Positions 1 to 64,000 of a stretch of 64,000 nucleotides of DNA are shown here, one piece after another. How positions within the stretch are numbered: position 1 is the stretch's first letter; the number at the start of each line of letters is the position of its first letter. The notes under the pieces were generated by a model. The model searched no databases, was not told the origin of the DNA, and worked only from the letters and a program-made list of their open reading frames with translations. This DNA is from Bryobacteraceae bacterium. Lineage in GTDB: Bacteria; Acidobacteriota; Terriglobia; Bryobacterales; Bryobacteraceae. The DNA lies in the NCBI GenBank assembly GCA_025056455.1, contig JANWVY010000013.1, positions 26,089 to 90,088 on the forward strand, given 5' to 3'. A program made the position numbers and the translations under genes.

Positions 1-464
1 TCGTACAGCTCCCGTGCGGTCTTATTTCCAGACAACACAAGACTCAGAATGGGTGAGGCTTCCGCGTCGAGCTTGCGGATCAGCGGCGGCTTGGCGTCAC
101 GCGGCAACAGGCTGATTACGGTCGCGACGGCATCGCGTACGTCTTGGGCCGCAACATCGATGTTTCGTTTGAGCGAAAAGGTAATGGTGATGATCGACTG
201 GCTTTCTGTTGAGGTGGAGCGGATGTTTTCAATGCCCTCTACCGTCGCTACCGCATCTTCAATCCGCCGTGTGATGCTGCTTTCGATTTCTTCGGGCGAA
301 GCGCCGGGCAGTAGGGTGCGCACACTGACGATGGGCAGATCCACATCGGGGAAGCGGTCGATGCCGAGCTTTGTGTAGGAGACTGCGCCTACGACCACCA
401 GGGCCAAAATCAGCATGACGGCGAACACCGGCCGTGCGACGCATACTTCTGCGAGCTTCTGCAT
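1..464 (-). CDS. RND efflux transporter permease (AcrB/MdtB-like), N-terminal part
   Basis: The first 154 codons of an inner-membrane RND pump subunit; the rest lies outside the window. The translation begins MQKLAEVCVARPVFAVML, a cytoplasmic N-terminus leading into the first membrane helix (about residues 12-30). It continues with GIDRFPDVDLPIVSV and PGASPEEIESSITRRIEDAVATVEGIE, the usual opening of the first periplasmic porter subdomain in AcrB-type pumps. The ATG follows directly after the stop codon of the adaptor gene, so the two are surely co-transcribed. The substrate cannot be inferred. Confidence 0.93.
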   Translation of the reverse strand, partial: MQKLAEVCVARPVFAVMLILALVVVGAVSYTKLGIDRFPDVDLPIVSVRTLLPGASPEEIESSITRRIEDAVATVEGIENIRSTSTESQSIITITFSLKRNIDVAAQDVRDAVATVISLLPRDAKPPLIRKLDAEASPILSLVLSGNKTARELY

Positions 465-1655
465 TTAGCGCTCCACTTCGACCCGTTGTCCGGCAACGAA
501 GCGATCCGAGGGATTGAGAACAAGCTCGTCGCCTGGCTGCAAGCCTTCCAAAATCACGATGCTCCCATCGCTGAGCTTACGGCCTAAACGGACAATTCTC
601 TCCGCCAAGACGCCGTTTTGAACGATAAAAACCCGTTCGACTCCGGCAAAGCTCAACACCGAGCGAGGAGGTACCGCGATGCCTCGGGCGTTGGGATCGA
701 CGGTGATTGTAGCTTCAACAAAAGAGCCTGGCTTCAATTGGGCCTCCTCGTTGGGTATTTCCCCTTCAATTACGAGTGAGCGGTTCTGGGCTTCCATGGC
801 GGGACTGAGGCGCATGACACGCCCTGGTTTTGGCGATTGCTGGCCCTCCAAGAGGAGATCAATTCTTTGCCCTGCACGAATCTTAAACGCCTGCCGCTCC
901 GGCACCTGTAACCGCACGCGGATAGGATGCCAGCGGACGAGAACAGCCACTGGGGCGTTCACGGTGAGGAATTCGCCGAGGGTGGCCAGCCGTTGGACGA
1001 TGGCGCCGCGAAACGGTGCGCGAACTACGGTGTCCGCTAGCTGTTGCTTTGCCAGCGCCACCTCCGCGCGGCGTTGCAGGATCTCGGCCTTGGTCCGGTG
1101 CACCTCCTCTACTGCGGCCTGATAACGCGCTTCGGCTGCTTGCAGGGTCACCAGGGACTTTTGATAATCCACGTTGGACACGATACCTTGCTTGAAGAGG
1201 TTGGCAATGTTTTGGCCAATCAGCGTGGCCTCTTTCAAAGACGCTGCTGCCTGCCGGACAATCGCAGTGTTCGCCGGTGCGATATCGTCGCTGTCATTCG
1301 GGCCTAAGCCCAGCCGGGCGCGGGACTGCTCGAGCGCGGCCTCCGCTTGCCGCAGCTTCAGCTCATAATCTTCTTTTTCGAGCTCTGCAATCACGTCCCC
1401 AGCCTCTACGCGGCTGCCGAGATCCACGCGTAAGTCGGCCAGCCGGCCCGCCACCTTGACGCGTAGCGTAGCCTGATCCTCGGCAATCAGCTCGCCCGTC
1501 GCCGCAACAATTTCCGGGACAAGTTGTGTGGAGATGCGCAACGTTCGGACGGGGACTGGCTTGGAGGGCGCCTTGGCTGTGACCGTAGAGTTCGAGTAGG
1601 GCCCGCTACAGGCGACACAGAGCAGGCCCATCACGGGAAGAAAAAATCGCATCAC
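465..1655 (-). CDS. RND efflux periplasmic adaptor (membrane fusion) protein, putative lipoprotein
   Basis: A 396-residue HlyD/AcrA-type adaptor that would link the inner-membrane RND pump encoded just downstream to an outer-membrane channel. The N-terminus MMRFFLPVMGLLCVAC looks like a lipoprotein signal with Cys16 as the lipidation site, although Cys at -3 makes the lipobox imperfect. The order is a first half of the lipoyl-like domain (VKVAGRLADLRVDLGSRVEAGDVIAELEKEDYELKLRQAEAAL), a coiled-coil hairpin (about residues 100-205), the second lipoyl half (VVRAPFRGAIVQRLATLGEFLTVNAPVAVLV) and beta-barrel/membrane-proximal domains. Length is normal for the family. Confidence 0.95.
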   Translation of the reverse strand: MMRFFLPVMGLLCVACSGPYSNSTVTAKAPSKPVPVRTLRISTQLVPEIVAATGELIAEDQATLRVKVAGRLADLRVDLGSRVEAGDVIAELEKEDYELKLRQAEAALEQSRARLGLGPNDSDDIAPANTAIVRQAAASLKEATLIGQNIANLFKQGIVSNVDYQKSLVTLQAAEARYQAAVEEVHRTKAEILQRRAEVALAKQQLADTVVRAPFRGAIVQRLATLGEFLTVNAPVAVLVRWHPIRVRLQVPERQAFKIRAGQRIDLLLEGQQSPKPGRVMRLSPAMEAQNRSLVIEGEIPNEEAQLKPGSFVEATITVDPNARGIAVPPRSVLSFAGVERVFIVQNGVLAERIVRLGRKLSDGSIVILEGLQPGDELVLNPSDRFVAGQRVEVER

Positions 1656-1811
1656 TGGTTAGGCGACCATTCTCTCACAGCCGTTACGAGCCGAGGAGCG
1701 GCGCCAGTGAAATGTACTGCGGGGCGCCGTGCCACCGAGATGAAAAAGAAGCGCAGCTTGGCTACTGAACAAAAGATCCTAGCCTTCCACGCAGATCGCC
1801 ACAGCTAGCTT

Positions 1812-4016
1812 TTAGATGAAGAGCGGCGCAGCAACCAGGGTGATGGTGCTCAGCAGCTTGATTAGCACGTGAATCGAAGGACCGGCTGTATCCTTGAAGG
1901 GATCACCCACTGTGTCTCCGACCACGCTGGCTTTGTGAGCGTCTGACCGCTTTCCACCAAACATTCCCGTTTCGATATATTTCTTCGCGTTATCCCAGGC
2001 GCCTCCACCGTTGTTCATCAGCAGCGCCAGCAGAATACCGCTAATGGTCCCCACCATGAGGAACGCAGCAACCGACGAGGCTCCAACGGGAGTCGTATCA
2101 TGCGCGGTCGAAAAATTGCGGAAAATTACGCCTACGAGAACGGGCGAAACGACGGGCAAAATCCCGGGCAGAACCATCGCTTTCAAAGCGCCCTTGGTAA
2201 CGATGTCCACGCAAGTCCCATAATCGGGATCAGAGCTACCCTGCATGATGCCCGGGTTGGCTCGGAACTGCCGCCGAACTTCTTCAATGACCGTTTGCGC
2301 GGCTTGCCCGACCGCGCGAATTGCAAAAGCACTGAACAGAAAGACCAGCATGGCGCCAAGCAACGCGCCCACAAAGACCGGCACGTTGCCAATGTCAATC
2401 GTGAACTTGATGTTGCGAAGCGCATCCTCGGGGGCCATGTTCTGCATCTTGCCCAGCGCGATTTTTACTTCATCGATATAGGCCGAAAAAAGCAAAAAGG
2501 CTGCCAAGGCAGCTGAACCAATCGCATAGCCTTTCGTAAGAGCCTTCGTGGTGTTCCCTACCGAATCAAGACGGTCGGTCCGTTCGCGAATCTCTTGCGG
2601 CTGCTTGGACATTTCAATGATGCCGCCGGCATTATCAGTAATTGGCCCGAAGGTGTCCATGGCTAGAATGTAGGCGGCGGTTGAGAGCATGCCCATCGTA
2701 GCGATTGCCGTTCCGTACAGACCTGCGGCTTCGGGGGATACTCCGGGAAGCCCCGCTGCGACACCCAAATAATACGAGCCCATGATGGCTGCTGAGATGA
2801 CCAGTACCGGCAAAGCCGTACACTCCAAGCCGACGGCGAAGCCGGTAATGATGGTGGTGGCAGGGCCCGTCTTGCAACTTTCTGCAATTTCTTTCACCGG
2901 ACGATATTTGTATTCGGTGTAGTATTGCGTGATGTAAACAAAGGCAAAACTCGTGACAATTCCGATTACGCCCGCCAAAAACAGCATCAAGTTTCCTTGC
3001 AACAGAATTTGCACCGCAGCGTAGAAGCCAGCCATGGCCAGCAAGGTCGTGACATAATAGCCACGGTTCAGGGCATTCATGGGGTCTTCATCCTCCTTGG
3101 TGCTGACGACAAAGACGCCTACAATCGAGGCAATCAGACCGAAGGCGCGAGCAAGCAAGGGGAACATAACGCCCTTGACGCCAAATACTGGATATAAAGA
3201 GACGCCGAGAATCATGGCGCCGATGTTCTCGGCGGCCGTCGATTCAAAGAGGTCCGCCCCACGGCCCGCGCAGTCGCCGACGTTATCGCCTACGAGGTCG
3301 GCAATGACGGCTGGGTTGCGCGGATCATCCTCTGGGATGCCGGCTTCGACTTTGCCGACCAGATCCGCCCCCACGTCGGCCGCCTTGGTATAAATGCCGC
3401 CGCCAAGCTGGGCGAACAGAGCCACAAAACTAGCGCCAAAACCGAAGGCTACGATTTGGGAGGGTACAGTTTTTGGATCGTCTAAACCGCCAAAGGCGAG
3501 GAAGAGGACGCCAACCCCGAGCAGCGACAACGCCACCACGCTCAATCCCGTGACCGCGCCACCGCGCAGGGCGATTTGAAGCGCTTTGTTCAAGCTCGAA
3601 CGGGCAGCCGAAGCCGTGCGGATATTCGTGCGGATGGAAACCCACATGCCGCTAAAACCAGCCGCCAGTGAGCAGGCAGCGCCGACAATAAAGGAGATCG
3701 TCATCCGGGTCGCTAGAGTGGTGTCTCCCGTGCCCGCCGAATAGGCGACAAAGACGATGACCGCGGAGACGACCGCGAGAATCAAAATTGTCTGGTTCTG
3801 ACGCCGCAAGAAGGCTTCAGCGCCGGCTTTGATGGCGTTGGAGATTCTCTGCATGGCCGGTGTTCCAGAGTCCTGGCTCAGCACGTACTTGGAAAAGAAA
3901 GCGGCCACGCCGAGGGAAAGAACGCTAATTCCCAAAGTGACGAAAAGATAAGTCTGTCCGCCCTCATCCACGGCTTGTAGAAGCACGGACCATGCGGACA
4001 TGTCAAAAACGTACAT
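1812..4016 (-). CDS. hppA: Membrane-bound proton-translocating pyrophosphatase, K+-independent type
   Basis: A 734-residue integral membrane pump that hydrolyses pyrophosphate and moves protons out of the cytoplasm. I chose the ATG at 4016 (MYVFDMSAW) because AGGAGG lies about seven bases upstream; the frame runs open for 32 more codons, but that extension lacks family character. About 15-16 hydrophobic helices are visible. Substrate-site motifs DVGADLVGKVEAGIPEDDPRNP and GDNVGDCAGRGADLFES are intact, as is GDTVGDPFKDTAGPS near the C-terminus. The motif GNTTKALTKG carries Lys where K+-dependent enzymes have Ala, marking the K+-independent, proton-pumping class. It stands alone between the efflux operon and a divergent peptidase gene. 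Confidence 0.97.
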   Translation of the reverse strand: MYVFDMSAWSVLLQAVDEGGQTYLFVTLGISVLSLGVAAFFSKYVLSQDSGTPAMQRISNAIKAGAEAFLRRQNQTILILAVVSAVIVFVAYSAGTGDTTLATRMTISFIVGAACSLAAGFSGMWVSIRTNIRTASAARSSLNKALQIALRGGAVTGLSVVALSLLGVGVLFLAFGGLDDPKTVPSQIVAFGFGASFVALFAQLGGGIYTKAADVGADLVGKVEAGIPEDDPRNPAVIADLVGDNVGDCAGRGADLFESTAAENIGAMILGVSLYPVFGVKGVMFPLLARAFGLIASIVGVFVVSTKEDEDPMNALNRGYYVTTLLAMAGFYAAVQILLQGNLMLFLAGVIGIVTSFAFVYITQYYTEYKYRPVKEIAESCKTGPATTIITGFAVGLECTALPVLVISAAIMGSYYLGVAAGLPGVSPEAAGLYGTAIATMGMLSTAAYILAMDTFGPITDNAGGIIEMSKQPQEIRERTDRLDSVGNTTKALTKGYAIGSAALAAFLLFSAYIDEVKIALGKMQNMAPEDALRNIKFTIDIGNVPVFVGALLGAMLVFLFSAFAIRAVGQAAQTVIEEVRRQFRANPGIMQGSSDPDYGTCVDIVTKGALKAMVLPGILPVVSPVLVGVIFRNFSTAHDTTPVGASSVAAFLMVGTISGILLALLMNNGGGAWDNAKKYIETGMFGGKRSDAHKASVVGDTVGDPFKDTAGPSIHVLIKLLSTITLVAAPLFI

Positions 4017-4295
4017 TTCGTGAACCTCCTCGAAGCGGGTAAGCGCCTTGGGGATGCCCAAGAGCCTTCGCCCGACCAGCCCGCGAAAGCTCTCCCAAGA
4101 TCTGTCGCGCATCCAACCAACCGCAATACCTTCAGCCGGGAAGATTCACCTTGCGGGCAAAATTAGGATTACTAAATCAGGGCTCAGTTAATCATGATAA
4201 CGATACTCCACTCGCTGTTCTTGAAGCAAACTCGCTGCGAGCGAGCGCAGCCGCCCAAAACGCGAGATCGAAGCGACTGCGCTACACTCGGCACC

Positions 4296-6878
4296 ATGAC
4301 CCGCTCTCGGCTGCTCCTCGTTGTGTTGTGGCAAGCAACGCTTCTTAGCGCCGCGGTTTTGCCCACTCCTGAACAGTTTGCCGGTTTCCGAATGGGCGCA
4401 GACCGCAAGCTGCTGCGGTGGGAGCGCATCGTCGAATATATGAGGCTAGCTGCTGCATCCTCGCCCCGGGTGAGAACCGAGGAGCTTGGCAAAACATCCA
4501 ACAACCACCCATACATTTCCGTAACGATCAGTTCACCGGAGACCTTAGCGAACCTCGAAGGCTACCGCGCCACCCAACGACGTCTCACTTACTCGGCAAA
4601 TCTGGCCGCCGAGGAGGCCGCTCAACTGATGGCGAACCACAAAGCCATCGTGCTGATTACGTGCAATATTCACGCTACCGAAATCGGCTCAAGCCAGATG
4701 GTCTTGGAGCTCGTGCACCGGCTGGCTACGGAGGATTCTCCTTACATCCGGCATCTGCTGGACAACGTGATTCTCGTGCTGGTGCCCTCAGCCAATCCTG
4801 ACGGACAAATTCTCGTCACTGACTGGTACAACCAAAACTTGGGTACGCCCTACGAAGGCAGTTCGATGCCTTGGCTCTATCACAAATACACGGGGCATGA
4901 CAACAACCGCGACGCCTTCATGAATACCCAAATCGAAAGCCGCATCTTAAACAAACTGACTTACAAAGATTGGCTGCCCCACGTCTTTCTGGACGAACAC
5001 CAGATGGGGAATCTGGGTGCCCGCATATTCGTTCCGCCGTTCAAAAACCCGATCAACCCGAATGTCGACCCTGTGATTTGGCAGCTGAACGGGATGTTTG
5101 GCTACGCCATGGGGAACGCCCTGCATGAAAAAGGCTACACGGGCATTATCAACGATGTGATGTACACCAGCTGGTGGCAAGGTGGCTTTGTGATGCAGGC
5201 TTGGTGGCACAACATGGTGGGGCTATTGACCGAGGTGGCGAGTGTCGCCATTGCGACTCCCGTTGACCAACAGCGCGCCCGGCCTGGCGAAACAGTGGCC
5301 GGCCCGGAGCCGTCCGCCGAACAGATGCGGGCCCGTGACCCGCGCCAGCCGCTTCCCCCTCCGCGTGATACTACGCCCCGCAACAATTACCCACGTCCCT
5401 GGTTAGGCGGGCGTTGGACGCTGCGGGATATTGTCGATTATGAACTGGTGGCCACCTTCGGGTTGCTCGAGGCCGTTGCCAATCACCGTCACACCTTGAT
5501 CCGGAGCATCTACCAGCTGAACCGTAGGCAGATTGAAATAGGCGCTCAGCAACCGCCCTACGCCTGGGTGATTCCTGCCACGCAACATGATCCTCCGGTG
5601 GCGACACGTCTAGTGGAAATCCTGGACGAGCTGGGAGTTGAAGTGCATCGCGCAGTCGAAACGTTTCAGGCTGCTGGCCGGAGCTTCCCCGCGGGTAGCT
5701 GGGTGGTGCTGATGTCGCAGCCCTATCGCGCCTTTGCCAAAGATCTGCTCGAAAGACAATCCTATCCCGTCCAGCGCACAGCTTCTGGAGCTATCGAGCG
5801 GCCCTATGATGTGACAGGGTGGACGTTGCCCTTGCAAATGGGCGTTGAGGCGATTGAGGTGGCTAACCGCTTTGAGGCAAAGCTCGAGCGCGCGAGTTCC
5901 TTTCCCCTGCCAGCCGGTAAGTTTTCCGCCTCTTCTCAACCAGCGGCCTGGCGTGTCGGGCGCGAGACGAACAACACGGCGATTGCTATCAACCGTCTTC
6001 TCAAAAGCGGCGCGCAGCTTTCCGTCGAAACCACGGGCTCGGTGCTCGTGCGCGGAGATCGCCGAATTCGAGAACAGTTAGAGGAATATTCGCGATTACT
6101 AGGCATTTCCGTCGAGGGTCTTGAATCTCCGCCTCCTGCTGGCCGGCGCTTGAAGGCGCCGCGTACTGCGCTCTACCAGCCCTGGACGGCAAACATGGAC
6201 GAGGGATGGACACGGTGGCTCTTAGAGCAATACGAATTTCCCTACACCACGATTCATAACAAGGAGATTCAAGCGGGCGGCTTGCGCGAGCGCTACGATG
6301 CAATCTTGCTAGCTGATCAGGCTAAGGATTCGATTGTCAACGGATTCAACACGAATTTCACCCGTCCCGAGTATCGAGGCGGAATTGGCGCAGATGGCGT
6401 GCGCCACTTACGCGAATTTGTGCACAGCGGAGGAACGCTCATTGCGCTAGGGCAAGCCGGATTGTTGCCCGTTGAGGAATTTCCTCTGCCCCTAAAGAAT
6501 GCGCTCAAAGGCCTGCGTCCGGATCAATTCTCCTGTCCTGGTTCCATTTTGCGCGTCTTCGTTGATCCGGCGCATCCAGCTGCCTACGGTATGCGAAGAG
6601 AAGCATCGGCTGTTTTTTATAACGACGTGGCATTTGAACCTGCTCCGGGCTTAGGTGATGCGGTGGTGCGTGTCATTGCCCGATATCCTTCCTCGCGCCT
6701 TCTTGAGAGCGGCTGGATTGGCGGCGAAGAGTTTTTGCAAGACAAAATTGCCGCTGCTGAAGTCACCTTCGGCAAAGGGAAAGTATTGCTGCTCGGCTTC
6801 AGCGTTCAGAACCGCGCCCAGCCCCATGGCACGTTTAAACTTCTTTTCAATTCGATTTTTCTGGCCGGGATGGAATAA
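4296..6878 (+). CDS. Secreted M14-family zinc carboxypeptidase-like protein with C-terminal glutamine-amidotransferase-like fold
   Basis: An 860-residue protein. The ATG at 4296 gives a clean signal peptide (MTRSRLLLVVLWQATLLSAAV); the frame is open upstream to 4194 but that part is unlike a secretion signal. The zinc site of M14 peptidases is recognisable: NIHATEIGSSQ supplies the H-x-x-E pair, DEHQMG the third ligand His, and LLTEVASVA is a plausible catalytic Glu segment. The last 230 residues (YDAILLADQAK, GIGADGVRHLREFVHSGGTLIALG) resemble the class I glutamine amidotransferase/ThuA fold that often follows M14 domains in large bacterial members. It probably acts on peptides outside the cytoplasm; specificity is unknown. 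Confidence 0.85.
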   Translation: MTRSRLLLVVLWQATLLSAAVLPTPEQFAGFRMGADRKLLRWERIVEYMRLAAASSPRVRTEELGKTSNNHPYISVTISSPETLANLEGYRATQRRLTYSANLAAEEAAQLMANHKAIVLITCNIHATEIGSSQMVLELVHRLATEDSPYIRHLLDNVILVLVPSANPDGQILVTDWYNQNLGTPYEGSSMPWLYHKYTGHDNNRDAFMNTQIESRILNKLTYKDWLPHVFLDEHQMGNLGARIFVPPFKNPINPNVDPVIWQLNGMFGYAMGNALHEKGYTGIINDVMYTSWWQGGFVMQAWWHNMVGLLTEVASVAIATPVDQQRARPGETVAGPEPSAEQMRARDPRQPLPPPRDTTPRNNYPRPWLGGRWTLRDIVDYELVATFGLLEAVANHRHTLIRSIYQLNRRQIEIGAQQPPYAWVIPATQHDPPVATRLVEILDELGVEVHRAVETFQAAGRSFPAGSWVVLMSQPYRAFAKDLLERQSYPVQRTASGAIERPYDVTGWTLPLQMGVEAIEVANRFEAKLERASSFPLPAGKFSASSQPAAWRVGRETNNTAIAINRLLKSGAQLSVETTGSVLVRGDRRIREQLEEYSRLLGISVEGLESPPPAGRRLKAPRTALYQPWTANMDEGWTRWLLEQYEFPYTTIHNKEIQAGGLRERYDAILLADQAKDSIVNGFNTNFTRPEYRGGIGADGVRHLREFVHSGGTLIALGQAGLLPVEEFPLPLKNALKGLRPDQFSCPGSILRVFVDPAHPAAYGMRREASAVFYNDVAFEPAPGLGDAVVRVIARYPSSRLLESGWIGGEEFLQDKIAAAEVTFGKGKVLLLGFSVQNRAQPHGTFKLLFNSIFLAGME

Positions 6879-6881
6879 AGG

Positions 6882-8444
6882 CTACAGTTTCGTAGCGATC
6901 GATTTGGCCTGCAAGAACTGCAACAAATAATCCGGACCGCCAGCTTTGGAATCGGTTCCTGACAGATGAAAACCTCCAAAGGGGTGAGCGCCTACCATGG
7001 CGCCGGTGCACTTGCGGTTGATGTAGAGGTTGCCGACAAAAAACTCCTGTTTAGCCCGGGCAATCTTCTCCGGATTTTTGGTATAGACGGCGCCGGTCAG
7101 GCCGTATTCGGAATCGTTCGCGAGTTCAAGCGCGTGATCAAAATCCCGCGCCCTGGTGACCGCTAGGACAGGTCCGAAGATTTCCTCTTGAAAAAGCCGG
7201 TGACGAGGCTCAATTTCGGCGAACACTGTTGGTTCGACGAAGTATCCTTCGCCGGGCGGAACACCGCCCCCGCACACCAACCGGCCTTCGCCCTTTCCAA
7301 TTTCAATGTAGTTGAGAATCGTTTTCCGCGCCCTTTCATTAATTACCGGGCCGAGATCGTTGCCATATTCCTCCGCTGGCCCCTGGCGCAGGCCCACCAC
7401 GCGCGCCTTCAATCGATCGAGAAATTCGTCGTATACCTTGCTGTCGACAATCGCGCGCGAGCAGGCGGAACATTTCTGTCCTTGAAACCCGTAGGCCGAA
7501 ACGACGACGCCCGCAACCGCCTGATCGAGGTCCGTCTCGTGGTCGACGACAATGGCGTCTTTGCCTCCCATTTCCGCTACTACCCGCTTGATCCAAATCT
7601 GGCCTTTTTGTGGCCGGGCAGCCAGCTCGTTGATGCGCAGGCCAACATCCTTGGATCCGGTGAAAGAGACAAAGCGGGTGAGAGGATGCTCCACTAAGGC
7701 GTCGCCCACCACGCTTCCGCTCCCCGTTAGCAAGTTGACGGCTTGCGAAGGGAAACCAGCTTCGAGCAACAACTCGACAAACTTAGCGGCAATGGTTGGG
7801 GTGTCGCTTGAAGGCTTAATCACAACCGTGTTGCCCGCCACTAAGGCCGCCATGGTCATGCCCACCAGGATTGCTAGCGGAAAGTTCCAGGGGGGGATGA
7901 TGACACCGGCGCCGAGCGGCAGGTAAACCAGCTCGTCATGCTCACCGGGCATCTGAACCAGCGGCTCTGGGCTGGCAAACCGGACCATTTGCCGCGCGTA
8001 GTACTCGCAGAAGTCAATCGCTTCGGATGTATCGGCTTCCGCTTCGGGCCAGTTTTTGCCGGCCTCGAGGATCAGCCAGGCGTTAAACTCGTCTTTGCGC
8101 TCGCGAAGCAGACGGGCGGCCTGAAGGGTGAGGTGTACGCGCTCTTCATAGGGAGTCCGGCTCCAAGATTTGAAGTAGCGATGCGCTGACTCTACGGCAC
8201 GAGCCGCCAGTGCCGGGTCCGCTTTCTGATGCAGGCCGACGATCTCGGAAGGATGCGAAGGATTTAGGGAAGCAAACACCCCGCTACCCTTCACTCGTTC
8301 GCCATGGATCCATAAATCGTATTCCTGACCAAGCTGGGAACGGACCTTGGCGAGAGCCTCCTCCATGGCTTGACGGTGGGAGGGAAGAGAAAAGTCCCGG
8401 TAAGGCTCATTCCGGAATGTTTCCATCTTGGGTAGCGGCGACAT
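6882..8444 (-). CDS. rocA: L-glutamate gamma-semialdehyde (1-pyrroline-5-carboxylate) dehydrogenase
   Basis: A 520-residue aldehyde dehydrogenase, the usual length of stand-alone P5C dehydrogenases, oxidising glutamate semialdehyde to glutamate with NAD+ in proline catabolism. Visible motifs are PPWNFPLAILVGM, FTGSKDVG (NAD binding), the general base Glu in VAEMGGKDAIVV (about residue 291) and the nucleophile Cys325 in GQKCSACSR. The C-terminus GAMVGAHPFGGFHLSGTDSKAGGPDYLLQFLQ is characteristic of the PutA C-domain/RocA branch. No proline dehydrogenase gene lies nearby. Translation may begin at the first ATG or at Met7 (METFRNEPYR). It follows the YtxH-like gene by three bases and is probably co-transcribed with it. 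Confidence 0.92.
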   Translation of the reverse strand: MSPLPKMETFRNEPYRDFSLPSHRQAMEEALAKVRSQLGQEYDLWIHGERVKGSGVFASLNPSHPSEIVGLHQKADPALAARAVESAHRYFKSWSRTPYEERVHLTLQAARLLRERKDEFNAWLILEAGKNWPEAEADTSEAIDFCEYYARQMVRFASPEPLVQMPGEHDELVYLPLGAGVIIPPWNFPLAILVGMTMAALVAGNTVVIKPSSDTPTIAAKFVELLLEAGFPSQAVNLLTGSGSVVGDALVEHPLTRFVSFTGSKDVGLRINELAARPQKGQIWIKRVVAEMGGKDAIVVDHETDLDQAVAGVVVSAYGFQGQKCSACSRAIVDSKVYDEFLDRLKARVVGLRQGPAEEYGNDLGPVINERARKTILNYIEIGKGEGRLVCGGGVPPGEGYFVEPTVFAEIEPRHRLFQEEIFGPVLAVTRARDFDHALELANDSEYGLTGAVYTKNPEKIARAKQEFFVGNLYINRKCTGAMVGAHPFGGFHLSGTDSKAGGPDYLLQFLQAKSIATKL

Positions 8445-8447
8445 GCA

Positions 8448-8711
8448 TTAGCCTTGTACGAGCTTCCGGCCGCTTTCAAAGAGTTCTGCTGCCTCGTCAG
8501 CCATCTTGCGGCCGCGTTCGAAGATTTCCCGCCCGCGTTCCATTAACTCCCGGCCTGATTCGCCCAGTTTTTCTTTCCCTCGCTCTGCGCTTTCTCCCAA
8601 GCGGCGGCGAGTTTCGGCCCCCGAGGCGGGAGCAAACAGCAGCGCGATTGCAGCGCCCAACGCTGCGCCAGCGACAAACCAAGCGACCCGGCTTGTATGA
8701 TCTTCCTTCAT
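8448..8711 (-). CDS. YtxH-like small membrane protein
   Basis: An 87-residue protein with one N-terminal membrane segment (VAWFVAGAALGAAIALLFAPASG), followed by a charged amphipathic helix with repeating ERG(R/K)E-type heptads. The glycine/alanine-rich helix ending in LFAPxSGxETR is the hallmark of the YtxH (gas-vesicle/stress-related) family. I start at MKEDHTSR (8711) because it directly precedes the membrane helix; an in-frame start at 8735 adds eight residues. It is the upstream partner of the P5C dehydrogenase gene. The family has no firmly known function; a stress role is only suggested by related proteins. Confidence 0.8.
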   Translation of the reverse strand: MKEDHTSRVAWFVAGAALGAAIALLFAPASGAETRRRLGESAERGKEKLGESGRELMERGREIFERGRKMADEAAELFESGRKLVQG

Positions 8712-8821
8712 GCGCAAGTTCCTTTCCCTCCCCATTGTAGCCAGCCGGGGCCTGATCTTAACGGGCGCGAGTTGGTTTTGCTGACCAACGCCCCGCTAGA
8801 CCATTGGGATATGGTTGAAGT

Positions 8822-9472
8822 ATGGAAGAGAACAAGCAAACGCCCGCTCCTGTCGATGCCTCCCACGAACTAGATCTTGAGCCGGTCTTTACGGCTGTTG
8901 GTGCTGACGCCGAACTGGAGGCTCTGGCCATCCACTCCATGCTCGAGGCCAATGGCGTTCACGCCGTGGTTGTCGGCTCTTCCGCTTTGCCCAATCTCCC
9001 GTTTGAAGTCCGGGTCCCGAGCGAGGAGAGGGATTTGGCGCTGCGGTTAATTGAAGAGGCGAAAGCGGCTGGGCCGGCCGCAGCGGAGGAAGCCGAACAA
9101 CAACAGCCCTCCTACACTCCGGGTGTGCTCGAGCGAGCGATTCCCACGCTACCGTCGTTGAATCTTGATGAGTCGCTTGCCTGTTATCAGCAGCTCGGAT
9201 TTCAGCTGACTGCCCGTTATGGAGATGACTACGCCATCCTTAGCCGGGATGAGGCCGAGATTCACTTATTCAGCTTAGACGACGAGCACGTGGCCAAGAA
9301 CTCTGGCTGCTATTTTGTCGTGCGCGACGTTGAAAAGCTCCACAACGAAATTGTCGCCAACGGGTACACCCAGATTGGAGCTGTGGAGGAAAAGCCTTGG
9401 GGGATGCGTGAGTTCACGCTCCAGGACTCAAGCGGCAACTGTTTGCGTTTTGGCCAGCGCGTGAGGGAATGA
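8822..9472 (+). CDS. DUF2007-like domain fused to a glyoxalase/bleomycin-resistance (VOC) domain
   Basis: A 216-residue cytoplasmic protein in two parts. Residues about 16-85 (EPVFTAVGADAELEALAIHSMLEANGVHAVV through LPFEVRVPSEERDLALRLIEEAK) match the pattern of small DUF2007 'putative signal-transducing' domains. Residues about 100-213 (LNLDESLACYQQLGFQLTARYGDDYAILSRDEAEIHLF and WGMREFTLQDSSGNCLRFGQ) form one VOC unit of the bleomycin-resistance type, including the terminal WGxREFxxxDxxGN signature. Resistance members of this type bind ligand without catalysis, so sequestration or sensing is as likely as enzymatic activity. It is divergent from the YtxH-like gene, with 110 bases between starts. 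Confidence 0.82.
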   Translation: MEENKQTPAPVDASHELDLEPVFTAVGADAELEALAIHSMLEANGVHAVVVGSSALPNLPFEVRVPSEERDLALRLIEEAKAAGPAAAEEAEQQQPSYTPGVLERAIPTLPSLNLDESLACYQQLGFQLTARYGDDYAILSRDEAEIHLFSLDDEHVAKNSGCYFVVRDVEKLHNEIVANGYTQIGAVEEKPWGMREFTLQDSSGNCLRFGQRVRE

Positions 9473-9506
9473 TCTCCGGCTGAAATGCCGTCTCAACGCT
9501 CGACCA

Positions 9507-11024
9507 TCACTCACCCGTGTTCCACGGATGTTTTTTCGGGGTGGGATGGGGATGGGTGTCGGGAACCAGGAACCCTCCGCTGACCAGCTCCGCGAGTGCA
9601 TCAGCGAAGGCTTCTATGGGAGTTTCTGGGGAAAGCGCGCCTTGTTCGACGAAATGACGGTAAACATCAAGACCGGTCATCTTCCCGGCGGGTTTTGGCA
9701 AAAGATAAGCAGCCCAGGGCTCGACCTCCCAGCTGCTGCGATAGGGATGCTTGACGGAAAGCACCTGGCCTTGCATCTCCCAGTCGCCATCGCCGGGCGT
9801 ATGACGCATAGTCAGCTCCACGGGGCCCGCCTTTAATTTCGAATGGAGCACCATTTGGCGTGCTTCGCCCTTTGCGCGCAGCGTTTCCCATTGGATGAGC
9901 CACTCGAGTTCTTGCGGGCCAGAATAGGGTCCGTGCTCGCGGCGAGCTGTAAAAACGGTGCGCGGTTCTGCACGCCGTTGGATTACGATCATGCAGGCCA
10001 GGAAGCGATAGATCCGGGCACGGTCGAAAAACTGTTTCCAGCGCGACAGTTCCTCGGTCCCAGACTGAGAACGCAACAAACTCGTACTGACATAACCCGC
10101 TGGATCCAAGGTTTGGATCACCGCGAGGGCAATGTCAAACTCAGCCTGGTGAGCGCCAAGCCACCGGCGCAGCCGGACCTCCATAGGCCCCTCCTCGCGG
10201 TCGGAGCCTAGGCAACGGCAGTAAAATCTGCCGCCTGGCGCCAGATAGCTGGGAAGTTCTTGAATTAGCCGGCGCGTAATCTGTTCCCCATCCTGCCCGC
10301 CGGCGTGAAAGGTCCAGGTGTGATCCAGAACGGGCACAAAAGGCGGATGGGCAGCAATGCGGTCAAAGGTCAGGTCTCCCGCTGGCTCGTAGAGATCTCC
10401 CTGGCGCGCGGTGAAATTGGAGATTCCATTCAAGCGGCTGCTGAATTGAGCGAAAGCGGTCGAACGCTCTGTAATATCGAAACTATAGGCGTGCTGGGCA
10501 AAATTTTTCGCCGCAATGAGAGCTGCCGCACCCGAGCCTCCGCACACTTCAAGATACCGCTGGCAGGGAAAGAGAGGCAGAAACGGCAGGTAGGTCAGCG
10601 CGTTTTTCGTATCCGGCGGAAAGACCACATCGTCGGCAAAGCCCTGGTCCCGGTGCTCCGCGGGTAGCCAGTGGTCGGAAATGATGTAAAGCTCAAACAT
10701 CGGACGAATGCGAACGCTGCCTTGTAAGCGGCCGTCAGCGCTGGTTTGCAGCAGCCCGAGACGTTCCAAACTCGTTACCCCCTGACTGCCAAACAGGGCC
10801 AGCAGATGCTCCCGTGTGGTCGAGGCGCTTTTGAGAAACAAACCAATGAGTGCTTCCTGCGCGTCGGATTCAGCCGGAAGGTGATTGGGTTTTCCGTACG
10901 GGAGGAAAGGATTTCGCCCTTCTTCATACCGCTTGCTCACTTCCTCATCCGTAAAGCCGTGATCCAGAAACAATTGACGGACCCGCTGGAATTCTTCATC
11001 CGTACCAAACCGAATGGGAATCAT
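9507..11024 (-). CDS. Class I SAM-dependent methyltransferase of the 'small'/PrmC-RlmG-like type
   Basis: A 505-residue soluble protein. The central part holds a Rossmann methyltransferase: RYLEVCGGSGAAALIAAK is the SAM-binding glycine-rich loop, YSFDITERS the acidic end of strand 2, and DRIAAHPPFVP an (N/D/A)-PP-(Y/F) motif typical of N-methyltransferases such as HemK/PrmC and RlmG. The N-terminal 145 residues (including LFLDHGFTDEEVSKRYEEGRNPFLP) and C-terminal 190 residues are family-specific extensions. Protein, rRNA or small-molecule substrates all remain possible. It follows the GEFTRLF-motif gene on the same strand with a 77-base gap. Confidence 0.75.
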   Translation of the reverse strand: MIPIRFGTDEEFQRVRQLFLDHGFTDEEVSKRYEEGRNPFLPYGKPNHLPAESDAQEALIGLFLKSASTTREHLLALFGSQGVTSLERLGLLQTSADGRLQGSVRIRPMFELYIISDHWLPAEHRDQGFADDVVFPPDTKNALTYLPFLPLFPCQRYLEVCGGSGAAALIAAKNFAQHAYSFDITERSTAFAQFSSRLNGISNFTARQGDLYEPAGDLTFDRIAAHPPFVPVLDHTWTFHAGGQDGEQITRRLIQELPSYLAPGGRFYCRCLGSDREEGPMEVRLRRWLGAHQAEFDIALAVIQTLDPAGYVSTSLLRSQSGTEELSRWKQFFDRARIYRFLACMIVIQRRAEPRTVFTARREHGPYSGPQELEWLIQWETLRAKGEARQMVLHSKLKAGPVELTMRHTPGDGDWEMQGQVLSVKHPYRSSWEVEPWAAYLLPKPAGKMTGLDVYRHFVEQGALSPETPIEAFADALAELVSGGFLVPDTHPHPTPKKHPWNTGE

Positions 11025-11101
11025 CGCCAGGTCACCTCCGAGTGATTTTGTTCAGTTGTTTTTTTCCTGTGCTCAGGCAATCCGCTTTGCTCGCCGACTC
11101 A

Positions 11102-13186
11102 TTATTTTGCAAACAAAAAAATCCCAACCACGATCAGGATCAAAAACAAAACTCCGAAGACGATCAGGGGCCATTTGGGTTGCGGCTTGGCGGCTGGCGC
11201 GGGTTTTGGAGCAGGCGCCGCAGCTGGCGGTTTAAGCGAATCTGCGGGCCGCTGAATTAAACGTGTGTATTCGCTGGGACCTGCTTCGGGACGAGACGCG
11301 ATGGGCTGTGACTCCGGCACAGCAAAGGATTGAGTTGCTGAGGCGAAGGGGGAGGCTGTGAACAGCGGAGGAGGAGCTGGGGGTGGAGCGGAGGCGGCGG
11401 GACGGTCGCCCGGTCCGAACAGCTTCGAGTATTCATCTTGCACGGATGGAGTCGTCGGGCCAGGGTAAGGGCGCTGCGGAATCGCCCCGACTGGGCCTGG
11501 TTGAAACGGACTTGCTGGAGGAGCTGCGAGCGGAGCGCTAGTGGTACCGGGCATTCCGAAAAAAGGTTGTCCAAGGGGCGGAGTCGCCGCTGGAGCGCTC
11601 CAGGGATGAGGAGGCTGAGGCGCGGGCCCAGCAGGTGCGCCGTGTTGGCCGAAGGCGACAGGGGGCGGCGGTAAGGTGGGCTGCCCGAGCGTCGGACCGC
11701 CAAAAACCGAGGCAGGTGGCGAGGCGATCGGAAGCGGCTGCTTGGGCGCGGCTGGAGGAAACCCACCCGGAGCGCTGCTGGGCGCCGGCGTGGTCGCTCC
11801 CGGAAATAGAGGTTCCCCCATCGGAGCGGCTGGAGGACTCTGAAACATGCGCGTAAACTCCCCTGCCGGTTGTGCGGGCGGAGGTTGCGAGCCAGAAACG
11901 GAGGACGGGGGTGCTGCTGGAGTTTGAAAAAGCCTCGTAAATTCGCCCGGCGGAGTGGTGGTGGGGGGGCTAGGGCTGGGGGGACCGGTCAAGGGTGTGC
12001 TAGCCGGTGTGGTTACAGGCGGGACCATCGAAGGCGACGGCGCTGGCGGACAAAAGTTGGAAAACATCCGGGTAAATTCACCCGCTGCTTCTAGTCTCGA
12101 AACGGCTGAGGTTTCCGGTACGGAGTGGCTGGCCGGAGCTCCCGCACCAAAACCGGGCAGTCCGCTTGAGGGAGCAGCCGGCGGAGGCGTGGCAAATAAC
12201 CTCGTGAATTCCCCGGCCTCCACTGCGGGTGGTGCAGCCAGCGCTTGAGGCTGGTCAACAGGCGGCGGAGTGGCTGGTGGTGGAGGCAAGTTTGAGCCGG
12301 TCGTTTGTGGGTTTGAACCTGGTGCGACAAACAGTCGGGTGAACTCGCCAGCGTCTGCCGCGGGCGCCAGGGTCTCGGGCGGCGACGGTATCGCGGCTGA
12401 CTCACCCGCTGCCAGAGCTGGCAAAGGGGAGCCCGGCGCGCGAAACAAGCGGGTAAACTCACCACCTTCCATTTCGCCTTTTACGCTGTGAGATGCCGGT
12501 GCAGGGAACCCCCCTGCCGCAAGTGGTAAATCCTTCTTCTCGTTAGCAAACTCGCCGCCGACAGGCGGCATGGCTGGAGAGGGTGTGGCTCCCACGGGCT
12601 CCGGGGCAGGCGCGGGGGACTGGAACAATCGCGTAAACTCACCAGGTTGTGTCTCTGGCTGCTGCGGTTGCTGCGGTCTCGCTTGCGCTTGAAGCAAATC
12701 TGCGCTAGGGTCTTTGCCTCGCGGCGCCGGTGGCGGTGCGGCAAACGGCCCCCCTTCGCTCGAAGGCGTGGATGAGACTGGCGGCGTAGACCTTGGCGCT
12801 TCTTGCGAAGGTTGCGCGGGGGGTGGGGACACAGGGATTTTCCAGCGCCCCACTCGGGACAGGGGATCATACGCTGGTTTTGGCGGAGCTGGAGCCGGTT
12901 TTTGGGTCGCTAGCCATTCCCGAAAGTTCTGAAAACCCTCGAGCGGCAGGGTCACCACAAAGGGTGTTCCCAAATGTTCGCCGTACTCGAGCAAACGTGT
13001 GCAATCTCTAGGGCTGAGGCGCTTCACCTCAGCAAACAACTCGAGCGGAGGTTCTGTCTTGCCCGGCAAGCCGACAAAAAGATGAATTTCCACGAACCGG
13101 CCGGTTGCGTTTTCGCGCCCTCGAAACGTTTTGATTCCGTCATCATGAACTGGCTCGAGCAGCTCGTACTTCTCATATAAGCTCAT
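11102..13186 (-). CDS. Proline-rich membrane protein with kinase-N-lobe-like head and nine GEFTR(L/M)F-type motifs
   Basis: A 694-residue protein of unusual build. Residues 1-95 (YELLEPVHDDGIKTFRGREN and CTRLLEYGEHLGTPFVVTLPLEGFQNFREWL) resemble the N-lobe of a Ser/Thr kinase, but no catalytic loop follows. Residues 95-660 are Pro/Ala/Ser/Thr-rich and low in order. Within them the heptapeptide GEFTR(L/M)F occurs at residues 182, 242, 280, 325, 369, 414 and 442, with looser versions DEYSKLF (584) and SEYTRLI (638). Residues about 667-692 are one membrane helix, leaving a very short tail, so the repeat region is probably cytoplasmic. It is divergent from tssK. I infer a scaffold or phospho-target linked to the nearby kinases; function is unproven. 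Confidence 0.8.
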   Translation of the reverse strand: MSLYEKYELLEPVHDDGIKTFRGRENATGRFVEIHLFVGLPGKTEPPLELFAEVKRLSPRDCTRLLEYGEHLGTPFVVTLPLEGFQNFREWLATQKPAPAPPKPAYDPLSRVGRWKIPVSPPPAQPSQEAPRSTPPVSSTPSSEGGPFAAPPPAPRGKDPSADLLQAQARPQQPQQPETQPGEFTRLFQSPAPAPEPVGATPSPAMPPVGGEFANEKKDLPLAAGGFPAPASHSVKGEMEGGEFTRLFRAPGSPLPALAAGESAAIPSPPETLAPAADAGEFTRLFVAPGSNPQTTGSNLPPPPATPPPVDQPQALAAPPAVEAGEFTRLFATPPPAAPSSGLPGFGAGAPASHSVPETSAVSRLEAAGEFTRMFSNFCPPAPSPSMVPPVTTPASTPLTGPPSPSPPTTTPPGEFTRLFQTPAAPPSSVSGSQPPPAQPAGEFTRMFQSPPAAPMGEPLFPGATTPAPSSAPGGFPPAAPKQPLPIASPPASVFGGPTLGQPTLPPPPVAFGQHGAPAGPAPQPPHPWSAPAATPPLGQPFFGMPGTTSAPLAAPPASPFQPGPVGAIPQRPYPGPTTPSVQDEYSKLFGPGDRPAASAPPPAPPPLFTASPFASATQSFAVPESQPIASRPEAGPSEYTRLIQRPADSLKPPAAAPAPKPAPAAKPQPKWPLIVFGVLFLILIVVGIFLFAK
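11255..12643 (-). repeat. Dispersed protein repeat: nine copies of GEFTR(L/M)F-type motif
   Basis: DNA positions of the nine coding units on the minus strand are 12623-12643, 12443-12463, 12329-12349, 12194-12214, 12062-12082, 11927-11947, 11843-11863, then the degenerate 11417-11437 and 11255-11275. Spacing between the first seven is 28-60 residues and irregular. The codons differ between copies (for example TTC/TTT, ACG/ACC, AGG/CGC), so the peptide motif has been kept by selection rather than by recent DNA duplication. Confidence 0.9.
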
Positions 13187-13632
13187 GGCTTGCGCGGTCC
13201 CCCTCGGTTTGTTTCCGCGGAGATTGCATGTTGTTCGGGCAGCAGGCAGAAATCTCTCCGATCAGCGCCTGCGCCGGTTAGCCGCCACCTGATCGATTCA
13301 AGAACGGGTTGGCTCGACTCACTCGAGCGCGGCTATGACCCGACGCCCTCAGTATAACGGCCTCGCCCGGCCTTCGACCCAAAAAAATTTCTCCGAAACG
13401 ATTTCGGTCGGAAGATAAACTCTGAATCTTGCCTCTTCATAAACGCGTATCGGCTCGCAAAATCCCCTCGCTCGCGTTTGGAAAAATTGCTGGAGCGGGA
13501 CGTCTCGCCTAACCTGCGGTCCCTGGAAGGCCGGACGCAGCACTCAGCCTTTTGCCTCCAGCGCCAGAGGCCGAACCCCCTGGCTATGTTAGAGTATACT
13601 GGCGGCAAGTCGCAAATTCGCGCCATCCATCT
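13187..13632. other. Divergent intergenic region between GEFTRLF gene and tssK
   Basis: 446 bases with no convincing gene. It must hold promoters for both directions. On the plus strand TATACT at about 13595 could be a -10 element some 35 bases before the tssK ATG, without a clear -35. On the minus strand, CCGAAA-(3 nt)-TTTCGG at 13393-13407 is followed by a run of T (opposite the seven A at 13381-13387), resembling a weak intrinsic terminator or attenuator in the leader of the GEFTRLF gene. Confidence 0.5.
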
Positions 13633-14991
13633 ATGAAAAACCTTTCCAGGGTTGTGTGGTCGGAGGGGATGTATCTCGGGCCGCACCATTTCCAGGTGCA
13701 GAATCGCTATTTTGAAGACTCGATCCGCTTTGTCACGACGAACCTGTGGTTTGAATCCTACGGCTTAGTTGGACTCCAGCTGGATGCGGATGCACTGCGC
13801 AACGGAACGGTGTCGCTGACGCATGCCCGGGGCATTTTCCCCGATGGTCTGATCTTCCACATGCCAGACTCTGACCCGTTGCCCCCGCCGCGCGCCATCG
13901 CCGACATTTTCCCTCCCACAAGGGACAAGCTACGAGTCATGCTCGCCGTTCCATCCCGCAAGCCAGATGGGGTCAACTGTGTTCCCGTGGAAGACGCTGC
14001 CGCGTCGCCTGGTGTTCGCTTCTGGGCTGAAACCAAAATTCTCTACGATGAGACCACGGGCCGCGACGAAAAGCCCGTCAAGCTAGGCCGTAAAAACATT
14101 CGTTTGGCGCTCGAAACGGAGGTGCGCGAGGATGAAGTTTCGTTTCCCATCGCACGAGTCATGCGCGATGGAGCCGGCGGCTTTCTCTATGATCCCGAAT
14201 ATATTCCTCCGTGTGTGGATCTGGCCGCCAGCGACCGCTTGATGCTGATGGTCCAGCGGCTGGTTGAAATCCTGGAAGAGAAAAGCGCAGCGCTTTCGGT
14301 AGGCAAGAAGGCGACAGGCAAAAGCTGGGCCGAATTTTCCACTTCCGATATTGCTCGCTTCTGGATGCTACACGCCGTCCATGCCGCACTACCCTGCCTG
14401 CGACACCTTCTGCTGACGCGGCGGGGACATCCCGAAGAACTTTATTCCGAGATGGCTCGTCTCGCCGGTGCGCTTTGTACGTTCGCTCTTGATTCCCATC
14501 CGCGATCCATCCCACTCTACGATCACCTCAACCTGGATGTCTGCTTCCAGACCCTGGACAGCCACATTCGCCGGCATCTGGAGACGATTGTTCCCACCAA
14601 CTGTATCCCGATCCCCCTCCAAAAAGTGGGGGATTACTTCTGGCAGGGTGAGATTCAAGACCAGCGTGTTCTGGACCATGCCCGCTGGGTGTTCGCCATC
14701 TACTCCCAAATCGGGGAAGCGGAGGTGATTCTGCGGACGCCCGCGCTTGTGAAGATCTGCTCCCAGAAATACATCCAGGAACTGGTACGGCGTGCACTCC
14801 CCGGCCTAGTGCTGACCCATCTCAAGATTCCGCCCGCGGCAATTTCTGCACGTGCCGACACGCAATATTTCGGCGTCAGCCGCGCTGGCCCGTGTTGGGA
14901 AACGATCGTCTCGACCAGACAAGTCGGAATTTACGTGCCTGGCGAGTTACCCTCGCCACGCATTGAGCTATTGGTCGTCTTGGAATCATAA
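13633..14991 (+). CDS. tssK: Type VI secretion system baseplate subunit TssK
   Basis: A 452-residue cytoplasmic protein that connects the T6SS baseplate to the TssJLM membrane complex. The ATG at 13633 yields the family N-terminus MKNLSRVVWSEGMYLGPHHFQ; the frame is open to a TTG at 13552 but that segment is not TssK-like. Further typical stretches are FEDSIRFVTTNLWFESYGL and the closing region LVRRALPGLVLTHLKIPPAAISARADTQYFGVSRAGPCWETI. Length fits the family (about 445). It opens a block tssK-tssL-tssM-kinase-kinase reading in one direction with short gaps. Confidence 0.95.
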   Translation: MKNLSRVVWSEGMYLGPHHFQVQNRYFEDSIRFVTTNLWFESYGLVGLQLDADALRNGTVSLTHARGIFPDGLIFHMPDSDPLPPPRAIADIFPPTRDKLRVMLAVPSRKPDGVNCVPVEDAAASPGVRFWAETKILYDETTGRDEKPVKLGRKNIRLALETEVREDEVSFPIARVMRDGAGGFLYDPEYIPPCVDLAASDRLMLMVQRLVEILEEKSAALSVGKKATGKSWAEFSTSDIARFWMLHAVHAALPCLRHLLLTRRGHPEELYSEMARLAGALCTFALDSHPRSIPLYDHLNLDVCFQTLDSHIRRHLETIVPTNCIPIPLQKVGDYFWQGEIQDQRVLDHARWVFAIYSQIGEAEVILRTPALVKICSQKYIQELVRRALPGLVLTHLKIPPAAISARADTQYFGVSRAGPCWETIVSTRQVGIYVPGELPSPRIELLVVLES

Positions 14992-15002
14992 ACGAGGTTC
15001 GC

Positions 15003-15725
15003 ATGTCAACCCTAGCTGCTCCAAGCAGTGCTACCCCTTCGCGGCAACCGGAAAATTTGGCGCTCGTGTTTCAGGAAATCTTGACTGTGATTGAGCGCAT
15101 GCGCTCCCACCGGCAGCCCATTAGCGATGCCGGTGTGTTTCGCCAGCAAGTGCGCGAAGCGCTGAGAGCTGCCGATCAAGAAGCTCGTCGGAGGGGCTAC
15201 ACCGCGGAGGATATTCAGTTAGCCATCTTCGCCGTGGTGGCCTTTTTGGATGAAACTATCCTCAACTTGCGTTTACCCGTGTTTGCAGATTGGACTCGCC
15301 AGCCGCTGCAAGAAGAGCTTTTTGGCCATCACATTGCGGGCGAGGTGTTCTTTCAAAATCTCCAAACCCTGCTGGGCCGGAATGATTCACAGCAGCTGGC
15401 CGATCTGCTCGAGGTCTATCAGCTTTGCCTTCTGCTCGGCTTTGCCGGCCGCTACGCGATCGGAGGACGAGGCGAATTACGCGCCATTATTGAAGCGACG
15501 GCGCTCAAAATCAAACGAATCCGCCAGTCGAACGCAGAAATCTCGCCTCGCTGGCGACTTCCCGCCGAAACATTCAACTTCGCGACGGTTGATGTTTGGG
15601 TGAAGAGACTGCTGTATGGCGCGATTGCGTGTGTGGCCGTTACGGTCCTGCTGTTTGTCATCTATAAGATGTCGCTAGCCAGCGGAATCTCAAGCCTTCG
15701 GGAACTCACCGCACAAGCTCGGTAG
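15003..15725 (+). CDS. tssL: Type VI secretion system membrane protein TssL (DotU family, short form)
   Basis: A 240-residue inner-membrane protein with a cytoplasmic helical domain and one C-terminal membrane helix (about residues 205-226). The DotU pattern is clear: REALRAADQEARRRGYTAEDIQLAIFAVVAFLDETILN near the N-terminus and LLEVYQLCLLLGFAGRYAIGGRGELRAIIEATALKIKRIR in the middle. No OmpA/peptidoglycan-binding extension is present, so cell-wall anchoring must come from another subunit. The ATG follows tssK by 11 bases. Confidence 0.95.
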   Translation: MSTLAAPSSATPSRQPENLALVFQEILTVIERMRSHRQPISDAGVFRQQVREALRAADQEARRRGYTAEDIQLAIFAVVAFLDETILNLRLPVFADWTRQPLQEELFGHHIAGEVFFQNLQTLLGRNDSQQLADLLEVYQLCLLLGFAGRYAIGGRGELRAIIEATALKIKRIRQSNAEISPRWRLPAETFNFATVDVWVKRLLYGAIACVAVTVLLFVIYKMSLASGISSLRELTAQAR

Positions 15726-15734
15726 GAGGAGTCC

Positions 15735-18700
15735 ATGCAGCTGTATTGGAGGACCGTAATTGGCTACATCTTCATGATGGTATGCGCGGCCATCGCCACC
15801 GAAGTGTATAAGGTCGGCGGGGAACACTCTCGCACGATTCTTTACTGGCTCGGGCTGCTGGGATTAACTTCGACCGCTTTTCTTTATTTCTTCCAGTCCA
15901 AATTTGATCAGTGGCGCGAGCGGCGAAAACTCGCCAAACAAGGGGGTGCAGCCGCCGATGCTGCCACTGCGGAGGGCTCACCGGGTGCTGCCGCCGAGGG
16001 CGCGGGAGACATCGACCTGTTGGTCAAAGACGCGGAAGCCAAGCTGCAAGCTTCTCGTCTCGGACCGAAGGCCACCATGAGCGGCTTACCCGTGATCTTC
16101 CTGGTGGGCGATCAAAATAGTACGAAAACGACCGTCATGGTCCATTCCGGCCTGGAACCAGAACTGCTTGCCGGACAGATCTACCAGCAGGACAACCTCA
16201 TTGTTCCCACGCGGTCGGCCAATTTCTGGTTCGCCAAAAAGGCGATCTTTGTCGAAGCGGGCGGTCCGCTTTGGGGTAACGATGCCGCCTGGACGCGACT
16301 TCTGAAAAAACTCGCTCCACCAAAGCTAAAATCCGTCTTCAAAAACGAAGCGGTTGCCCCACGGGCCGCTTTGCTTTGTGTCGATCTTGAGCGTTTCCTC
16401 CAGCCGGGCGCCTCCGACGCGATGGCTGCCGCTGCGCGAGGAGTGCAGGCGCGCTTGCAAGAAATCTCCACCACGTTCGGCATTAACTTCCCCGTCTACG
16501 TGCTGTTTACGCGAGCCGACCGCGTGCCTTTCTTTCTCGACTTCGTCCGCAACCTCTCCAATGAAGAAGCTACCCAGGTTTTCGGCGTAACTCTGCCCAT
16601 GCGCTCCTCGCAGGGCGGTGTCTACGCCGAGGAAGAAACTCAGCGCCTGAACCAGATGTTTAATGAGCTCTTCTACTCGTTGTGCGACAAGCGCATTGAG
16701 TACTTGCCGCGCGAAAATGACGCCGAACGCTTGCCAGGTTGCTATGAATTTCCGCGCGAATTTCGAAAATTGCGCGCGAGTTTAGTCCAGTTCCTCGTTG
16801 ATGTCGGCCGGCCCAGCCAGCTGTCAACTAGCCCTTTCTTGCGCGGTTTCTACTTCACGGGCGTTCGTCCGGTGATTGTTTACGACGTTGCCCCCAACCC
16901 TGTGTTTCAGCGCCAGCAGCCATCCCCCTTTGACCCCAGCAGTGGCGCCACTCGCATGTTCAAACTCAGCGAGGTGACTGCGCCGCCCGTGGCTGCCCCG
17001 CAGCAAAGTGGAGGGCGTAAAGTTCCGCAATGGGTTTTCTTAAGTCATCTGTTCCATGACGTCATTCTCGAGGACCGAGCGGCTCTCCGCGCCAGTGAAG
17101 CAAGTACGAAAACCAGCGGGATGCAGCGCGCTTTACTCGCCCTTGCTTCCCTGCTTGCTCTCTTTTGGTCTCTCGGCATGACCATTTCCTACTTCAACAA
17201 CCGCGCTCTCGAAAAACGCATTCTCGAGGAAGCGCGCCAGCTCAACGCCGTCCGGCTGGCTGCAAATTCGCTTCCCTCTGAGAGCGATCTAAAGCGACTC
17301 GCGGACCTGCGCGTGGAGCTCCAGAAACTAGGCCAGTGGCAACGGCAAGGTCGCCCGTTTTTTTACGGTTTTGGGCTTTATGTGGGAGACTCCCTGTACC
17401 CGCTTGCTCGGAAGGCTTATTACAACGGATTTGAACGTCTGCTGTTTGAGGAAACCCAACAGCGGCGCATGCTCACGACGTTGCAAGGCCTCCAACCGGG
17501 GCCCGATCAAGCCCAGGACAAGTGTGGCTATGTTTACGACACACTGCGCGCCTATCTGATTACGACTTCCCAATGGCGCCGTGTCGCCCCGCAGGCTGAG
17601 CAAGATCGACTGCGCAGCCTTCTCCAGGCACGTTGGACCGAGGGAAGAGAACAAGAGATTGGCGAATCACGCGCCAAAGCCGCGCTCGATGAATTTACTT
17701 TCTACTCAAGCGACCTGAGCCGCGGCAATCCCTATTCGGAGACAGAAGATGGGCGCGGCGTCCACCAAGCGCGCCTATTCATGTCCCAGTGCTCGGGTTT
17801 AGAAGCCATCTACAACCGTTTGATCGGCGAGGCCAGCGCCGCTAACCCTACCGTGAACTACAACGCCAAATTCCCTTGGACTAGCGCCGTGGTGCGCAAC
17901 AATGTCGATATTCGCGGAGCGTTTTCAAAATCGGGCTGGGACTGGATGCGAAAACGTCTCGCGAAAGCCGATGACTTGGCTGGCGAGGAGTGGGTGCTCG
18001 GACCAATCGAAAAGTATCCCCGTTCGGCCGTCAATGCCGCCACCCTCGTTTCGGACCTGTGGACTCGCTACTCAACAGATTTCATCCAGCGCTGGCGCGA
18101 CTACTTCAACAAGCATACGCTTGTGCTGGGGTACAGCTCTCCGAGTGATGCTGCTGCGAAGCTCAAAATTCACTCCGATACCCGGGCGCCAGTCCTCTAT
18201 CTGATCGGCCTGGCGAGCCAGAACACTGCCGTTGAGCCATCGAATGAAAAGTACGCCGCTAAGGTTCGAGAGGCCTTCTATTGGGCTCATACCATTGTTC
18301 CGCCCGGGAATGATTTCCTGCTTCCCAACAACCGACCCTACGTGACTGGCTTGCAAGGTTTACAGATTGCGGTCGAAGCGGCTGCAGCGAAACCCGATGA
18401 CGCCATGCTCGTTCAGGCCACCGAAACCAAAAAATTGGAGGCCTTAGCCATGGTGGGACAAGTGGCCACCTTCAGCCGCGCCGATCTCGAGGGCAAACTG
18501 GATGCCTCCATTCGCGAACACATGGAGCGGCCAATCCGCGCCTTGAGGATCGAACCACCGAGCCCGCTGCGTAGCGCCAATGCCGCCGCCGGCGAAATGT
18601 GTAAACAGTTCAACGTCATTACCAATAAGTTCCCCTTCAACCCGAGGGTGAAGCCCGAAGTGACGGTTGCTGAGCTAAACGACTTGCTCCAGCCGCCGAG

Positions 18701-19262
18701 CGGAAAATTCTGGGCTTTTTACGAGACCCACCTCAAACAGTTCTTGCAACGCAACGGAACTCCTGTCCCCGGAGCAGCCGTGCAGTTCAATCCCCAGTTT
18801 CTCAATTTCTTTTCTCAAGTGGTCCGTCTCTCTGACGCTCTGTACAAAGCTGGACCCAATCCCACACTGAACTACTCGATCCAGCTGGTCGAGGTCCGGT
18901 TTGAACTGGATGGTTCGAAGGCGACGACAGGCACCCTCACTGTGGATGGAAAGGTAGCCCGCCTGGGCGGACCTCCCACCCCGTTTGTGTGGACTGGCAT
19001 TCCTTCGCACTCGGTTAGCTTCAACTACAACAACATTCCCGCTTTTGCGGAAACTGGCCTGTGGGCGATCTTCCGCTTTTTTGTCGACGCCAACGTCTCC
19101 GGCTCAGGTGGGAACTACGTCATGATCTGGCCCGTAAAGGGCGGCACCTCCGAGCGGCCGATCGCCAACGCGCGCTTCCAGGTGGACCTCAGCGGGGCCC
19201 CCGCCGTTTTTGATAAAAACTTCCTCAGCGGCTTGCGTTGTATTGCAAACGTTGGCAAATAA
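15735..19262 (+). CDS. tssM: Type VI secretion system membrane subunit TssM (IcmF family)
   Basis: An 1175-residue inner-membrane protein forming the core of the T6SS trans-envelope complex with TssL. Two N-terminal membrane helices (about residues 4-22 and 34-53) are followed by a cytoplasmic NTPase-like domain and a third helix (about 462-486), then a long periplasmic region. The phosphate-binding loop reads VGDQNSTKTT, departing from the strict Walker A GxxxxGK(S/T) because the second Gly is replaced by Ser; ATPase activity is therefore uncertain. It starts nine bases after tssL behind GGAGGAG. No tssJ lipoprotein gene is visible in the window. Confidence 0.94.
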   Translation: MQLYWRTVIGYIFMMVCAAIATEVYKVGGEHSRTILYWLGLLGLTSTAFLYFFQSKFDQWRERRKLAKQGGAAADAATAEGSPGAAAEGAGDIDLLVKDAEAKLQASRLGPKATMSGLPVIFLVGDQNSTKTTVMVHSGLEPELLAGQIYQQDNLIVPTRSANFWFAKKAIFVEAGGPLWGNDAAWTRLLKKLAPPKLKSVFKNEAVAPRAALLCVDLERFLQPGASDAMAAAARGVQARLQEISTTFGINFPVYVLFTRADRVPFFLDFVRNLSNEEATQVFGVTLPMRSSQGGVYAEEETQRLNQMFNELFYSLCDKRIEYLPRENDAERLPGCYEFPREFRKLRASLVQFLVDVGRPSQLSTSPFLRGFYFTGVRPVIVYDVAPNPVFQRQQPSPFDPSSGATRMFKLSEVTAPPVAAPQQSGGRKVPQWVFLSHLFHDVILEDRAALRASEASTKTSGMQRALLALASLLALFWSLGMTISYFNNRALEKRILEEARQLNAVRLAANSLPSESDLKRLADLRVELQKLGQWQRQGRPFFYGFGLYVGDSLYPLARKAYYNGFERLLFEETQQRRMLTTLQGLQPGPDQAQDKCGYVYDTLRAYLITTSQWRRVAPQAEQDRLRSLLQARWTEGREQEIGESRAKAALDEFTFYSSDLSRGNPYSETEDGRGVHQARLFMSQCSGLEAIYNRLIGEASAANPTVNYNAKFPWTSAVVRNNVDIRGAFSKSGWDWMRKRLAKADDLAGEEWVLGPIEKYPRSAVNAATLVSDLWTRYSTDFIQRWRDYFNKHTLVLGYSSPSDAAAKLKIHSDTRAPVLYLIGLASQNTAVEPSNEKYAAKVREAFYWAHTIVPPGNDFLLPNNRPYVTGLQGLQIAVEAAAAKPDDAMLVQATETKKLEALAMVGQVATFSRADLEGKLDASIREHMERPIRALRIEPPSPLRSANAAAGEMCKQFNVITNKFPFNPRVKPEVTVAELNDLLQPPSGKFWAFYETHLKQFLQRNGTPVPGAAVQFNPQFLNFFSQVVRLSDALYKAGPNPTLNYSIQLVEVRFELDGSKATTGTLTVDGKVARLGGPPTPFVWTGIPSHSVSFNYNNIPAFAETGLWAIFRFFVDANVSGSGGNYVMIWPVKGGTSERPIANARFQVDLSGAPAVFDKNFLSGLRCIANVGK

Positions 19263-19303
19263 AAACGGTCGCGACCTCCCTAACGCGCTAGAATGAGGGT
19301 GGC

Positions 19304-20728
19304 ATGGAGCTTCCAGCCAGAATCGGTAAGTATGAGCTGCAAGAGTTTCTAGGCGGTGGGATGTCCCACGTCTACAAGGCGCAAGATACGGTGCTGGGTC
19401 GGACAGTGGCAGTGAAAATCCTCACCGAGGCAGGTTGCGCCGATCCAGAAACTAAAGCCCGGTTCCTGCAGGAAGCGCGCACGGCTGGAAATTTCTCCCA
19501 CGACAACATTATTAACGTCTTTGATTTTGGCGAGGATCAGGGGCGTCCCTTCATCATCATGGAGTTTCTTCGAGGTGAGACGCTCAAGGAGGCCATTCGC
19601 GGAGGCCGCACCGGCGACCTTTACAAAAAGTTGGACATCGGTCTCCAGCTGGCCAAAGCCCTGGATTACATCCACTCCAAAAAGATCGTCCACCGCGACA
19701 TCAAGCCCGACAACGTGCACATCGACGCTTCCGGAAGAGTCAAGTTGATGGATTTTGGAATCGCCAAGTCCCAAAACGTCGCTCTCACCCGAGTGGGCTT
19801 TACCCTTGGGACGCCTTACTATATGGCTCCGGAGCAAGTGCTTGGCCAGCAAGTTACCGCTCTGGTGGACGTCTATGCTTGGGGCATTATGATGTTTGAG
19901 CTGCTGACTGGCGTCAAACCGATTTCCGGTGAATCCATCGACAAAGTCTTTCAGCAAGTCCTCAACGAGCCCCTAAATCTCGAACCGCTTCGCACGCGGG
20001 GGATTCCCGAACCGCTGATCGATCTGATTCGCCGGTGCACTGCGAAGAATCCCTCCGAGCGTCCCTCCGGCTTCGGTCTGATTTGCGCGGAATTAGAGAG
20101 AATCATGGACGCGCTCAGCCCAACCTCCTACGGACAAACAGGCTCTACCTCAAGCCGGATCTTCAATCCCACGTCAAGAACGGAGATCCCATCCACCAGC
20201 CCAGCCCCCCAAACGGCTCCGAAGCTTTCTGCTCCACCCAGTGAGCCCGGCCTGCCACTCCCGCCTCCCACCCCCACTGAGCTTCCAGTTGGGATTTCTC
20301 AAACACCGCTTGTGGGCAGCAGCATGGAAGCTGGCGTTTCTTTGGCCGGACCGCTTCCGGATTTCAGTTTCCGTCCGGATCCACCTGCTGCTGCGCCGAA
20401 TCCGGTTGGGCCTCTTGTTCCACCTCCTCGACAACACCCAGGCCCCCACACTGCAACGAGCCCAGCCTCGTCGCCGTCCTACCGGTCCCCATCTTCTCCC
20501 TCCAGTCCCTCGTACGGATCCTCCCCTCTTTCCCCCTCTCACGCTGCAACACCCCGGTCATCCGAACCTCCGGCCGCCCCAATCGAAGGACTGCCCGATT
20601 GGATTCTTTCGTTACCCCCTCAATTCCGCACCCAAGCCTGGTTCACCATCCTTTCCGCCATTGGCGTCATCCTCGGCATGTTCCTGATTGTCGTCATTCT
20701 CAGGCTTCTGATGCGCCTGGTTTTCTAG
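19304..20728 (+). CDS. Membrane-anchored Ser/Thr protein kinase (PpkA/Hanks type)
   Basis: A 474-residue protein with a complete eukaryotic-type kinase domain (residues about 10-270): glycine-rich loop LGGGMSHVY, catalytic Lys38 in VAVKIL, catalytic loop HRDIKPDN with Asp132, DFGIAKS and GTPYYMAPEQ. A Pro/Ser-rich linker (about 280-425) leads to one C-terminal membrane helix (about 447-470), so the kinase faces the cytoplasm. It lies 41 bases after tssM and seven before a paralogous kinase. In other bacteria, Hanks kinases in T6SS loci (PpkA with Fha) switch on secretion by threonine phosphorylation; that role here is inferred from position. Confidence 0.92.
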   Translation: MELPARIGKYELQEFLGGGMSHVYKAQDTVLGRTVAVKILTEAGCADPETKARFLQEARTAGNFSHDNIINVFDFGEDQGRPFIIMEFLRGETLKEAIRGGRTGDLYKKLDIGLQLAKALDYIHSKKIVHRDIKPDNVHIDASGRVKLMDFGIAKSQNVALTRVGFTLGTPYYMAPEQVLGQQVTALVDVYAWGIMMFELLTGVKPISGESIDKVFQQVLNEPLNLEPLRTRGIPEPLIDLIRRCTAKNPSERPSGFGLICAELERIMDALSPTSYGQTGSTSSRIFNPTSRTEIPSTSPAPQTAPKLSAPPSEPGLPLPPPTPTELPVGISQTPLVGSSMEAGVSLAGPLPDFSFRPDPPAAAPNPVGPLVPPPRQHPGPHTATSPASSPSYRSPSSPSSPSYGSSPLSPSHAATPRSSEPPAAPIEGLPDWILSLPPQFRTQAWFTILSAIGVILGMFLIVVILRLLMRLVF

Positions 20729-20735
20729 ACTCTCT

Positions 20736-22541
20736 ATGCATTTGCCCGCGGCGTTCGGGAAGTATCAGCTCGAAAAGTTGTTAGGCGGAGGCATGTCGCA
20801 GGTCTACCAAGCCACGGATACTGTACTGGGCCGGACAGTCGCCATCAAAATCCTCTCAGCGGAGGGTTGCCGGGATGAAGACGCAAAAACGCGTTTTCTT
20901 CTCGAAGCCAAAATGTGCGCCAGCATTACGCATGACAACATCATCCGGGTGCACGACTACGGTGAGATCGATGGCAGACCGTTTATCGTCATGGAGTTTC
21001 TTACCGGCGAGGACCTCCGCAGCGCGATTCAAGCTGGACGATTAGGCGGTATTAAAACGCGATTAGAACTCGCTCTCCAGGCCGCGCGCGCGCTCGGCCA
21101 TGTCCATAAACAGAACATCATTCATCGCGACATTAAGCCAGAAAATCTCCATATCGATGAAACTGGCCGCCTGCGGTTGATGGACTTTGGTATTGCAAAA
21201 GCTGCCAACTTGTCCCTAACCAGGACTGGCTTTGCCGTTGGCACGCCCTATTACATGGCGCCGGAACAGGTGCTTGGCAAGCCTGCGACACCGGCGGTAG
21301 ATATCTATGGCTGGGGCCTGTTGCTGTATGAGCTGCTTGCTGGCCAGCGGCCCCTCTCGGGCGATAGCATTGAGGTGCTCTTTTTCCAAATCCTCCATCA
21401 GCCCCTCGATCTCAGTCCTTTGCAAGCTTTGTCGGATGTGCCGGCCGAAGTCATCGATTTGATCCGGCGCTGCACGGCCAAAAATCCGGAAGATCGCCCG
21501 GCGAACTTCGATATCGTCATTGCGGAACTAGAAGCGGTGCTGAGAAATCTAGATCGTGGCACGCAAAGACCAGTCGCTTCTGCCGATTCTGTGTTGCTGC
21601 CTCCTCGCACGATGGCCGACGCTTCTCCCTTCACGGCAAACGTGACGCACGAGCCCCAGCCTCCCCCCTCCACCTCGCCGCTTCTATCCACCCGGTTCCA
21701 GCCCAAATCGCGGTTCCTGCTCGTGGGTGCGGGTCTCGGCTTGTTGGCTGCCGTCGCCCTCGCGATTGTCCTCCGAGGCAATCGCGAACGCCAGACGGCG
21801 GAATCTTCGAAAGCAGTGGCTCCAGCTGCCTTTGCCCTCCCAGATCGCTACAGCGACCCTATCACGGGCGCCGAAATGATCTTAATCCGGGAGGGTTACT
21901 TCTTATTTGATAAAGAAGCGCGGCGGGAATATCTCGACGCTTTTTACATTGACCGGACGGAGGTCAGCAAAGCGCAATGGAGCCGCTATGCCCGCGCCCG
22001 CGGCTTGCCTCCGCCGGACGGCGACCCCGACGAACCCGTGGTGAACATTACGATCGGCGAAGCAAGGCAATTCGCCACCTGGGCCGGCAAATCCTTGCCC
22101 AACGCCCGGCAGTGGGAAAAGGCCGCCCGAGGTCTAGACGGAAGAACTTTTCCCTGGGGAAACGACACCACGACCTGGAAGGCGAATCTCCGCGGCACAG
22201 CTGGCTTACCACCCCAGCAGGTGCAACCTGTCACAGCGGAACTGGGCGTGAGTCCTTTCGGTCTTCTAAATGTTGCCGGAAACGTGTGGGAATATGTTGA
22301 CGAACGCCGCCCTCCGAGCCTGGCGTTCTTAGAATTCTTAAAAGCCCGTCAAATCAAAGTCGGCCCAAATGACGAGTTCTACACCATGCGTGGCGGCTCC
22401 TTCAACTCTAGCTTAGAAACCGCCGTCGTCTACGAATTTGCGCCTGTGCTGGCTGAGCAGCGGTCGGCCGAGGTCGGCTTCCGCTGCGTCAAACCCGCAA
22501 AACTCGTCGAACAAGAACTCCGAAACTCGACCACACGTTAA
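20736..22541 (+). CDS. Ser/Thr protein kinase with membrane helix and C-terminal FGE-sulfatase/SUMF1-like domain
   Basis: A 601-residue protein. The kinase domain (about 10-270) matches the preceding kinase almost position for position, including Lys38, Asp132 in HRDIKPEN, DFGIAKA and GTPYYMAPEQ, indicating tandem duplication. One membrane helix (about 324-346) separates it from a periplasmic domain of the formylglycine-generating-enzyme fold: FYIDRTEVSKAQWSRY, SLPNARQWEKAARGLDGRTFPWGND, NVAGNVWEYVDE, MRGGSFNSS and VGFRCV. The cysteines that catalyse formylglycine formation after RGGS are absent (RGGSFNSS), so this part is probably a binding or sensor domain. Expected role: T6SS signalling. 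Confidence 0.9.
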   Translation: MHLPAAFGKYQLEKLLGGGMSQVYQATDTVLGRTVAIKILSAEGCRDEDAKTRFLLEAKMCASITHDNIIRVHDYGEIDGRPFIVMEFLTGEDLRSAIQAGRLGGIKTRLELALQAARALGHVHKQNIIHRDIKPENLHIDETGRLRLMDFGIAKAANLSLTRTGFAVGTPYYMAPEQVLGKPATPAVDIYGWGLLLYELLAGQRPLSGDSIEVLFFQILHQPLDLSPLQALSDVPAEVIDLIRRCTAKNPEDRPANFDIVIAELEAVLRNLDRGTQRPVASADSVLLPPRTMADASPFTANVTHEPQPPPSTSPLLSTRFQPKSRFLLVGAGLGLLAAVALAIVLRGNRERQTAESSKAVAPAAFALPDRYSDPITGAEMILIREGYFLFDKEARREYLDAFYIDRTEVSKAQWSRYARARGLPPPDGDPDEPVVNITIGEARQFATWAGKSLPNARQWEKAARGLDGRTFPWGNDTTTWKANLRGTAGLPPQQVQPVTAELGVSPFGLLNVAGNVWEYVDERRPPSLAFLEFLKARQIKVGPNDEFYTMRGGSFNSSLETAVVYEFAPVLAEQRSAEVGFRCVKPAKLVEQELRNSTTR

Positions 22542-22628
22542 AAAAACAAAAACAAAAATTTTCTAAACCTTCTCCTCTCCCTTCCGAAATGTCTACTGGG
22601 GGGCGCCAGCACAGCCAAGGCCCCGCGG

Positions 22629-22720
22629 GCAGGAGGTCAGGGAGCAAGGGGCGCAAGGGGATCAAGGGGGGCAAGGGGCGCAAGGGGCGCGGAGGCAGGG
22701 GGCGAGGGGAGCAAGGGGGC
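22629..22720 (+). repeat. G-rich imprecise repeat (GCAAGGGG units), possible G-quadruplex
   Basis: About 90 bases of almost pure G/A/C on the plus strand, with many runs of three to six G separated by four to six other bases (units such as GGCGCAAGGGG). Four or more such runs could fold into a G-quadruplex in the RNA or the single-stranded DNA. It sits between the second kinase gene and flgM, directly upstream of the 15-bp tandem array. No coding role is apparent. Confidence 0.7.
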
Positions 22721-22730
22721 ACGAGGCAAC

Positions 22731-22829
22731 AGAAGCGAGCACAATAGAAGCGAGGACAGATGAAGCGAGGACAGATGAAGCGAGGACAGATGAAGCGAGG
22801 ACAGATGGAGCGAGGACAGATGCGGCGAG
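22731..22829 (+). repeat. 15-bp tandem repeat array upstream of flgM
   Basis: Unit TGAAGCGAGGACAGA repeats head to tail. A degenerate copy lies at 22731-22745, five good copies at 22746-22760, 22761-22775, 22776-22790, 22791-22805 and 22806-22820, and a partial copy TGCGGCGAG at 22821-22829. Each junction creates GAGG-ACAG-ATG, a Shine-Dalgarno-like tetramer followed four bases later by a start codon. The period is a multiple of three, so gain or loss of units preserves reading frame. Confidence 0.95.
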
Positions 22830-22852
22830 AGCACAAAACTTGGCGCTTATGA
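22760..22852 (+). CDS. Putative leader peptide with five in-frame tandem starts, coupled to flgM
   Basis: A 30-residue open frame lying in the 15-bp array, too short for routine gene calling. It reads MKRGQ three times, then MERGQ, then MRREHKTWRL and a TGA at 22850-22852. Each of the five ATG codons (22760, 22775, 22790, 22805, 22820) is preceded by GAGG four bases upstream. The stop overlaps the flgM ATG as ATGA. An in-frame TAG at 22745 closes the frame upstream. The arrangement suggests translational coupling to flgM. Chance is a real alternative because the frame is short and made of repeats; no ribosome data are available. Confidence 0.45.
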   Translation: MKRGQMKRGQMKRGQMERGQMRREHKTWRL

Positions 22853-23292
22853 AAATCTACGATCCATCGCAAAATCCGCTGGCAAGCGAGCCAGCAGGCC
22901 AAAAAAACCATGCTTCCAACGGTCCGAATCAAGCCGGCGGACCAGGCGCGCAACCAGAGATTGAGACAACTTCCCGGTTGCCTCAGCGGGCCGCCCGCAT
23001 GAGTCCGCGGCCAGGTTTCGACCGAATCCACTCCACGGCTTACACCCGGATGGATTTGACATCCTCCACCCGTCGCGTGGAACCCGCGGCTTCCAACCAG
23101 ACCGATCAGGTACAGTTGTCAAATTTGAGCCGCGAGCTTCGCCTGCTTAGCGAAGAAACTGCGGAACGAATCGAGCAAGTCGAACAGCTCCGCGCTGCCT
23201 ACCGCTCCGGAACCTATCAGCCCGACATCACAGAAGTTAGCCGGCGCATCATCGATGAAGCGCTTCACACGAGCCCTCAAGCGGGCTGGTAA
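22849..23292 (+). CDS. flgM: Anti-sigma-28 factor FlgM
   Basis: A 147-residue protein. The C-terminal third, QVQLSNLSRELRLLSEETAERIEQVEQLRAAYRSGTYQPDITEVSRRIIDEAL, is the FlgM core, which binds and restrains the flagellar sigma factor FliA until the hook is complete and FlgM is exported. The first 85 residues are a low-complexity, probably disordered extension longer than in the roughly 100-residue enteric proteins. The ATG at 22849 overlaps the stop of the upstream leader frame; a TTG at 22840 is an alternative start. It heads flgM-flgN-flgK-flgL. Confidence 0.88.
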   Translation: MKIYDPSQNPLASEPAGQKNHASNGPNQAGGPGAQPEIETTSRLPQRAARMSPRPGFDRIHSTAYTRMDLTSSTRRVEPAASNQTDQVQLSNLSRELRLLSEETAERIEQVEQLRAAYRSGTYQPDITEVSRRIIDEALHTSPQAGW

Positions 23293-23407
23293 TTCGAGCA
23301 AAACAATATTGGAGATCGGAGAAGCAAACAAGCGAGAAGATTGAAAAATAACTTGCTGCCACGAAACTTGAGGGATTTCAGGCCGGAATGCAAAGGACGA
23401 CGGACGC

Positions 23408-23467
23408 GGAGACAGCAGATCCGGAGTTGCAGACCAGGAGGCAGCAGATAAGGAGGCAGCAGATGAC
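23408..23467 (+). repeat. Second ~15-nt periodic purine-rich leader, containing the flgN ribosome site
   Basis: GGAG-containing units start at about 23408, 23423, 23437 and 23452. The last two are near-identical: AGGAGGCAGCAGATA and AGGAGGCAGCAGATG. Only the final unit ends in ATG (23463), giving AGGAGG with six bases of spacing to flgN. It resembles the array before flgM in period and in the GAGG...CAGAT core. Confidence 0.75.
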
Positions 23468-24041
23468 AAGCCAGAGCCAAACTCCACCACAAATCCCCCA
23501 GCCGCAGCTGCTACCGCGAGAAATTTCACCTCCGGACGTCGCGCAGCCAACGGCCCTTGAGCCTTCGCCGTCGGCTGCAACCGGTTGCAACAGTCTAGGA
23601 TGTTCCCTCCTCGTTTCAGAGGTGCGTCAGATCCGTTGTCTAATTACCCAAACCCGAACAAACGACGCCTGGACGCGCTTGCCCGACGTGAATCAACATC
23701 TCCAGCAAGCAGCAAAACGGCTAGAAACCCTGAAAAACCAGCTTCAAAGCGAAATTCAGCGTAGCCAAACACCTGCTAGAACCTCCTCGGAGGCGGAGGC
23801 TGCTACATCTGCAGGCCAAGACGAGGAATTGCGAAGACAACTCCTGGAACTTCGCCAAGAGCTCAATTTCGCCGAGGCGGTTCATCATCAAGCCGCAATG
23901 CTTCTGCAGGGCTGGGCGCAAACGCTGGCCGAGCAACTCCAGCTCGACCTTGCAACTTCCTATGGCCAAGAAATGTCTCCCCACACCCGGTTCGAGGAGC
24001 TCCTCGCAGGCAACCCCCGCCGCCCGCTGGCAGTAGGCTGA
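23463..24041 (+). CDS. flgN: Probable FlgN-type flagellar export chaperone
   Basis: A 192-residue, Gln/Glu-rich, largely helical protein with no membrane segment. The start at 23463 is set by AGGAGG six bases upstream; the frame stays open to an ATG at 23388, which would add 25 residues encoded by the repetitive leader. Identification rests on position between flgM and flgK, on long coiled-coil stretches (about residues 75-175) and on a C-terminal SYGQEMS-type tail that recalls FlgN. FlgN delivers FlgK and FlgL to the export gate. Sequence similarity by eye is weak, so the name is tentative. Confidence 0.6.
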   Translation: MTSQSQTPPQIPQPQLLPREISPPDVAQPTALEPSPSAATGCNSLGCSLLVSEVRQIRCLITQTRTNDAWTRLPDVNQHLQQAAKRLETLKNQLQSEIQRSQTPARTSSEAEAATSAGQDEELRRQLLELRQELNFAEAVHHQAAMLLQGWAQTLAEQLQLDLATSYGQEMSPHTRFEELLAGNPRRPLAVG

Positions 24042-24062
24042 ACAACTAAGGAGGCGCAAACC

Positions 24063-25418
24063 ATGAGCCTGTTCGGAGCCTTGATGTCTACGGCCGGCGC
24101 ATTGCGCGCCTATGAACAATCGCTTCAGGTCATCCAAAACAACGTGACCAATGCCGACAGTCCAGGATTCGTACGCCAGCGGCTCTATTTCACCCCCAAA
24201 AAACTCGATCTCCAACAGGGACTTCCGGGAGGAGTTGCGATTGGAGACCTGATCTCCAGCCGCGACGCCTACGCCGAGCGCAATGTCTGGCGCCAAGCCC
24301 ATCTGTTCGGCCGCTCGGCTCAACAGGCCGCGGACCTCGAACAGATCGAACCGTCGTTCAAAATTGCAGCCGGCGCCGGCCTTGCCGGAGCCATGAACCT
24401 GTTCTTCAACGCTGTCTCCAGCTGGAGCGTGAACCCCAACGACCCCGTCGCAAGACAAGTGGTGTTAGATCGAGCAAGCGCCACCGCCCGCGCTTTCCAA
24501 GAAAACGCTATCGCGCTGGGTGAAGCCAGATATTCAATCGACCGCCAAGTGCGGGATACTGTTTCACGAATCAATCAAATCGCCCTCCGCCTCCAGCAAC
24601 TCAACGTCGAACTTCGCAGCGACGCCCGCAAAAGGCTGGATCCCTCGATCGATGCCCAAGCCTACGCCACCCTCGAAGAGCTGGCGCAGTATGTTGATTT
24701 CACAGTCCTCAAGGCCGAGGACGGTAGCTTTAGCGTATTGCTGGGCGGTCAAACACCACTAGTGCTCGGCGACAAAGCGCGCTTCGTCGAAGCTGACTTT
24801 TCCACCCCCGAAACCGCGATCCTGAACGACTCCGGCCAAGACATCACCTGGCAACTCGCGGGTGGTTCGCTCAAGGGCCTGCTAGAAACAAAACGAGAGC
24901 TCTTACCCGCCTACGAGGGCGAATTGAACCGGCTCGCCCTAAGCTTCGCCGAAAATGTGAACGCGATCCTCGCCAGCGGCCTGGACCAAAGCGGCTCTTC
25001 CCCGACCCTGGACCTGTTTACCTTCGACCCGCTCCGGCCTGCTGCCACCTTGAAAACCAACCTTCTTCAACCACAAGATCTTGCCGCTGCGAGCCCGACC
25101 GCTCCTGGAGGAAACGCCAACGCGCTACGTCTGGCCGCCCTGGCCACCGCGAACACCATTTCCGACCTCAGCTTCACAGAGTTTTACGGACAACTTGCCG
25201 CGCGCGTCGGAAAAGACCTCGCCTACTTCAGAGAAGCGAAAACTCTCCAACAGCAGCTTCTCAACCAGGCCCGAACCCTGCGCGAACAACAATCCGCTGT
25301 CTCCCTCGATGAGGAAGCCGCACGCTTGATTGAAGCGCAACGCGCGTATCAGGCAAATGCCCAGTTGTTTCGTGTCCTAAATGAACTCACTGATACCTTG
25401 ATTGGACTCCTCAGGTGA
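24063..25418 (+). CDS. flgK: Flagellar hook-associated protein 1 FlgK
   Basis: A 451-residue hook-filament junction protein. The N-terminal rod/hook motif LMSTAGALRAYEQSLQVIQNNVTNADSPGFVRQRL and the C-terminal helix EEAARLIEAQRAYQANAQLFRVLNELTDTLIGLLR pair to form the D0 coiled coil and are both typical. AAGGAGG lies eight bases before the ATG. Length is on the short side of the family (about 450-550), pointing to reduced outer domains. It is exported through the flagellar type III apparatus without a cleaved signal. Confidence 0.95.
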   Translation: MSLFGALMSTAGALRAYEQSLQVIQNNVTNADSPGFVRQRLYFTPKKLDLQQGLPGGVAIGDLISSRDAYAERNVWRQAHLFGRSAQQAADLEQIEPSFKIAAGAGLAGAMNLFFNAVSSWSVNPNDPVARQVVLDRASATARAFQENAIALGEARYSIDRQVRDTVSRINQIALRLQQLNVELRSDARKRLDPSIDAQAYATLEELAQYVDFTVLKAEDGSFSVLLGGQTPLVLGDKARFVEADFSTPETAILNDSGQDITWQLAGGSLKGLLETKRELLPAYEGELNRLALSFAENVNAILASGLDQSGSSPTLDLFTFDPLRPAATLKTNLLQPQDLAAASPTAPGGNANALRLAALATANTISDLSFTEFYGQLAARVGKDLAYFREAKTLQQQLLNQARTLREQQSAVSLDEEAARLIEAQRAYQANAQLFRVLNELTDTLIGLLR

Positions 25419-25422
25419 CACC

Positions 25423-26355
25423 ATGATGCGAGGGATCTCAGCAACTACCGAAAAATTCCTGCTCGACCTGGAACGGTTGCAAAAGCGCTCCGCGAAAGCC
25501 CAACAACAGCTTTCCTCAGGCCTCAAAATCACGAAGGTCTCCGATGCCCCAGACGAAGTCTCGCGTCTCTTAATAGCTCGGGCAAACCTTGCTTCCGTCG
25601 TACAAACCCAGCAAAACCTTGGCCGGGTCAAACTCGAGGTTGATACGGCCGAAAAAGCCCTTCAAAATGCCGTTAGCCTGCTCGAACGGGCTCGCACGCT
25701 CACCGCGCAAGGCGCCAACGACCTGCAAGGTCCTGCCACCCGAAGACAGATCGCCAGCGAGTTGCAAGGGATCCTAGAACGGCTCGTTGCAGTGGCCGCC
25801 ACCGCTGTCGAAGATCGCTATCTGTTCAGCGGAGATTCCGATCAAACGCCACCTTATGAACTCGATCTTTCGACCAACACCGGAGTGGGGCCTTATCAGG
25901 GTTCAGCACCCAACCGGATGATTGCCGACACTAGCGGCTTGCTTTTTTCCATCGCTCAAAGTGCGGACGTCATTTTTGACGCCCCCGATCCGGAAAACAA
26001 AGTTTTCGCTGCCGTCCAAGGAGCACGCCGCGCTCTTCTTGCCGTCGACCAGCCGACAGATCCCCCAGACCCCACCATTCCCACCGTGGCCCAGGCGCTG
26101 CGCCAGCTTGAAACCGCCAACCGCTACTTGAACCAGCAGCTGGCCTCCTACGGGCTGATCCAAAACCGGGTACGCGAGGCGCTCGACGCCGCTACCCGGC
26201 TTGAAATCAGCCAGCGGGCTCAAATCGCTGAAATCGAGGAAGCGGATTTGGCGCAAGTGGCAGTAGAGCTTACCCAAACCCGCACCGTGCTCGAAGCTGC
26301 TCTCCAAGCGCGCGCCGCCAACCCCAGGCGAAGTTTGTTTGACGTGCTTCGCTAA
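25423..26355 (+). CDS. flgL: Flagellar hook-associated protein 3 FlgL
   Basis: A 310-residue flagellin-like junction protein. The N-terminus ISATTEKFLLDLERLQKRSAKAQQQLSSGLKITKVSDAPDEVSRLL is the flagellin/FlgL D0-D1 signature, and the C-terminus EISQRAQIAEIEEADLAQVAVELTQTRTVLEAALQARA matches the returning helix. The ATG at 25423 follows the flgK stop by four bases, with AGGTGA overlapping that stop as ribosome site; a second ATG follows immediately. The gene ends the flagellar block. Confidence 0.93.
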   Translation: MMRGISATTEKFLLDLERLQKRSAKAQQQLSSGLKITKVSDAPDEVSRLLIARANLASVVQTQQNLGRVKLEVDTAEKALQNAVSLLERARTLTAQGANDLQGPATRRQIASELQGILERLVAVAATAVEDRYLFSGDSDQTPPYELDLSTNTGVGPYQGSAPNRMIADTSGLLFSIAQSADVIFDAPDPENKVFAAVQGARRALLAVDQPTDPPDPTIPTVAQALRQLETANRYLNQQLASYGLIQNRVREALDAATRLEISQRAQIAEIEEADLAQVAVELTQTRTVLEAALQARAANPRRSLFDVLR

Positions 26356-26651
26356 GCTCACTCTCACTTTCGATAAACTACCGAACCTCCGGCTAGTGGT
26401 TTCACGTGCGCCGGGGCCGCCCTCCCACTGCTCCCCCAAGGGGCGCTCTGCCCCGCGACTAACCCGACCGAAACCCTGACTTCCCGAATCAACCGGCCTA
26501 GCTGGCGAACGCCAGGCCAGCCCACTCTACGTGTGTTTTTTCCGCCGGGTGGCAGTTTTCACCGTTTTGCACACGGATTCGCTGGCGCGGGATAATGAAA
26601 ACATTGGGGTGCAAGTTCGCGTCCCTCGCCCCCCTTTTCGAAAGAGAACCC
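26356..26651. terminator. Intergenic region after flgL with two GC-rich hairpins
   Basis: 296 bases without a gene. Two hairpins could end the flagellar transcript: GGGGC-(5)-GCCCC at 26440-26454 and CTGGC-GAAC-GCCAG at 26502-26515. Neither is followed by a long T run directly, although TGTTTTTT occurs at about 26533-26540. A promoter for the downstream NHL-repeat gene should also lie here; GATAAT at about 26591-26596 is a possible -10 element. Confidence 0.45.
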
Positions 26652-29600
26652 ATGAGACTTTCGCCAACGATCGCCCTGTTAGTGATGGGCGCCTGTCTTT
26701 TTCCGGTTAGCAATCTAGCTCAGGTTGATCTGAACCTCGTGACTTCGCGCGTGATCGGGCAGCAGCAAGTACAGATCTTTTCCACGTCCCCGAACTTGGT
26801 GGAGGGCCGGGAACTGTACTTCCCAGCCGCGGTTGCGGTTGATACGTCTACCTCTCCACCCATTCTGTATGTGGCGGATCGGGGAAATAACCGTGTGCTA
26901 GGCTGGCGCAATGCTCTTGCTTTCGAAAATGGGGCGCCAGCCGATGTGGTAATCGGCCAGCGCGATCGTTTCTCAACCTTGCCGAACGGACCGGGTACCA
27001 CTTTCACAACGGGTCTATCCCTGCCCGCCGCTGTGGCCGTCGACGCCAGCGGCAACCTGTATGTTGCGGATAGCGGCAACAATCGAATTCTGCGATTTCC
27101 TCGGCCTTTCGCCCAGCCCGATGACTTGAAGTTGCCGGATATGGTGATTGGCCAGCCCAATTTCAGTAGCAACCGGCCGAATGAAGGCAACCAAACTCCG
27201 AGTGCGTCAACGTTAGCGCTCAACTTCGGGGGAGGCCGCATCTTCCGCTCAGGCCTCGTGTTTGATGCCAGCGGAAACCTTTGGTTTTCGGATGCTGGCA
27301 ACAACCGGGTCCTACGTTATCCAGCGGCTGCTTTACAACGCGGTCAAAATCAGCCCGCTGCCGACGTGGTTCTCGGTCAGTTTGCTTTTAACACAGCCAC
27401 TCCGAATACCGCAGGCGCGAACAACAAAGCGACCATGACCGCGCCAAGCGCCCTGGCGATCGATCCGCTGGGAAGACTTTACGTTTGTGATGCGCTTGCG
27501 CGCGTCCTTGTGTATACAACCACTTCAACCGGGGCTTCCGCGGCGCGTATTATGGGTGTGCTCGTTCTCCAGTCGGGTCAGCCAGCACCTCCTCCTGTCA
27601 ACGAGATAGCGATTGGCGGAAGCTCGGGTAACATCCCCGCGCAAGGTGTCTTCATTGCTGGAGGTACACCCTTCGTCGTCGACACTGGAGCGCACCGGAT
27701 TGTCCGTTACGATCCGTTCGAGTCCTGGCCCACAGAATCTGCATCGTTTTCTCCACCCGGCCGACAGGTTTTTGGTCAGCCGGATTTCACCTCCTTCCGT
27801 CCCAATCGCGGAAATCCTGAAGCTTCGGCCGTTGGCTTCCATGCACCGGGCGCCGCCGTTGTCCTAAACAACGAAGTTTATTTAGTCGATGAGCTGAACC
27901 ACCGCGTATTGGTGATTCCGATTTCGGGCGGAGCGCTGGGTAGCGCAACACGTGTGGTTGGACAGTCGGATTTCTACCAGTCAGCGCCGAACTATATTGA
28001 TGGTCGAGAATTGTTTCTATTTGCGGGCTTTGAAGGTTTGTCAGGTTTTTCGGGGGTGGTGACTGGCGGGGCTGGGATGGTGGTAGACACCCGCTCGAAT
28101 CCGCCGCGCCTCTACATTGCCGACACGTATAACCACCGGATCCTAGGCTACCGGGACGCTCGTACTGCCAAGCAGGGTGACAGGGCCGATTTGGTGATCG
28201 GTCAACGGGACTTCACTCGCGCCCTCATCAATGAGCCCTCGAATGATATTAACCAAGTCACCAACACGGGCCTAGCCTTTCCGGCTGGCTTAGCTGTGGA
28301 CGCGGCCGGAAATCTCTACGTCGCCGATTCAGGAAATGGCCGTGTTCTTCGCTTCCCGAGGCCTTTTGATCAAACCGGCCGGATTGTACCGGATCTGGTT
28401 TTGGGTCAAACGAGCTTTTTCAGCAAAATCACCGACGCTACCTCCCGGACCATGGCGAGACCCTACGGTTTGGCGTTTTCAGTTGATGGTCACCTGTTGG
28501 TATCGGACGCGGCCCACAACCGGATCCTGCTGTTCCGTCGGCCGCCCGGGGGAGACTTCTCGAATGGTCAGGCAGCGGACCGCGTGATCGGCCAGGCCGA
28601 TTTTACCTCCATCACTGCCTCAAACCAGCCAAACCGGTTTGCAAGTCCTCGCTCGATCACCATCGACACCGATGACCGCTTATATGTGGCTGATGCCGGC
28701 AACAACCGCATCGTGATCTTTGATCGCGTTACTGTTGCCGAGAACAATCCGTCGCCAGCGTTGACGATACCCAACATCTCGAGTCCCCATGGCGTTTTCG
28801 TCAGTCATCGTACTGGCGAGCTATGGGTGACCAACACGGCCGCCAGCAACCCTCAGATGCTCCGCTACCCAAAATATATCGACATGGTTGTGCAGGGCGC
28901 TCAGCCCAACTATCGCATCCCCATGACCACGAATCCCATCATGGTGACGCAGGATGCTGCCGGCAATTTGTTGGTGGGGATGAGCTCCAACCGTGTGGAA
29001 ATGTTTTTCCCCGGATTGATCCGCACGAATGCTGCCAGCCAGCTGTCGACCTTTGCTCCTGGTTCGTACGCCACCATTAAGCCGGTTCCAGGCGCAAGTT
29101 TTGGAGAAACTACGCTGGTGTTCGACCAGGCGCCGAATCCTATTCCCATGCCAACCACGCTGGGAGACCTCACCGTCCTGGTGAATGATGTTCCGGCACC
29201 GCTTCACTTCGTCTCACCTGGGCAGATTAACTTCATCATTCCGCAAGCAACGCCTACGTCGGGAATTGTTGATGTTGTTGTGATGCGGCAATCCACCGGA
29301 CAGATTCTCGCCACCTCTGCCATCTCGATGAGTTCAGTCGCCCCAGCGTTTTTCACCACATCAGGCGATGGGAACGGACAAGTGGCGGCACTGAACCAGG
29401 ACGGCACAATTAACTCGCCAGTGAACATGATTCCCCGCGGCGGTGTGATTACTGTGTTTGGTACTGGCGTGGGGCTTGTTCCCGGGCTGCCGCCCGACGG
29501 AGTGCCTGTTCCGGGACCCTTGCCAACCACAAGCGAAGTGAGGGTGCTCATTGGTACAGCCTTTGTCGAGCCGGGTGATATTCTCTATTCCGGCATGGCG

Positions 29601-29756
29601 CCCACCTTAATCGGCGTATGGCAGCTAAACGTGCGGGTGCCTGAGCGGGTTGCTCCAAGTCCCCAGGTCCCCTTCGTGGCCACCGTCAATAGCGTACCCA
29701 GCAACAGTGATCCCACGGGGCGACGCGTAGTGACGACCATCGCCGTGCGGCCCTAG
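26652..29756 (+). CDS. Secreted NHL-repeat beta-propeller protein with TIGR03437 C-terminal domain
   Basis: A 1034-residue exported protein. The ATG at 26652 gives signal peptide MRLSPTIALLVMGACLFPVSNLAQ; an in-frame ATG at 26595 adds 19 residues that do not fit a signal. About ten NHL-type blades follow, recognisable by strands such as LYVADSGNNRILRFPRPF, LWFSDAGNNRVLRYP, LYIADTYNHRILGYR and LYVADAGNNRIVIFD, alternating with VIGQ(P/R/A)-D/NF segments. Residues from about 800 on (FGETTLVFDQAPNP, LHFVSPGQINFIIPQ, GGVITVFGTGVG, PTLIGVWQLNVRVP) are the C-terminal domain I know as TIGR03437, abundant in Solibacter-type Acidobacteria. It is probably a cell-surface or secreted binding protein. Confidence 0.88.
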   Translation: MRLSPTIALLVMGACLFPVSNLAQVDLNLVTSRVIGQQQVQIFSTSPNLVEGRELYFPAAVAVDTSTSPPILYVADRGNNRVLGWRNALAFENGAPADVVIGQRDRFSTLPNGPGTTFTTGLSLPAAVAVDASGNLYVADSGNNRILRFPRPFAQPDDLKLPDMVIGQPNFSSNRPNEGNQTPSASTLALNFGGGRIFRSGLVFDASGNLWFSDAGNNRVLRYPAAALQRGQNQPAADVVLGQFAFNTATPNTAGANNKATMTAPSALAIDPLGRLYVCDALARVLVYTTTSTGASAARIMGVLVLQSGQPAPPPVNEIAIGGSSGNIPAQGVFIAGGTPFVVDTGAHRIVRYDPFESWPTESASFSPPGRQVFGQPDFTSFRPNRGNPEASAVGFHAPGAAVVLNNEVYLVDELNHRVLVIPISGGALGSATRVVGQSDFYQSAPNYIDGRELFLFAGFEGLSGFSGVVTGGAGMVVDTRSNPPRLYIADTYNHRILGYRDARTAKQGDRADLVIGQRDFTRALINEPSNDINQVTNTGLAFPAGLAVDAAGNLYVADSGNGRVLRFPRPFDQTGRIVPDLVLGQTSFFSKITDATSRTMARPYGLAFSVDGHLLVSDAAHNRILLFRRPPGGDFSNGQAADRVIGQADFTSITASNQPNRFASPRSITIDTDDRLYVADAGNNRIVIFDRVTVAENNPSPALTIPNISSPHGVFVSHRTGELWVTNTAASNPQMLRYPKYIDMVVQGAQPNYRIPMTTNPIMVTQDAAGNLLVGMSSNRVEMFFPGLIRTNAASQLSTFAPGSYATIKPVPGASFGETTLVFDQAPNPIPMPTTLGDLTVLVNDVPAPLHFVSPGQINFIIPQATPTSGIVDVVVMRQSTGQILATSAISMSSVAPAFFTTSGDGNGQVAALNQDGTINSPVNMIPRGGVITVFGTGVGLVPGLPPDGVPVPGPLPTTSEVRVLIGTAFVEPGDILYSGMAPTLIGVWQLNVRVPERVAPSPQVPFVATVNSVPSNSDPTGRRVVTTIAVRP

Positions 29757-29784
29757 ACAGTCTGGCTGGTTCGAAGTAAGCGCT

Positions 29785-29814
29785 CAAGCCAGAGGTTGTC
29801 AAGTCTCTGGCTTG
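29785..29814 (+). terminator. Perfect 10-bp inverted repeat after the NHL-repeat gene
   Basis: CAAGCCAGAG (29785-29794) and CTCTGGCTTG (29805-29814) are exact reverse complements separated by a 10-base loop. It starts 29 bases past the stop codon, a usual place for a terminator, but is followed by GGGTGA rather than a T run, so it could instead protect the mRNA 3' end. The rest of the interval to 29940 shows nothing further. Confidence 0.6.
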
Positions 29815-29940
29815 GGGTGATAGGCGCGGATGGTGCGGCGTCCGGTCTTGTGCACGAGCCTTTCGCAAAAACGCGAAGTCCAGCCTGCAAACAGCGTGCT
29901 GGCCGCTGCATTCACGTTATAGTGAAACTTTCGGCTGCTT

Positions 29941-30951
29941 ATGAAAATCACAGCCCAAGCGCCCTGCCGCGTTGATTTGGCGGGAGGAACCCTCGATATT
30001 TGGCCGCTGTATTTATTTCATCCCAACGCCGTAACGGTCAATTTTGCCGTCAACCGCTACACGCGCTGCTGGATTGAAACCCACAACTCGCGCAAAATCA
30101 TCCTGCGTTCGCGCGACTTAGGCCAAGAAGAGATCTTTGACTCTCTCGATCAGCTCAAGAAAGCCAAGTGCTACAAGCTGCCCTTACTGGCCACCCTCGT
30201 AGATTTCTTTGAGCCAGCTTGCGGTTTCCAATTGGAGACGGACTCGGAAGCGCCAGCCGGGGCTGGAATCTCCGGTTCCTCAGCGCTCATTATCGCCCTG
30301 GCTAGCGCCCTCAACAAATTGTGCGGCAGGGGCTATTCGCTGGAAAAAATCCGCGAAATTGCGCAGAACAACGAAGCGCGAATCATTCGCGTGCCAACGG
30401 GGTGCCAGGATTACTATCCGGCCATGTATGGAGGTGTCAGCGCAATTGAAATGGACTGCGCCGGAGTGCGCCGGAAGCCCATCCCTGTGGACCTCGATGA
30501 TTTCAACCCTAGAATCTTGCTGGCTTACACGGGAGAACCGCGAAATTCGGGAATCAATAACTGGGAGGTCAACAAGGCCTACCTCGATGGTGACCGGCGC
30601 GTCCATCGCAACTTTGCCCAGATCGCAGCGATTGCGAATGCGATGCGGGCCGCGTTAGAACGCAGCGATTGGTCCGCTGTTGCTCGTCTACTCCGCCAAG
30701 AGTGGTCCCATCGAAAGAAGAATGCGCCCGGAATCAGCACTCCTTTGATCGATCGGTTAGTCGACGTCACGCGTCGCGCCGGGGCGATGGGTGCCAAAGT
30801 ATGTGGCGCTGGCGGAGGCGGCTGTGTGTTCTTCTTGGTTAAACCCGGCAGCCAGGAGCAAGTCGCTCGGGTCATTGAACGCGAGGGAGCGCAGGTTCTA
30901 CCGGTTGTTGTTGCCCCGGTTGGCGTCCGGGTGAAATCCACGGCTGAATGA
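29941..30951 (+). CDS. GHMP-family sugar kinase (heptose/galactose kinase-like)
   Basis: A 336-residue cytoplasmic kinase. The N-terminus PCRVDLAGGTLDIWPLY is the substrate-binding motif of the HddA/galactokinase-like branch; PAGAGISGSSALIIALASAL is the ATP-binding GHMP motif 2 and KVCGAGGGGCVFFLV is motif 3. Substrate candidates are D-glycero-D-manno-heptose 7-phosphate, fucose or a related sugar. No gmhA, hldE or gmhB homologue is nearby, so heptose metabolism cannot be claimed from context. The polysaccharide genes begin about 2 kb downstream. Confidence 0.85.
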   Translation: MKITAQAPCRVDLAGGTLDIWPLYLFHPNAVTVNFAVNRYTRCWIETHNSRKIILRSRDLGQEEIFDSLDQLKKAKCYKLPLLATLVDFFEPACGFQLETDSEAPAGAGISGSSALIIALASALNKLCGRGYSLEKIREIAQNNEARIIRVPTGCQDYYPAMYGGVSAIEMDCAGVRRKPIPVDLDDFNPRILLAYTGEPRNSGINNWEVNKAYLDGDRRVHRNFAQIAAIANAMRAALERSDWSAVARLLRQEWSHRKKNAPGISTPLIDRLVDVTRRAGAMGAKVCGAGGGGCVFFLVKPGSQEQVARVIEREGAQVLPVVVAPVGVRVKSTAE

Positions 30952-31003
30952 AACCGGTCATGGCGCTGGGACTCAAGGCGCCGTGCTACGTTGGGGGGAA
31001 TCG

Positions 31004-31957
31004 ATGATCCCGCCTACCGCTGGGCCGTTACAACCGGCAGAGATCCCTATATTCGGAATCCTCGTTCGTGCGGCTGTATTCGCGTTCCTGGCAGTTGCGG
31101 GTTTGTCGTTCTTTGGACCACTCATGGTTCCCATTGGTGGCTACTTTGTGGCTGCTGCTTTAAGCACCTTCACAGCGGCGGCCCTTGCTAACGCCCTGGC
31201 GCTTCGGGTTTGGGAGCGGGCGCCGCTCGCCGCGGTGGGCCTCAGTTGGACTCGCGCCTCGGGCCGAAATTTAGCTCTTGGATTCGCAGGCGGCGTAGGT
31301 GCGAGCGTCGTTGTGCTCGGATTGCCGCTGCTGGTTGGCGCGGCAGAGTTTCAAAAATTGCCGGAGGGCTCCTTCCGTTGGCCGAGCCTGCTTTTTGTAG
31401 CGGTTGTACTGTTGTTTGGCGCTGTGGGCGAAGAGCTGTTATTTCGCGGCTATGGATTTCAACTGCTCTTAGGGCGGATCGGCGAGTTCGCCACCATCCT
31501 ACCGTCGGCAGTATTGTTCGGTTTAGCTCACTCCAACAACCAGCATGTTTCTTGGCTGGGGATGATGAACACCTCGCTGTGGGGTGTTCTGTTTGGCCTG
31601 GCGTTCTTGCGCAGCCGGGATCTATGGTTGCCGATTGGATTACATTTTGGCTGGAATCTTGCCCTGCCACTCTTTGGCGTAAACCTGAGCGGCTTTACAA
31701 TGAATGTGACGGGCTACGCCATCGAGTGGAAGATTGGCCGGCTATGGAGCGGCGGGGACTATGGGCCCGAGGCGGGTCTGCTGTGCACCATGGTTCTCGG
31801 AGGTCTGTTCTACGCTCTCCAGAAAGCCCCGGTGGAGAAACAAACGTCCCTGCTCTACCAGCCCGGCGACGAGGAGGTGGAAGATGCTTCCGGTTGCCCT
31901 CAGCATCGCGTTGATCTTGACCAGCCACTTACAGGCCGGCCGCAAACTGACCGATGA
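31004..31957 (+). CDS. CPBP-family intramembrane metalloprotease
   Basis: A 317-residue polytopic membrane protein with seven or eight helices. The CPBP (Rce1/Abi) motifs are present: GEELLFRGYGFQLL supplies the E-E-x-x-x-R pair, FGLAHSNNQH the first His, and HFGWNLALPLFG the second His/Asn region. The ATG at 31004 is preceded by GGGGGAA; an in-frame GTG at 30983 is less likely. The last 25 codons overlap the next gene out of frame by 74 bases. Roles known for the family include prenyl-protein processing and bacteriocin self-immunity; the substrate here is unknown. Confidence 0.85.
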   Translation: MIPPTAGPLQPAEIPIFGILVRAAVFAFLAVAGLSFFGPLMVPIGGYFVAAALSTFTAAALANALALRVWERAPLAAVGLSWTRASGRNLALGFAGGVGASVVVLGLPLLVGAAEFQKLPEGSFRWPSLLFVAVVLLFGAVGEELLFRGYGFQLLLGRIGEFATILPSAVLFGLAHSNNQHVSWLGMMNTSLWGVLFGLAFLRSRDLWLPIGLHFGWNLALPLFGVNLSGFTMNVTGYAIEWKIGRLWSGGDYGPEAGLLCTMVLGGLFYALQKAPVEKQTSLLYQPGDEEVEDASGCPQHRVDLDQPLTGRPQTDR

Positions 31958-32669
31958 GGAACGTCTGGAGATCATCCGGGGTCTGACGGCTGAGTACGCT
32001 ACGCTCAAAGTTCTCCTGCCTCGCTCCAAAAAACCCTTACCCATTCAAACCAATGGCTCTTACGACAAACAGGCCTGGGAGCAGGCCAACAAAGAGCTCG
32101 GTCCGGCAGGGCGGCCGGGCGATGCGGTCCAGATCACGAAAGTGACTCTGGAGGATGACCGGATTCTGTTGGAAATCAACGGCGGCCTCAAGAGTGGAAC
32201 CAAATGGTATGACCGCATCGAAGTGGGCATGGGAACCCGCACTCGTCCGGTGAACCCTAGTGGCACGCCCACGCTGGGCACCAACCTGGCGTTAATTTTT
32301 CCCAAAGGTGTGCCTGCACTCGGCGCGGGCGATATCAAAAAAATGCTCTTGCCGATCATGGACTTCGAAAAGCGCAGCGCCACCGAACAATTCATCGATA
32401 CGCTGCCGCCAGAAATCCAGCGGGCGGTGAAAGAACAGCGTGTGGTGGAGGGGATGGATAAAGATACCGTGATTCTCGCGATCGGGCGGCCTCGCTCGAA
32501 GAGCCGCGAGGTCAAGGATGGTTTGGAGCTCGAGGATTGGATCTACGGCGTCCCCCCCGGCAAAGTGACCTTCGTGACCTTTCATGGCAACAAAGTGATT
32601 AAGGTCAAAGAGATGTACGCGGGTCTCGGCGGCTCCGTGGCGGATCCCCTCCCACCACCCCTGTACTAG
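31884..32669 (+). CDS. Secreted protein with SmpA/BamE-like motif, function unknown
   Basis: A 261-residue protein. The ATG at 31884 follows GAGGAGGTGGAAG and gives a signal peptide MLPVALSIALILTSHLQAG, although this start lies inside the 3' end of the CPBP protease gene. The mature part is about 240 residues without membrane segments. The stretch VEGMDKDTVILAIGRPRSKSREV...GLELEDWIYGVPPGKVTFVTFHGNKVIKVKE has the shape of the small SmpA/OmlA (BamE) fold, in which a GM-x-x-x-V-x-x-x-x-GxP helix turn is followed by paired beta strands. An envelope role is likely but unproven. Confidence 0.7.
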   Translation: MLPVALSIALILTSHLQAGRKLTDEERLEIIRGLTAEYATLKVLLPRSKKPLPIQTNGSYDKQAWEQANKELGPAGRPGDAVQITKVTLEDDRILLEINGGLKSGTKWYDRIEVGMGTRTRPVNPSGTPTLGTNLALIFPKGVPALGAGDIKKMLLPIMDFEKRSATEQFIDTLPPEIQRAVKEQRVVEGMDKDTVILAIGRPRSKSREVKDGLELEDWIYGVPPGKVTFVTFHGNKVIKVKEMYAGLGGSVADPLPPPLY

Positions 32670-32851
32670 CCGTTTAGGGCTCCGAGCCCAGCTGCCCTAT
32701 CCCCCGGATTCCCCGTGCCGGCGCACGATCGTGCCAATTTGGCCCGGTTGTGCCGTCTTGGTATTCCCATTCGACACATCTTTATGACCCCGTTCCCAGC
32801 ATTCCGAGCAATCTTGTTCTCTTGCAAAGGCCCGCTCAATTGGCATCTCTC

Positions 32852-34090
32852 ATGCCTTTCGACGAACCGGCGATGGAATCCATGCGAGCCAGCAACGCAG
32901 GCCCTTCTGTAAGAATTCTTCACGTACTTGGTGATTCGAAATTTGGGGGAGCTTCGCTGGGAATTCTGCGCTTAGCGCGCTATTGGCGCCTGCTTGGCTG
33001 GGAGGTTGCGGTACTAGCGACGGACCCAAACTTTCAGGAAGCGGCCGCCCAGCTGGATATTTCCGTCATCCCACTGGATGTGATTTGGAGGCGGATTCAT
33101 CCACTGAAGGATCTTTGTGGTCTGTTTCGCCTCATTCGCTTTTTGCGTTCTCAGCCGTACACAATCGTTCACACGCACACAACGAAAGCGGGCTTCGTGG
33201 GCCGAATTGCTGCCCGGCTGTCCAGCGTTCCCATTGTTGTTCACACCGCGCATGGCTTTGCATTCCATGAGGGATCGTCTCGCTTACGCATTGCCTTTTA
33301 TGTTTTGTTAGAACGCTTTGCCTCTTGGTTTTGCGACAAGGTCGTCACCGTTAGCGACTTCCATGCTGTCTGGGGAAAGCGGCTAGGGATTGCTGCGGCC
33401 GAAAAAATCCAATCCATTTCGAACGGAATTCCAGATATGCCTCCCCAAGCGGCAGGCCGCCGGCCTGCAATTCGAGATTCTTTAGATCTCTCCCGTGACA
33501 CGCTCATGTTGCTCACCCATGGCCGTCTTGCTCCTGAAAAAGGCCTGGAGGATCTACTCGAGGCGATTGCTATTCTGCGGTCTTCCGCCACCCCAAAATT
33601 CAAACTGTTTCTTGCCGGAGCGGGGCCGCTCGAGGAGGTCTTACGGCGGCAGGTACGCCGACTCGCGCTTGAGGACCTAGTGTCTTTCCTCGGTTTCCGA
33701 AAGGACACTCACGAGCTGCTGATCGCTGCAGATCTCGTGGTGCTTCCTAGCTGGCGGGAAGGCCTATCGATCGCCTTGCTTGAATCGATGGCTGCTGGTT
33801 GCGCCATTGTCACAACCTCGATCGGACCGAACCGCGAGCCAACGCGGGACGGAAAATGTGCCTGGCTTGTGCCCCCGAAATGTCCCAAAAAACTTGCCGC
33901 AGCCATCGAAACGCTTCTCAAAGATGCTGAACTGCGCCGCCACTATGGTGCGCTGGCTAGAACCGCCTTTGAAGAAACCTATTTTCTTGACCGGATGCTT
34001 CAAGGCTACGAACAGCTTTATCGAACTCTCTTGGAGGAAAAAGAAATTGCGTTCTCAGTTCCTGCCCTACAGCCTTCCCACCATCGGTGA
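32852..34090 (+). CDS. Glycosyltransferase family 4 protein
   Basis: A 412-residue GT-B glycosyltransferase. The acceptor domain begins RILHVLGDSKFGGASLGILRLARYWRLLGWEVAVLATD and the donor domain contains LLTHGRLAPEKGLEDLLEAIAIL, FLGFRKDTHELLIAADLVVLPSWREGLSIALLESMAAG with the E-x7-E pair, and TTSIGPNREPTRDGKCAWLVPP. It should transfer a nucleotide-activated sugar to a lipid-linked or growing polysaccharide. The start is uncertain: ATG codons at 32852, 32873 and 32882 are all possible, and none has a strong ribosome site. It opens a four-gene polysaccharide cluster. Confidence 0.88.
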   Translation: MPFDEPAMESMRASNAGPSVRILHVLGDSKFGGASLGILRLARYWRLLGWEVAVLATDPNFQEAAAQLDISVIPLDVIWRRIHPLKDLCGLFRLIRFLRSQPYTIVHTHTTKAGFVGRIAARLSSVPIVVHTAHGFAFHEGSSRLRIAFYVLLERFASWFCDKVVTVSDFHAVWGKRLGIAAAEKIQSISNGIPDMPPQAAGRRPAIRDSLDLSRDTLMLLTHGRLAPEKGLEDLLEAIAILRSSATPKFKLFLAGAGPLEEVLRRQVRRLALEDLVSFLGFRKDTHELLIAADLVVLPSWREGLSIALLESMAAGCAIVTTSIGPNREPTRDGKCAWLVPPKCPKKLAAAIETLLKDAELRRHYGALARTAFEETYFLDRMLQGYEQLYRTLLEEKEIAFSVPALQPSHHR

Positions 34091-35243
34091 GGAGGAAATC
34101 CGCGAGGTGGTCGACAGCATGCGGTCAGGTTGGTTGACCACAGGCCCCAAAGTCCGCCGCTTCGAGGAGGAATTTGCCGCTTACGTTGGCGCGCGCTACG
34201 CCGTGGCGGTCCATTCTTGTACCGCCGCCCTCCATCTCTCGCTTGCTGCTCTAGGCATTGGACCCGGCGATGAAGTGATCGTGCCCACCCTCACTTTTTG
34301 CGCCACGGCGAACGTCGTGATTCACCTCGGAGCGCGGCCGGTCTTGGTAGACGTCAACCGGCATGGCTTGATGGACCTGGATGCGGCGAACCGGGCTCTC
34401 ACGCCGCGTACGCGGGCTATCGTCCCCGTCCACTATGCGGGTCAAGCTTGCGAGATGGAGGAGATTCTGCAACTTGCCCAGCGGCACGGATTGAAGGTGA
34501 TCGAAGACGCTGCGCACGCCGTTGGTGCCGAGTACCAGGGGCGCAGAATCGGTTCTTTCGCCAACGCGACGGCCTTCAGCTTTTACGCAACGAAAAATAT
34601 GACCACTGGAGAAGGCGGCATGATCACCACGGACGACGCCGAACTGGCCTCAAGGATTCGCCGCCTCGCTTTACACGGCATGAGTCGCGACGCTTGGAAC
34701 CGCTATTCGCAAACGGGGTCCTGGTACTACGAGGTGCTCGAACCGGGTTTTAAATACAACATGACGGACATTCAAGCCGCGATCGGCTTACACCAACTGC
34801 GGAAACTCGACGGCTTCATTTGCCGACGCAGAGAGCTTGCCGGTTTCTACCGGCGCAGGCTTGCCGATCTCCCCGAACTAGAGCTTCCGGAGGAGCTTCC
34901 TGGGAGACGGCATGTTTACCACCTGTTCCCGATCCGCCTTTCGACAACTCTCAACCGCAGCCGGTTTATTGACGAGCTGAAGCGGAGAAACATCGGGGCG
35001 AGCGTGCATTTTATTCCCCTACATCGACACCCTTACTACAGCAACGACCCCGCGAACCAGGTCACCCGCTTTCCCAAGGCCGAGCGCCTGTACGAAGGCC
35101 TGGTGTCGCTCCCCTTATATCCTTCCATGAGCGACCCGGACGCAGAAGACGTTGTAGAAGCTGTTCGAGAAGTCGTGATTCAAAACCGCTCTGAGTCTGC
35201 GTCTCAGCTGATGCCGCTCACCCTGGAGGGCGCATGTCGATAA
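34047..35243 (+). CDS. DegT/DnrJ/EryC1/StrS-family sugar aminotransferase
   Basis: A 398-residue PLP enzyme that aminates a keto-sugar nucleotide. I place the start at TTG 34047, nine bases after GGAGG (34033-34037), giving [43 protein letters not shown], the normal family N-terminus. An ATG start further upstream would add 89 residues from the overlapping glycosyltransferase region. PLP contacts are visible in [46 protein letters not shown] (cofactor Asp) and [15 protein letters not shown] (Schiff-base Lys). It overlaps the GT4 gene by 44 bases and the next gene by 10, so the cluster is tightly coupled. Confidence 0.93.
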   Translation: [398 protein letters not shown]

Positions 35244-36841
35244 CGCGAATTTTCGGGGAAACCACCTGGCGGCAAGCCATCCCTCGCATTTTTGCCGACT
35301 TGGTTTTGGTTCACGTTGCCGCGTTGACTTCGCTTGCGGCGGTGGCCATCTGGCAGTCGCTGACGCCAAGCGGCGCGGATCCCCTGCGGTTGTATGCTGC
35401 GTTCCGCCGATTTTACCTGGAGTCGTTTCTGCCTCAATCGGCGTTGTTCCCCATGGTGTTCTTGCTGTTTGGTTTCTACCACCGTTATCGGACCTATACG
35501 CTGGCGAATAAACTGATTGTGCTTTCCAAAGGCGCAACGGTCGCGACGTTGCTGTACTTATTCCTTAGTTTTCTGGTTGACCGTTCGGATCATCTTTCGC
35601 GCAGTGTTTCACTTGCCTTTGTCCTTCTGGTCAATGTCTTCACCGTCGGCGCCCGTTTGCTCAAGATGTTGATGCGCGACGCCCAGGCTGGCTATGGGGC
35701 TTTCACCAAAACGGTTGAAGCAGCGGTTGTCCACGATGCTCAGGATAAGGCGCCTGTGCTTGTGGTGGGCGGGGCGGGCTACATCGGTTCGATCTTGTGC
35801 CGGAAATTGCTCGCCCAGGGCAAGCGCGTGCGACTGTTTGACAGCTTTGTCTATGGTGACGCCGCTGTGCGAGAACTTTTTGGCCAGCCTCGGTTCGAGC
35901 TGCGTATTGGAGATTGTCGGAACATCCAGAGCGTCGTAGCTGCTGTGTCAGGCGCTGGTTCGATTATTGACCTAGCGGCGATTGTTGGGGACCCAGCTTG
36001 CGAACAGGACCGAGCTGCTGCTCTCGAAATCAACTACGCAGCGACTCGAATGTTGATTGAAATCGCAAAGGGCCATGGCGTGGAGCGCTTCCTCTTTGCT
36101 TCCTCTTGCAGCGTGTATGGCGAGACGGAAGAATTGTGCGATGAACGCTCTTGCCTCCGGCCAATTTCTTTCTACGCGCAAACGAAGGTCGACAGTGAAA
36201 AAGCGCTTCTTCAAGCAAAAGATGGTCGTTTCCGTCCAACGATACTCCGCCTCGCCACTGTTTTCGGGGCTTCCTACCGCCCTCGCTTCGACTTGGTGGT
36301 CAATCTTCTGACGGCGAAGGCAGTTCGGGAGGGAGTAATTACGATTTACAACGGCGAGCAGTGGCGGCCCTTTATTCACGTGGCCGACGTCGCAGAAGGT
36401 TTTGTGAAGGTGCTCAAAGCCCCCCTCGATGTTGTGGGCGGGCAGATCTACAATGTCGGCGATTCCCGACTCAACTATACGTTATCCCAAGTAGCCGCGG
36501 TGATTCAAAAGTTAGTTCCCGGAACAAAAATTGAACAGATCGAAAATCCCGATCGCCGGAATTATCGCGTGAGCTTTGAAAAAATCCGACGGGAATTGAA
36601 TTTTGTTTGTTCCATGACACTTGAGCAAGGGATAGAAGATCTCCGCCAGGCGATGGTCTCGGGACAAATTGCAGACTACAACGATCCGCGCTATCACAAC
36701 CAGCGCTATCTCAAGGCGGCTGGTAGGTTGGCTTCGCAGCAAGAAGTTGATGCGCAAGTGATGGCGGCCTTCTCCGCGGCGCTGACCAACCAGCAAGCCC
36801 TAGTTTCCGACACGCCGCTGGAATTCCCCGTTCGGACCTGA
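35234..36841 (+). CDS. Membrane-anchored NAD-dependent nucleotide-sugar epimerase/dehydratase
   Basis: A 535-residue protein joining four predicted membrane helices (about 18-41, 65-82, 99-117, 124-141) to a cytoplasmic extended SDR. The SDR has the cofactor loop VGGAGYIGS (Gly179-Gly185), the Ser of SSCSVYG and the catalytic Tyr314-x-x-x-Lys318 in FYAQTK. The sequence around RPFIHVADVAEGF and YNVGDSRLNYTLSQVAAVIQ is that of UDP-glucose-4-epimerase-like enzymes. CapD/WbpM enzymes also have a membrane N-terminus, but their SDR differs; epimerases of this type are usually soluble. Its start overlaps the aminotransferase stop by 10 bases. Confidence 0.85.
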   Translation: MSITRIFGETTWRQAIPRIFADLVLVHVAALTSLAAVAIWQSLTPSGADPLRLYAAFRRFYLESFLPQSALFPMVFLLFGFYHRYRTYTLANKLIVLSKGATVATLLYLFLSFLVDRSDHLSRSVSLAFVLLVNVFTVGARLLKMLMRDAQAGYGAFTKTVEAAVVHDAQDKAPVLVVGGAGYIGSILCRKLLAQGKRVRLFDSFVYGDAAVRELFGQPRFELRIGDCRNIQSVVAAVSGAGSIIDLAAIVGDPACEQDRAAALEINYAATRMLIEIAKGHGVERFLFASSCSVYGETEELCDERSCLRPISFYAQTKVDSEKALLQAKDGRFRPTILRLATVFGASYRPRFDLVVNLLTAKAVREGVITIYNGEQWRPFIHVADVAEGFVKVLKAPLDVVGGQIYNVGDSRLNYTLSQVAAVIQKLVPGTKIEQIENPDRRNYRVSFEKIRRELNFVCSMTLEQGIEDLRQAMVSGQIADYNDPRYHNQRYLKAAGRLASQQEVDAQVMAAFSAALTNQQALVSDTPLEFPVRT

Positions 36842-36887
36842 GCCAGAGAGAAAGAGGGAAAAAATTGCTCGTCGAGGGGTTGCTTCC

Positions 36888-38102
36888 ATGCAGTTCATCT
36901 TGTTAGCCCTCTTAACGGGCTCGACCCTGACCATGTGGGTGGCTGGCTGGTGGGCTCAGTGTCTCTTTGAACTTGCGATCTTTGTCTTCGCTGCTTATCT
37001 GGCCTGCCGGCATCGACCTGGTGGGAGTGAACTGACGGCCGCTGGGCTATTCGCCGTACCGGCTCTGTGGGGCGCCGGCCAGCTTGCCTTCGGTGTCACC
37101 GTAGATGGCGCCGCTACGCTGCAAGAGCTGCTGCAGTGGACCTCCTTGGCTGCGACGGCCTTCTGCGCCGGAGTCCTGGCCAGACGGCAGGCGGCGGCAC
37201 GCCCCATCATCGTTTCACTGGCGTTGGCAGGTTGCGCCATCGTCGTGTTTGCGCTGGTCCAGTTTTACTCTTCTGCGGGCCATTTCTTCTGGCGCTGGCC
37301 AAGTGGTGAGCCGCAAGTCTTTGGGCCTTTTCACAGCCGCAACAATTTTGCTTCCTTTTGTTGTTTGATTCTGCCCTTAACACTCTGGCGTTCGGTTCAA
37401 AAGTCTGACACCGTCACCCTATGGGTGATCTTCTCTGCGATTCTTGTTTCGGGTGCGGTGGTCTCTGGATCTCGCGCCGGTGCGTTTTTGGCGATTGCAG
37501 AAACCATCGTTTTTCTGTTCTGGCTCCCAAAACGCCGACTGGCAACTCCCCGCCATTCGCTCGCCTTGCTGGCTGCGGTCTCCTTGGCGGTGGTGGTTGT
37601 GGGTTGGGACACGCTGGCCGGCAAAATCAACCAGCAAGACCCGCTGCGTTACCGACGTGAAATTGCGCAATCAGCCCTGGCCATGCTGGTTGCCAAGCCT
37701 TGGACGGGCTTTGGTCTGGGCACTTTCTCTCAGGTCTATCCCGCCTACGCAAAATTCGATACTGGCCTGCTCGTGAATCACGCTCATCAGGAATGGCTCG
37801 AGTTTGCCTCCGAGGGCGGCGTGGTTTTGGGGACGTATCTCGCGGTCCTGGCGATCTGGTTGTCGCGGCTGGCAGTGACCCACCTCTGGGCAGTTGGCAT
37901 TCCTGCTCTCTGTCTGCACAGTCTTGTGGACTACCCTTTTCAGCGCAATGGGATCGCCGCTTGGGTAAGCGCGCTGGCCGGTATCTTGGTTTTCTACTCC
38001 AGGCAACGGTCCCAGCCGCCTTGCACCCCAGGCGCCGTCCAAGAAAAACTCCACACCGGGACGCCTCGCCCTGAAACAATCGAAACCTTCACCGGATCGT
38101 GA
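36888..38102 (+). CDS. O-antigen ligase/polymerase-like membrane protein (Wzy/WaaL family)
   Basis: A 404-residue protein with about eleven hydrophobic helices. The family's periplasmic loop is recognisable in GFGLGTFSQVYPAYAKFDTGLLVNHAHQEWLEFASEGGVVLG, containing the N-H-x-H-x-x-x-L and E-x-G motifs, and SGSRAGAFLA precedes it. Such proteins join or polymerise lipid-linked glycan repeats on the periplasmic face. Ligase and polymerase cannot be told apart by sequence reading. It follows the epimerase gene by 46 bases and closes the cluster. Confidence 0.87.
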   Translation: MQFILLALLTGSTLTMWVAGWWAQCLFELAIFVFAAYLACRHRPGGSELTAAGLFAVPALWGAGQLAFGVTVDGAATLQELLQWTSLAATAFCAGVLARRQAAARPIIVSLALAGCAIVVFALVQFYSSAGHFFWRWPSGEPQVFGPFHSRNNFASFCCLILPLTLWRSVQKSDTVTLWVIFSAILVSGAVVSGSRAGAFLAIAETIVFLFWLPKRRLATPRHSLALLAAVSLAVVVVGWDTLAGKINQQDPLRYRREIAQSALAMLVAKPWTGFGLGTFSQVYPAYAKFDTGLLVNHAHQEWLEFASEGGVVLGTYLAVLAIWLSRLAVTHLWAVGIPALCLHSLVDYPFQRNGIAAWVSALAGILVFYSRQRSQPPCTPGAVQEKLHTGTPRPETIETFTGS

Positions 38103-38179
38103 CCCGCCAGAGTCACCCCAAATCGCCGGTAACGAAGATTGAGAATCCTGGTGACACCCAAAGACTTCTAAAGCAGCAG

Positions 38180-38207
38180 CCCGAGCATCTAGCTTCGGGT
38201 TGTTTTG
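38180..38207 (+). terminator. Probable intrinsic terminator of the polysaccharide cluster
   Basis: CCCGAGC-(ATCTA)-GCT(T)CGGG forms a seven-base-pair stem with one bulged T and a five-base loop, followed by TTGTTTT. It lies about 80 bases after the O-antigen-ligase-like gene and just before the promoter of the respiratory operon. Confidence 0.65.
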
Positions 38208-38274
38208 TGCACCCTGGCGGTTTCGGTCTCGATCAGACCCCTGAGAATTACTGTTTGGCAGTAAATTTTGTAGT

Positions 38275-38304
38275 TTGACAAGATATTTTTCCCATCTCTA
38301 TAAT
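38275..38304 (+). promoter_or_regulatory. Consensus sigma-70 promoter of the ACIII-caa3 operon
   Basis: TTGACA at 38275-38280 and TATAAT at 38299-38304, both perfect, with an 18-base spacer. Transcription should start near 38311, giving a leader of about 70 bases before actA. The local sequence is AT-rich against GC-rich surroundings. A housekeeping-strength promoter suits a main respiratory chain. Confidence 0.85.
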
Positions 38305-38381
38305 TGGAAAGGTCAACCTGGGAACTCCTGAAGCAACCCTTAGGAAGGAGTAGAGGGCAAACAACTGGCCCTGGGGTCAGC

Positions 38382-39032
38382 ATGTCTCAGATTTTTCATC
38401 CTAGCACCAACACGCTCTCGAAAGTGAGCATTGTGTCCGTCGTCTTGCTTCTGGGTGGCTTAGGCTATGGGCTCCTGGCTTTGAACCGGTCGCCCTATGT
38501 CGCGCGGACCAAAATCCCTTTTGATCAGCCAGTGCCTTTTTCTCATAAACACCATGTAGCGGGTCTCGGCATTGACTGCCGTTACTGCCACACGACGGTC
38601 GAAAGAACAGCCTCTGCCGGCATGCCCACGACAGAGACTTGCATGAGCTGTCATTCCATGATTTGGACGAATGCGCCGATGTTAGAGCCGGTGCGTCAAA
38701 GCTGGGCCACTGGCAAGTCGCTCGAGTGGACGAGGGTGCACGATCTTCCTGGCTTTGTGTACTTCAATCACAGCATTCATGTGAACAAAGGAATCGGCTG
38801 CGCTTCTTGTCACGGTCGAGTTGACCAGATGCCGCTGGTGCATCAGGAAAACACGCTTTACATGGAATGGTGTTTGGACTGCCATCGGCATCCCGAGAAG
38901 CATATTCGACCGCGGGATAAGGTTTTTGAGATGGCTTATCAGCCACCCGCAAACCAGCTCGAGCTTGGCGCCAAATTGGTGAAGGAATACAAGGTTCAGA
39001 AGCTTACGGATTGCTACACATGTCATCGATAA
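38382..39032 (+). CDS. actA: Alternative complex III subunit A, pentaheme cytochrome c
   Basis: A 216-residue protein with one N-terminal membrane helix (about residues 13-32) and a periplasmic domain holding five CxxCH haem sites: CRYCH, CMSCH, CASCH, CLDCH and CYTCH. That count matches the pentahaem ActA of alternative complex III, which passes electrons from quinol oxidation towards the oxidase. I start at MSQIFHPSTN (38382) because the upstream extension to 38304 runs into the promoter. The gene overlaps actB by 13 bases. Confidence 0.94.
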   Translation: MSQIFHPSTNTLSKVSIVSVVLLLGGLGYGLLALNRSPYVARTKIPFDQPVPFSHKHHVAGLGIDCRYCHTTVERTASAGMPTTETCMSCHSMIWTNAPMLEPVRQSWATGKSLEWTRVHDLPGFVYFNHSIHVNKGIGCASCHGRVDQMPLVHQENTLYMEWCLDCHRHPEKHIRPRDKVFEMAYQPPANQLELGAKLVKEYKVQKLTDCYTCHR

Positions 39033-42000
39033 GCGGAAATCTCGTTCAAATCAAAACCTCTGCGGAGAAAAGCCTGGACCTTGGCGCCATCCGCGAAAAA
39101 TTCGCTAATAAAAGCGGTCCCGAGTTTTGGCGCAGTCTGGAGGAGTTCTCGAATACTCCGGAGTTTCAGGATTTTCTCGATAACGAATTTCCTCAACTCG
39201 GTTCAGACTGGCGCAAGCCGCTCAACCGGCGGAACATTTTGAAGCTAATGGGGGCCTCGTTAGGGCTTGCTGGTTTAACCGCCTGCACCCGACAGCCACT
39301 CGAGAAGATGGCGCCCTACGTCAAGGCGCCGGAAGAGTTCTCTGGGAATGTGCCGGTTCAGTTTGCTTCCGCTCACCTGCTGGGTGGCTATGCGGAAGGG
39401 ATTCTCGTGGAGAGCCACCAAGGGCGTCCAACGAAAGCCGAAGGCAATCCTGAACATCCAGCCAGTTTGGGCGCCACGGGAGTTCATGCGCAGGCTGCGC
39501 TGTTGACGATGTGGGATCCGGACCGCTCCCAATCGGTTTTATTTGAAGGGAAAATCAGCAACACATCGGCGTTTTGGGCCGCGCTCACCGTCATTCGCGA
39601 AAAGCACATCGCCAAAAAAGGGGCGGGTTTGCGGATCCTGACAGAAAACATCACCTCGCCGAGTCTGACCGAGATGATCCGGACCTTGTTGGGACCCGAG
39701 GTCATGCCCCAGGCGAAATGGCATGTCTGGGATCCCATTACATCCGACGGAGCCCGGCTCGGTGCGAAGCTGGCCTTTGGTGAGCCTGTTTCACACTACT
39801 ACAAGCTGGACGCTGCGGACGTGATCGTATCCCTGGATTCGGATTTCTTGAATTTCGGTCCTGGAGCTGTGCGCTATGCCCATGACTTTGCCGCGCGGCG
39901 CCGTCCGGAGCCGGGGAAGCGGCGAATGAACCGACTCTATGTTGCGGAAGTTACGCCGACTGTAACCAGTGTTCTAGCCGACCATCGCTATGCCGCCAAA
40001 GCAACCGAGGTGGAGGGTATTGCGCGCTCCCTGGCGGCCAAGCTGGGGGTCGCCGTCGATGCGCCTGGCGGCGGGCCCTACGAGTCTTGGGTAGCTGCTT
40101 TGGCCAAAGATCTAAAAGCGCACCCCGGCGCTTCGCTGGTTGTTGCAGGTGATCCACAACCCCCAATCGTGCACGCTCTCGCCCACGCCATGAACGAAAA
40201 GCTTGGCAACGTGGGAAAGACCGTTGTTTATCTCGATCCGCTAGAGGGCAACCCGGTCTCACATGCCGAAAGTCTGAAGGCGTTGATCGATGAGATGAAC
40301 TCCGGTCAGGTGGAAACGCTGATCATTTTGGGGGCCAACCCAGTCTTCACGGCCCCTTCCGATTGGAATTTCCGCGATGCGTATTTGAAGGTCGCCAACC
40401 GCATCCACCTTGGGTTGTACGTGGACGAAACAGCTGAAATCAGCCACTGGCATGTTCCTGAGGCTCACACCTTGGAGTCTTGGGGAGATGCCCGCGCCTA
40501 CGACGGCACGATCACAACGATCCAGCCGCTCATCGATCCTATCTATGGCGGAAGGACGGCGATTGAAATCATTGGAGCTTTGTTAGGCAAGCAAACCACT
40601 GCCTTTCAGACCTGGAAGCGCTTCTGGCGCGACAAATTGAAGGTGCCAGACTTTGAAGCCCAGTTTCAGAAGGCGCTTCATGACGGTTTTTGGGCCAACT
40701 CAGCACCCCCTCCCAAGAACGTAGTGGTCAAAGGGGATTTCCGACAACTGCCTCCAGCGCCAAGTCCCTCTGGGTTGGAGATTAGCTTCCGCTTGGATCC
40801 CAACGTGTTGGACGGCCGGTTTGCCAATAACGCCTGGTTACAAGAACTTCCCAAGCCAATTTCCAAAGTGACGTGGGACAATGCCGTCCACATTGGCCCT
40901 TCGACAGCGGAGAAATTGGCTCTTACCACGGATGATCTGATCGAGATCCGGCTCCGTGGCAGGTCGATTCAAGCGGCCGTATGGGTTACGCCCGGCCAGG
41001 CGCCTGATACAGCCACCATTACCGTGGGCTATGGACGGAAGCGAGCGGGCAACGTAGGAACAGGCCTTGGTTTCGACGTGAGTCCTATTCGTACGTCGCA
41101 AGGCTGGTGGGTGGACAGCGGCGCGGACATTCGCAAGGTCGGACGTTATAAACTCGTCTCCACACAAACGCACCACGGTATCCAGCAAATCAAGGACGCC
41201 GATGCCGAACAACTGAACCGGGCCCTGGTGCGGGTGGCCACGGAAACCCACTATTTAGAAAAGCCGGACTTTGCAAAACACATGGGGCCGCACGACCCGC
41301 CGCCGGGGCTTTCGCTTTATCCGGGATATGAGTACAAGGGCTATAAGTGGGGCATGGTCATTGACCTGAGCGCTTGTACCGGCTGCCAGGCTTGTGTCGT
41401 GGCTTGCCAGGCCGAAAATAACATTACGGTCGTGGGTAAGGATGAGGTGGCGCGAGGGCGCGAAATGCACTGGATGCGGATTGACCGCTATCACAAGGGA
41501 GAACTCGACAATCCCAGCGCCTACGCTCAGCCGGTCACTTGCATGCACTGCGAAAACGCTCCCTGCGAACCGGTCTGTCCGGTGGCGGCAACGGTGCACA
41601 GCGAAGAAGGCATTAACCAAATGGTGTATAACCGCTGCGTCGGCACCCGGTATTGCGCCAACAACTGCCCCTACAAGGTGCGCCGTTTTAACTTCTTCCT
41701 CTACGCCGATTGGGACACACCGAGCTTACAAGGCGGTCGCAACCCTGAAGTTACCGTTCGCAGCCGCGGCGTGATGGAAAAGTGTACCTACTGCATTCAG
41801 CGAATCAATCGAGCCAAGATTGAGGCGGAGAAAGAGGATCGCCGGGTTCGCGATGGCGAAATTTTGACAGCTTGCCAGCAAGTCTGTCCCACCAAGGCGA
41901 TTGTTTTCGGCGATCTGAACGATAAAGAAAGTCAGGTTGCAAAGCTCGCTGCCGATCCGCGGAATTACGGTATCTTGACGGATTTGAACACCCAGCCACG

Positions 42001-42055
42001 AACGACCTATTTGGCGCGTGTCGAAAATCCGAACCCCGAGCTGGTGAAAGGATAG
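39020..42055 (+). CDS. actB: Alternative complex III iron-sulfur subunit ActB (molybdopterin-oxidoreductase-like)
   Basis: A 1011-residue periplasmic subunit. A twin-arginine signal is placed internally (LNRRNILKLMGASLGLAGLTAC), ending in a possible lipobox. The large N-terminal part resembles molybdopterin oxidoreductases but in ActB carries no cofactor. The C-terminal part holds the ferredoxin-like clusters: CTGCQACVVACQAE, CMHCENAPCEPVCPVAA, CVGTRYCANNCPYKVRRFN and CTYCIQRI...CQQVCPTKA, consistent with three 4Fe-4S and one 3Fe-4S centres. The ATG at 39020 lies inside the end of actA; a TTG at 39011 is an alternative. Confidence 0.95.
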   Translation: MSSISGNLVQIKTSAEKSLDLGAIREKFANKSGPEFWRSLEEFSNTPEFQDFLDNEFPQLGSDWRKPLNRRNILKLMGASLGLAGLTACTRQPLEKMAPYVKAPEEFSGNVPVQFASAHLLGGYAEGILVESHQGRPTKAEGNPEHPASLGATGVHAQAALLTMWDPDRSQSVLFEGKISNTSAFWAALTVIREKHIAKKGAGLRILTENITSPSLTEMIRTLLGPEVMPQAKWHVWDPITSDGARLGAKLAFGEPVSHYYKLDAADVIVSLDSDFLNFGPGAVRYAHDFAARRRPEPGKRRMNRLYVAEVTPTVTSVLADHRYAAKATEVEGIARSLAAKLGVAVDAPGGGPYESWVAALAKDLKAHPGASLVVAGDPQPPIVHALAHAMNEKLGNVGKTVVYLDPLEGNPVSHAESLKALIDEMNSGQVETLIILGANPVFTAPSDWNFRDAYLKVANRIHLGLYVDETAEISHWHVPEAHTLESWGDARAYDGTITTIQPLIDPIYGGRTAIEIIGALLGKQTTAFQTWKRFWRDKLKVPDFEAQFQKALHDGFWANSAPPPKNVVVKGDFRQLPPAPSPSGLEISFRLDPNVLDGRFANNAWLQELPKPISKVTWDNAVHIGPSTAEKLALTTDDLIEIRLRGRSIQAAVWVTPGQAPDTATITVGYGRKRAGNVGTGLGFDVSPIRTSQGWWVDSGADIRKVGRYKLVSTQTHHGIQQIKDADAEQLNRALVRVATETHYLEKPDFAKHMGPHDPPPGLSLYPGYEYKGYKWGMVIDLSACTGCQACVVACQAENNITVVGKDEVARGREMHWMRIDRYHKGELDNPSAYAQPVTCMHCENAPCEPVCPVAATVHSEEGINQMVYNRCVGTRYCANNCPYKVRRFNFFLYADWDTPSLQGGRNPEVTVRSRGVMEKCTYCIQRINRAKIEAEKEDRRVRDGEILTACQQVCPTKAIVFGDLNDKESQVAKLAADPRNYGILTDLNTQPRTTYLARVENPNPELVKG

Positions 42056-42059
42056 AAGC

Positions 42060-43451
42060 ATGGCCGATCATCTTGAGACTAGGAACTCCACCACAACGTT
42101 AGCCGGACCCGAGCCGGTTCTCGCCCCCGGTCATACCTATGCCACCGTGACCGACAAGATTGCCGCCGTGCCGCTCGAAGTTGGCTGGCCGCGCTTCTGG
42201 ATTGTCGGCTTTACCATTTCGGCCCTGATCTTCGGCATGTTGCTGATGACGATCCTGTGGCTTTTGGGCAAAGGCATTGGGGTTTGGGGGCCGAACAACC
42301 CCGTTGGATGGGGATTCGACATCATTAACTTTGTCTGGTGGATCGGTATCGGGCACGCCGGAACGCTGATTTCGGCGATTCTGTTACTGTTACGGCAGCA
42401 GTGGCGCATGTCGATTTCGCGCTTTGCCGAAGCGATGACGCTGTTTGCTGTCGCCTGCGCCTTCCTTTATCCCACCTTCCACACGGGCCGGCCGTGGCTT
42501 GCCTACTGGTTGTTGCCATATCCCAACACGATGGCGATGTGGCCTCAACCGCGCAGCCCGCTGCTGTGGGACGTTTTTGCGGTCTCCACGTACGCCACGA
42601 TTTCGCTCGTGTTCTGGTATGTCGGCCTAATTCCGGATCTAGCTTCCATGCGGGATCGCGCCAAGTCACGATTTGCCCAAGTGATTTATGGCATTCTCGC
42701 TCTCGGATGGCGGGGCTCTGCGCAGCACTGGAACCATTACGAAATCGCTTCGCTGATTCTTGCGGGCCTGTCGACGCCCCTCGTGCTTTCCGTGCATACG
42801 GTGGTGAGTTTCGACTTCGCCGTAGGCTTGATTCCAGGCTGGCACGCTACCATCTTCCCGCCGTACTTCGTTGCCGGCGCAATTTATTCGGGTTTCGCCA
42901 TGGTGTTAACGCTCGCCATTCCCATGCGGGCATGGTACGGCATGCAGGATTTCATCACCATGAAGCACATTGACAACATGTGCAAGGTGATGCTTGGCAC
43001 CGGCCTCATCGTAGCCTATGGGTACGCCATGGAAGCCTTCATGGCGTGGTACAGCGGCAACCTGTGGGAGATGTTCATGTTTAAGAACCGCACCACCGGT
43101 CCCTACGGCTGGTCCTACTGGTCGCTGATCATCTTCAATGTCCTGATTCCGCAAGTACTGTGGTTGAAGAAGGCGAGGCAGAATATTCCACTGGTGTTCG
43201 TGCTGTCGTTGGTCATCAACGTCGGAATGTGGCTAGAGCGGTTTGTCATCATCGTTACCAGCTTGCACCGCGACTTCTTGCCAGCGAGCTGGGGCATGTA
43301 TTATCCGACCAAGTATGACTGGAGCATGTATCTCGGCTCGATCGGGCTGTTCCTCACTTTGATGTACTTGTTTGTTCGCTTCTTACCCTCAATTTCGATC
43401 TTTGAAGTTCGCACTTTGATTCCGCGCGCATCCAAGGGAGGAGCTCACTAG
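42060..43451 (+). CDS. actC: Alternative complex III membrane subunit ActC (NrfD-like)
   Basis: A 463-residue NrfD/PsrC-type integral membrane protein with about ten helices. Stretches such as GWGFDIINFVWWIGIGHAGTLISAILLLLRQQWRMSISRFAEAM and HTGRPWLAYWLLPYPN are typical of the quinol-binding subunit of ACIII. It starts four bases after actB with AAAGGA upstream. It should form the quinol-side membrane core together with ActF. Confidence 0.95.
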   Translation: MADHLETRNSTTTLAGPEPVLAPGHTYATVTDKIAAVPLEVGWPRFWIVGFTISALIFGMLLMTILWLLGKGIGVWGPNNPVGWGFDIINFVWWIGIGHAGTLISAILLLLRQQWRMSISRFAEAMTLFAVACAFLYPTFHTGRPWLAYWLLPYPNTMAMWPQPRSPLLWDVFAVSTYATISLVFWYVGLIPDLASMRDRAKSRFAQVIYGILALGWRGSAQHWNHYEIASLILAGLSTPLVLSVHTVVSFDFAVGLIPGWHATIFPPYFVAGAIYSGFAMVLTLAIPMRAWYGMQDFITMKHIDNMCKVMLGTGLIVAYGYAMEAFMAWYSGNLWEMFMFKNRTTGPYGWSYWSLIIFNVLIPQVLWLKKARQNIPLVFVLSLVINVGMWLERFVIIVTSLHRDFLPASWGMYYPTKYDWSMYLGSIGLFLTLMYLFVRFLPSISIFEVRTLIPRASKGGAH

Positions 43452-43453
43452 AT

Positions 43454-43990
43454 ATGCCGCGAAAACCTCTCTATGGCTTGATGGCGGAATTCTCGACGCC
43501 CGAGGAGCTCGTCCAGGCTGCGCACCGGACCCACGAAGAGGGTTATCGCAAGTTTGATGCCTTCTCGCCCATTCCTATCGAAGAACTGCATCACGCCATG
43601 CATCTCAAAGACTCGCCGCTTCCGAAGTTCGTCATCACGGCGGGCATTTTGGGGTGTTTGGGAATGTTCGGTTTCCTCTACTGGATTTCGGCGATCGATT
43701 ACCCCTTGAATGTCGGGGGACGGCCGCTCTACAGCTGGCCTTCGTTCATCCCAGTGACCTACGAGATCACGGTACTATCGGCGGGGCTGACGACCGTTGC
43801 TTCGCTGCTGCTGCTGTGCGGCTTCCCCATGCCTTACCATCCGGTGTTCAACGTGCCGCGCTTCAAGCTGGCCTCACGCGATAAGTTCTTTCTGTGCATT
43901 GAGGCTGAGGATCCCAAGTTTGACTTACAGCGCACGAAGGAGTTCCTTGCGTCCTTGCGTCCCTACGAGGTGTCGGAGGTGGAGATTTGA
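43454..43990 (+). CDS. actD: Alternative complex III subunit ActD (DUF3341)
   Basis: A 178-residue protein with two membrane helices (about residues 58-78 and 98-120). The N-terminus LYGLMAEFSTPEELVQAAHRTHEEGYRKFDAFSPIPIEELHHAM and the end PRFKLASRDKFFLCIEAEDPKFDLQRTKEFLASL are the signature of the DUF3341 subunit. It lies two bases after actC, with GGAGG in the actC end as ribosome site. Confidence 0.94.
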   Translation: MPRKPLYGLMAEFSTPEELVQAAHRTHEEGYRKFDAFSPIPIEELHHAMHLKDSPLPKFVITAGILGCLGMFGFLYWISAIDYPLNVGGRPLYSWPSFIPVTYEITVLSAGLTTVASLLLLCGFPMPYHPVFNVPRFKLASRDKFFLCIEAEDPKFDLQRTKEFLASLRPYEVSEVEI

Positions 43991-44559
43991 AGCGGCTCCC
44001 TTGGCTCCTTTTGATTGGCGGGTCGATGTTAATGATGGGCTGCCGCCAAGACATGCACGACCAGCCCCGTTTTCGACTCAATGCAGCGACGGATTTGTTT
44101 GGTGATCGGCGCGCGGCGCGGCCGCTGGTGCAAGGCACGGTGGCTCGCGGAATGCTCAAAACCGACACGGCGCTCTGGAGCGGTAAGGTCGGCAATAAGA
44201 ATGTGGACCAGTTTCCCTTCCCCATCACCCGGGAGGTGATTGAGCGCGGTCGGGATCGCTACAACATCTTTTGTTCGCCCTGTCACGGGCTGACTGGTCA
44301 CGGAGATGGAATGATTGTTTCCCGCGGTTTGAAAAAGCCGCCTTCCTACCACACTGACGCTCTTCGAGAGCAGTCCGTCGGCCATATCTATAACGTGATT
44401 ACCAATGGCAATGGCTCGATGATGAGTTACGCCTCTCGAATTCCGATGCGCGACCGCTGGGCCATTACGGCCTACGTCCGAGTGTTGCAACAAAGCCAAA
44501 ACGTGAAGGTGAGTGAGTTGACAGCTGAGGAGAGAAGGAAGTTGGAGGGTGCACAATGA
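43987..44559 (+). CDS. actE: Alternative complex III subunit ActE, monohaem cytochrome c lipoprotein
   Basis: A 190-residue protein starting at a TTG that overlaps the actD stop (TTGA); GGAGG lies seven bases upstream at 43975-43979. The start is confirmed by the lipoprotein signal MKRLPWLLLIGGSMLMMGC. One c-type haem site CSPCHGLTGHGDGM is followed by a probable Met axial ligand in GSMMSYASRIPMRDRW. Its stop overlaps actF as ATGA. Confidence 0.93.
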   Translation: MKRLPWLLLIGGSMLMMGCRQDMHDQPRFRLNAATDLFGDRRAARPLVQGTVARGMLKTDTALWSGKVGNKNVDQFPFPITREVIERGRDRYNIFCSPCHGLTGHGDGMIVSRGLKKPPSYHTDALREQSVGHIYNVITNGNGSMMSYASRIPMRDRWAITAYVRVLQQSQNVKVSELTAEERRKLEGAQ

Positions 44560-45725
44560 GCGCCACAGAAGCCATGCGACCCTATTTGGACAAGATCCAG
44601 ACTCGCGGGCTGCTTGCGGGCATCGTCGGCCTGATTGCCTGCGGTGTTGGTTTCATGGTGGACCATGACCAGTTCTGGCGCTCCTATTTACTAGGTTATG
44701 TTTACTGGTTCTGTCTGGCCGTGGGCTCGCTGGGTTTGTTGATGCTGCACCATATGGTTGGCGGGCAGTGGGGGGTGGCCATCCGGCGCGGTCTAGAAGC
44801 GGGAACACGCACGATTCCCTTGATGTTCGTTCTGCTGTTGCCCATGTTGTTTCTGGGCTCGCACAGCCTGTATGAATGGACGCATGCCGAAGTCGTTGCG
44901 AAAGATCCAGTGTTGCAGCACAAGTCGGTCTATCTCAATCTTCCTGGCGTCATTGCCCGGGCAGTTGTTTACTTTGCCATTTGGATTCTTTTGGCCACCT
45001 TGCTGAATAAGTACTCGCAAGAACAGGAGACGGCAGGCTACTGGGCAGTCCGGCCCAAGCTGCAAAAGGTGAGTGCGCCCGGGATCGTGCTGTATGGCCT
45101 TGCGGTCACTTTTGCCGTTGTGGATTGGGTAATGTCCCTTGAGCCGCACTGGTTTTCCACCGTTTATGGCGCGATGTTCTTGGTTGGTCAAGGCCTTGTG
45201 ACCTTTGCCTTCATGATCGTGTTGATGCGGCATTTGACCGATCAAGAGCCACTCAAAGATCAGGACAAAGTCAATAATTTCCACGATCTCGGCACGTTGA
45301 TGTTCGCCTTCACGATGTTGTGGGCTTACATCTCGTTTTCCCAATTTCTGATCATTTGGTCAGCGAACTTGCCCGAGGAAATCACTTGGTACATTCGCCG
45401 GCTGAACGGCGGCTGGGGCTACATGGCGGCGGCGCTGCTCATTTTCCACTTTATCGTGCCTTTCCTCTTGCTCTTACAGCGGCGGGTGAAGCGCAAAAAG
45501 GCGTGGGTGGGAATGGTGGCGGCCTGGATGCTAGTGATGCGTCTAGTGGACCTGGCCTGGGTGATCCTTCCTGCCTTCAGCCATTCCGAGGGCCAGATGC
45601 CTCAGCCCCATCTCAACCTGCACTGGTTGAATCTCGCTGCCCCGGTGGCGATCGGTGGCATTTGGATCTGGTACTTCATGATGCAACTCAAAAAGCGGTC
45701 TCTCGAGCCGCTACAGGTTTCCTGA
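44556..45725 (+). CDS. actF: Alternative complex III membrane subunit ActF
   Basis: A 389-residue integral membrane protein with about ten helices, the second quinol-side membrane subunit related to ActC. Typical stretches are GQGLVTFAFMIVLMRHL, NNFHDLGTLMFAFTMLWAYISFSQFLIIWSANLPEEITWYIRRLNGGW and the C-terminal WIWYFMMQLKKRSLEPL. The ATG overlaps the actE stop by four bases. Confidence 0.94.
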   Translation: MSATEAMRPYLDKIQTRGLLAGIVGLIACGVGFMVDHDQFWRSYLLGYVYWFCLAVGSLGLLMLHHMVGGQWGVAIRRGLEAGTRTIPLMFVLLLPMLFLGSHSLYEWTHAEVVAKDPVLQHKSVYLNLPGVIARAVVYFAIWILLATLLNKYSQEQETAGYWAVRPKLQKVSAPGIVLYGLAVTFAVVDWVMSLEPHWFSTVYGAMFLVGQGLVTFAFMIVLMRHLTDQEPLKDQDKVNNFHDLGTLMFAFTMLWAYISFSQFLIIWSANLPEEITWYIRRLNGGWGYMAAALLIFHFIVPFLLLLQRRVKRKKAWVGMVAAWMLVMRLVDLAWVILPAFSHSEGQMPQPHLNLHWLNLAAPVAIGGIWIWYFMMQLKKRSLEPLQVS

Positions 45726-45738
45726 GGAGCAGATCACG

Positions 45739-46194
45739 ATGGGCTCTCACTCTCACGAACCGATTGATGCCAGCGCTGGAATTGAGCTGCGAGACGCAAA
45801 CATCCCGCTGGTGATCTGGACGACGGTGGGAATTCTTTTCACGCTGTTTTTGTGCATGGGGATTGCGGCCTTGCAGTTCAAGCTAGAGACGGCCGCTTTG
45901 CCCAAGGACACCTCAAACGTTTTCAAGAGAGCTGAACGGCGGCTGCCGCCCGAGCCGCGGCTGCAAGCCTTCCCAGCCAAGGATCTTGCTGCCTTTCAGG
46001 AAAGGCAACGTGCTGCCGCCTCCACCTACGGCTATATCGATAAAGCGAACGGAATTGTACGTGTTCCCGTGGACCGGGCGATTGAAATGGTGATGACCAA
46101 GGGCGTGCAAGTTTTGGTGGCCGACACCAAGCCAGAAACTGCATCGCCGCGCACGGCCCCGCCCATCAAAAAAGCAGAGGCTGCAAAGCAGTAA
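45739..46194 (+). CDS. Small membrane protein of the ACIII-oxidase operon
   Basis: A 151-residue protein with one membrane helix (about residues 24-46) and a C-terminal region outside the membrane. The segment GIVRVPVDRAIEMVMTKGVQVL is the most ordered part and recurs, as I recall, in proteins at this operon position in related bacteria. GAGGAG precedes the ATG. It lies between ActF and the SCO chaperone, which suggests an accessory subunit or assembly factor. No enzyme motif or haem site is present. Confidence 0.75.
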   Translation: MGSHSHEPIDASAGIELRDANIPLVIWTTVGILFTLFLCMGIAALQFKLETAALPKDTSNVFKRAERRLPPEPRLQAFPAKDLAAFQERQRAAASTYGYIDKANGIVRVPVDRAIEMVMTKGVQVLVADTKPETASPRTAPPIKKAEAAKQ

Positions 46195-46204
46195 GGAAGG
46201 CGTC

Positions 46205-47020
46205 ATGGCTTTTACGCAAAGGGCATGGGTTTTAGTGCTGGCAGCGGCGGGCTTGTTGAGTGCGCAATCCTCAAAACTCAACCCGGGCAGCCAGATGGAG
46301 ATGCTCAAACAGGTCGCTTTTGAGCAAAAGCTCAACACCCAGCTTCCGCTTGAGCTGGTGTTTCGAGACGAAGAAGGCCGCAGTGTCGCCCTCAAACAGT
46401 TTTTTCACAAAAAGCCGGTGATCCTGGCGCCGGTTTATTATGAGTGCCCGATGTTGTGTGACTTGACCATGAGCGGGCTGGTCAAGGCGCTGCGTACCCT
46501 CCGGCTCGACGCGGGAAAAGATTTCGACGTCATCATGCTGAGTTTCAACCCGCGCGAAACCCCGGTGGTCGCGGCCGACAAAAAGAAAGCTTATCTGAAG
46601 CGGTACAACCGGCCAGGAACCGAGCACGGCTGGCATTTTCTGACGGGTGACGAACCGCAAATCCGGGCGCTCACCGAAGCCATGGGCTTCCGTTATGTCT
46701 ATGACCCGACGACAAAACAGTATGCACACGCTGCGGGGATCGTGATCGCGACGCCCGAGGGAAGGTTAAGCCGTTACATCTTCGGCATGGACCCCTCGGC
46801 GCGTGATGTGCGGCTTGGTCTAGTGGAATCGGCGCAAGGCAGGGTGGGAGATCCTGTTGCGCAACTGCTTTTGATGTGTTTCCACTACGATCCCGCGGGC
46901 GGAAAATATACGCTCAACGTGCTCACGGCCGTTCGCCTCGCCGGAGCGCTGACCGTAGCTCTCATGGGTGGATTCTTAATCGTGAATTTGCGGAGAGAGC
47001 GGCGGCAACGAGTGGGATGA
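46205..47020 (+). CDS. SCO1/SenC-family copper chaperone for cytochrome oxidase
   Basis: A 271-residue exported thioredoxin-fold protein. The signal MAFTQRAWVLVLAAAGLLSAQ precedes a domain with the copper-binding pair in YYECPMLCD and a candidate third ligand His in YAHAAGIVIATPEGRLSRYIFG. A C-terminal membrane helix (about residues 241-260) anchors it. SCO proteins load or reduce the CuA site in subunit II, encoded next. AAGGAAGG lies before the ATG. Confidence 0.92.
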   Translation: MAFTQRAWVLVLAAAGLLSAQSSKLNPGSQMEMLKQVAFEQKLNTQLPLELVFRDEEGRSVALKQFFHKKPVILAPVYYECPMLCDLTMSGLVKALRTLRLDAGKDFDVIMLSFNPRETPVVAADKKKAYLKRYNRPGTEHGWHFLTGDEPQIRALTEAMGFRYVYDPTTKQYAHAAGIVIATPEGRLSRYIFGMDPSARDVRLGLVESAQGRVGDPVAQLLLMCFHYDPAGGKYTLNVLTAVRLAGALTVALMGGFLIVNLRRERRQRVG

Positions 47021-47037
47021 AGTACTGAGAGAAAGCG

Positions 47038-47985
47038 ATGAACCAGAAGACACTTCCACTATTACCCGAATCGGCAAGTAATCTAGCGCCCCAAGTCGAT
47101 GCTCTGATGGGCGCTGAAACGCTGTTCTCGGTCTTCTTTACAGTTCTCATCTTCTTGACCATCCTTTTCTTTGCAATCAAGTACCGGCGAAAATCGGAGG
47201 CCGATACGCCGCCTCACATCCACGGTTCGCTGGTTCTCGAGTTGGCCTGGTCCTTGATCCCCTTTGCGATTATCCTCGGCTTTTTTGCCTGGGGCGCGCG
47301 AATCTATTTCCGCGCTTATAGCGAACCGCCGGGATCGATGGAGATTTTCGTAACAGGCAAACAGTGGATGTGGAAAGTCCAGCACCCAGAAGGGCCCCGC
47401 GAGATCAACGAGCTCCATGTGCCGGTGAATAAACCGATCAAATTCACCATGATCTCCGAGGATGTCATCCACAGCTTTTTCATCCCTGCCTTTCGCGTGA
47501 AACGAGACGTGCTGCCCGGCCGCTATACCACGTTCTATGTAACTCCGACAAAGGTCGGCAAGTACCATCTCTTTTGCGCAGAATACTGCGGAACGCAGCA
47601 TTCCGGAATGATCGGCACCGTGTACGTCATGGAACAGTCGGATTACGAAAGGTGGGTAGGCGGTAGCGAAGAGTCGATGACGGTGCGTGGAGAGCAACTT
47701 TTCAGCCAGTATGCTTGCAACACCTGCCATTTGCCCGATGGCAAAGGGCGAGGTCCTTCTCTGGTTGGGGTGTACAACAGCATGGTGAAGCTGCAAAGCG
47801 GCGAGGTGGTCAAGGCCGATGAGGCCTATCTTCGAGAGTCGATCTTGAATCCACGCGCCAAGATTGTAGAAAAGTATCAGGCGGTGATGCCTACCTTCCA
47901 AGGCCAGATCTCCGAGGAAGGGCTTCTTCAAATTATTGCCTATATTAAGAGTTTGGAAAAGGCGGGAGAGGAGGATCAGCAGTGA
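47038..47985 (+). CDS. coxB: Cytochrome c oxidase subunit II with fused cytochrome c domain (caa3 type)
   Basis: A 315-residue subunit. Two N-terminal helices are followed by the cupredoxin domain with the CuA ligands in [10 protein letters not shown] and [12 protein letters not shown], and by a C-terminal c-type cytochrome with haem site [19 protein letters not shown] and a likely axial Met in [10 protein letters not shown]. The fused haem defines a caa3 oxidase able to accept electrons directly from ACIII. Its stop overlaps the coxA start. Confidence 0.97.
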
Positions 47986-49619
47986 CCGACCACTCTGCGG
48001 AAGTCCGTCATCACGTGGAAGAGTTGAACTACTTGAACAACGGCTGGAGCTGGAAGTCGTGGCTCCTGACCGTCGACCATAAGCGAATTGCCATCCTTTA
48101 TTTGATCTCCATTACGGTGTTCTTTGTGGTCGGAGGCATTTTCGCGGGACTGGTGCGACTCGAGTTGCTGACGCCGCAAAGCGACCTGCTCGAACCGGAA
48201 ACCTATAACAAGGTGTTCACGCTGCACGGCATCGTGATGATTTTCTTTTTCCTGATTCCGTCCGTGCCGGCCACACTCGGCAACTTCCTCGTTCCAATTA
48301 TGATTGGGGCGAAAGATCTGGCCTTTCCGAAGATCAACCTGCTGAGCTGGTATTTGTACGTTATCGCCGGTTTAGTGGGCATCGTAGGCATTATCACGGG
48401 AGGCGTGGAAACCGGCTGGACCTTCTATACGCCTTATAGCAGCACCTACTCCAACGGCAACGTCGTCACTGTGGCGATGGCCGCCTTCATCGCGGGGTTC
48501 TCCTCAATTCTGACCGGTCTCAACTTCATTGTCACGATCCACAAGATGCGGGCACCGGGTCTGACCTGGGGACGCCTTCCGTTGTTTATCTGGGCGCACT
48601 ATGCGACTTCTTTGATTCAATTGCTCGGCACACCGGTGCTCGCGATCACCTTGGTGTTGATGATGGTCGAGCGTGCGTTCCGAGTGGGCTTTTTTGATCC
48701 GGCACTTGGCGGAGATCCGGTGCTATTCCAGCATCTGTTTTGGTTCTACTCGCACCCTGCGGTCTACATCATGATTTTGCCCGGCATGGGTGTGATCAGC
48801 GAGATCGTGACCTGCTTCTCCAAGAAGTCCGTCTTCGGTTACCCGTTCATTGCTGGATCCTCGCTAGCAATTGCGATCCTAGGATTTTTCGTCTGGGGCC
48901 ATCACATGTACGTGGCCGGCCAATCGACCTATGCAAGTTTGGTTTTCAGCCTCATCACATTTGCCGTTGCGGTTCCTTCTGCGGTTAAGGTGTTCAACTG
49001 GACCGCAACCATGTACAAAGGCTCCATCCGCTATGAAACACCCATGCTTTATGCCATGGGCTTTATTGGGCTGTTCACGATTGGCGGGGTCACAGGTGTT
49101 GTTTGCGCCACGATGGGGATTGATCTTCACATTCACGACACATATTTCATCGTGGCCCACTTCCACTATGTGATGGTGGGCGGAATGGTGATGGCGTTCA
49201 TGGGTGGTCTCCACTTCTGGTGGCCGAAGATTACCGGGAAGATGTACGACGAAAATTGGGCCAAGCTCTCCGCCGCCCTGGTGTTCGTCGGCTTTAACCT
49301 GACTTTCTTCCCGCAATTCATTCTCGGTTATTTGGGCATGCCGCGACGCTACGCTGCCTATCCGGAAGAGTTTCAGGTTTTGCATGTGCTCTCAACTGCT
49401 GGCGCGACGGTGCTGGCAGCCGGCTATTTGCTGCCTGCCTTTTACTTCACGGATTCGATCTTACGCGGCAAAAAGGCGCCAGCGAATCCTTATAATGCGA
49501 AAGGGTTAGAATGGCAGATTCCGAGTCCGCCGCCGACTGAAAACTTCCTCACCACACCTGTGGTGACCGAGGAAGTATACGCCTACGCTGAAGCGAAGGA
49601 GGAAAAAGCCCTTGTCTGA
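47982..49619 (+). CDS. coxA: Cytochrome c oxidase subunit I (A2-type haem-copper oxidase)
   Basis: A 545-residue proton-pumping catalytic subunit with twelve helices. It begins at GTG 47982, overlapping the coxB stop (GTGA), with AGGAGG seven bases upstream. Haem and CuB ligands are present: [20 protein letters not shown], the His-Tyr crosslink region in [15 protein letters not shown], the His pair in WGHHMYVAG, and [24 protein letters not shown] in place of GHPEVY marks the A2 subfamily, as in Thermus caa3, in which Tyr-Ser replaces the helix VI Glu. Confidence 0.97.
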
Positions 49620-50280
49620 CGCTCACGTTGCCACTGTGGATCAGGCGCACGCCCACGAGGCCCACGTTGCCCACCAATTCGTGAATGCCCGGCAACAGTA
49701 CGAGTCGGGCAACCTCGGAATGTGGCTTTTCCTCCAAACGGAAATTATGTTCTTTGGGGGCATGTTCGCGGCGTACGGCGTCTACCGCGCGTGGTATCCA
49801 GAAGCTTTTAAAATTGCCAGTACGGCGACGAATGTCCCGCTCGGAGCCTTCAACACGGTTGTGCTGATTGTCTCGAGCTTGACCATGGCGCTGGCCGTGC
49901 AGTCCGCACAATTGGGCAAACAAAAGCGCCTGGTTTGGATGATCATCCTTACCATGTTGTTCGGCGCTGCCTTTTTGGGCGTCAAGGCCATTGAGTACAC
50001 CGAAAAGTGGCACCACCACCATGTCCCTGGCCCTAACTTCATCTGGGAAAAAGAGGGTGGTCGGGAAGTGCAAATCCTATACTGCCTCTACTTTGCCATG
50101 ACCGGCATGCACGCCCTGCACATGGTGATCGGTCTGGGCATCATGACTTGGTTGCTCATAGCTGCCCTAAAGGGGAGGTTCTCACCCAGTTACTACAATC
50201 CAGTTGAGATCTGCGGGCTTTACTGGCACTTTGTAGATATCGTCTGGATCTTCTTGTTCCCGTTGTTGTATCTAATCTAG
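49612..50280 (+). CDS. coxC: Cytochrome c oxidase subunit III
   Basis: A 222-residue membrane protein with about five helices. It begins at TTG 49612, inside the last codons of coxA, with AGGAGG at 49597-49602, nine bases upstream. The segments [45 protein letters not shown] and [22 protein letters not shown] are typical subunit III. The His-rich N-terminus (HEAHVAHQF) is unremarkable for the family. Confidence 0.95.
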
Positions 50281-50294
50281 AAAGGCCGCAACCG

Positions 50295-50618
50295 ATGGAA
50301 GGACACATTACACCCACCAAGACTTACTTAGCTGTCTTTTTTGCGCTCATGGTGTGCACGGTCCTAACTTACTATGTGTGGACCATCGATTTAGGCTTTT
50401 TCAACGTCGTGGTTGCTCTCGGGATCGCCGTCTTTAAGGCCTCACTCGTAGTCACCTATTTCATGCACGTGAAGTGGAGCCCCATTCTTTCTAAGATTAC
50501 GGTGGCCATCTCGGTCATTTTTTTGGGGATTCTCCTGTTGCTCACTTCGATGGACTACGCATCAAGGCAGTGGGTACCGCGAAATGTGGGTTGGGAGAAT
50601 TACCCAGTGTTGAAGTGA
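50295..50618 (+). CDS. coxD: Cytochrome c oxidase subunit IV (prokaryotic, CtaF/CoxD-like)
   Basis: A 107-residue protein with three membrane helices (about residues 11-28, 34-56, 66-86). The motif ALGIAVFKASLVVTYFMHVKWSP is the signature of caa3 subunit IV. It follows coxC by 14 bases and is the last gene of the operon, which spans some 12 kb from the promoter at 38275. Confidence 0.93.
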   Translation: MEGHITPTKTYLAVFFALMVCTVLTYYVWTIDLGFFNVVVALGIAVFKASLVVTYFMHVKWSPILSKITVAISVIFLGILLLLTSMDYASRQWVPRNVGWENYPVLK

Positions 50619-50666
50619 TTCGGTCTACCCATCGACGCTTCGTGTCCGTCCGGGGTTGTTCTAAGG

Positions 50667-50681
50667 CGCTAAGAATTAGCG
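50667..50681. terminator. Short palindrome between convergent coxD and sppA
   Basis: CGCTAA-GAA-TTAGCG is a perfect six-base-pair inverted repeat between two convergent genes. It could terminate transcription from both sides, but there is no T run on either strand, so this is suggestive only. Confidence 0.4.
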
Positions 50682-50745
50682 GCGTATTCCTCGATGAGCT
50701 TCACACGCCTTTCCCGTGGCAGCCTTTCGAAGAGAATCCCGCCCG

Positions 50746-52377
50746 TTAGCGCAATTGCTCCGGTACAGCTGGGGCGCGCCACCAAACACGACTGTCGCTT
50801 GTAACCGGCAACCGGCGGATGTAGCGTTCAGCCTGCCGAAGCCGGTCCAGCAAGCCGAGCCACTCTCTCCAGCGGCTGATCTTAGGGTAAAGCTCAAAAC
50901 GGAGTGATCCTGTCAAACCCGCTTTTTGCCGCAGCAACGCGATCGCCTTATCGAAGCCACCCAGCTCGTCCACTAGGCCGTGCTGCTTGGCTTGCTCCCC
51001 GAGCCAAATCCGACCCTGAGCTACACGATCCACCGAAGCAAAGCTCATTTTCCGGGCCGCCGCGACCTCCCCAACAAATTGGCGGTAGCTTTCTTCAAGA
51101 GAAGACCGTAACTTCTCCCGTTCTTGCGGAGATAGAGAACGAGCTTCTGAATCGATCGCGGCGAACCGTCCGCGTGTCAGCAGTTCTTTGCGAATTCCGC
51201 TTCGCTCGTAGAGTTTCTCCAGAGAAAACTTGCCATAGAAAACGCCAATCGATCCTGTGAGAGTTTGGGGATAGCAGACCACCGGAGCGCCGGCGAGAGA
51301 GACCGCATAACCACCCGAAGCTGCGATGTCCGCCAGCGAAATGACCACTGGTTTCTTGGCTGCCAGTTGCTTCACTTGATGCCGGATTTCATCTGCGGCG
51401 ACAGCGTCACCGCCAGGGGAGTCGATGCGAAGGATCACGCCACGGATAGAAGGATCCTGCCCGAGGGCGTGTAGGATGGGCCCGTAGGATTCGAGCGCCA
51501 TTACCTCCTGCAAGAGCCAGGACCAGGTCGGGGGAAGAATGTCTCCTGTCAGTGCCACAATGGCAACGCGGCGCTCTCCCCTCGCTACGGTACGCAGATA
51601 GTCTCGAGCTTCTAGGCGGGTTTCTTGTGCTGGCGTCCCAAGATCTTCAAATTCGAGCCCGTCGACAAAACCGTGCCGCAAGGCCTCCGGGGCGAGCATC
51701 GGCCCTTGGTCGACCCAGGCTCGCACTTCTTCCCGAGAGCGGTTGCGCCCCGCAGCGACAGCTTGGACAAACTCATTCATGCGGGCATCGAGTAACTCAT
51801 TCACGACCTCGCGAGTGAGTTCCGACATCGTGGAACGAGTGAACAGATCTGGACCGTCTTTATACCTCCCGACGGCTTCGAATTCGGGCGCAATGCCGAA
51901 TTTGTCAAGCAGCGTTCGCGCATAGAGCAATTCCGCTCGTAAACCCTTCACATCAACAAAGTCCGAAGGTGGAAGTGTGATGCGGTTCGCAGCGCTGGCT
52001 ACGTAATAGTCTTTTAGGCCGGGTGTACGGAGGGTAGCTAGAACCGGCTTGCCGCTCGCGCGAAATTGCAAAATCGCCTGGCGGACCTCCGCCAGCTTTG
52101 CCCATCCGGCCACAAGTGCACGCGGCTGAATCAAGAGGCGGGCGATTCTGGAATCAGAAGTAGCCTGGTGCAACAGCCACCACAGCTCAAAAGTAGACAG
52201 CGAATCGACGGATGGTCTCTCGGAAAGCTCTCCCTCCAGCTTGATGACGAGCGTCGAACCAGGGGCAATTGCTGGTGGGCGCTCGAGCCACCAGACCAAA
52301 TAAAGATAGACCGCAGCCGCCAAAACCAGCGGCGCAACCACCAGGCCTAGAAAAAAACCTGCTGCCAGCTGGCGCAT
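50746..52377 (-). CDS. sppA: Signal peptide peptidase SppA, 67K (double-domain) type
   Basis: A 543-residue membrane-bound S49 serine protease that degrades cleaved signal peptides. One N-terminal helix (MRQLAAGFFLGLVVAPLVLAAAVYLYLVWW) is followed by two crotonase-like halves. The catalytic Lys should be that of GRYKDGPDLF in the first half and the nucleophilic Ser that of IAASGGYAVSLAG in the second. RGVILRIDSPGGDAVAADEI is the usual oxyanion segment. It is somewhat shorter than the E. coli enzyme (618). Its ATG overlaps the stop of the upstream gene by one base (TGATG). Confidence 0.94.
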   Translation of the reverse strand: MRQLAAGFFLGLVVAPLVLAAAVYLYLVWWLERPPAIAPGSTLVIKLEGELSERPSVDSLSTFELWWLLHQATSDSRIARLLIQPRALVAGWAKLAEVRQAILQFRASGKPVLATLRTPGLKDYYVASAANRITLPPSDFVDVKGLRAELLYARTLLDKFGIAPEFEAVGRYKDGPDLFTRSTMSELTREVVNELLDARMNEFVQAVAAGRNRSREEVRAWVDQGPMLAPEALRHGFVDGLEFEDLGTPAQETRLEARDYLRTVARGERRVAIVALTGDILPPTWSWLLQEVMALESYGPILHALGQDPSIRGVILRIDSPGGDAVAADEIRHQVKQLAAKKPVVISLADIAASGGYAVSLAGAPVVCYPQTLTGSIGVFYGKFSLEKLYERSGIRKELLTRGRFAAIDSEARSLSPQEREKLRSSLEESYRQFVGEVAAARKMSFASVDRVAQGRIWLGEQAKQHGLVDELGGFDKAIALLRQKAGLTGSLRFELYPKISRWREWLGLLDRLRQAERYIRRLPVTSDSRVWWRAPAVPEQLR

Positions 52378-53267
52378 CAGGCGCCTTCGAGGATGAGATC
52401 GAAACGCCGGCTGACCTCCTTCAGATAGGCGGCGTCACCTCCGGGGAGTTCCACCGTACCCGTTCCCTCGAAGCCAATTTCAGTCAGCGCAGCGTGAACT
52501 TCCTTCCAGTCAATTTCTCCGTCGCGAAGATTCACAAACTCGGCAACCCGCTTTCGCAGCAACGGGTCATTCTTGAACTGGAAATCTTTGAAATGCAGCT
52601 TCACAATGCGCTTGCCCAGTGTGCGGATCCAATCCTGCGGGTAGCCGTAGAGCACCACGTTTCCGATGTCGAAATAAGCTCTCACCCACGGCGAGCGGAA
52701 GTCATCCACATAGCGGGCAAACTCGATAGGGCTCAGCAGAAATTTGTTCCAAACTTCTTCTACTGCAATGATGACTTTAAGTTTTTCCGCGAGAGGGATC
52801 AGTTTCTGAATTTGCGCCACGCTGCGTGTCCAGGCTTCCTGGTAGCGTGTTTTCGCGTCGACAACGGCTGGTACTAACAAAACCGTATCCGCGCCCCAGT
52901 CGGCCGCGTTTCTGAGGCTCGTCTCCATACCCTGCATACTCTTGGCTACAACTTCCGGATCTGCCGATGAGATCGGATAGCGCCAGTGGTCGGCGTTCAT
53001 GACGGAATGCACGCGGACTCCCGTTTGCTCTGCTGCTTGGCGAATCTCGCGCGAGCGGGCCGGATCGGGCTCGGTCCCCACTTCCATGGCGGCAAAGCCA
53101 CAATCTTTCGCCATTTGAAACTTTTCGCGGGTGGTAAGACTTTTCGGGAGCATGCTCAACAGAACTGCCTTTTGGACCGGTAAGCGCTTGTTTTGGTTGG
53201 CGGGGGCGGGTGCTATTGCGGCGAACCCGGAGGCGGCAAGAAAAACACGACGCTGAAGGAGGTTCAT
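52377..53267 (-). CDS. Sugar phosphate isomerase/epimerase-like TIM-barrel protein, exported
   Basis: A 296-residue protein. The N-terminus NLLQRRVFLAASGFAAIAPA looks like a Tat-type signal (RRxFL), suggesting export of a folded metalloenzyme. The xylose-isomerase-like TIM barrel shows four expected metal ligands: Glu in IIAVEEVWNKF, Asp in AYFDIGN, His in KLHFKDF and Glu in GTVELPGG. Similar proteins include hexulose-6-phosphate and ribulose-5-phosphate 3-epimerases, but exported family members in Acidobacteria rarely have a known substrate. Translationally coupled to sppA. Confidence 0.82.
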   Translation of the reverse strand: MNLLQRRVFLAASGFAAIAPAPANQNKRLPVQKAVLLSMLPKSLTTREKFQMAKDCGFAAMEVGTEPDPARSREIRQAAEQTGVRVHSVMNADHWRYPISSADPEVVAKSMQGMETSLRNAADWGADTVLLVPAVVDAKTRYQEAWTRSVAQIQKLIPLAEKLKVIIAVEEVWNKFLLSPIEFARYVDDFRSPWVRAYFDIGNVVLYGYPQDWIRTLGKRIVKLHFKDFQFKNDPLLRKRVAEFVNLRDGEIDWKEVHAALTEIGFEGTGTVELPGGDAAYLKEVSRRFDLILEGA

Positions 53268-53429
53268 CGAGGCTTATTGTATCGCTCAGCAGAATAGAAG
53301 ATCACCCTGCCCGCTCCGGCAAAAAAGGCCCTTTCCAGCCACGGGGAACTTTCAACACGAGCTTCCCAGAGGATAGATGAAGGCGAGTTTTTAGGGCGGG
53401 TAAAGGCTTTCCGCCTCGGGCGGCGCGCA

Positions 53430-55193
53430 CTACTTAACAGCTACTGTCGCTGTGGACGGACTGGATCGACCTGCAACGGTGACGCGGACTGGCACTTCCT
53501 TGCCCGAGACGACGGTGGAAGGCACGTTCACGTTGAGCTGCACCAAGCCGCCGATGGCGCCGGGAACAGCCGTGGCCGAGATGACAGAAGCCGCCTCGCC
53601 GCCGAGGGTGACGGATGGAGGATTGACGAGAGAAGGAAGAGGGCTCGAGGAAATGAGCTGGCCTTCGGGACTCGGCGCTGGAGAAATGGCTCCCCCGCCG
53701 GTGAGGTAGAGAATTAACACTCCACCCTTGGCCACAGGGTTGGAAGCAGAATTCAGCGTGTAGGTAGGTGGCGACGCGGCGTAGTTTAAAGCCGCAGCTT
53801 GGCCGCGTCCGGAGCTGTCCACGGTGAAGAGTCCCGGGTTGGCGGGGACTGCATCAAACAGGAACGGCGCCGAGGCGAGGCTATTGTAGACCACCCGCAG
53901 TTTCAGTCCTGTTCCCGGTGTCATGGCGAATGGGGCCTGGCAGTTGATCTGGTTCGCTTGAGCAAGCAGGATGGGAGCTGGGGTCCAGACACCGGGCGTG
54001 AGTTCAAACTCCACGCTAGCGGGGGGCGTGCCGAGCGAAGTGGGGAAGGAGCCCCCTGTTGGGCTGGCCACCAGGGCCGTGCTCGGACCTAGGCCCGCCC
54101 CGAAGATAGAGATAATTTCTCCAGGCGCAATGCCCGGGGTGGAGCCACTGGGGAGGGCGAAGCTCGCCGCGTTGACAACAGTTTGGATGGTCGGGCCAGG
54201 CGGTGTAACAGTGAAGTTTACACTGTTTGAGGCTGGTCGGGGAGAGTTCGTGACTGTAATCGCAAGCGTACCTTGCGTATTCATCAAGGCCTTGGGGACA
54301 ACGGCAAGCAACACTTCCCGGCTAACCCAAGTTGCTGCGAGGTCTGTGCTATTGGCTTTGACAACGGAAGCCTTGAAGAAGTGATTACCGCGGAGGGTAA
54401 TCGTCGCGTCGTTAGATCCGATCGGGGCTGCGCTAGGCCAGATCGAACTGATCACCGCCGTACCTGGATGGATGGTCAACGTGACGGTGAGCGTCACGCT
54501 TTTATTTGCCGCAGTCGTTGAGGTAAAGGTGACTTTCCCTGTGTAGGTCGCAGGAAGCAAGCCCGTGGTGTCCACCGTAGCAGTCACGACAACCGGGCTG
54601 CCTGCCAACACAACCCCGACAGCGGGCGAAATGGACAGCCACGGCGCGCCGGAGACCGACGCAGTAAAAGAAAGAGGCTCTCCTGTGGTTGTAACGGCTA
54701 CGGTTTGCGCCCCCGGGGCTGTGGGCGAGTCCGTCTGCCAGTTGAAGGCGAGCGAACCCGGACTCACCCCCATCGTCGGCGGCGGATTCCGCACGATAAA
54801 AACGACTTGGGCCGTCGCTGGCCCGCTTGCGCCTGTTGCTTCCACTTGAAGCGTGGCAGTGTAAGTGCCCGCCACAAGGGACGTCGGATTCACCCGCACG
54901 CTAATCGAACTTCCCGTCTTCCCACTGGTGGGCGTCACAATGAGCCACGGCGCCGCCGGCGTTACTGTAACCGTGAAATCGAGCGCGGGTCCCGTTCCAC
55001 TGCGTTTGACCTGAAGCGTTTGCGGAGCTGGTAGCTGCGCGGAACCAATCTGGTGGCTGAAACTTGCCGCCGAGGGCGTCAGACTCAGGCTCGGGAGCGC
55101 CTGCGCCCATACGCCTGGAGCCGGGACGAGTAGGCACCAGATCCAGCAAACGGTACGGTTATGAAGTTGCCAAGCCCCCACCCCTTGTTTCAT
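53430..55193 (-). CDS. Secreted protein with BACON/Ig-like repeats and TIGR03437 C-terminal domain
   Basis: A 587-residue exported protein. A signal peptide covers about residues 14-31 (VCWIWCLLVPAPGVWAQ). Two BACON-like beta domains follow (PAAPWLIVTPTSGKTGSSISVRVNPTSLVAGTYTATLQV and GAPWLSISPAVGVVLAGSPVVVTATVDTTGLLPATYTGKVTF), then an IPT/TIG-like domain (SSIWPSAAPIGSNDATITLRGNHF), then the C-terminal domain I know as TIGR03437 (TVVNAASFALPSGSTPGIAPGEIISIFGAGLGP to VQLNVNVPSTV). Cell-surface carbohydrate or mucin binding has been suggested for BACON domains; here the function is unknown. No strong ribosome site is visible. Confidence 0.87.
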   Translation of the reverse strand: MKQGVGAWQLHNRTVCWIWCLLVPAPGVWAQALPSLSLTPSAASFSHQIGSAQLPAPQTLQVKRSGTGPALDFTVTVTPAAPWLIVTPTSGKTGSSISVRVNPTSLVAGTYTATLQVEATGASGPATAQVVFIVRNPPPTMGVSPGSLAFNWQTDSPTAPGAQTVAVTTTGEPLSFTASVSGAPWLSISPAVGVVLAGSPVVVTATVDTTGLLPATYTGKVTFTSTTAANKSVTLTVTLTIHPGTAVISSIWPSAAPIGSNDATITLRGNHFFKASVVKANSTDLAATWVSREVLLAVVPKALMNTQGTLAITVTNSPRPASNSVNFTVTPPGPTIQTVVNAASFALPSGSTPGIAPGEIISIFGAGLGPSTALVASPTGGSFPTSLGTPPASVEFELTPGVWTPAPILLAQANQINCQAPFAMTPGTGLKLRVVYNSLASAPFLFDAVPANPGLFTVDSSGRGQAAALNYAASPPTYTLNSASNPVAKGGVLILYLTGGGAISPAPSPEGQLISSSPLPSLVNPPSVTLGGEAASVISATAVPGAIGGLVQLNVNVPSTVVSGKEVPVRVTVAGRSSPSTATVAVK

Positions 55194-55276
55194 CGGCGAG
55201 AGGAGGGGGATTTTGACTCTACTCAGCTAGATCTGAGGAATATGCCTTTCCTGTAGGCTCCTCCCCACCGCAGCTG

Positions 55277-56062
55277 TTAGCCCGAAGCTTTCCCCTCTTC
55301 TTCGGGAAAAACGTAATAGCCTGGCGGCGGAGGATATTGAGCCTCGAGCCAGGTCAGCCGTTTGCGCAGGTAACGGCTCGGCAGCTGCCGCGGGCCGGGC
55401 TCAACGTCGATGTCACAGCAGATGCCATGCAAGTAAAGAGTTAAGGTGTCAATAAAAGAGAGGCGAGCGTATTCGCGGAAGCCCTTGGAGTCACGCCTGA
55501 CATTGGCGCCCCGGCGTCGCAAGCCCTGCTTGAGGTGCCAGCTCGCTTCGTCCACCTCACCATGCACGTTTGCCCCGAGTTCCTCGCGGAGCAGACTGTT
55601 GTATTCGGCCCGCTGCGAATCGCTTAACCGGGCTTCGGCCAGGGTCGCAATCTCGCGGTAGAAGTTGTAATGATAATCGGCCATATCCACGTCTTTGACG
55701 GCAAAGATCAAATGCACGGTCTCGGCGGTCCGGTAGGCCACCTTGGGCAGGAGTTTGTTGTCGGCGGGCCTCTCGATGACGATAAATTCTCGCATGCCGG
55801 GTGCGGCGGTGTGGCGCTTGGCTTTGCCGTTAGAGACGCCTTGGAGGAAGGGGACGAGGATGATGGTAGACTTCGGTAACAAGCCGACAATCTCGGGCGG
55901 GAGGGCGGAAACCGGTTCTTCGATGTATTCCTTTACATCTTCTTCGGTCAGAGGCAAACCTGCGAAGAAGTAGGAAAAGGTATTGCTGAAAGGCACCATC
56001 TCCGCCCGGAACTGTTCGATGAAATCAGCAATGCTGATTCGGGCGAGACTGGGATTCGACAT
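55277..56062 (-). CDS. Conserved-looking soluble protein, function not recognised
   Basis: A 261-residue soluble protein that I do not recognise. I start at MSNPSLARISIADFIEQF (56062); the frame continues 96 codons further, but these lie antisense to lpxB and look non-coding. No membrane segment, signal or catalytic motif stands out. Notable stretches are YFFAGLPLTEEDVKEYIEEPVSALPPEIVGLLPKSTIILVPFL and FREYARLSFIDTLTLYLHGICCDIDVEPGPRQLPSRYLRKRLTWLEAQYPPPPGYYVFPEEE. The start codon lies five bases from a perfect 18-bp palindrome shared with the divergent lpxB promoter region. Confidence 0.75.
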   Translation of the reverse strand: MSNPSLARISIADFIEQFRAEMVPFSNTFSYFFAGLPLTEEDVKEYIEEPVSALPPEIVGLLPKSTIILVPFLQGVSNGKAKRHTAAPGMREFIVIERPADNKLLPKVAYRTAETVHLIFAVKDVDMADYHYNFYREIATLAEARLSDSQRAEYNSLLREELGANVHGEVDEASWHLKQGLRRRGANVRRDSKGFREYARLSFIDTLTLYLHGICCDIDVEPGPRQLPSRYLRKRLTWLEAQYPPPPGYYVFPEEEGKASG

Positions 56063-56066
56063 CGAG

Positions 56067-56084
56067 TTGCTACCATGGTAGCAA
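56067..56084. promoter_or_regulatory. Perfect 18-bp palindrome, candidate operator
   Basis: TTGCTACCATGGTAGCAA is identical to its own reverse complement. It occupies part of the 54 bases between the start codons of two divergent genes (unknown protein at 56062 and lpxB at 56117), the usual place for a dimeric repressor or activator site controlling one or both genes. No regulator gene is adjacent. Confidence 0.6.
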
Positions 56085-56116
56085 GCGCTTGCGGCTGGCC
56101 GCCATGAAATCTCTTT

Positions 56117-57280
56117 ATGCCCGTATCTGTCAGACCAGCAAAGGTTTTTATTTCGGCTGGGGAACCTTCTGGGGACTTCTACGCGGCAGCCCTGCTTGAG
56201 CAACTTCGCAAGGATTGGCCCGAGGTAGACTGGTTCGGTTGTACGGGGCCACAGATGCGAGCGGCCGGCGTTCGGACTCTCCTCGACCAGTCTGAGCTTG
56301 CTGTGGTGGGTTTGGCTGAGGTCCTTGTGCACCTGCCTCGCATTTATTGGCATTACCGCCGGCTTCAGCGGCAGCTTCGAGCCATCCGGCCCGACTTAGC
56401 GATTCTGACCGATAGCCCCGATTTTCACTTGCGGCTGGCCGAGCAGCTGCGCCGGATGCAGGTGCCGGTGGTCTATCTGGTAGCGCCGCAGGCTTGGGCT
56501 TGGAGGCGGGGGAGGGTAAAGGCCATGGGCCGGGACATTCAAAAGCTCCTTTGCCTGTTCCCTTTTGAAGAGCCGTTTTTTCGCCGCTATGGCATTGACG
56601 CTCATTACATTGGGCATCCCCTCGCCAGTCGCATTGGCGCGCACTCCGACCGTCACAGCTTTTTTGCCCGCCATTTCATTCCATCCGACCAGCCCGTCGT
56701 GGCCTTGTGTCCTGGAAGCAGGCGGGGAGAGATTTCGCGCCACTTGCCGGTGCTCGAGCAGGCTGTCAAGGAAATTCGCCAGAAAAAGCCTGCCACATTC
56801 CTTCTCGCCACGCCGCAAGGTATGGGACACTGGCTCAGAAAGACGTTTTTTGAGGAACGCATTGCTCCGCAATCCATCCAAGTGATTGAGGGGCAAACTT
56901 GGGACGTGCTCGCCCATGCCGATTTGGTTCTCGCTGCAAGCGGCACCGTGACGATGGAGGCGGCCCTGTTGGGGACTCCCCTTGTGACTTTTTACAAAGT
57001 GACGGCTGTGAGCTGGCTGGTGGGCAGGTTTTTGGTCAAGGTACCCTTCTACTCGATGGTCAACCTGATTGCGGAGCGCAAAATTGTTCCCGAGCTGATA
57101 CAGAATGAGATGACGGGACCGCGCCTAGCCCAAGAGGCGCTGCGGTTGCTGGAAAGCGAGTCGGCCCGCGCTCAGATGAAACGGGAGCTGGCTGAGGTGG
57201 CCGGTAAGCTGACCTGTGGCGTCGATCCAATGGAGCGGGCGGCGGCGATCATAAGAGAGCTTTTCCATGCGCAGCGATAG
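56117..57280 (+). CDS. lpxB: Lipid-A-disaccharide synthase
   Basis: A 387-residue GT19 glycosyltransferase at the inner membrane face that joins UDP-2,3-diacylglucosamine and lipid X into the lipid A disaccharide. The N-terminus VFISAGEPSGDFYAAALLEQL, the central PQAWAWRRGRVKAMGRDIQKLLCLFPFEEPFFRRYGIDAHYIGHPLA, LCPGSRRGEISRHLPVLEQA and VLAASGTVTMEAALLGTPLVTFYKV are all characteristic. Other lpx genes are not adjacent. It overlaps the next gene by 14 bases. Confidence 0.96.
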   Translation: MPVSVRPAKVFISAGEPSGDFYAAALLEQLRKDWPEVDWFGCTGPQMRAAGVRTLLDQSELAVVGLAEVLVHLPRIYWHYRRLQRQLRAIRPDLAILTDSPDFHLRLAEQLRRMQVPVVYLVAPQAWAWRRGRVKAMGRDIQKLLCLFPFEEPFFRRYGIDAHYIGHPLASRIGAHSDRHSFFARHFIPSDQPVVALCPGSRRGEISRHLPVLEQAVKEIRQKKPATFLLATPQGMGHWLRKTFFEERIAPQSIQVIEGQTWDVLAHADLVLAASGTVTMEAALLGTPLVTFYKVTAVSWLVGRFLVKVPFYSMVNLIAERKIVPELIQNEMTGPRLAQEALRLLESESARAQMKRELAEVAGKLTCGVDPMERAAAIIRELFHAQR

Positions 57281-59264
57281 CCAACACCAAAACCAAAACA
57301 GGTGGTTCAGAATCCCTGTTGTTGCTTGTTTGCTTTGGACCTTTGCCAGCAGTGCGGCGTTTGCTCAGGAGCGAAGCCGATTCCGCTTCGACGTGGAACA
57401 TTACGTGATTGACGCAGAGGTCAACCCGCGTACACAGTCTTTGTCGGCGAAGGTGCAGATGCGGGTCATCCCTCTCGATGACCGCCTCACGGGCATGTCT
57501 TTCGAGCTTCATAACGCACTGAATGTCTCGCGCGTCACAGATGCGGCAGGCCGCTCGGTTCCCGCTTCCCGTTCCCAGCAGGATTTCACTGTACGCCTCA
57601 GTTTCAACGATCCATTACCGAAAGGGCAGCCGGCTACACTCATCTTTTATTACGACGGCCGTCTGTCGGGCTCCGAGGAGTCTCCCATCTATGGAATTAA
57701 ATTCGCTTCGATTCAGAATGACTACGCCTATCTGCTTTATCCGGCACGCTGGTTTCCCATTAACGACTACCAGGTAGACCGCTTCACGGCGGAAGTCAAC
57801 CTAACGGTCCCTGCGGGCTATCGCGTGTTGGGCAGTGGCATCCCCACACGGGAGCCGGCCGGGGAAAAAATCACCTTTAAATTCGTGGCGCGTCGTCCCA
57901 GTTTTCCGGGTAGCGTTGGCGTGGTGAAGGGTGATCCTGTGCGTGTGGTTTCCGAGGGTGCCACCAGTGAGCTTTATTTTCGCTCAGCTGCGGCGATGGC
58001 CCAGGCTTACGGCGAGGAAGCTGGCAAAATTCTCGCCATGCAATCAGCGGCCTTTGGCTTGGCCCCGACCACGAATTTGACGTTTATGGAGACCGAAGAT
58101 GGCGCCCCGAACGGATATTCAGCACCCGGGCTGTTGTTTCTTGCTCCCAAGTCAATTGGGCGGCAAGTGAACACTCGCCTGCTGGCCAACCAGCTCGCGC
58201 GGCAGTGGTGGGGAAACTGGGTGAGTGTTGCGACACGGAATCACATCTGGATTGTCAACGGCCTGGCTCGTTATGCCGAAATGATGTATCTCGAGCAGAC
58301 AGCGGGTCCCGCAGCCTTGGAAGCCGAGGCCTATGATACCTATGTGGAAGCTCTTACTGTGGATAACCCGCCTTTGATCCAGTCGGCCCGCCTCGAAGAT
58401 TACTCTCCCGAATACTGGGCCGCGACTGCGGGCAAGGGCGCTTCGGTCATGCACATGCTCCGCGGCGTGATCGGAAACGACAACTTCATCAAAACGCTCC
58501 GTTCGGTCACCGATCAATTTGGGGGGGCGGGGATTTCCACAGACGATTTCCGCCGGGTCGCTGAACAGGTGTCCGGCCAGAATCTTCAAGCTTTCTTCAT
58601 ACAGTGGATCGAATCCACGGGCGCGCCCGAGTTCAAGTTAAGTTACACGGTGTTCCGCACACAAAAAGGATTTCGGATTAACGGCAAAATTACGCAGGAC
58701 CTTGACACCTTCCGCATGCCTGTTACCTTGCGGATTGAAACGGAAGGCAATCCGGAGGAAAAAGTAGTCGAGGTGGTCGGCACGGCTTCGGAGTTTGTCC
58801 TGGAAACCTTTGGAAAACCTCGCAAGATCATCATCGATCCAGCTAACCGTGTGCTCCGCTTCAATGATGCGATGCGAGTCCGGGTTGCGATTCGCCGGGG
58901 TGAGCAATTTGCCGAAGTCGGGGAGTTTGCCGAAGCGCTCAAGGAGTACCAGAAAGCGCTTGATGTCAACCGGGCAAGTTCGCTGGCGCACTATCGCATT
59001 GGCGAAGTGTTCTTTCTCCAGAACAACTATCAGGCTGCGGCGAACTCCTTTCGCGAGGCGTTGAACGGAGACTTGGATCCCAAATGGACCGAAGTTTGGT
59101 CGCATATCAACTTAGGGAAAATCTTCGATATCACGGCGCAGCGCGAGCGGGCGGTCAACGAGTACAATCTGGCTCTACGAACCAAGGACAACACGCAAGG
59201 AGCGCTTGAAGAAGCCGCTAAATACGCCAAAGAACCCTATCAGCGACCCCCTCGCAGCAATTAA
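57267..59264 (+). CDS. Exported M1-peptidase-like protein lacking zinc ligands, with C-terminal TPRs
   Basis: A 665-residue exported protein. The signal peptide runs to about residue 34 (SSAAFAQ). The architecture is that of M1 aminopeptidases: an N-terminal beta domain (DVEHYVIDAEVNPRTQSLSAKVQMRV) and a thermolysin-like domain. The zinc-site sequence reads NQLARQWWGN (Asn308, Gln309, Arg312) where active enzymes have HELxHQWWGN, and the third-ligand motif NEGxAxY is VNGLARY. All three zinc ligands and the catalytic Glu are thus gone, so peptidase activity is not expected. Residues about 545-655 hold TPR-like repeats (GEFAEALKEYQKALDVNRASSLAHYRIGEVFFLQNNYQAAANSFREAL). It may act as a protein-interaction or chaperone module. 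Confidence 0.85.
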   Translation: MRSDSQHQNQNRWFRIPVVACLLWTFASSAAFAQERSRFRFDVEHYVIDAEVNPRTQSLSAKVQMRVIPLDDRLTGMSFELHNALNVSRVTDAAGRSVPASRSQQDFTVRLSFNDPLPKGQPATLIFYYDGRLSGSEESPIYGIKFASIQNDYAYLLYPARWFPINDYQVDRFTAEVNLTVPAGYRVLGSGIPTREPAGEKITFKFVARRPSFPGSVGVVKGDPVRVVSEGATSELYFRSAAAMAQAYGEEAGKILAMQSAAFGLAPTTNLTFMETEDGAPNGYSAPGLLFLAPKSIGRQVNTRLLANQLARQWWGNWVSVATRNHIWIVNGLARYAEMMYLEQTAGPAALEAEAYDTYVEALTVDNPPLIQSARLEDYSPEYWAATAGKGASVMHMLRGVIGNDNFIKTLRSVTDQFGGAGISTDDFRRVAEQVSGQNLQAFFIQWIESTGAPEFKLSYTVFRTQKGFRINGKITQDLDTFRMPVTLRIETEGNPEEKVVEVVGTASEFVLETFGKPRKIIIDPANRVLRFNDAMRVRVAIRRGEQFAEVGEFAEALKEYQKALDVNRASSLAHYRIGEVFFLQNNYQAAANSFREALNGDLDPKWTEVWSHINLGKIFDITAQRERAVNEYNLALRTKDNTQGALEEAAKYAKEPYQRPPRSN

Positions 59265-59375
59265 CCGGAGGAAGTTTGGGGCTCAGGTTCGTGCGGGCAC
59301 ACGTGGCGCTTGGTTTTGCTGGGATGAACGGGGAAGTTGCCGTCCAGCAGCAAGCTCGTGCTTCCGTTGGGCAGA

Positions 59376-60065
59376 TCAAACTTTTCGCAACACGATCACG
59401 GTCGAGGGGTACCACAGCTGGCGGACATTCCTCTGGGCCAGGATCTCAAAGCCTAGCTTCGGAACCAGCTCGTACACGCTACGCTCGACAAGCCTACCCA
59501 GGAAGGAAGGTACAAGCGCTGCTCCCGCTGCATAGAGCGTGTTAAACCGGGGATCGCGCTGCGAAATGCATACCAGGACCATCCGGCCATCTGGTTTGAG
59601 CACGCGTCGCACCTCACACAACGCATCGGCCATGGCCCCGTCGGGCAACAGTTCAAGTAGCGCGCAGAGAAAAACTCGGTCAAAGCTTGAGGAACGGAAG
59701 GGCAGGTTTCGCACGTCAGCGGCATGGCAGTAGGAGCGCGCTTGCTTGGCGATGGATCGAATTCCTTTTTGGGTTTTCTGCGCCATGCGGGGCGACAGAT
59801 CCACTCCGAAGGTTAGTCCTTGCGGGTTGTTGAGTGTGAGCTGGCGATAGAGTTCTCCCGATCCGGTCGCGACTTCAAGAATCCGCATCCCATCTTCCAT
59901 CTTGCTCATCTCGATGGCCGTGGCGTGAGCCAGCCGGTGGAAAAGGCGCGAGGAGATCGGGTAGACGTCTGAAATGATGTCATAAACGCCTCGAATGGCG
60001 CGGATTCGAGTTTCAGCCGCTGCGTCAGCGACAGGGGAGACGAGTGACTTTAGCAGTCTTTCCAT
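59376..60065 (-). CDS. Class I SAM-dependent methyltransferase (UbiE/Methyltransf_11-like)
   Basis: A 229-residue soluble methyltransferase. Motif I is MRILEVATGSGELYRQL, strand 2 ends in TFGVDLSPRMAQ, and AADVRNLPFRSSSFDRVFLCALLELLPDGAMADALCEVRRVLKPDGRMVLVCIS is the typical post-I to motif III region. Related enzymes methylate quinone precursors, phospholipid headgroups or other small molecules. It stands alone, convergent with the preceding gene. Confidence 0.85.
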   Translation of the reverse strand: MERLLKSLVSPVADAAAETRIRAIRGVYDIISDVYPISSRLFHRLAHATAIEMSKMEDGMRILEVATGSGELYRQLTLNNPQGLTFGVDLSPRMAQKTQKGIRSIAKQARSYCHAADVRNLPFRSSSFDRVFLCALLELLPDGAMADALCEVRRVLKPDGRMVLVCISQRDPRFNTLYAAGAALVPSFLGRLVERSVYELVPKLGFEILAQRNVRQLWYPSTVIVLRKV

Positions 60066-60406
60066 GTGTGTATTTTCATCTGGGAGATCTGCCGCAAGTG
60101 GGCAGCGAAGAGATCAATCTGGGCCATCCTCAGTGGGGCAATGCCGGCTAAAACAAGCAAAAAATCGCCTGGTGATGTCACACCAGCAGAAAGAATAGCC
60201 TCAGGCCGGATGCGACAAGAGGCTAGGGGAATCTCGCCGCGCATTCTAATTCTGCTTAGATATAGCACGATCGAGCAGAGTTCTGCCAAGATTGAGAAGC
60301 CCGCTTTAGCGACCGCACCAGGCCGAGCCCCAGCAAACCAAACCCTAAGCCCACCCTCTCTTCTCTGAGGCGCGCTGAGACGGGTGCCAAGGTGCAAGCC
60401 CCGCCG
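60066..60406. other. Intergenic region without recognised features
   Basis: 341 bases between two minus-strand genes. Short open frames cross it on both strands, but they are arginine/alanine-rich and lack ribosome sites or family character. I looked for a selenocysteine tRNA because of the adjacent selenoprotein gene and saw none. Confidence 0.5.
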
Positions 60407-61093
60407 CTAGCGAGAGCCGGAGCCCAACAGGCGCCGGATAGCGGCCTCGAGTTGTTCCGGCCGGAATCCAGCTGGACCCGGATCTCCCTTGAAAGCCACT
60501 CGCCCTTCCAAATCGATCAAATACAGGCGGTCTGGCCAGGCAGAGTAGGCCTGCTCGACCCGGTTGTCAAGCTCGTCGATCAAGGTAGGAAAACGGATAT
60601 CCAACTTGCGAACGCACTGCGTTGCGTTCTCTTGCTTTTGTTCCAAGGTTTTTGCCGATGCGAGCAGAACTCCATCGCGAAGATTGGCTTGAATCTGCCA
60701 GCCGTCCGTGGGATGCGCCTCGCGAATGTAAATTAGCAGAAATTGTACATAGTCCTGATAGGCCGTAGCCATGGCATTTAGCTTCCCTACCTGGGAGCGG
60801 AAAGGCGGTCACGTGTAGCTTCCGAAGACGAGCGCTACCAGTTTCTTCCCGCGAAAGGAGGAAAAGGCAATTCGCTTTTCCGAACTGAGATGCTTGAGTT
60901 GGAAATCAGGCGCCAGATCACCCGGCAGAAGCTTGCCCGGCCCATGGCCATGTTTCTTCATCTCCAACAAGGCGCGCGGGGGCAGGGAGCGCTCCCGGTC
61001 GGAAGCAGCAGGCTTAGGATCAGGCGGCTGATCTTGCGCCAGCGCCACCGTGGCAAGAGCACAAACTGGAAACCACAGTGAAACTCGCCGCAT
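60407..61093 (-). CDS. Deiodinase-family selenoprotein with in-frame UGA (selenocysteine 95)
   Basis: One frame of 228 sense codons plus a TGA at 60811-60809. Ordinary translation yields two fragments, 60809-61093 and 60407-60772; reading through TGA joins them as KLVALVFGSYT-U-PPFRSQVGKLNAMA. Iodothyronine deiodinases carry FGS(C/A)TUPPF at this point, and YIREAHPTDGW downstream matches their (I/V)YIEEAHxSDGW motif. The N-terminus MRRVSLWFPVCALATVALAQ is a signal peptide, followed by a peroxiredoxin-like opening PGDLAPDFQL. It is thus probably an exported thioredoxin-fold selenoenzyme, likely a peroxidase or reductive dehalogenase. A UGA-proximal hairpin supports recoding. A TGC/TGT-to-TGA mutation or sequencing error is the alternative. 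An earlier ATG at 61120/61123 is possible. Confidence 0.82.
60774..60808 (-). promoter_or_regulatory. Candidate bacterial SECIS hairpin directly after the UGA
   Basis: In the mRNA, GCUCCC-(AGGUA)-GGGA(A)GC folds into a six-base-pair stem with one bulged A and a five-base apical loop. It extends outward through UUU/AAA and CG/CG pairs after small internal loops. The loop G residues are 18 and 19 bases past the UGA; in E. coli fdhF, as I recall it, the equivalent GG is at 19-20. A short loop starting with G in its first two positions, 16-37 bases from the UGA, is the known bacterial SECIS rule. Confidence 0.7.
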
Positions 61094-61606
61094 ACGCCTT
61101 GGTTTCTCCTTTCCGCTCATCATAACGCTTGTCGGGAGGAAGAATCGAAAAAAAATCTGCAAACGATTAACGATTTTTGCGGTGATTTTACGCGTTGCTT
61201 CTCGAGGGGGGCGATGCGAGCGGGCCGGGTGTGGGCAGCCCAAACCGGGCTATCGGCCTCTAAAGAGAGGCGGCGCGGCGGCTTTTCCGAGAGCGGCGCC
61301 AATCCTCCTTTGGAAAAGACATTGAACTTCTGTTGGGCGTGTGATAGTTAAGAAACTGCGGGTTTGCTGGGACCGCGTGGGAGACTCAACAGCCGCGGCT
61401 TCTCGCTGGAGGCCAGGGAGGGGAGCTTGTACCGTAACGAAACGGCCGATTGAGTCACTACCAGTGAGTCGTTTGCGGTTGGATGAGGGGCTTCCTGGGT
61501 TAAGGGCGGCCGCAGGTTCAGGTAGAGACGCCAATATCACGAAAACAAGAAAGAAACTCGGAGGGGCAAGCCTGCAACTCCAAGGTCATTCAGCGAGGGA
61601 ATAACG
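61094..61606. other. Divergent intergenic region between selenoprotein gene and tssB
   Basis: 513 bases without a convincing gene. It must contain promoters for both directions, but I cannot assign clear -35/-10 elements. A hairpin GCCTCT-AAAG-AGAGGC lies at 61256-61271, next to a very GC-rich stretch. AGGGAATAACG precedes the tssB ATG as a weak ribosome site. Confidence 0.5.
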
Positions 61607-62134
61607 ATGGCAACGATGAGAGAAAGTGCTCAGCACAAGCTCGACCGGGTCCGTCCGCCACGCGTACACATTACCTACGACGTGGAAATCGGCGATGCGA
61701 TCGAGACGAAAGAACTTCCATTTGTTTTAGGGGTACTCGGGGACTTCACGGGCATGCCGGAGCAACCGCTGCCCCGTGTTCGTGACCGCAAATTTGTTGA
61801 AATTACTCCGGATAACTTCGACAAAGTGCTCGAAGCGATGAGCCCCCACCTAGCCTTCCAGGTGGAGAACAAGCTCAGCGAAGATCCCGATGCCGGGCAA
61901 CTGCGCGTCGATCTCCGCTTCCGCAGTATGGACGATTTTGAGCCCGAGAATGTCGCCAAGCAAGTGAAGCCTTTGCGCGAGCTGCTCGAGCTACGAACGA
62001 AGTTGTCCGATCTTCGTGGTAGCTTAATGGGCAATGATAAGCTCGAGGAGCTGCTGCTAAAGAGCGTTGCGGATCCGGAGCAACTGGCGAAATTGAAGGC
62101 GGAAATTGAGAAGGAGGGAGCGTCCCATGAGTGA
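61607..62134 (+). CDS. tssB: Type VI secretion system sheath small subunit TssB (VipA)
   Basis: A 175-residue cytoplasmic protein that pairs with TssC to build the contractile sheath. The stretch RVHITYDVEIGDAIETKELPFVLGVLGDFTG, followed by RDRKFVEITPDNFDKVLEAMSPHLAF and RFRSMDDFEPENVAKQVKPLRELLELRTKLSDLRG, is the standard TssB signature. It shares eight bases with tssC. It opens a second T6SS block about 39 kb from tssK-tssL-tssM. Confidence 0.97.
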   Translation: MATMRESAQHKLDRVRPPRVHITYDVEIGDAIETKELPFVLGVLGDFTGMPEQPLPRVRDRKFVEITPDNFDKVLEAMSPHLAFQVENKLSEDPDAGQLRVDLRFRSMDDFEPENVAKQVKPLRELLELRTKLSDLRGSLMGNDKLEELLLKSVADPEQLAKLKAEIEKEGASHE

Positions 62135-63605
62135 TGCGCAACGAGCCACCCAAACCACCGAATCGGTCGTTGAAACGAGTCTCCTCGATAAGATTGTCGA
62201 GGAAGGTCGTCTAGGCAAAGATCCGGCCTCCAAGGAGCGGGGCAAAAACCTCATCAAGTACTTCGTCAACCAGGTGCTTGAAGGGTCGATGGCGGTCTCC
62301 AAAGACGCCGAAGCGATGATCAATGCCCGGATCGCTCAGATTGACCACTTAATCTCCATCCAGCTCAATGAGATTCTCCACCACCCAGCGTTTCAAAAGC
62401 TCGAAGCCACCTGGCGCGGGGTCAAGTATCTGGTCTCGAACAGTGAGACCAGTGACATGCTGAAAATCAAGTTGTTCAACGTTTCCAAGCGCGAATTGCT
62501 GCGCGATCTGCAGCGCGCCCCGGAGTTTGATCAAAGCGCCTTATTTAAAAAGGTTTACGAGGAAGAGTTTGGCGTCTTTGGCGGCGCTCCCTTTGCCGCG
62601 CTGATTGGCGACTATGAGTTCAGCCGGCATCCGGAAGACATCGAGCTTCTGGAGCGGGTGGCGCAAGTGGCGGCCGCCGCTCACGCGCCTTTCCTCACTG
62701 CCGCCTCGCACGAGATGTTCAACCTGGACAGCTTCACCAATTTGGACGCGCCACGGGACCTCGCCAAAGTATTCGACACCACGGAATACGCCAAGTGGAA
62801 AGGGTTCCGGCAGAGCGAAGATTCCCGTTATGTGGGTCTCTGCGTGCCTCGCGTCCTGATGCGCTTGCCCTATGGCAAGAACCACAAACAGGTGGAAGCC
62901 TTCAACTACGAAGAGCACGTCGATGGTACCGACCACAGCAAGTATCTGTGGGGAAATGCGGCTTACGCCTTAGGGGCCCGGCTCACAAACTCCTTTGCTC
63001 GCTACGGCTGGTGCGCTGCGATTCGCGGCGTGGAAGGTGGAGGCTTAGTGGAAGGGCTTCCGGTGCACACCTTCTACACGGACGAAGGCGATGTGGCAAT
63101 GAAGTGTCCGACGGAGGTGCCGATTACCGACCGCCGGGAGAAAGAGCTTGCGGATCAGGGATTTATCCCGCTCGTCCATTGCAAGAATACCGATTATGCG
63201 GCTTTCTTTAGCGTACAGTCAGCCCAGAAACCGAAACTGTACGATAAAGCCTCGGCCAACGCCAACGCGCGGCTTTCCACGCAGCTGCCGTATATCTTGG
63301 CGGTCTCCCGGTTTGCGCACTATTTGAAAGCCATGATGCGGGATAAGATTGGCAGCTTCATGTCTCGCGGACAGTGCGAAGACTGGCTGAATCGCTGGAT
63401 CACGCAGTATGTTGTGCCCGACGATATGGCGGCTCCGGAAACGAAGGCCAAAAAACCCCTTCGCGAAGCGAAAATCGAAGTGGTGGAAGTTCCGGGCAAG
63501 CCAGGTGCCTATCGCGCTGTCGCGTATCTGCGCCCCCACTTCCAGCTGGACGAGTTGACCGTATCCCTGCGTCTCGTTGCGGACTTGCCGCAATCGGCAC
63601 GTTAG
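62127..63605 (+). CDS. tssC: Type VI secretion system sheath large subunit TssC (VipB)
   Basis: A 492-residue sheath protein. The start at ATG 62127 lies within the tssB end and follows AAGGAGGG by ten bases. The N-terminal helix NLIKYFVNQVLEG, HHPAFQKLEATWRGVKYLV, FGGAPFAALIGDYEFSRHPEDIELL and FVPLVHCK-like IPLVHCKNTDYAAFFSVQSAQKPK are typical. C-terminal IEVVEVPGKPGAYRAVAYLRPHFQLDELTVSLRLVADLP completes the sheath interlocking domain. Confidence 0.97.
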   Translation: MSDAQRATQTTESVVETSLLDKIVEEGRLGKDPASKERGKNLIKYFVNQVLEGSMAVSKDAEAMINARIAQIDHLISIQLNEILHHPAFQKLEATWRGVKYLVSNSETSDMLKIKLFNVSKRELLRDLQRAPEFDQSALFKKVYEEEFGVFGGAPFAALIGDYEFSRHPEDIELLERVAQVAAAAHAPFLTAASHEMFNLDSFTNLDAPRDLAKVFDTTEYAKWKGFRQSEDSRYVGLCVPRVLMRLPYGKNHKQVEAFNYEEHVDGTDHSKYLWGNAAYALGARLTNSFARYGWCAAIRGVEGGGLVEGLPVHTFYTDEGDVAMKCPTEVPITDRREKELADQGFIPLVHCKNTDYAAFFSVQSAQKPKLYDKASANANARLSTQLPYILAVSRFAHYLKAMMRDKIGSFMSRGQCEDWLNRWITQYVVPDDMAAPETKAKKPLREAKIEVVEVPGKPGAYRAVAYLRPHFQLDELTVSLRLVADLPQSAR

Positions 63606-63778
63606 CCACCTGTCGAGTTTTTCGAGCGAGGCTGCAGCCGAGATTTACAACCCCACCGCACTTTTGTCGATGGGGCCGGGCTTGCGATTGCACGTTTCTC
63701 ATTGAGATGCGGAGGGCAGTCTCAGCATTCTCAAGGTCAGAAAAAAGATGAAATTCAGTAACGAGGAGAACTTAGACC

Positions 63779-64000
63779 ATGGCAGCATTTGATGCGTTTT
63801 TGGAAATTGACGGAATTAAGGGCGAAACCGAAGACAAGCAGTTGCCCGATCACATCGAGCTTCTTTCCTACTCGTTCGGGGCCTCGCAGACGGGTTCGTT
63901 CGCCTACGGCGGTGGCGGCGGCGCGGGGAAGGTTCAGTTTGTGGACTTCCACTTCACCAAACGTTGCGACAAGGCTTCGCCCTTGCTGTTCTTGCACTGC
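63779..64000 (+). CDS. hcp: Type VI secretion system tube protein Hcp, N-terminal part
   Basis: The first 74 codons of Hcp, the stacked-ring inner tube of the T6SS; the gene continues past the window edge. The translation MAAFDAFLEIDGIKGETEDKQLPDHIELLSYSFGASQ followed by a glycine-rich turn and KVQFVDFHFTKRCDKASPLLFLHC is typical Hcp1. GAGGAG is placed about 11 bases before the ATG. It lies 173 bases after tssC, leaving room for its own promoter. Confidence 0.95.
   Translation, partial: MAAFDAFLEIDGIKGETEDKQLPDHIELLSYSFGASQTGSFAYGGGGGAGKVQFVDFHFTKRCDKASPLLFLHC

What the first reader, a model, noticed from the sequence alone, without database searches (positions are those of the whole stretch)
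60407..61093. Split ORF pair is one selenoprotein of the iodothyronine-deiodinase family
A single in-frame TGA separates two fragments whose joined translation reads FGSYT-U-PPF, aligning with the deiodinase active-site motif FGS(C/A)TUPPF. The downstream YIREAHPTDGW also matches the deiodinase family. Both flanks keep protein-like sequence in the same frame with no intervening stop. An exported selenoenzyme of this type in an acidobacterium would be unusual and would be missed or mis-annotated as two hypothetical proteins.
Basis: partly seen in the sequence, partly recalled or inferred. Interest (0 to 1): 0.93.

Follow-up and report, generated by a model that had tools for sequence, protein, structure and literature searches.

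The report
Bacterial deiodinase-like selenoprotein split by UGA
Two neighbouring open reading frames in a likely Acidobacteriota genome are one gene interrupted by a UGA codon that likely encodes selenocysteine, which would give a bacterial cousin of the animal enzymes that remove iodine from thyroid hormone; such bacterial cousins have been in print since 2005, but their job in bacteria is still open.

The parts
60407..61093 (-). Single coding sequence (228 codons plus stop), deiodinase-like selenoprotein; start codon provisional (alternative in-frame ATGs 9-10 codons upstream)
60809..60811 (-). In-frame TGA, predicted selenocysteine codon 95
   Evidence: conserved in 80 of 80 named relatives kept
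60781..60798 (-). Predicted bacterial SECIS hairpin: six pairs with one bulged A, apical loop AGGUA, 11-28 nt after the UGA
   Evidence: fold; covariation; own z -3.16, 0 of 200 synonymous recodings as stable
61037..61093 (-). N-terminal hydrophobic stretch MRRVSLWFPVCALATVALA, read by eye as an export signal (not tested with a predictor)
   Evidence: sequence only
60416..60940 (-). Peroxiredoxin/deiodinase-fold catalytic domain, about residues 52-226
60698..60730 (-). Deiodinase motif YIREAHPTDGW (residues 122-132: Tyr122, Glu125, His127, Trp132)

Best explanation
The two ORFs are one gene whose in-frame UGA likely encodes selenocysteine at the active site of a deiodinase-family protein that is predicted to be exported and would work as a selenol-based reductase. 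Shown here: one reading frame, conserved UGA, covarying hairpin just behind it, complete selenocysteine machinery in the genome, homology to the animal deiodinase catalytic core (fold by a confident model). Inferred: SelB binds the hairpin and tRNA-Sec inserts selenocysteine at codon 95. The Sec95 selenolate then takes an electrophilic atom (the oxygen of a peroxide, or a halogen) off a small organic substrate outside the cytoplasm, while Tyr122-Glu125-His127 with Ser92/Thr94 relay a proton, as proposed for animal deiodinases. The oxidised selenium is returned to selenol by Cys160, the only cysteine left after removal of the predicted signal, or by an external thiol. The substrate is unknown; thyroid hormone is unlikely because several substrate-site residues are not kept.
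Against: No protein or 75Se evidence. selA is common in the phylum anyway (251 of 396) and is also in all 7 genomes whose over-cut-off matches have no TGA. Proximal Cys (DIO3 Cys168) is Tyr93 and distal Cys (Cys239) is Phe168; His219, Phe258 and Arg275 are Ala, Pro and Pro. NCBIfam deiodinase_rel scores 197 bits, below its cut-off of 250. RNAalifold finds only 3 consensus pairs; a 45-nt stretch behind the UGA is not unusually stable within its own gene (152 of 266 stretches as stable or more); L028 has no hairpin surplus (z -0.2); L033, L037 and L040 have the loop about 4 nt further down. The Cys controls are few and distant. Export rests on inspection.
Confidence: 0.85

Rival explanations
1. 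It is a true bacterial organohalide (deiodinase-type) reductase: Sec95 abstracts iodine or bromine from halogenated phenolics in soil.
For: The EAHPxDGW loop and the Ser/Thr/Sec/Tyr/Glu/His/Trp set are kept; [quoted passage not shown] The nearest folds are DIO2/DIO3 rather than peroxiredoxins. In human DIO1 His174, taken here as the His219 equivalent, can be Ala with normal activity (PMC9141512 passages); our residue there is Ala147.
Against: Phe258, Arg275, Asp211 and both cysteines of DIO3 are not kept, though Arg275 is Lys in DIO2 and the proximal Cys Ala in DIO2. No shared neighbour gene was evident in 5 relatives (ORF starts by eye only, no family search).
Confidence: 0.2
2. It is a selenol peroxidase: a 1-Cys-like peroxiredoxin in function, with Sec as peroxidatic residue.
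Against: The deiodinase insertion and EAH motif, absent from peroxiredoxins by recall, are among the most conserved parts.
Confidence: 0.45
3. The TGA is an error or a pseudogene mutation in a Cys enzyme.
For: Cys homologues at 50-59% identity exist.
Against: The same TGA in 80 of 80 named relatives kept, from several phyla, the covarying hairpin and Sec machinery.
Confidence: 0.01
4. UGA is read as tryptophan (alternative code).
For: 9 of 120 listed database hits show Trp at this column.
Against: tssB beside it ends on TGA, and the genome has tRNA-Sec with anticodon tca; Trp rows are likely TGA genes called under a code in which TGA is Trp (inferred, DNA not seen).
Confidence: 0.01

Closest known systems
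Bacterial deiodinase-like selenoproteins (Sargasso Sea, GOS; PF00837)
   Same: Same Pfam family, Sec in the active site, bacterial SECIS behind the UGA, Sec and Cys forms side by side (PMC1088965 and PMC2398784, passages).
   Different: Those were marine metagenome sequences (4 and 22 Sec genes). Two reviews list the motif as UxxC, the GOS table gives no motif; here it is UPPF. The present gene is in a 98.9% complete genome with its Sec machinery.
Mouse iodothyronine deiodinases DIO3 (4tr3) and DIO2 (9h48)
   Different: 23-28% identity; no proximal or distal Cys at the known columns; His219, Phe258, Arg275, Asp211 of DIO3 changed.
NCBIfam NF038285 deiodinase_rel
   Same: Matches over 162 residues, 197 bits, E 4.7e-58.
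   Different: Below the curated cut-off of 250 bits; the model is 347 long and its first 178 positions are not matched.
Peroxiredoxins (Bcp, AhpE) and TlpA/ResA-like proteins
   Different: Lack the deiodinase insertion (recalled); lower Z; catalytic Cys where this gene has UGA.

Membership tests
Bacterial selenoprotein | In-frame UGA with coding sequence on both sides | tested here: met
Bacterial selenoprotein | selA, selB, selD and tRNA-Sec in the genome | tested here: met
Bacterial selenoprotein | SECIS hairpin just downstream of UGA with a G in a small apical loop | tested here: met
   feature as described in PMC1088965
Bacterial selenoprotein | Sec/Cys pairs among homologues at that column | tested here: met
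   of 120 listed hits 38 Cys, 9 Trp, 73 without a residue there; 80 of 80 named loci TGA
Bacterial selenoprotein | Selenium in the purified protein | not testable with these tools
   needs 75Se or mass spectrometry
Iodothyronine deiodinase family (PF00837) | Pfam score over gathering cut-off | tested here: met
   103.8 bits against 27
Iodothyronine deiodinase family (PF00837) | Deiodinase-type thioredoxin fold | tested here: met
   predicted model; DIO2 and DIO3 rank first
Iodothyronine deiodinase family (PF00837) | Ser-x-Thr-Sec and Tyr..Glu-x-His..Trp set | tested here: met
Functional iodothyronine deiodinase | Substrate-site residues Phe258 and Arg275 (DIO3; PMC11592359; Arg275 is Lys in DIO2) and His219 (number recalled) | tested here: not met
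   Pro187, Pro205, Ala147
Functional iodothyronine deiodinase | Distal Cys (DIO1-3) and proximal Cys (DIO1, DIO3; Ala in DIO2) | tested here: not met
   Phe168 and Tyr93 at those columns; Cys160 lies 8 residues earlier than the distal column
Functional iodothyronine deiodinase | Deiodination of T4/T3 | not testable with these tools
   needs enzyme assay
NCBIfam NF038285 deiodinase_rel | Curated cut-off 250 bits | tested here: not met
   197.3 bits

The most novel reading that the evidence does not exclude
A soil-bacterial family of exported selenoenzymes strips halogens from natural halogenated phenolics, and a branch of it living today in Acidobacteriota and Gemmatimonadota is the nearest kin of the animal thyroid-hormone deiodinases, so that thyroid-hormone chemistry would descend from bacterial organohalogen detoxification.
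Probability: 0.15. Interest if true: 0.85.

Novelty: new member of a known kind. Interest (0 to 1): 0.45.

Why it matters
It is a well-supported, genome-anchored case of a bacterial deiodinase-like selenoprotein whose gene is cut in two by a standard ORF call, with the recoding hairpin shown by covariation across many relatives. Of 120 listed database hits 73 have no residue at the active-site column, 61 of them starting behind it, so much of the family seems to be mis-annotated. A 2005 paper left the function of such proteins in bacteria open and the searches made here showed no later assay; the residue map says which part of the animal mechanism is shared and which is not, and so what to assay.

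Tried and rejected
RNAalifold on the ungapped alignment gave only three consensus pairs, because loop length and register vary; the explicit count and the synonymous-codon null were used instead. Comparing the fold energy of 45-nt stretches along the same gene showed no surplus for the own sequence (152 of 266 stretches as stable or more), nor for L028 and L029; that script then stopped on an error at the fourth locus and was not repeated. Rfam at gathering threshold found nothing in the window.

Idea that Cys160 sits at the resolving-Cys position of E. coli Tpx: hhalign of A1 against Tpx aligned only residues 53-129, so it is untested. Kinship of animal deiodinases: in the careful tree of 75 chosen rows mouse DIO2/DIO3 fall in a 10-row all-Sec set with Acidobacteriota and Gemmatimonadota rows (100/95; nearest L033 and L037, 99/68), but an AU test does not reject joining them to the window's clade (p 0.21) and their branch is long (1.78), so no placement is claimed. 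The window's protein lies in another set of 12 rows, 6 Sec and 6 Cys (99/95).

Co-occurrence: two TGA-carrying genomes (G341, G314) lack an over-cut-off selA match but have tRNA-Sec; two same-family genomes without the gene lack selA and an over-cut-off tRNA-Sec; the 7 genomes with over-cut-off matches but no TGA all have selA, so selA does not separate the forms. The place of the TGA was checked by motif in 20 phylum loci; for G246, G234 and G218 it rests alone. A1 holds 46 sequences picked from those in hand. A2 holds 40 of the 98 segments: all 19 phylum ones and 21 of 79 named, chosen by eye for difference, which favours covariation; others (20 loci; all 98, 77 distinct) do not depend on that choice. 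L052 and L070 were left out of the 98 by the motif used.

Full report
What is there. On the minus strand, from ATG 61093 to the stop at 60407, one frame runs through a single TGA at 60809-60811. A standard ORF list gives two ORFs. Joined, the 228-aa protein matches Pfam T4_deiodinase at 103.8 bits, E 1.2e-29, over residues 57-221; the C-terminal half alone matches at E 9.8e-20. By sequence alone the best solved structures are mouse type III and type II iodothyronine deiodinases (E 2.2e-19 and 4.4e-15; the seven other matches E 0.008 or worse), with the TGA codon on the catalytic selenocysteine, which is Cys in those crystals. It is the only PF00837 match in the genome.

Where it is. The window is part of a 4.98-Mb assembly, 98.9% complete. 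Neighbours are a UbiE-type methyltransferase and an M1-type peptidase with TPRs on one side and type VI secretion sheath genes (VipA/VipB) running the other way. In five relatives whose neighbouring ORFs were listed by length, no common neighbour was evident except between the near copies L057 and L058 (no family search made).

Selenocysteine machinery. tRNA-Sec at 79.3 bits over 91 of 91 positions, called tRNA-SeC with anticodon tca by ARAGORN; selB 373 bits with an uninterrupted 634-aa frame; selA 501.5 bits; selD 373 bits with its own in-frame TGA near the N-terminus, in AGUASKL.

Conservation of the TGA. In the 80 best named relatives (of 550 confirmed in the collection; the other 470 were not returned) the codon is TGA in all 80; 79 were counted by motif and the last, L070 with FGSYRUPPF, was read. 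Of the two search patterns one lies downstream and the other spans the site as Cys/Trp codons, so TGA was not favoured. Records include Acidobacteriota, Planctomycetota, Armatimonadota, a Gemmatimonadota, an Actinomycetota and a 'Deltaproteobacteria' MAG. In the phylum sample 38 of 396 genomes have a match, 30 over the cut-off; 23 of these have an over-cut-off match with one TGA, 7 have none. In 20 loci, the window included, the TGA was placed in FG(S/A)xTUPP(F/Y)R by motif. Of the 23, 21 have selA at E 1e-70 or better against 251 of 396 overall (Fisher p 0.002); the two without have tRNA-Sec at 72.8 and 70.2 bits. The 7 genomes without TGA in an over-cut-off match have selA as well, so this is weak support. 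Among 120 listed protein hits (of 131), 38 have Cys at the column, 9 Trp and 73 no residue, 61 of these starting behind it in the alignment. The Trp entries may be TGA genes called with a code that reads TGA as Trp; I did not see their DNA.

The recoding hairpin. Eleven to 28 nt behind the UGA the own mRNA folds GCUCCC-AGGUA-GGGaAGC. In 20 loci at one fixed register 88 of 160 possible pairs form, against 65.5 +/- 4.5 when codons are redrawn synonymously, 0 of 5000 redraws as high. In an ungapped alignment of 40 sequences, partly chosen for difference, 73.8% of cells pair against 50.9% shuffled, and the covariation score is 0.536 against 0.186 (0 of 500 for both); sliding by 1-3 columns lowers both; the number of pairs with a double change (386 of 500 shuffles as high) and of further pair types (26 of 500) say little. 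Over all 98 segments (77 distinct) every one is more stable than the mean of its 200 synonymous redraws, 70 with z below -1, mean z -1.99, own z -3.16 with 0 of 200 as stable; six distant Cys homologues average +0.22, one at -0.91. At the loop positions 83 of 98 have GGT and 9 GGC. Against: L028 has almost no surplus (z -0.2), L033, L037 and L040 have the loop about 4 nt further down, RNAalifold alone proposes just three pairs, and a 45-nt stretch behind the UGA is not unusually stable within its own gene. The protein sequence alone does not explain the pattern.

How it likely works. Shown: gene, recoding signal, machinery, family, residue set; fold by model. Inferred: selenocysteine insertion; export by the hydrophobic N-terminus (close Cys homologues begin likewise, e.g. 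P0004 and P0005); two-electron reduction of a substrate by the selenolate with a proton relay; recovery through Cys160 or an outside thiol. Whether the atom taken is halogen or peroxide oxygen cannot be told from sequence. I think a peroxide or another oxidised compound somewhat likelier than a halogenated one, because several substrate-site residues and the proximal Cys are not kept.

What is known. Zhang et al. 2005 found four Sec-containing deiodinase-like genes and Cys forms in the Sargasso Sea, argued for bacterial origin and guessed a redox role (PMC1088965, passages). The GOS study lists 22 Sec genes (PMC2398784, passages). Reviews of 2022 and 2026 list the family with motif UxxC (PMC9312934, PMC13188914, passages); here the motif is UPPF. 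My searches (listings, apart from the passages named) showed no paper on an acidobacterial deiodinase-like selenoprotein or on the biochemistry of a bacterial one; a review that speaks of gut bacterial deiodinase-like enzymes acting on T4 was seen in one passage only (PMC12521424). Only openly licensed papers are held. The 2006 survey gives Acidobacteria 3 families and 4 selenoproteins and does not hold the word deiodinase (PMC1794560); nor does the deep-Sep paper, whose table has one Acidobacteriota row in the passage seen (PMC12013277).

Evolution. The Sec label needs 11 changes on the careful tree of 75 chosen rows, 8 forced by starred branches; Sec and Cys forms also mix inside the window's own 12-row set. 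Mouse DIO2/DIO3 fall in a 10-row set with bacterial Sec rows (FGS followed by C, F or Y) from Acidobacteriota and Gemmatimonadota (100/95; nearest L033 and L037, 99/68), but the alternative with the window's clade is not rejected (p 0.21).

Verdict. Observation confirmed, interpretation supported with two corrections: the family in bacteria is known and fairly widespread, and function as a thyroid-hormone deiodinase is unlikely. New member of a known kind; interest is moderate, chiefly for the open function and the good recoding evidence.

Noticed in passing
L033, L037, L040 and the tree: Bacterial FGSCTUPPF proteins carry the proximal Cys of DIO1/DIO3; L033 and L037 are the nearest rows to mouse DIO2/DIO3 in the tree (L040 was not in it); placement not secure (AU p 0.21).
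   Followed up: partly
L023 1501-2424 (G000:C11:786305-787228): selD of the same genome has an in-frame TGA near its N-terminus (AGUASKL), so selenophosphate synthetase is probably a selenoprotein too.
   Followed up: partly
proteins P0012, P0013, P0016, P0017, P0040, P0044, P0057, P0074, P0081: Database entries with Trp at the selenocysteine column, likely TGA genes called under an alternative code; DNA not seen.
   Followed up: no
   Followed up: no
L040 (G341) and L054 (G285): The frame breaks off early behind the TGA (read-through products of 198 and 107 aa); G341 has tRNA-Sec but no over-cut-off selA match, so decay or assembly error is possible.
   Followed up: partly
window 61607-63605, + strand: VipA and VipB (type VI secretion sheath) genes begin just upstream of and diverge from the selenoprotein gene; VipA ends on TGA overlapping the next ORF.
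   Followed up: no
A1 column of residue 160: A Cys in the helix behind the insertion, 65 residues after Sec, in 30 of 46 rows: candidate resolving Cys.
   Followed up: partly
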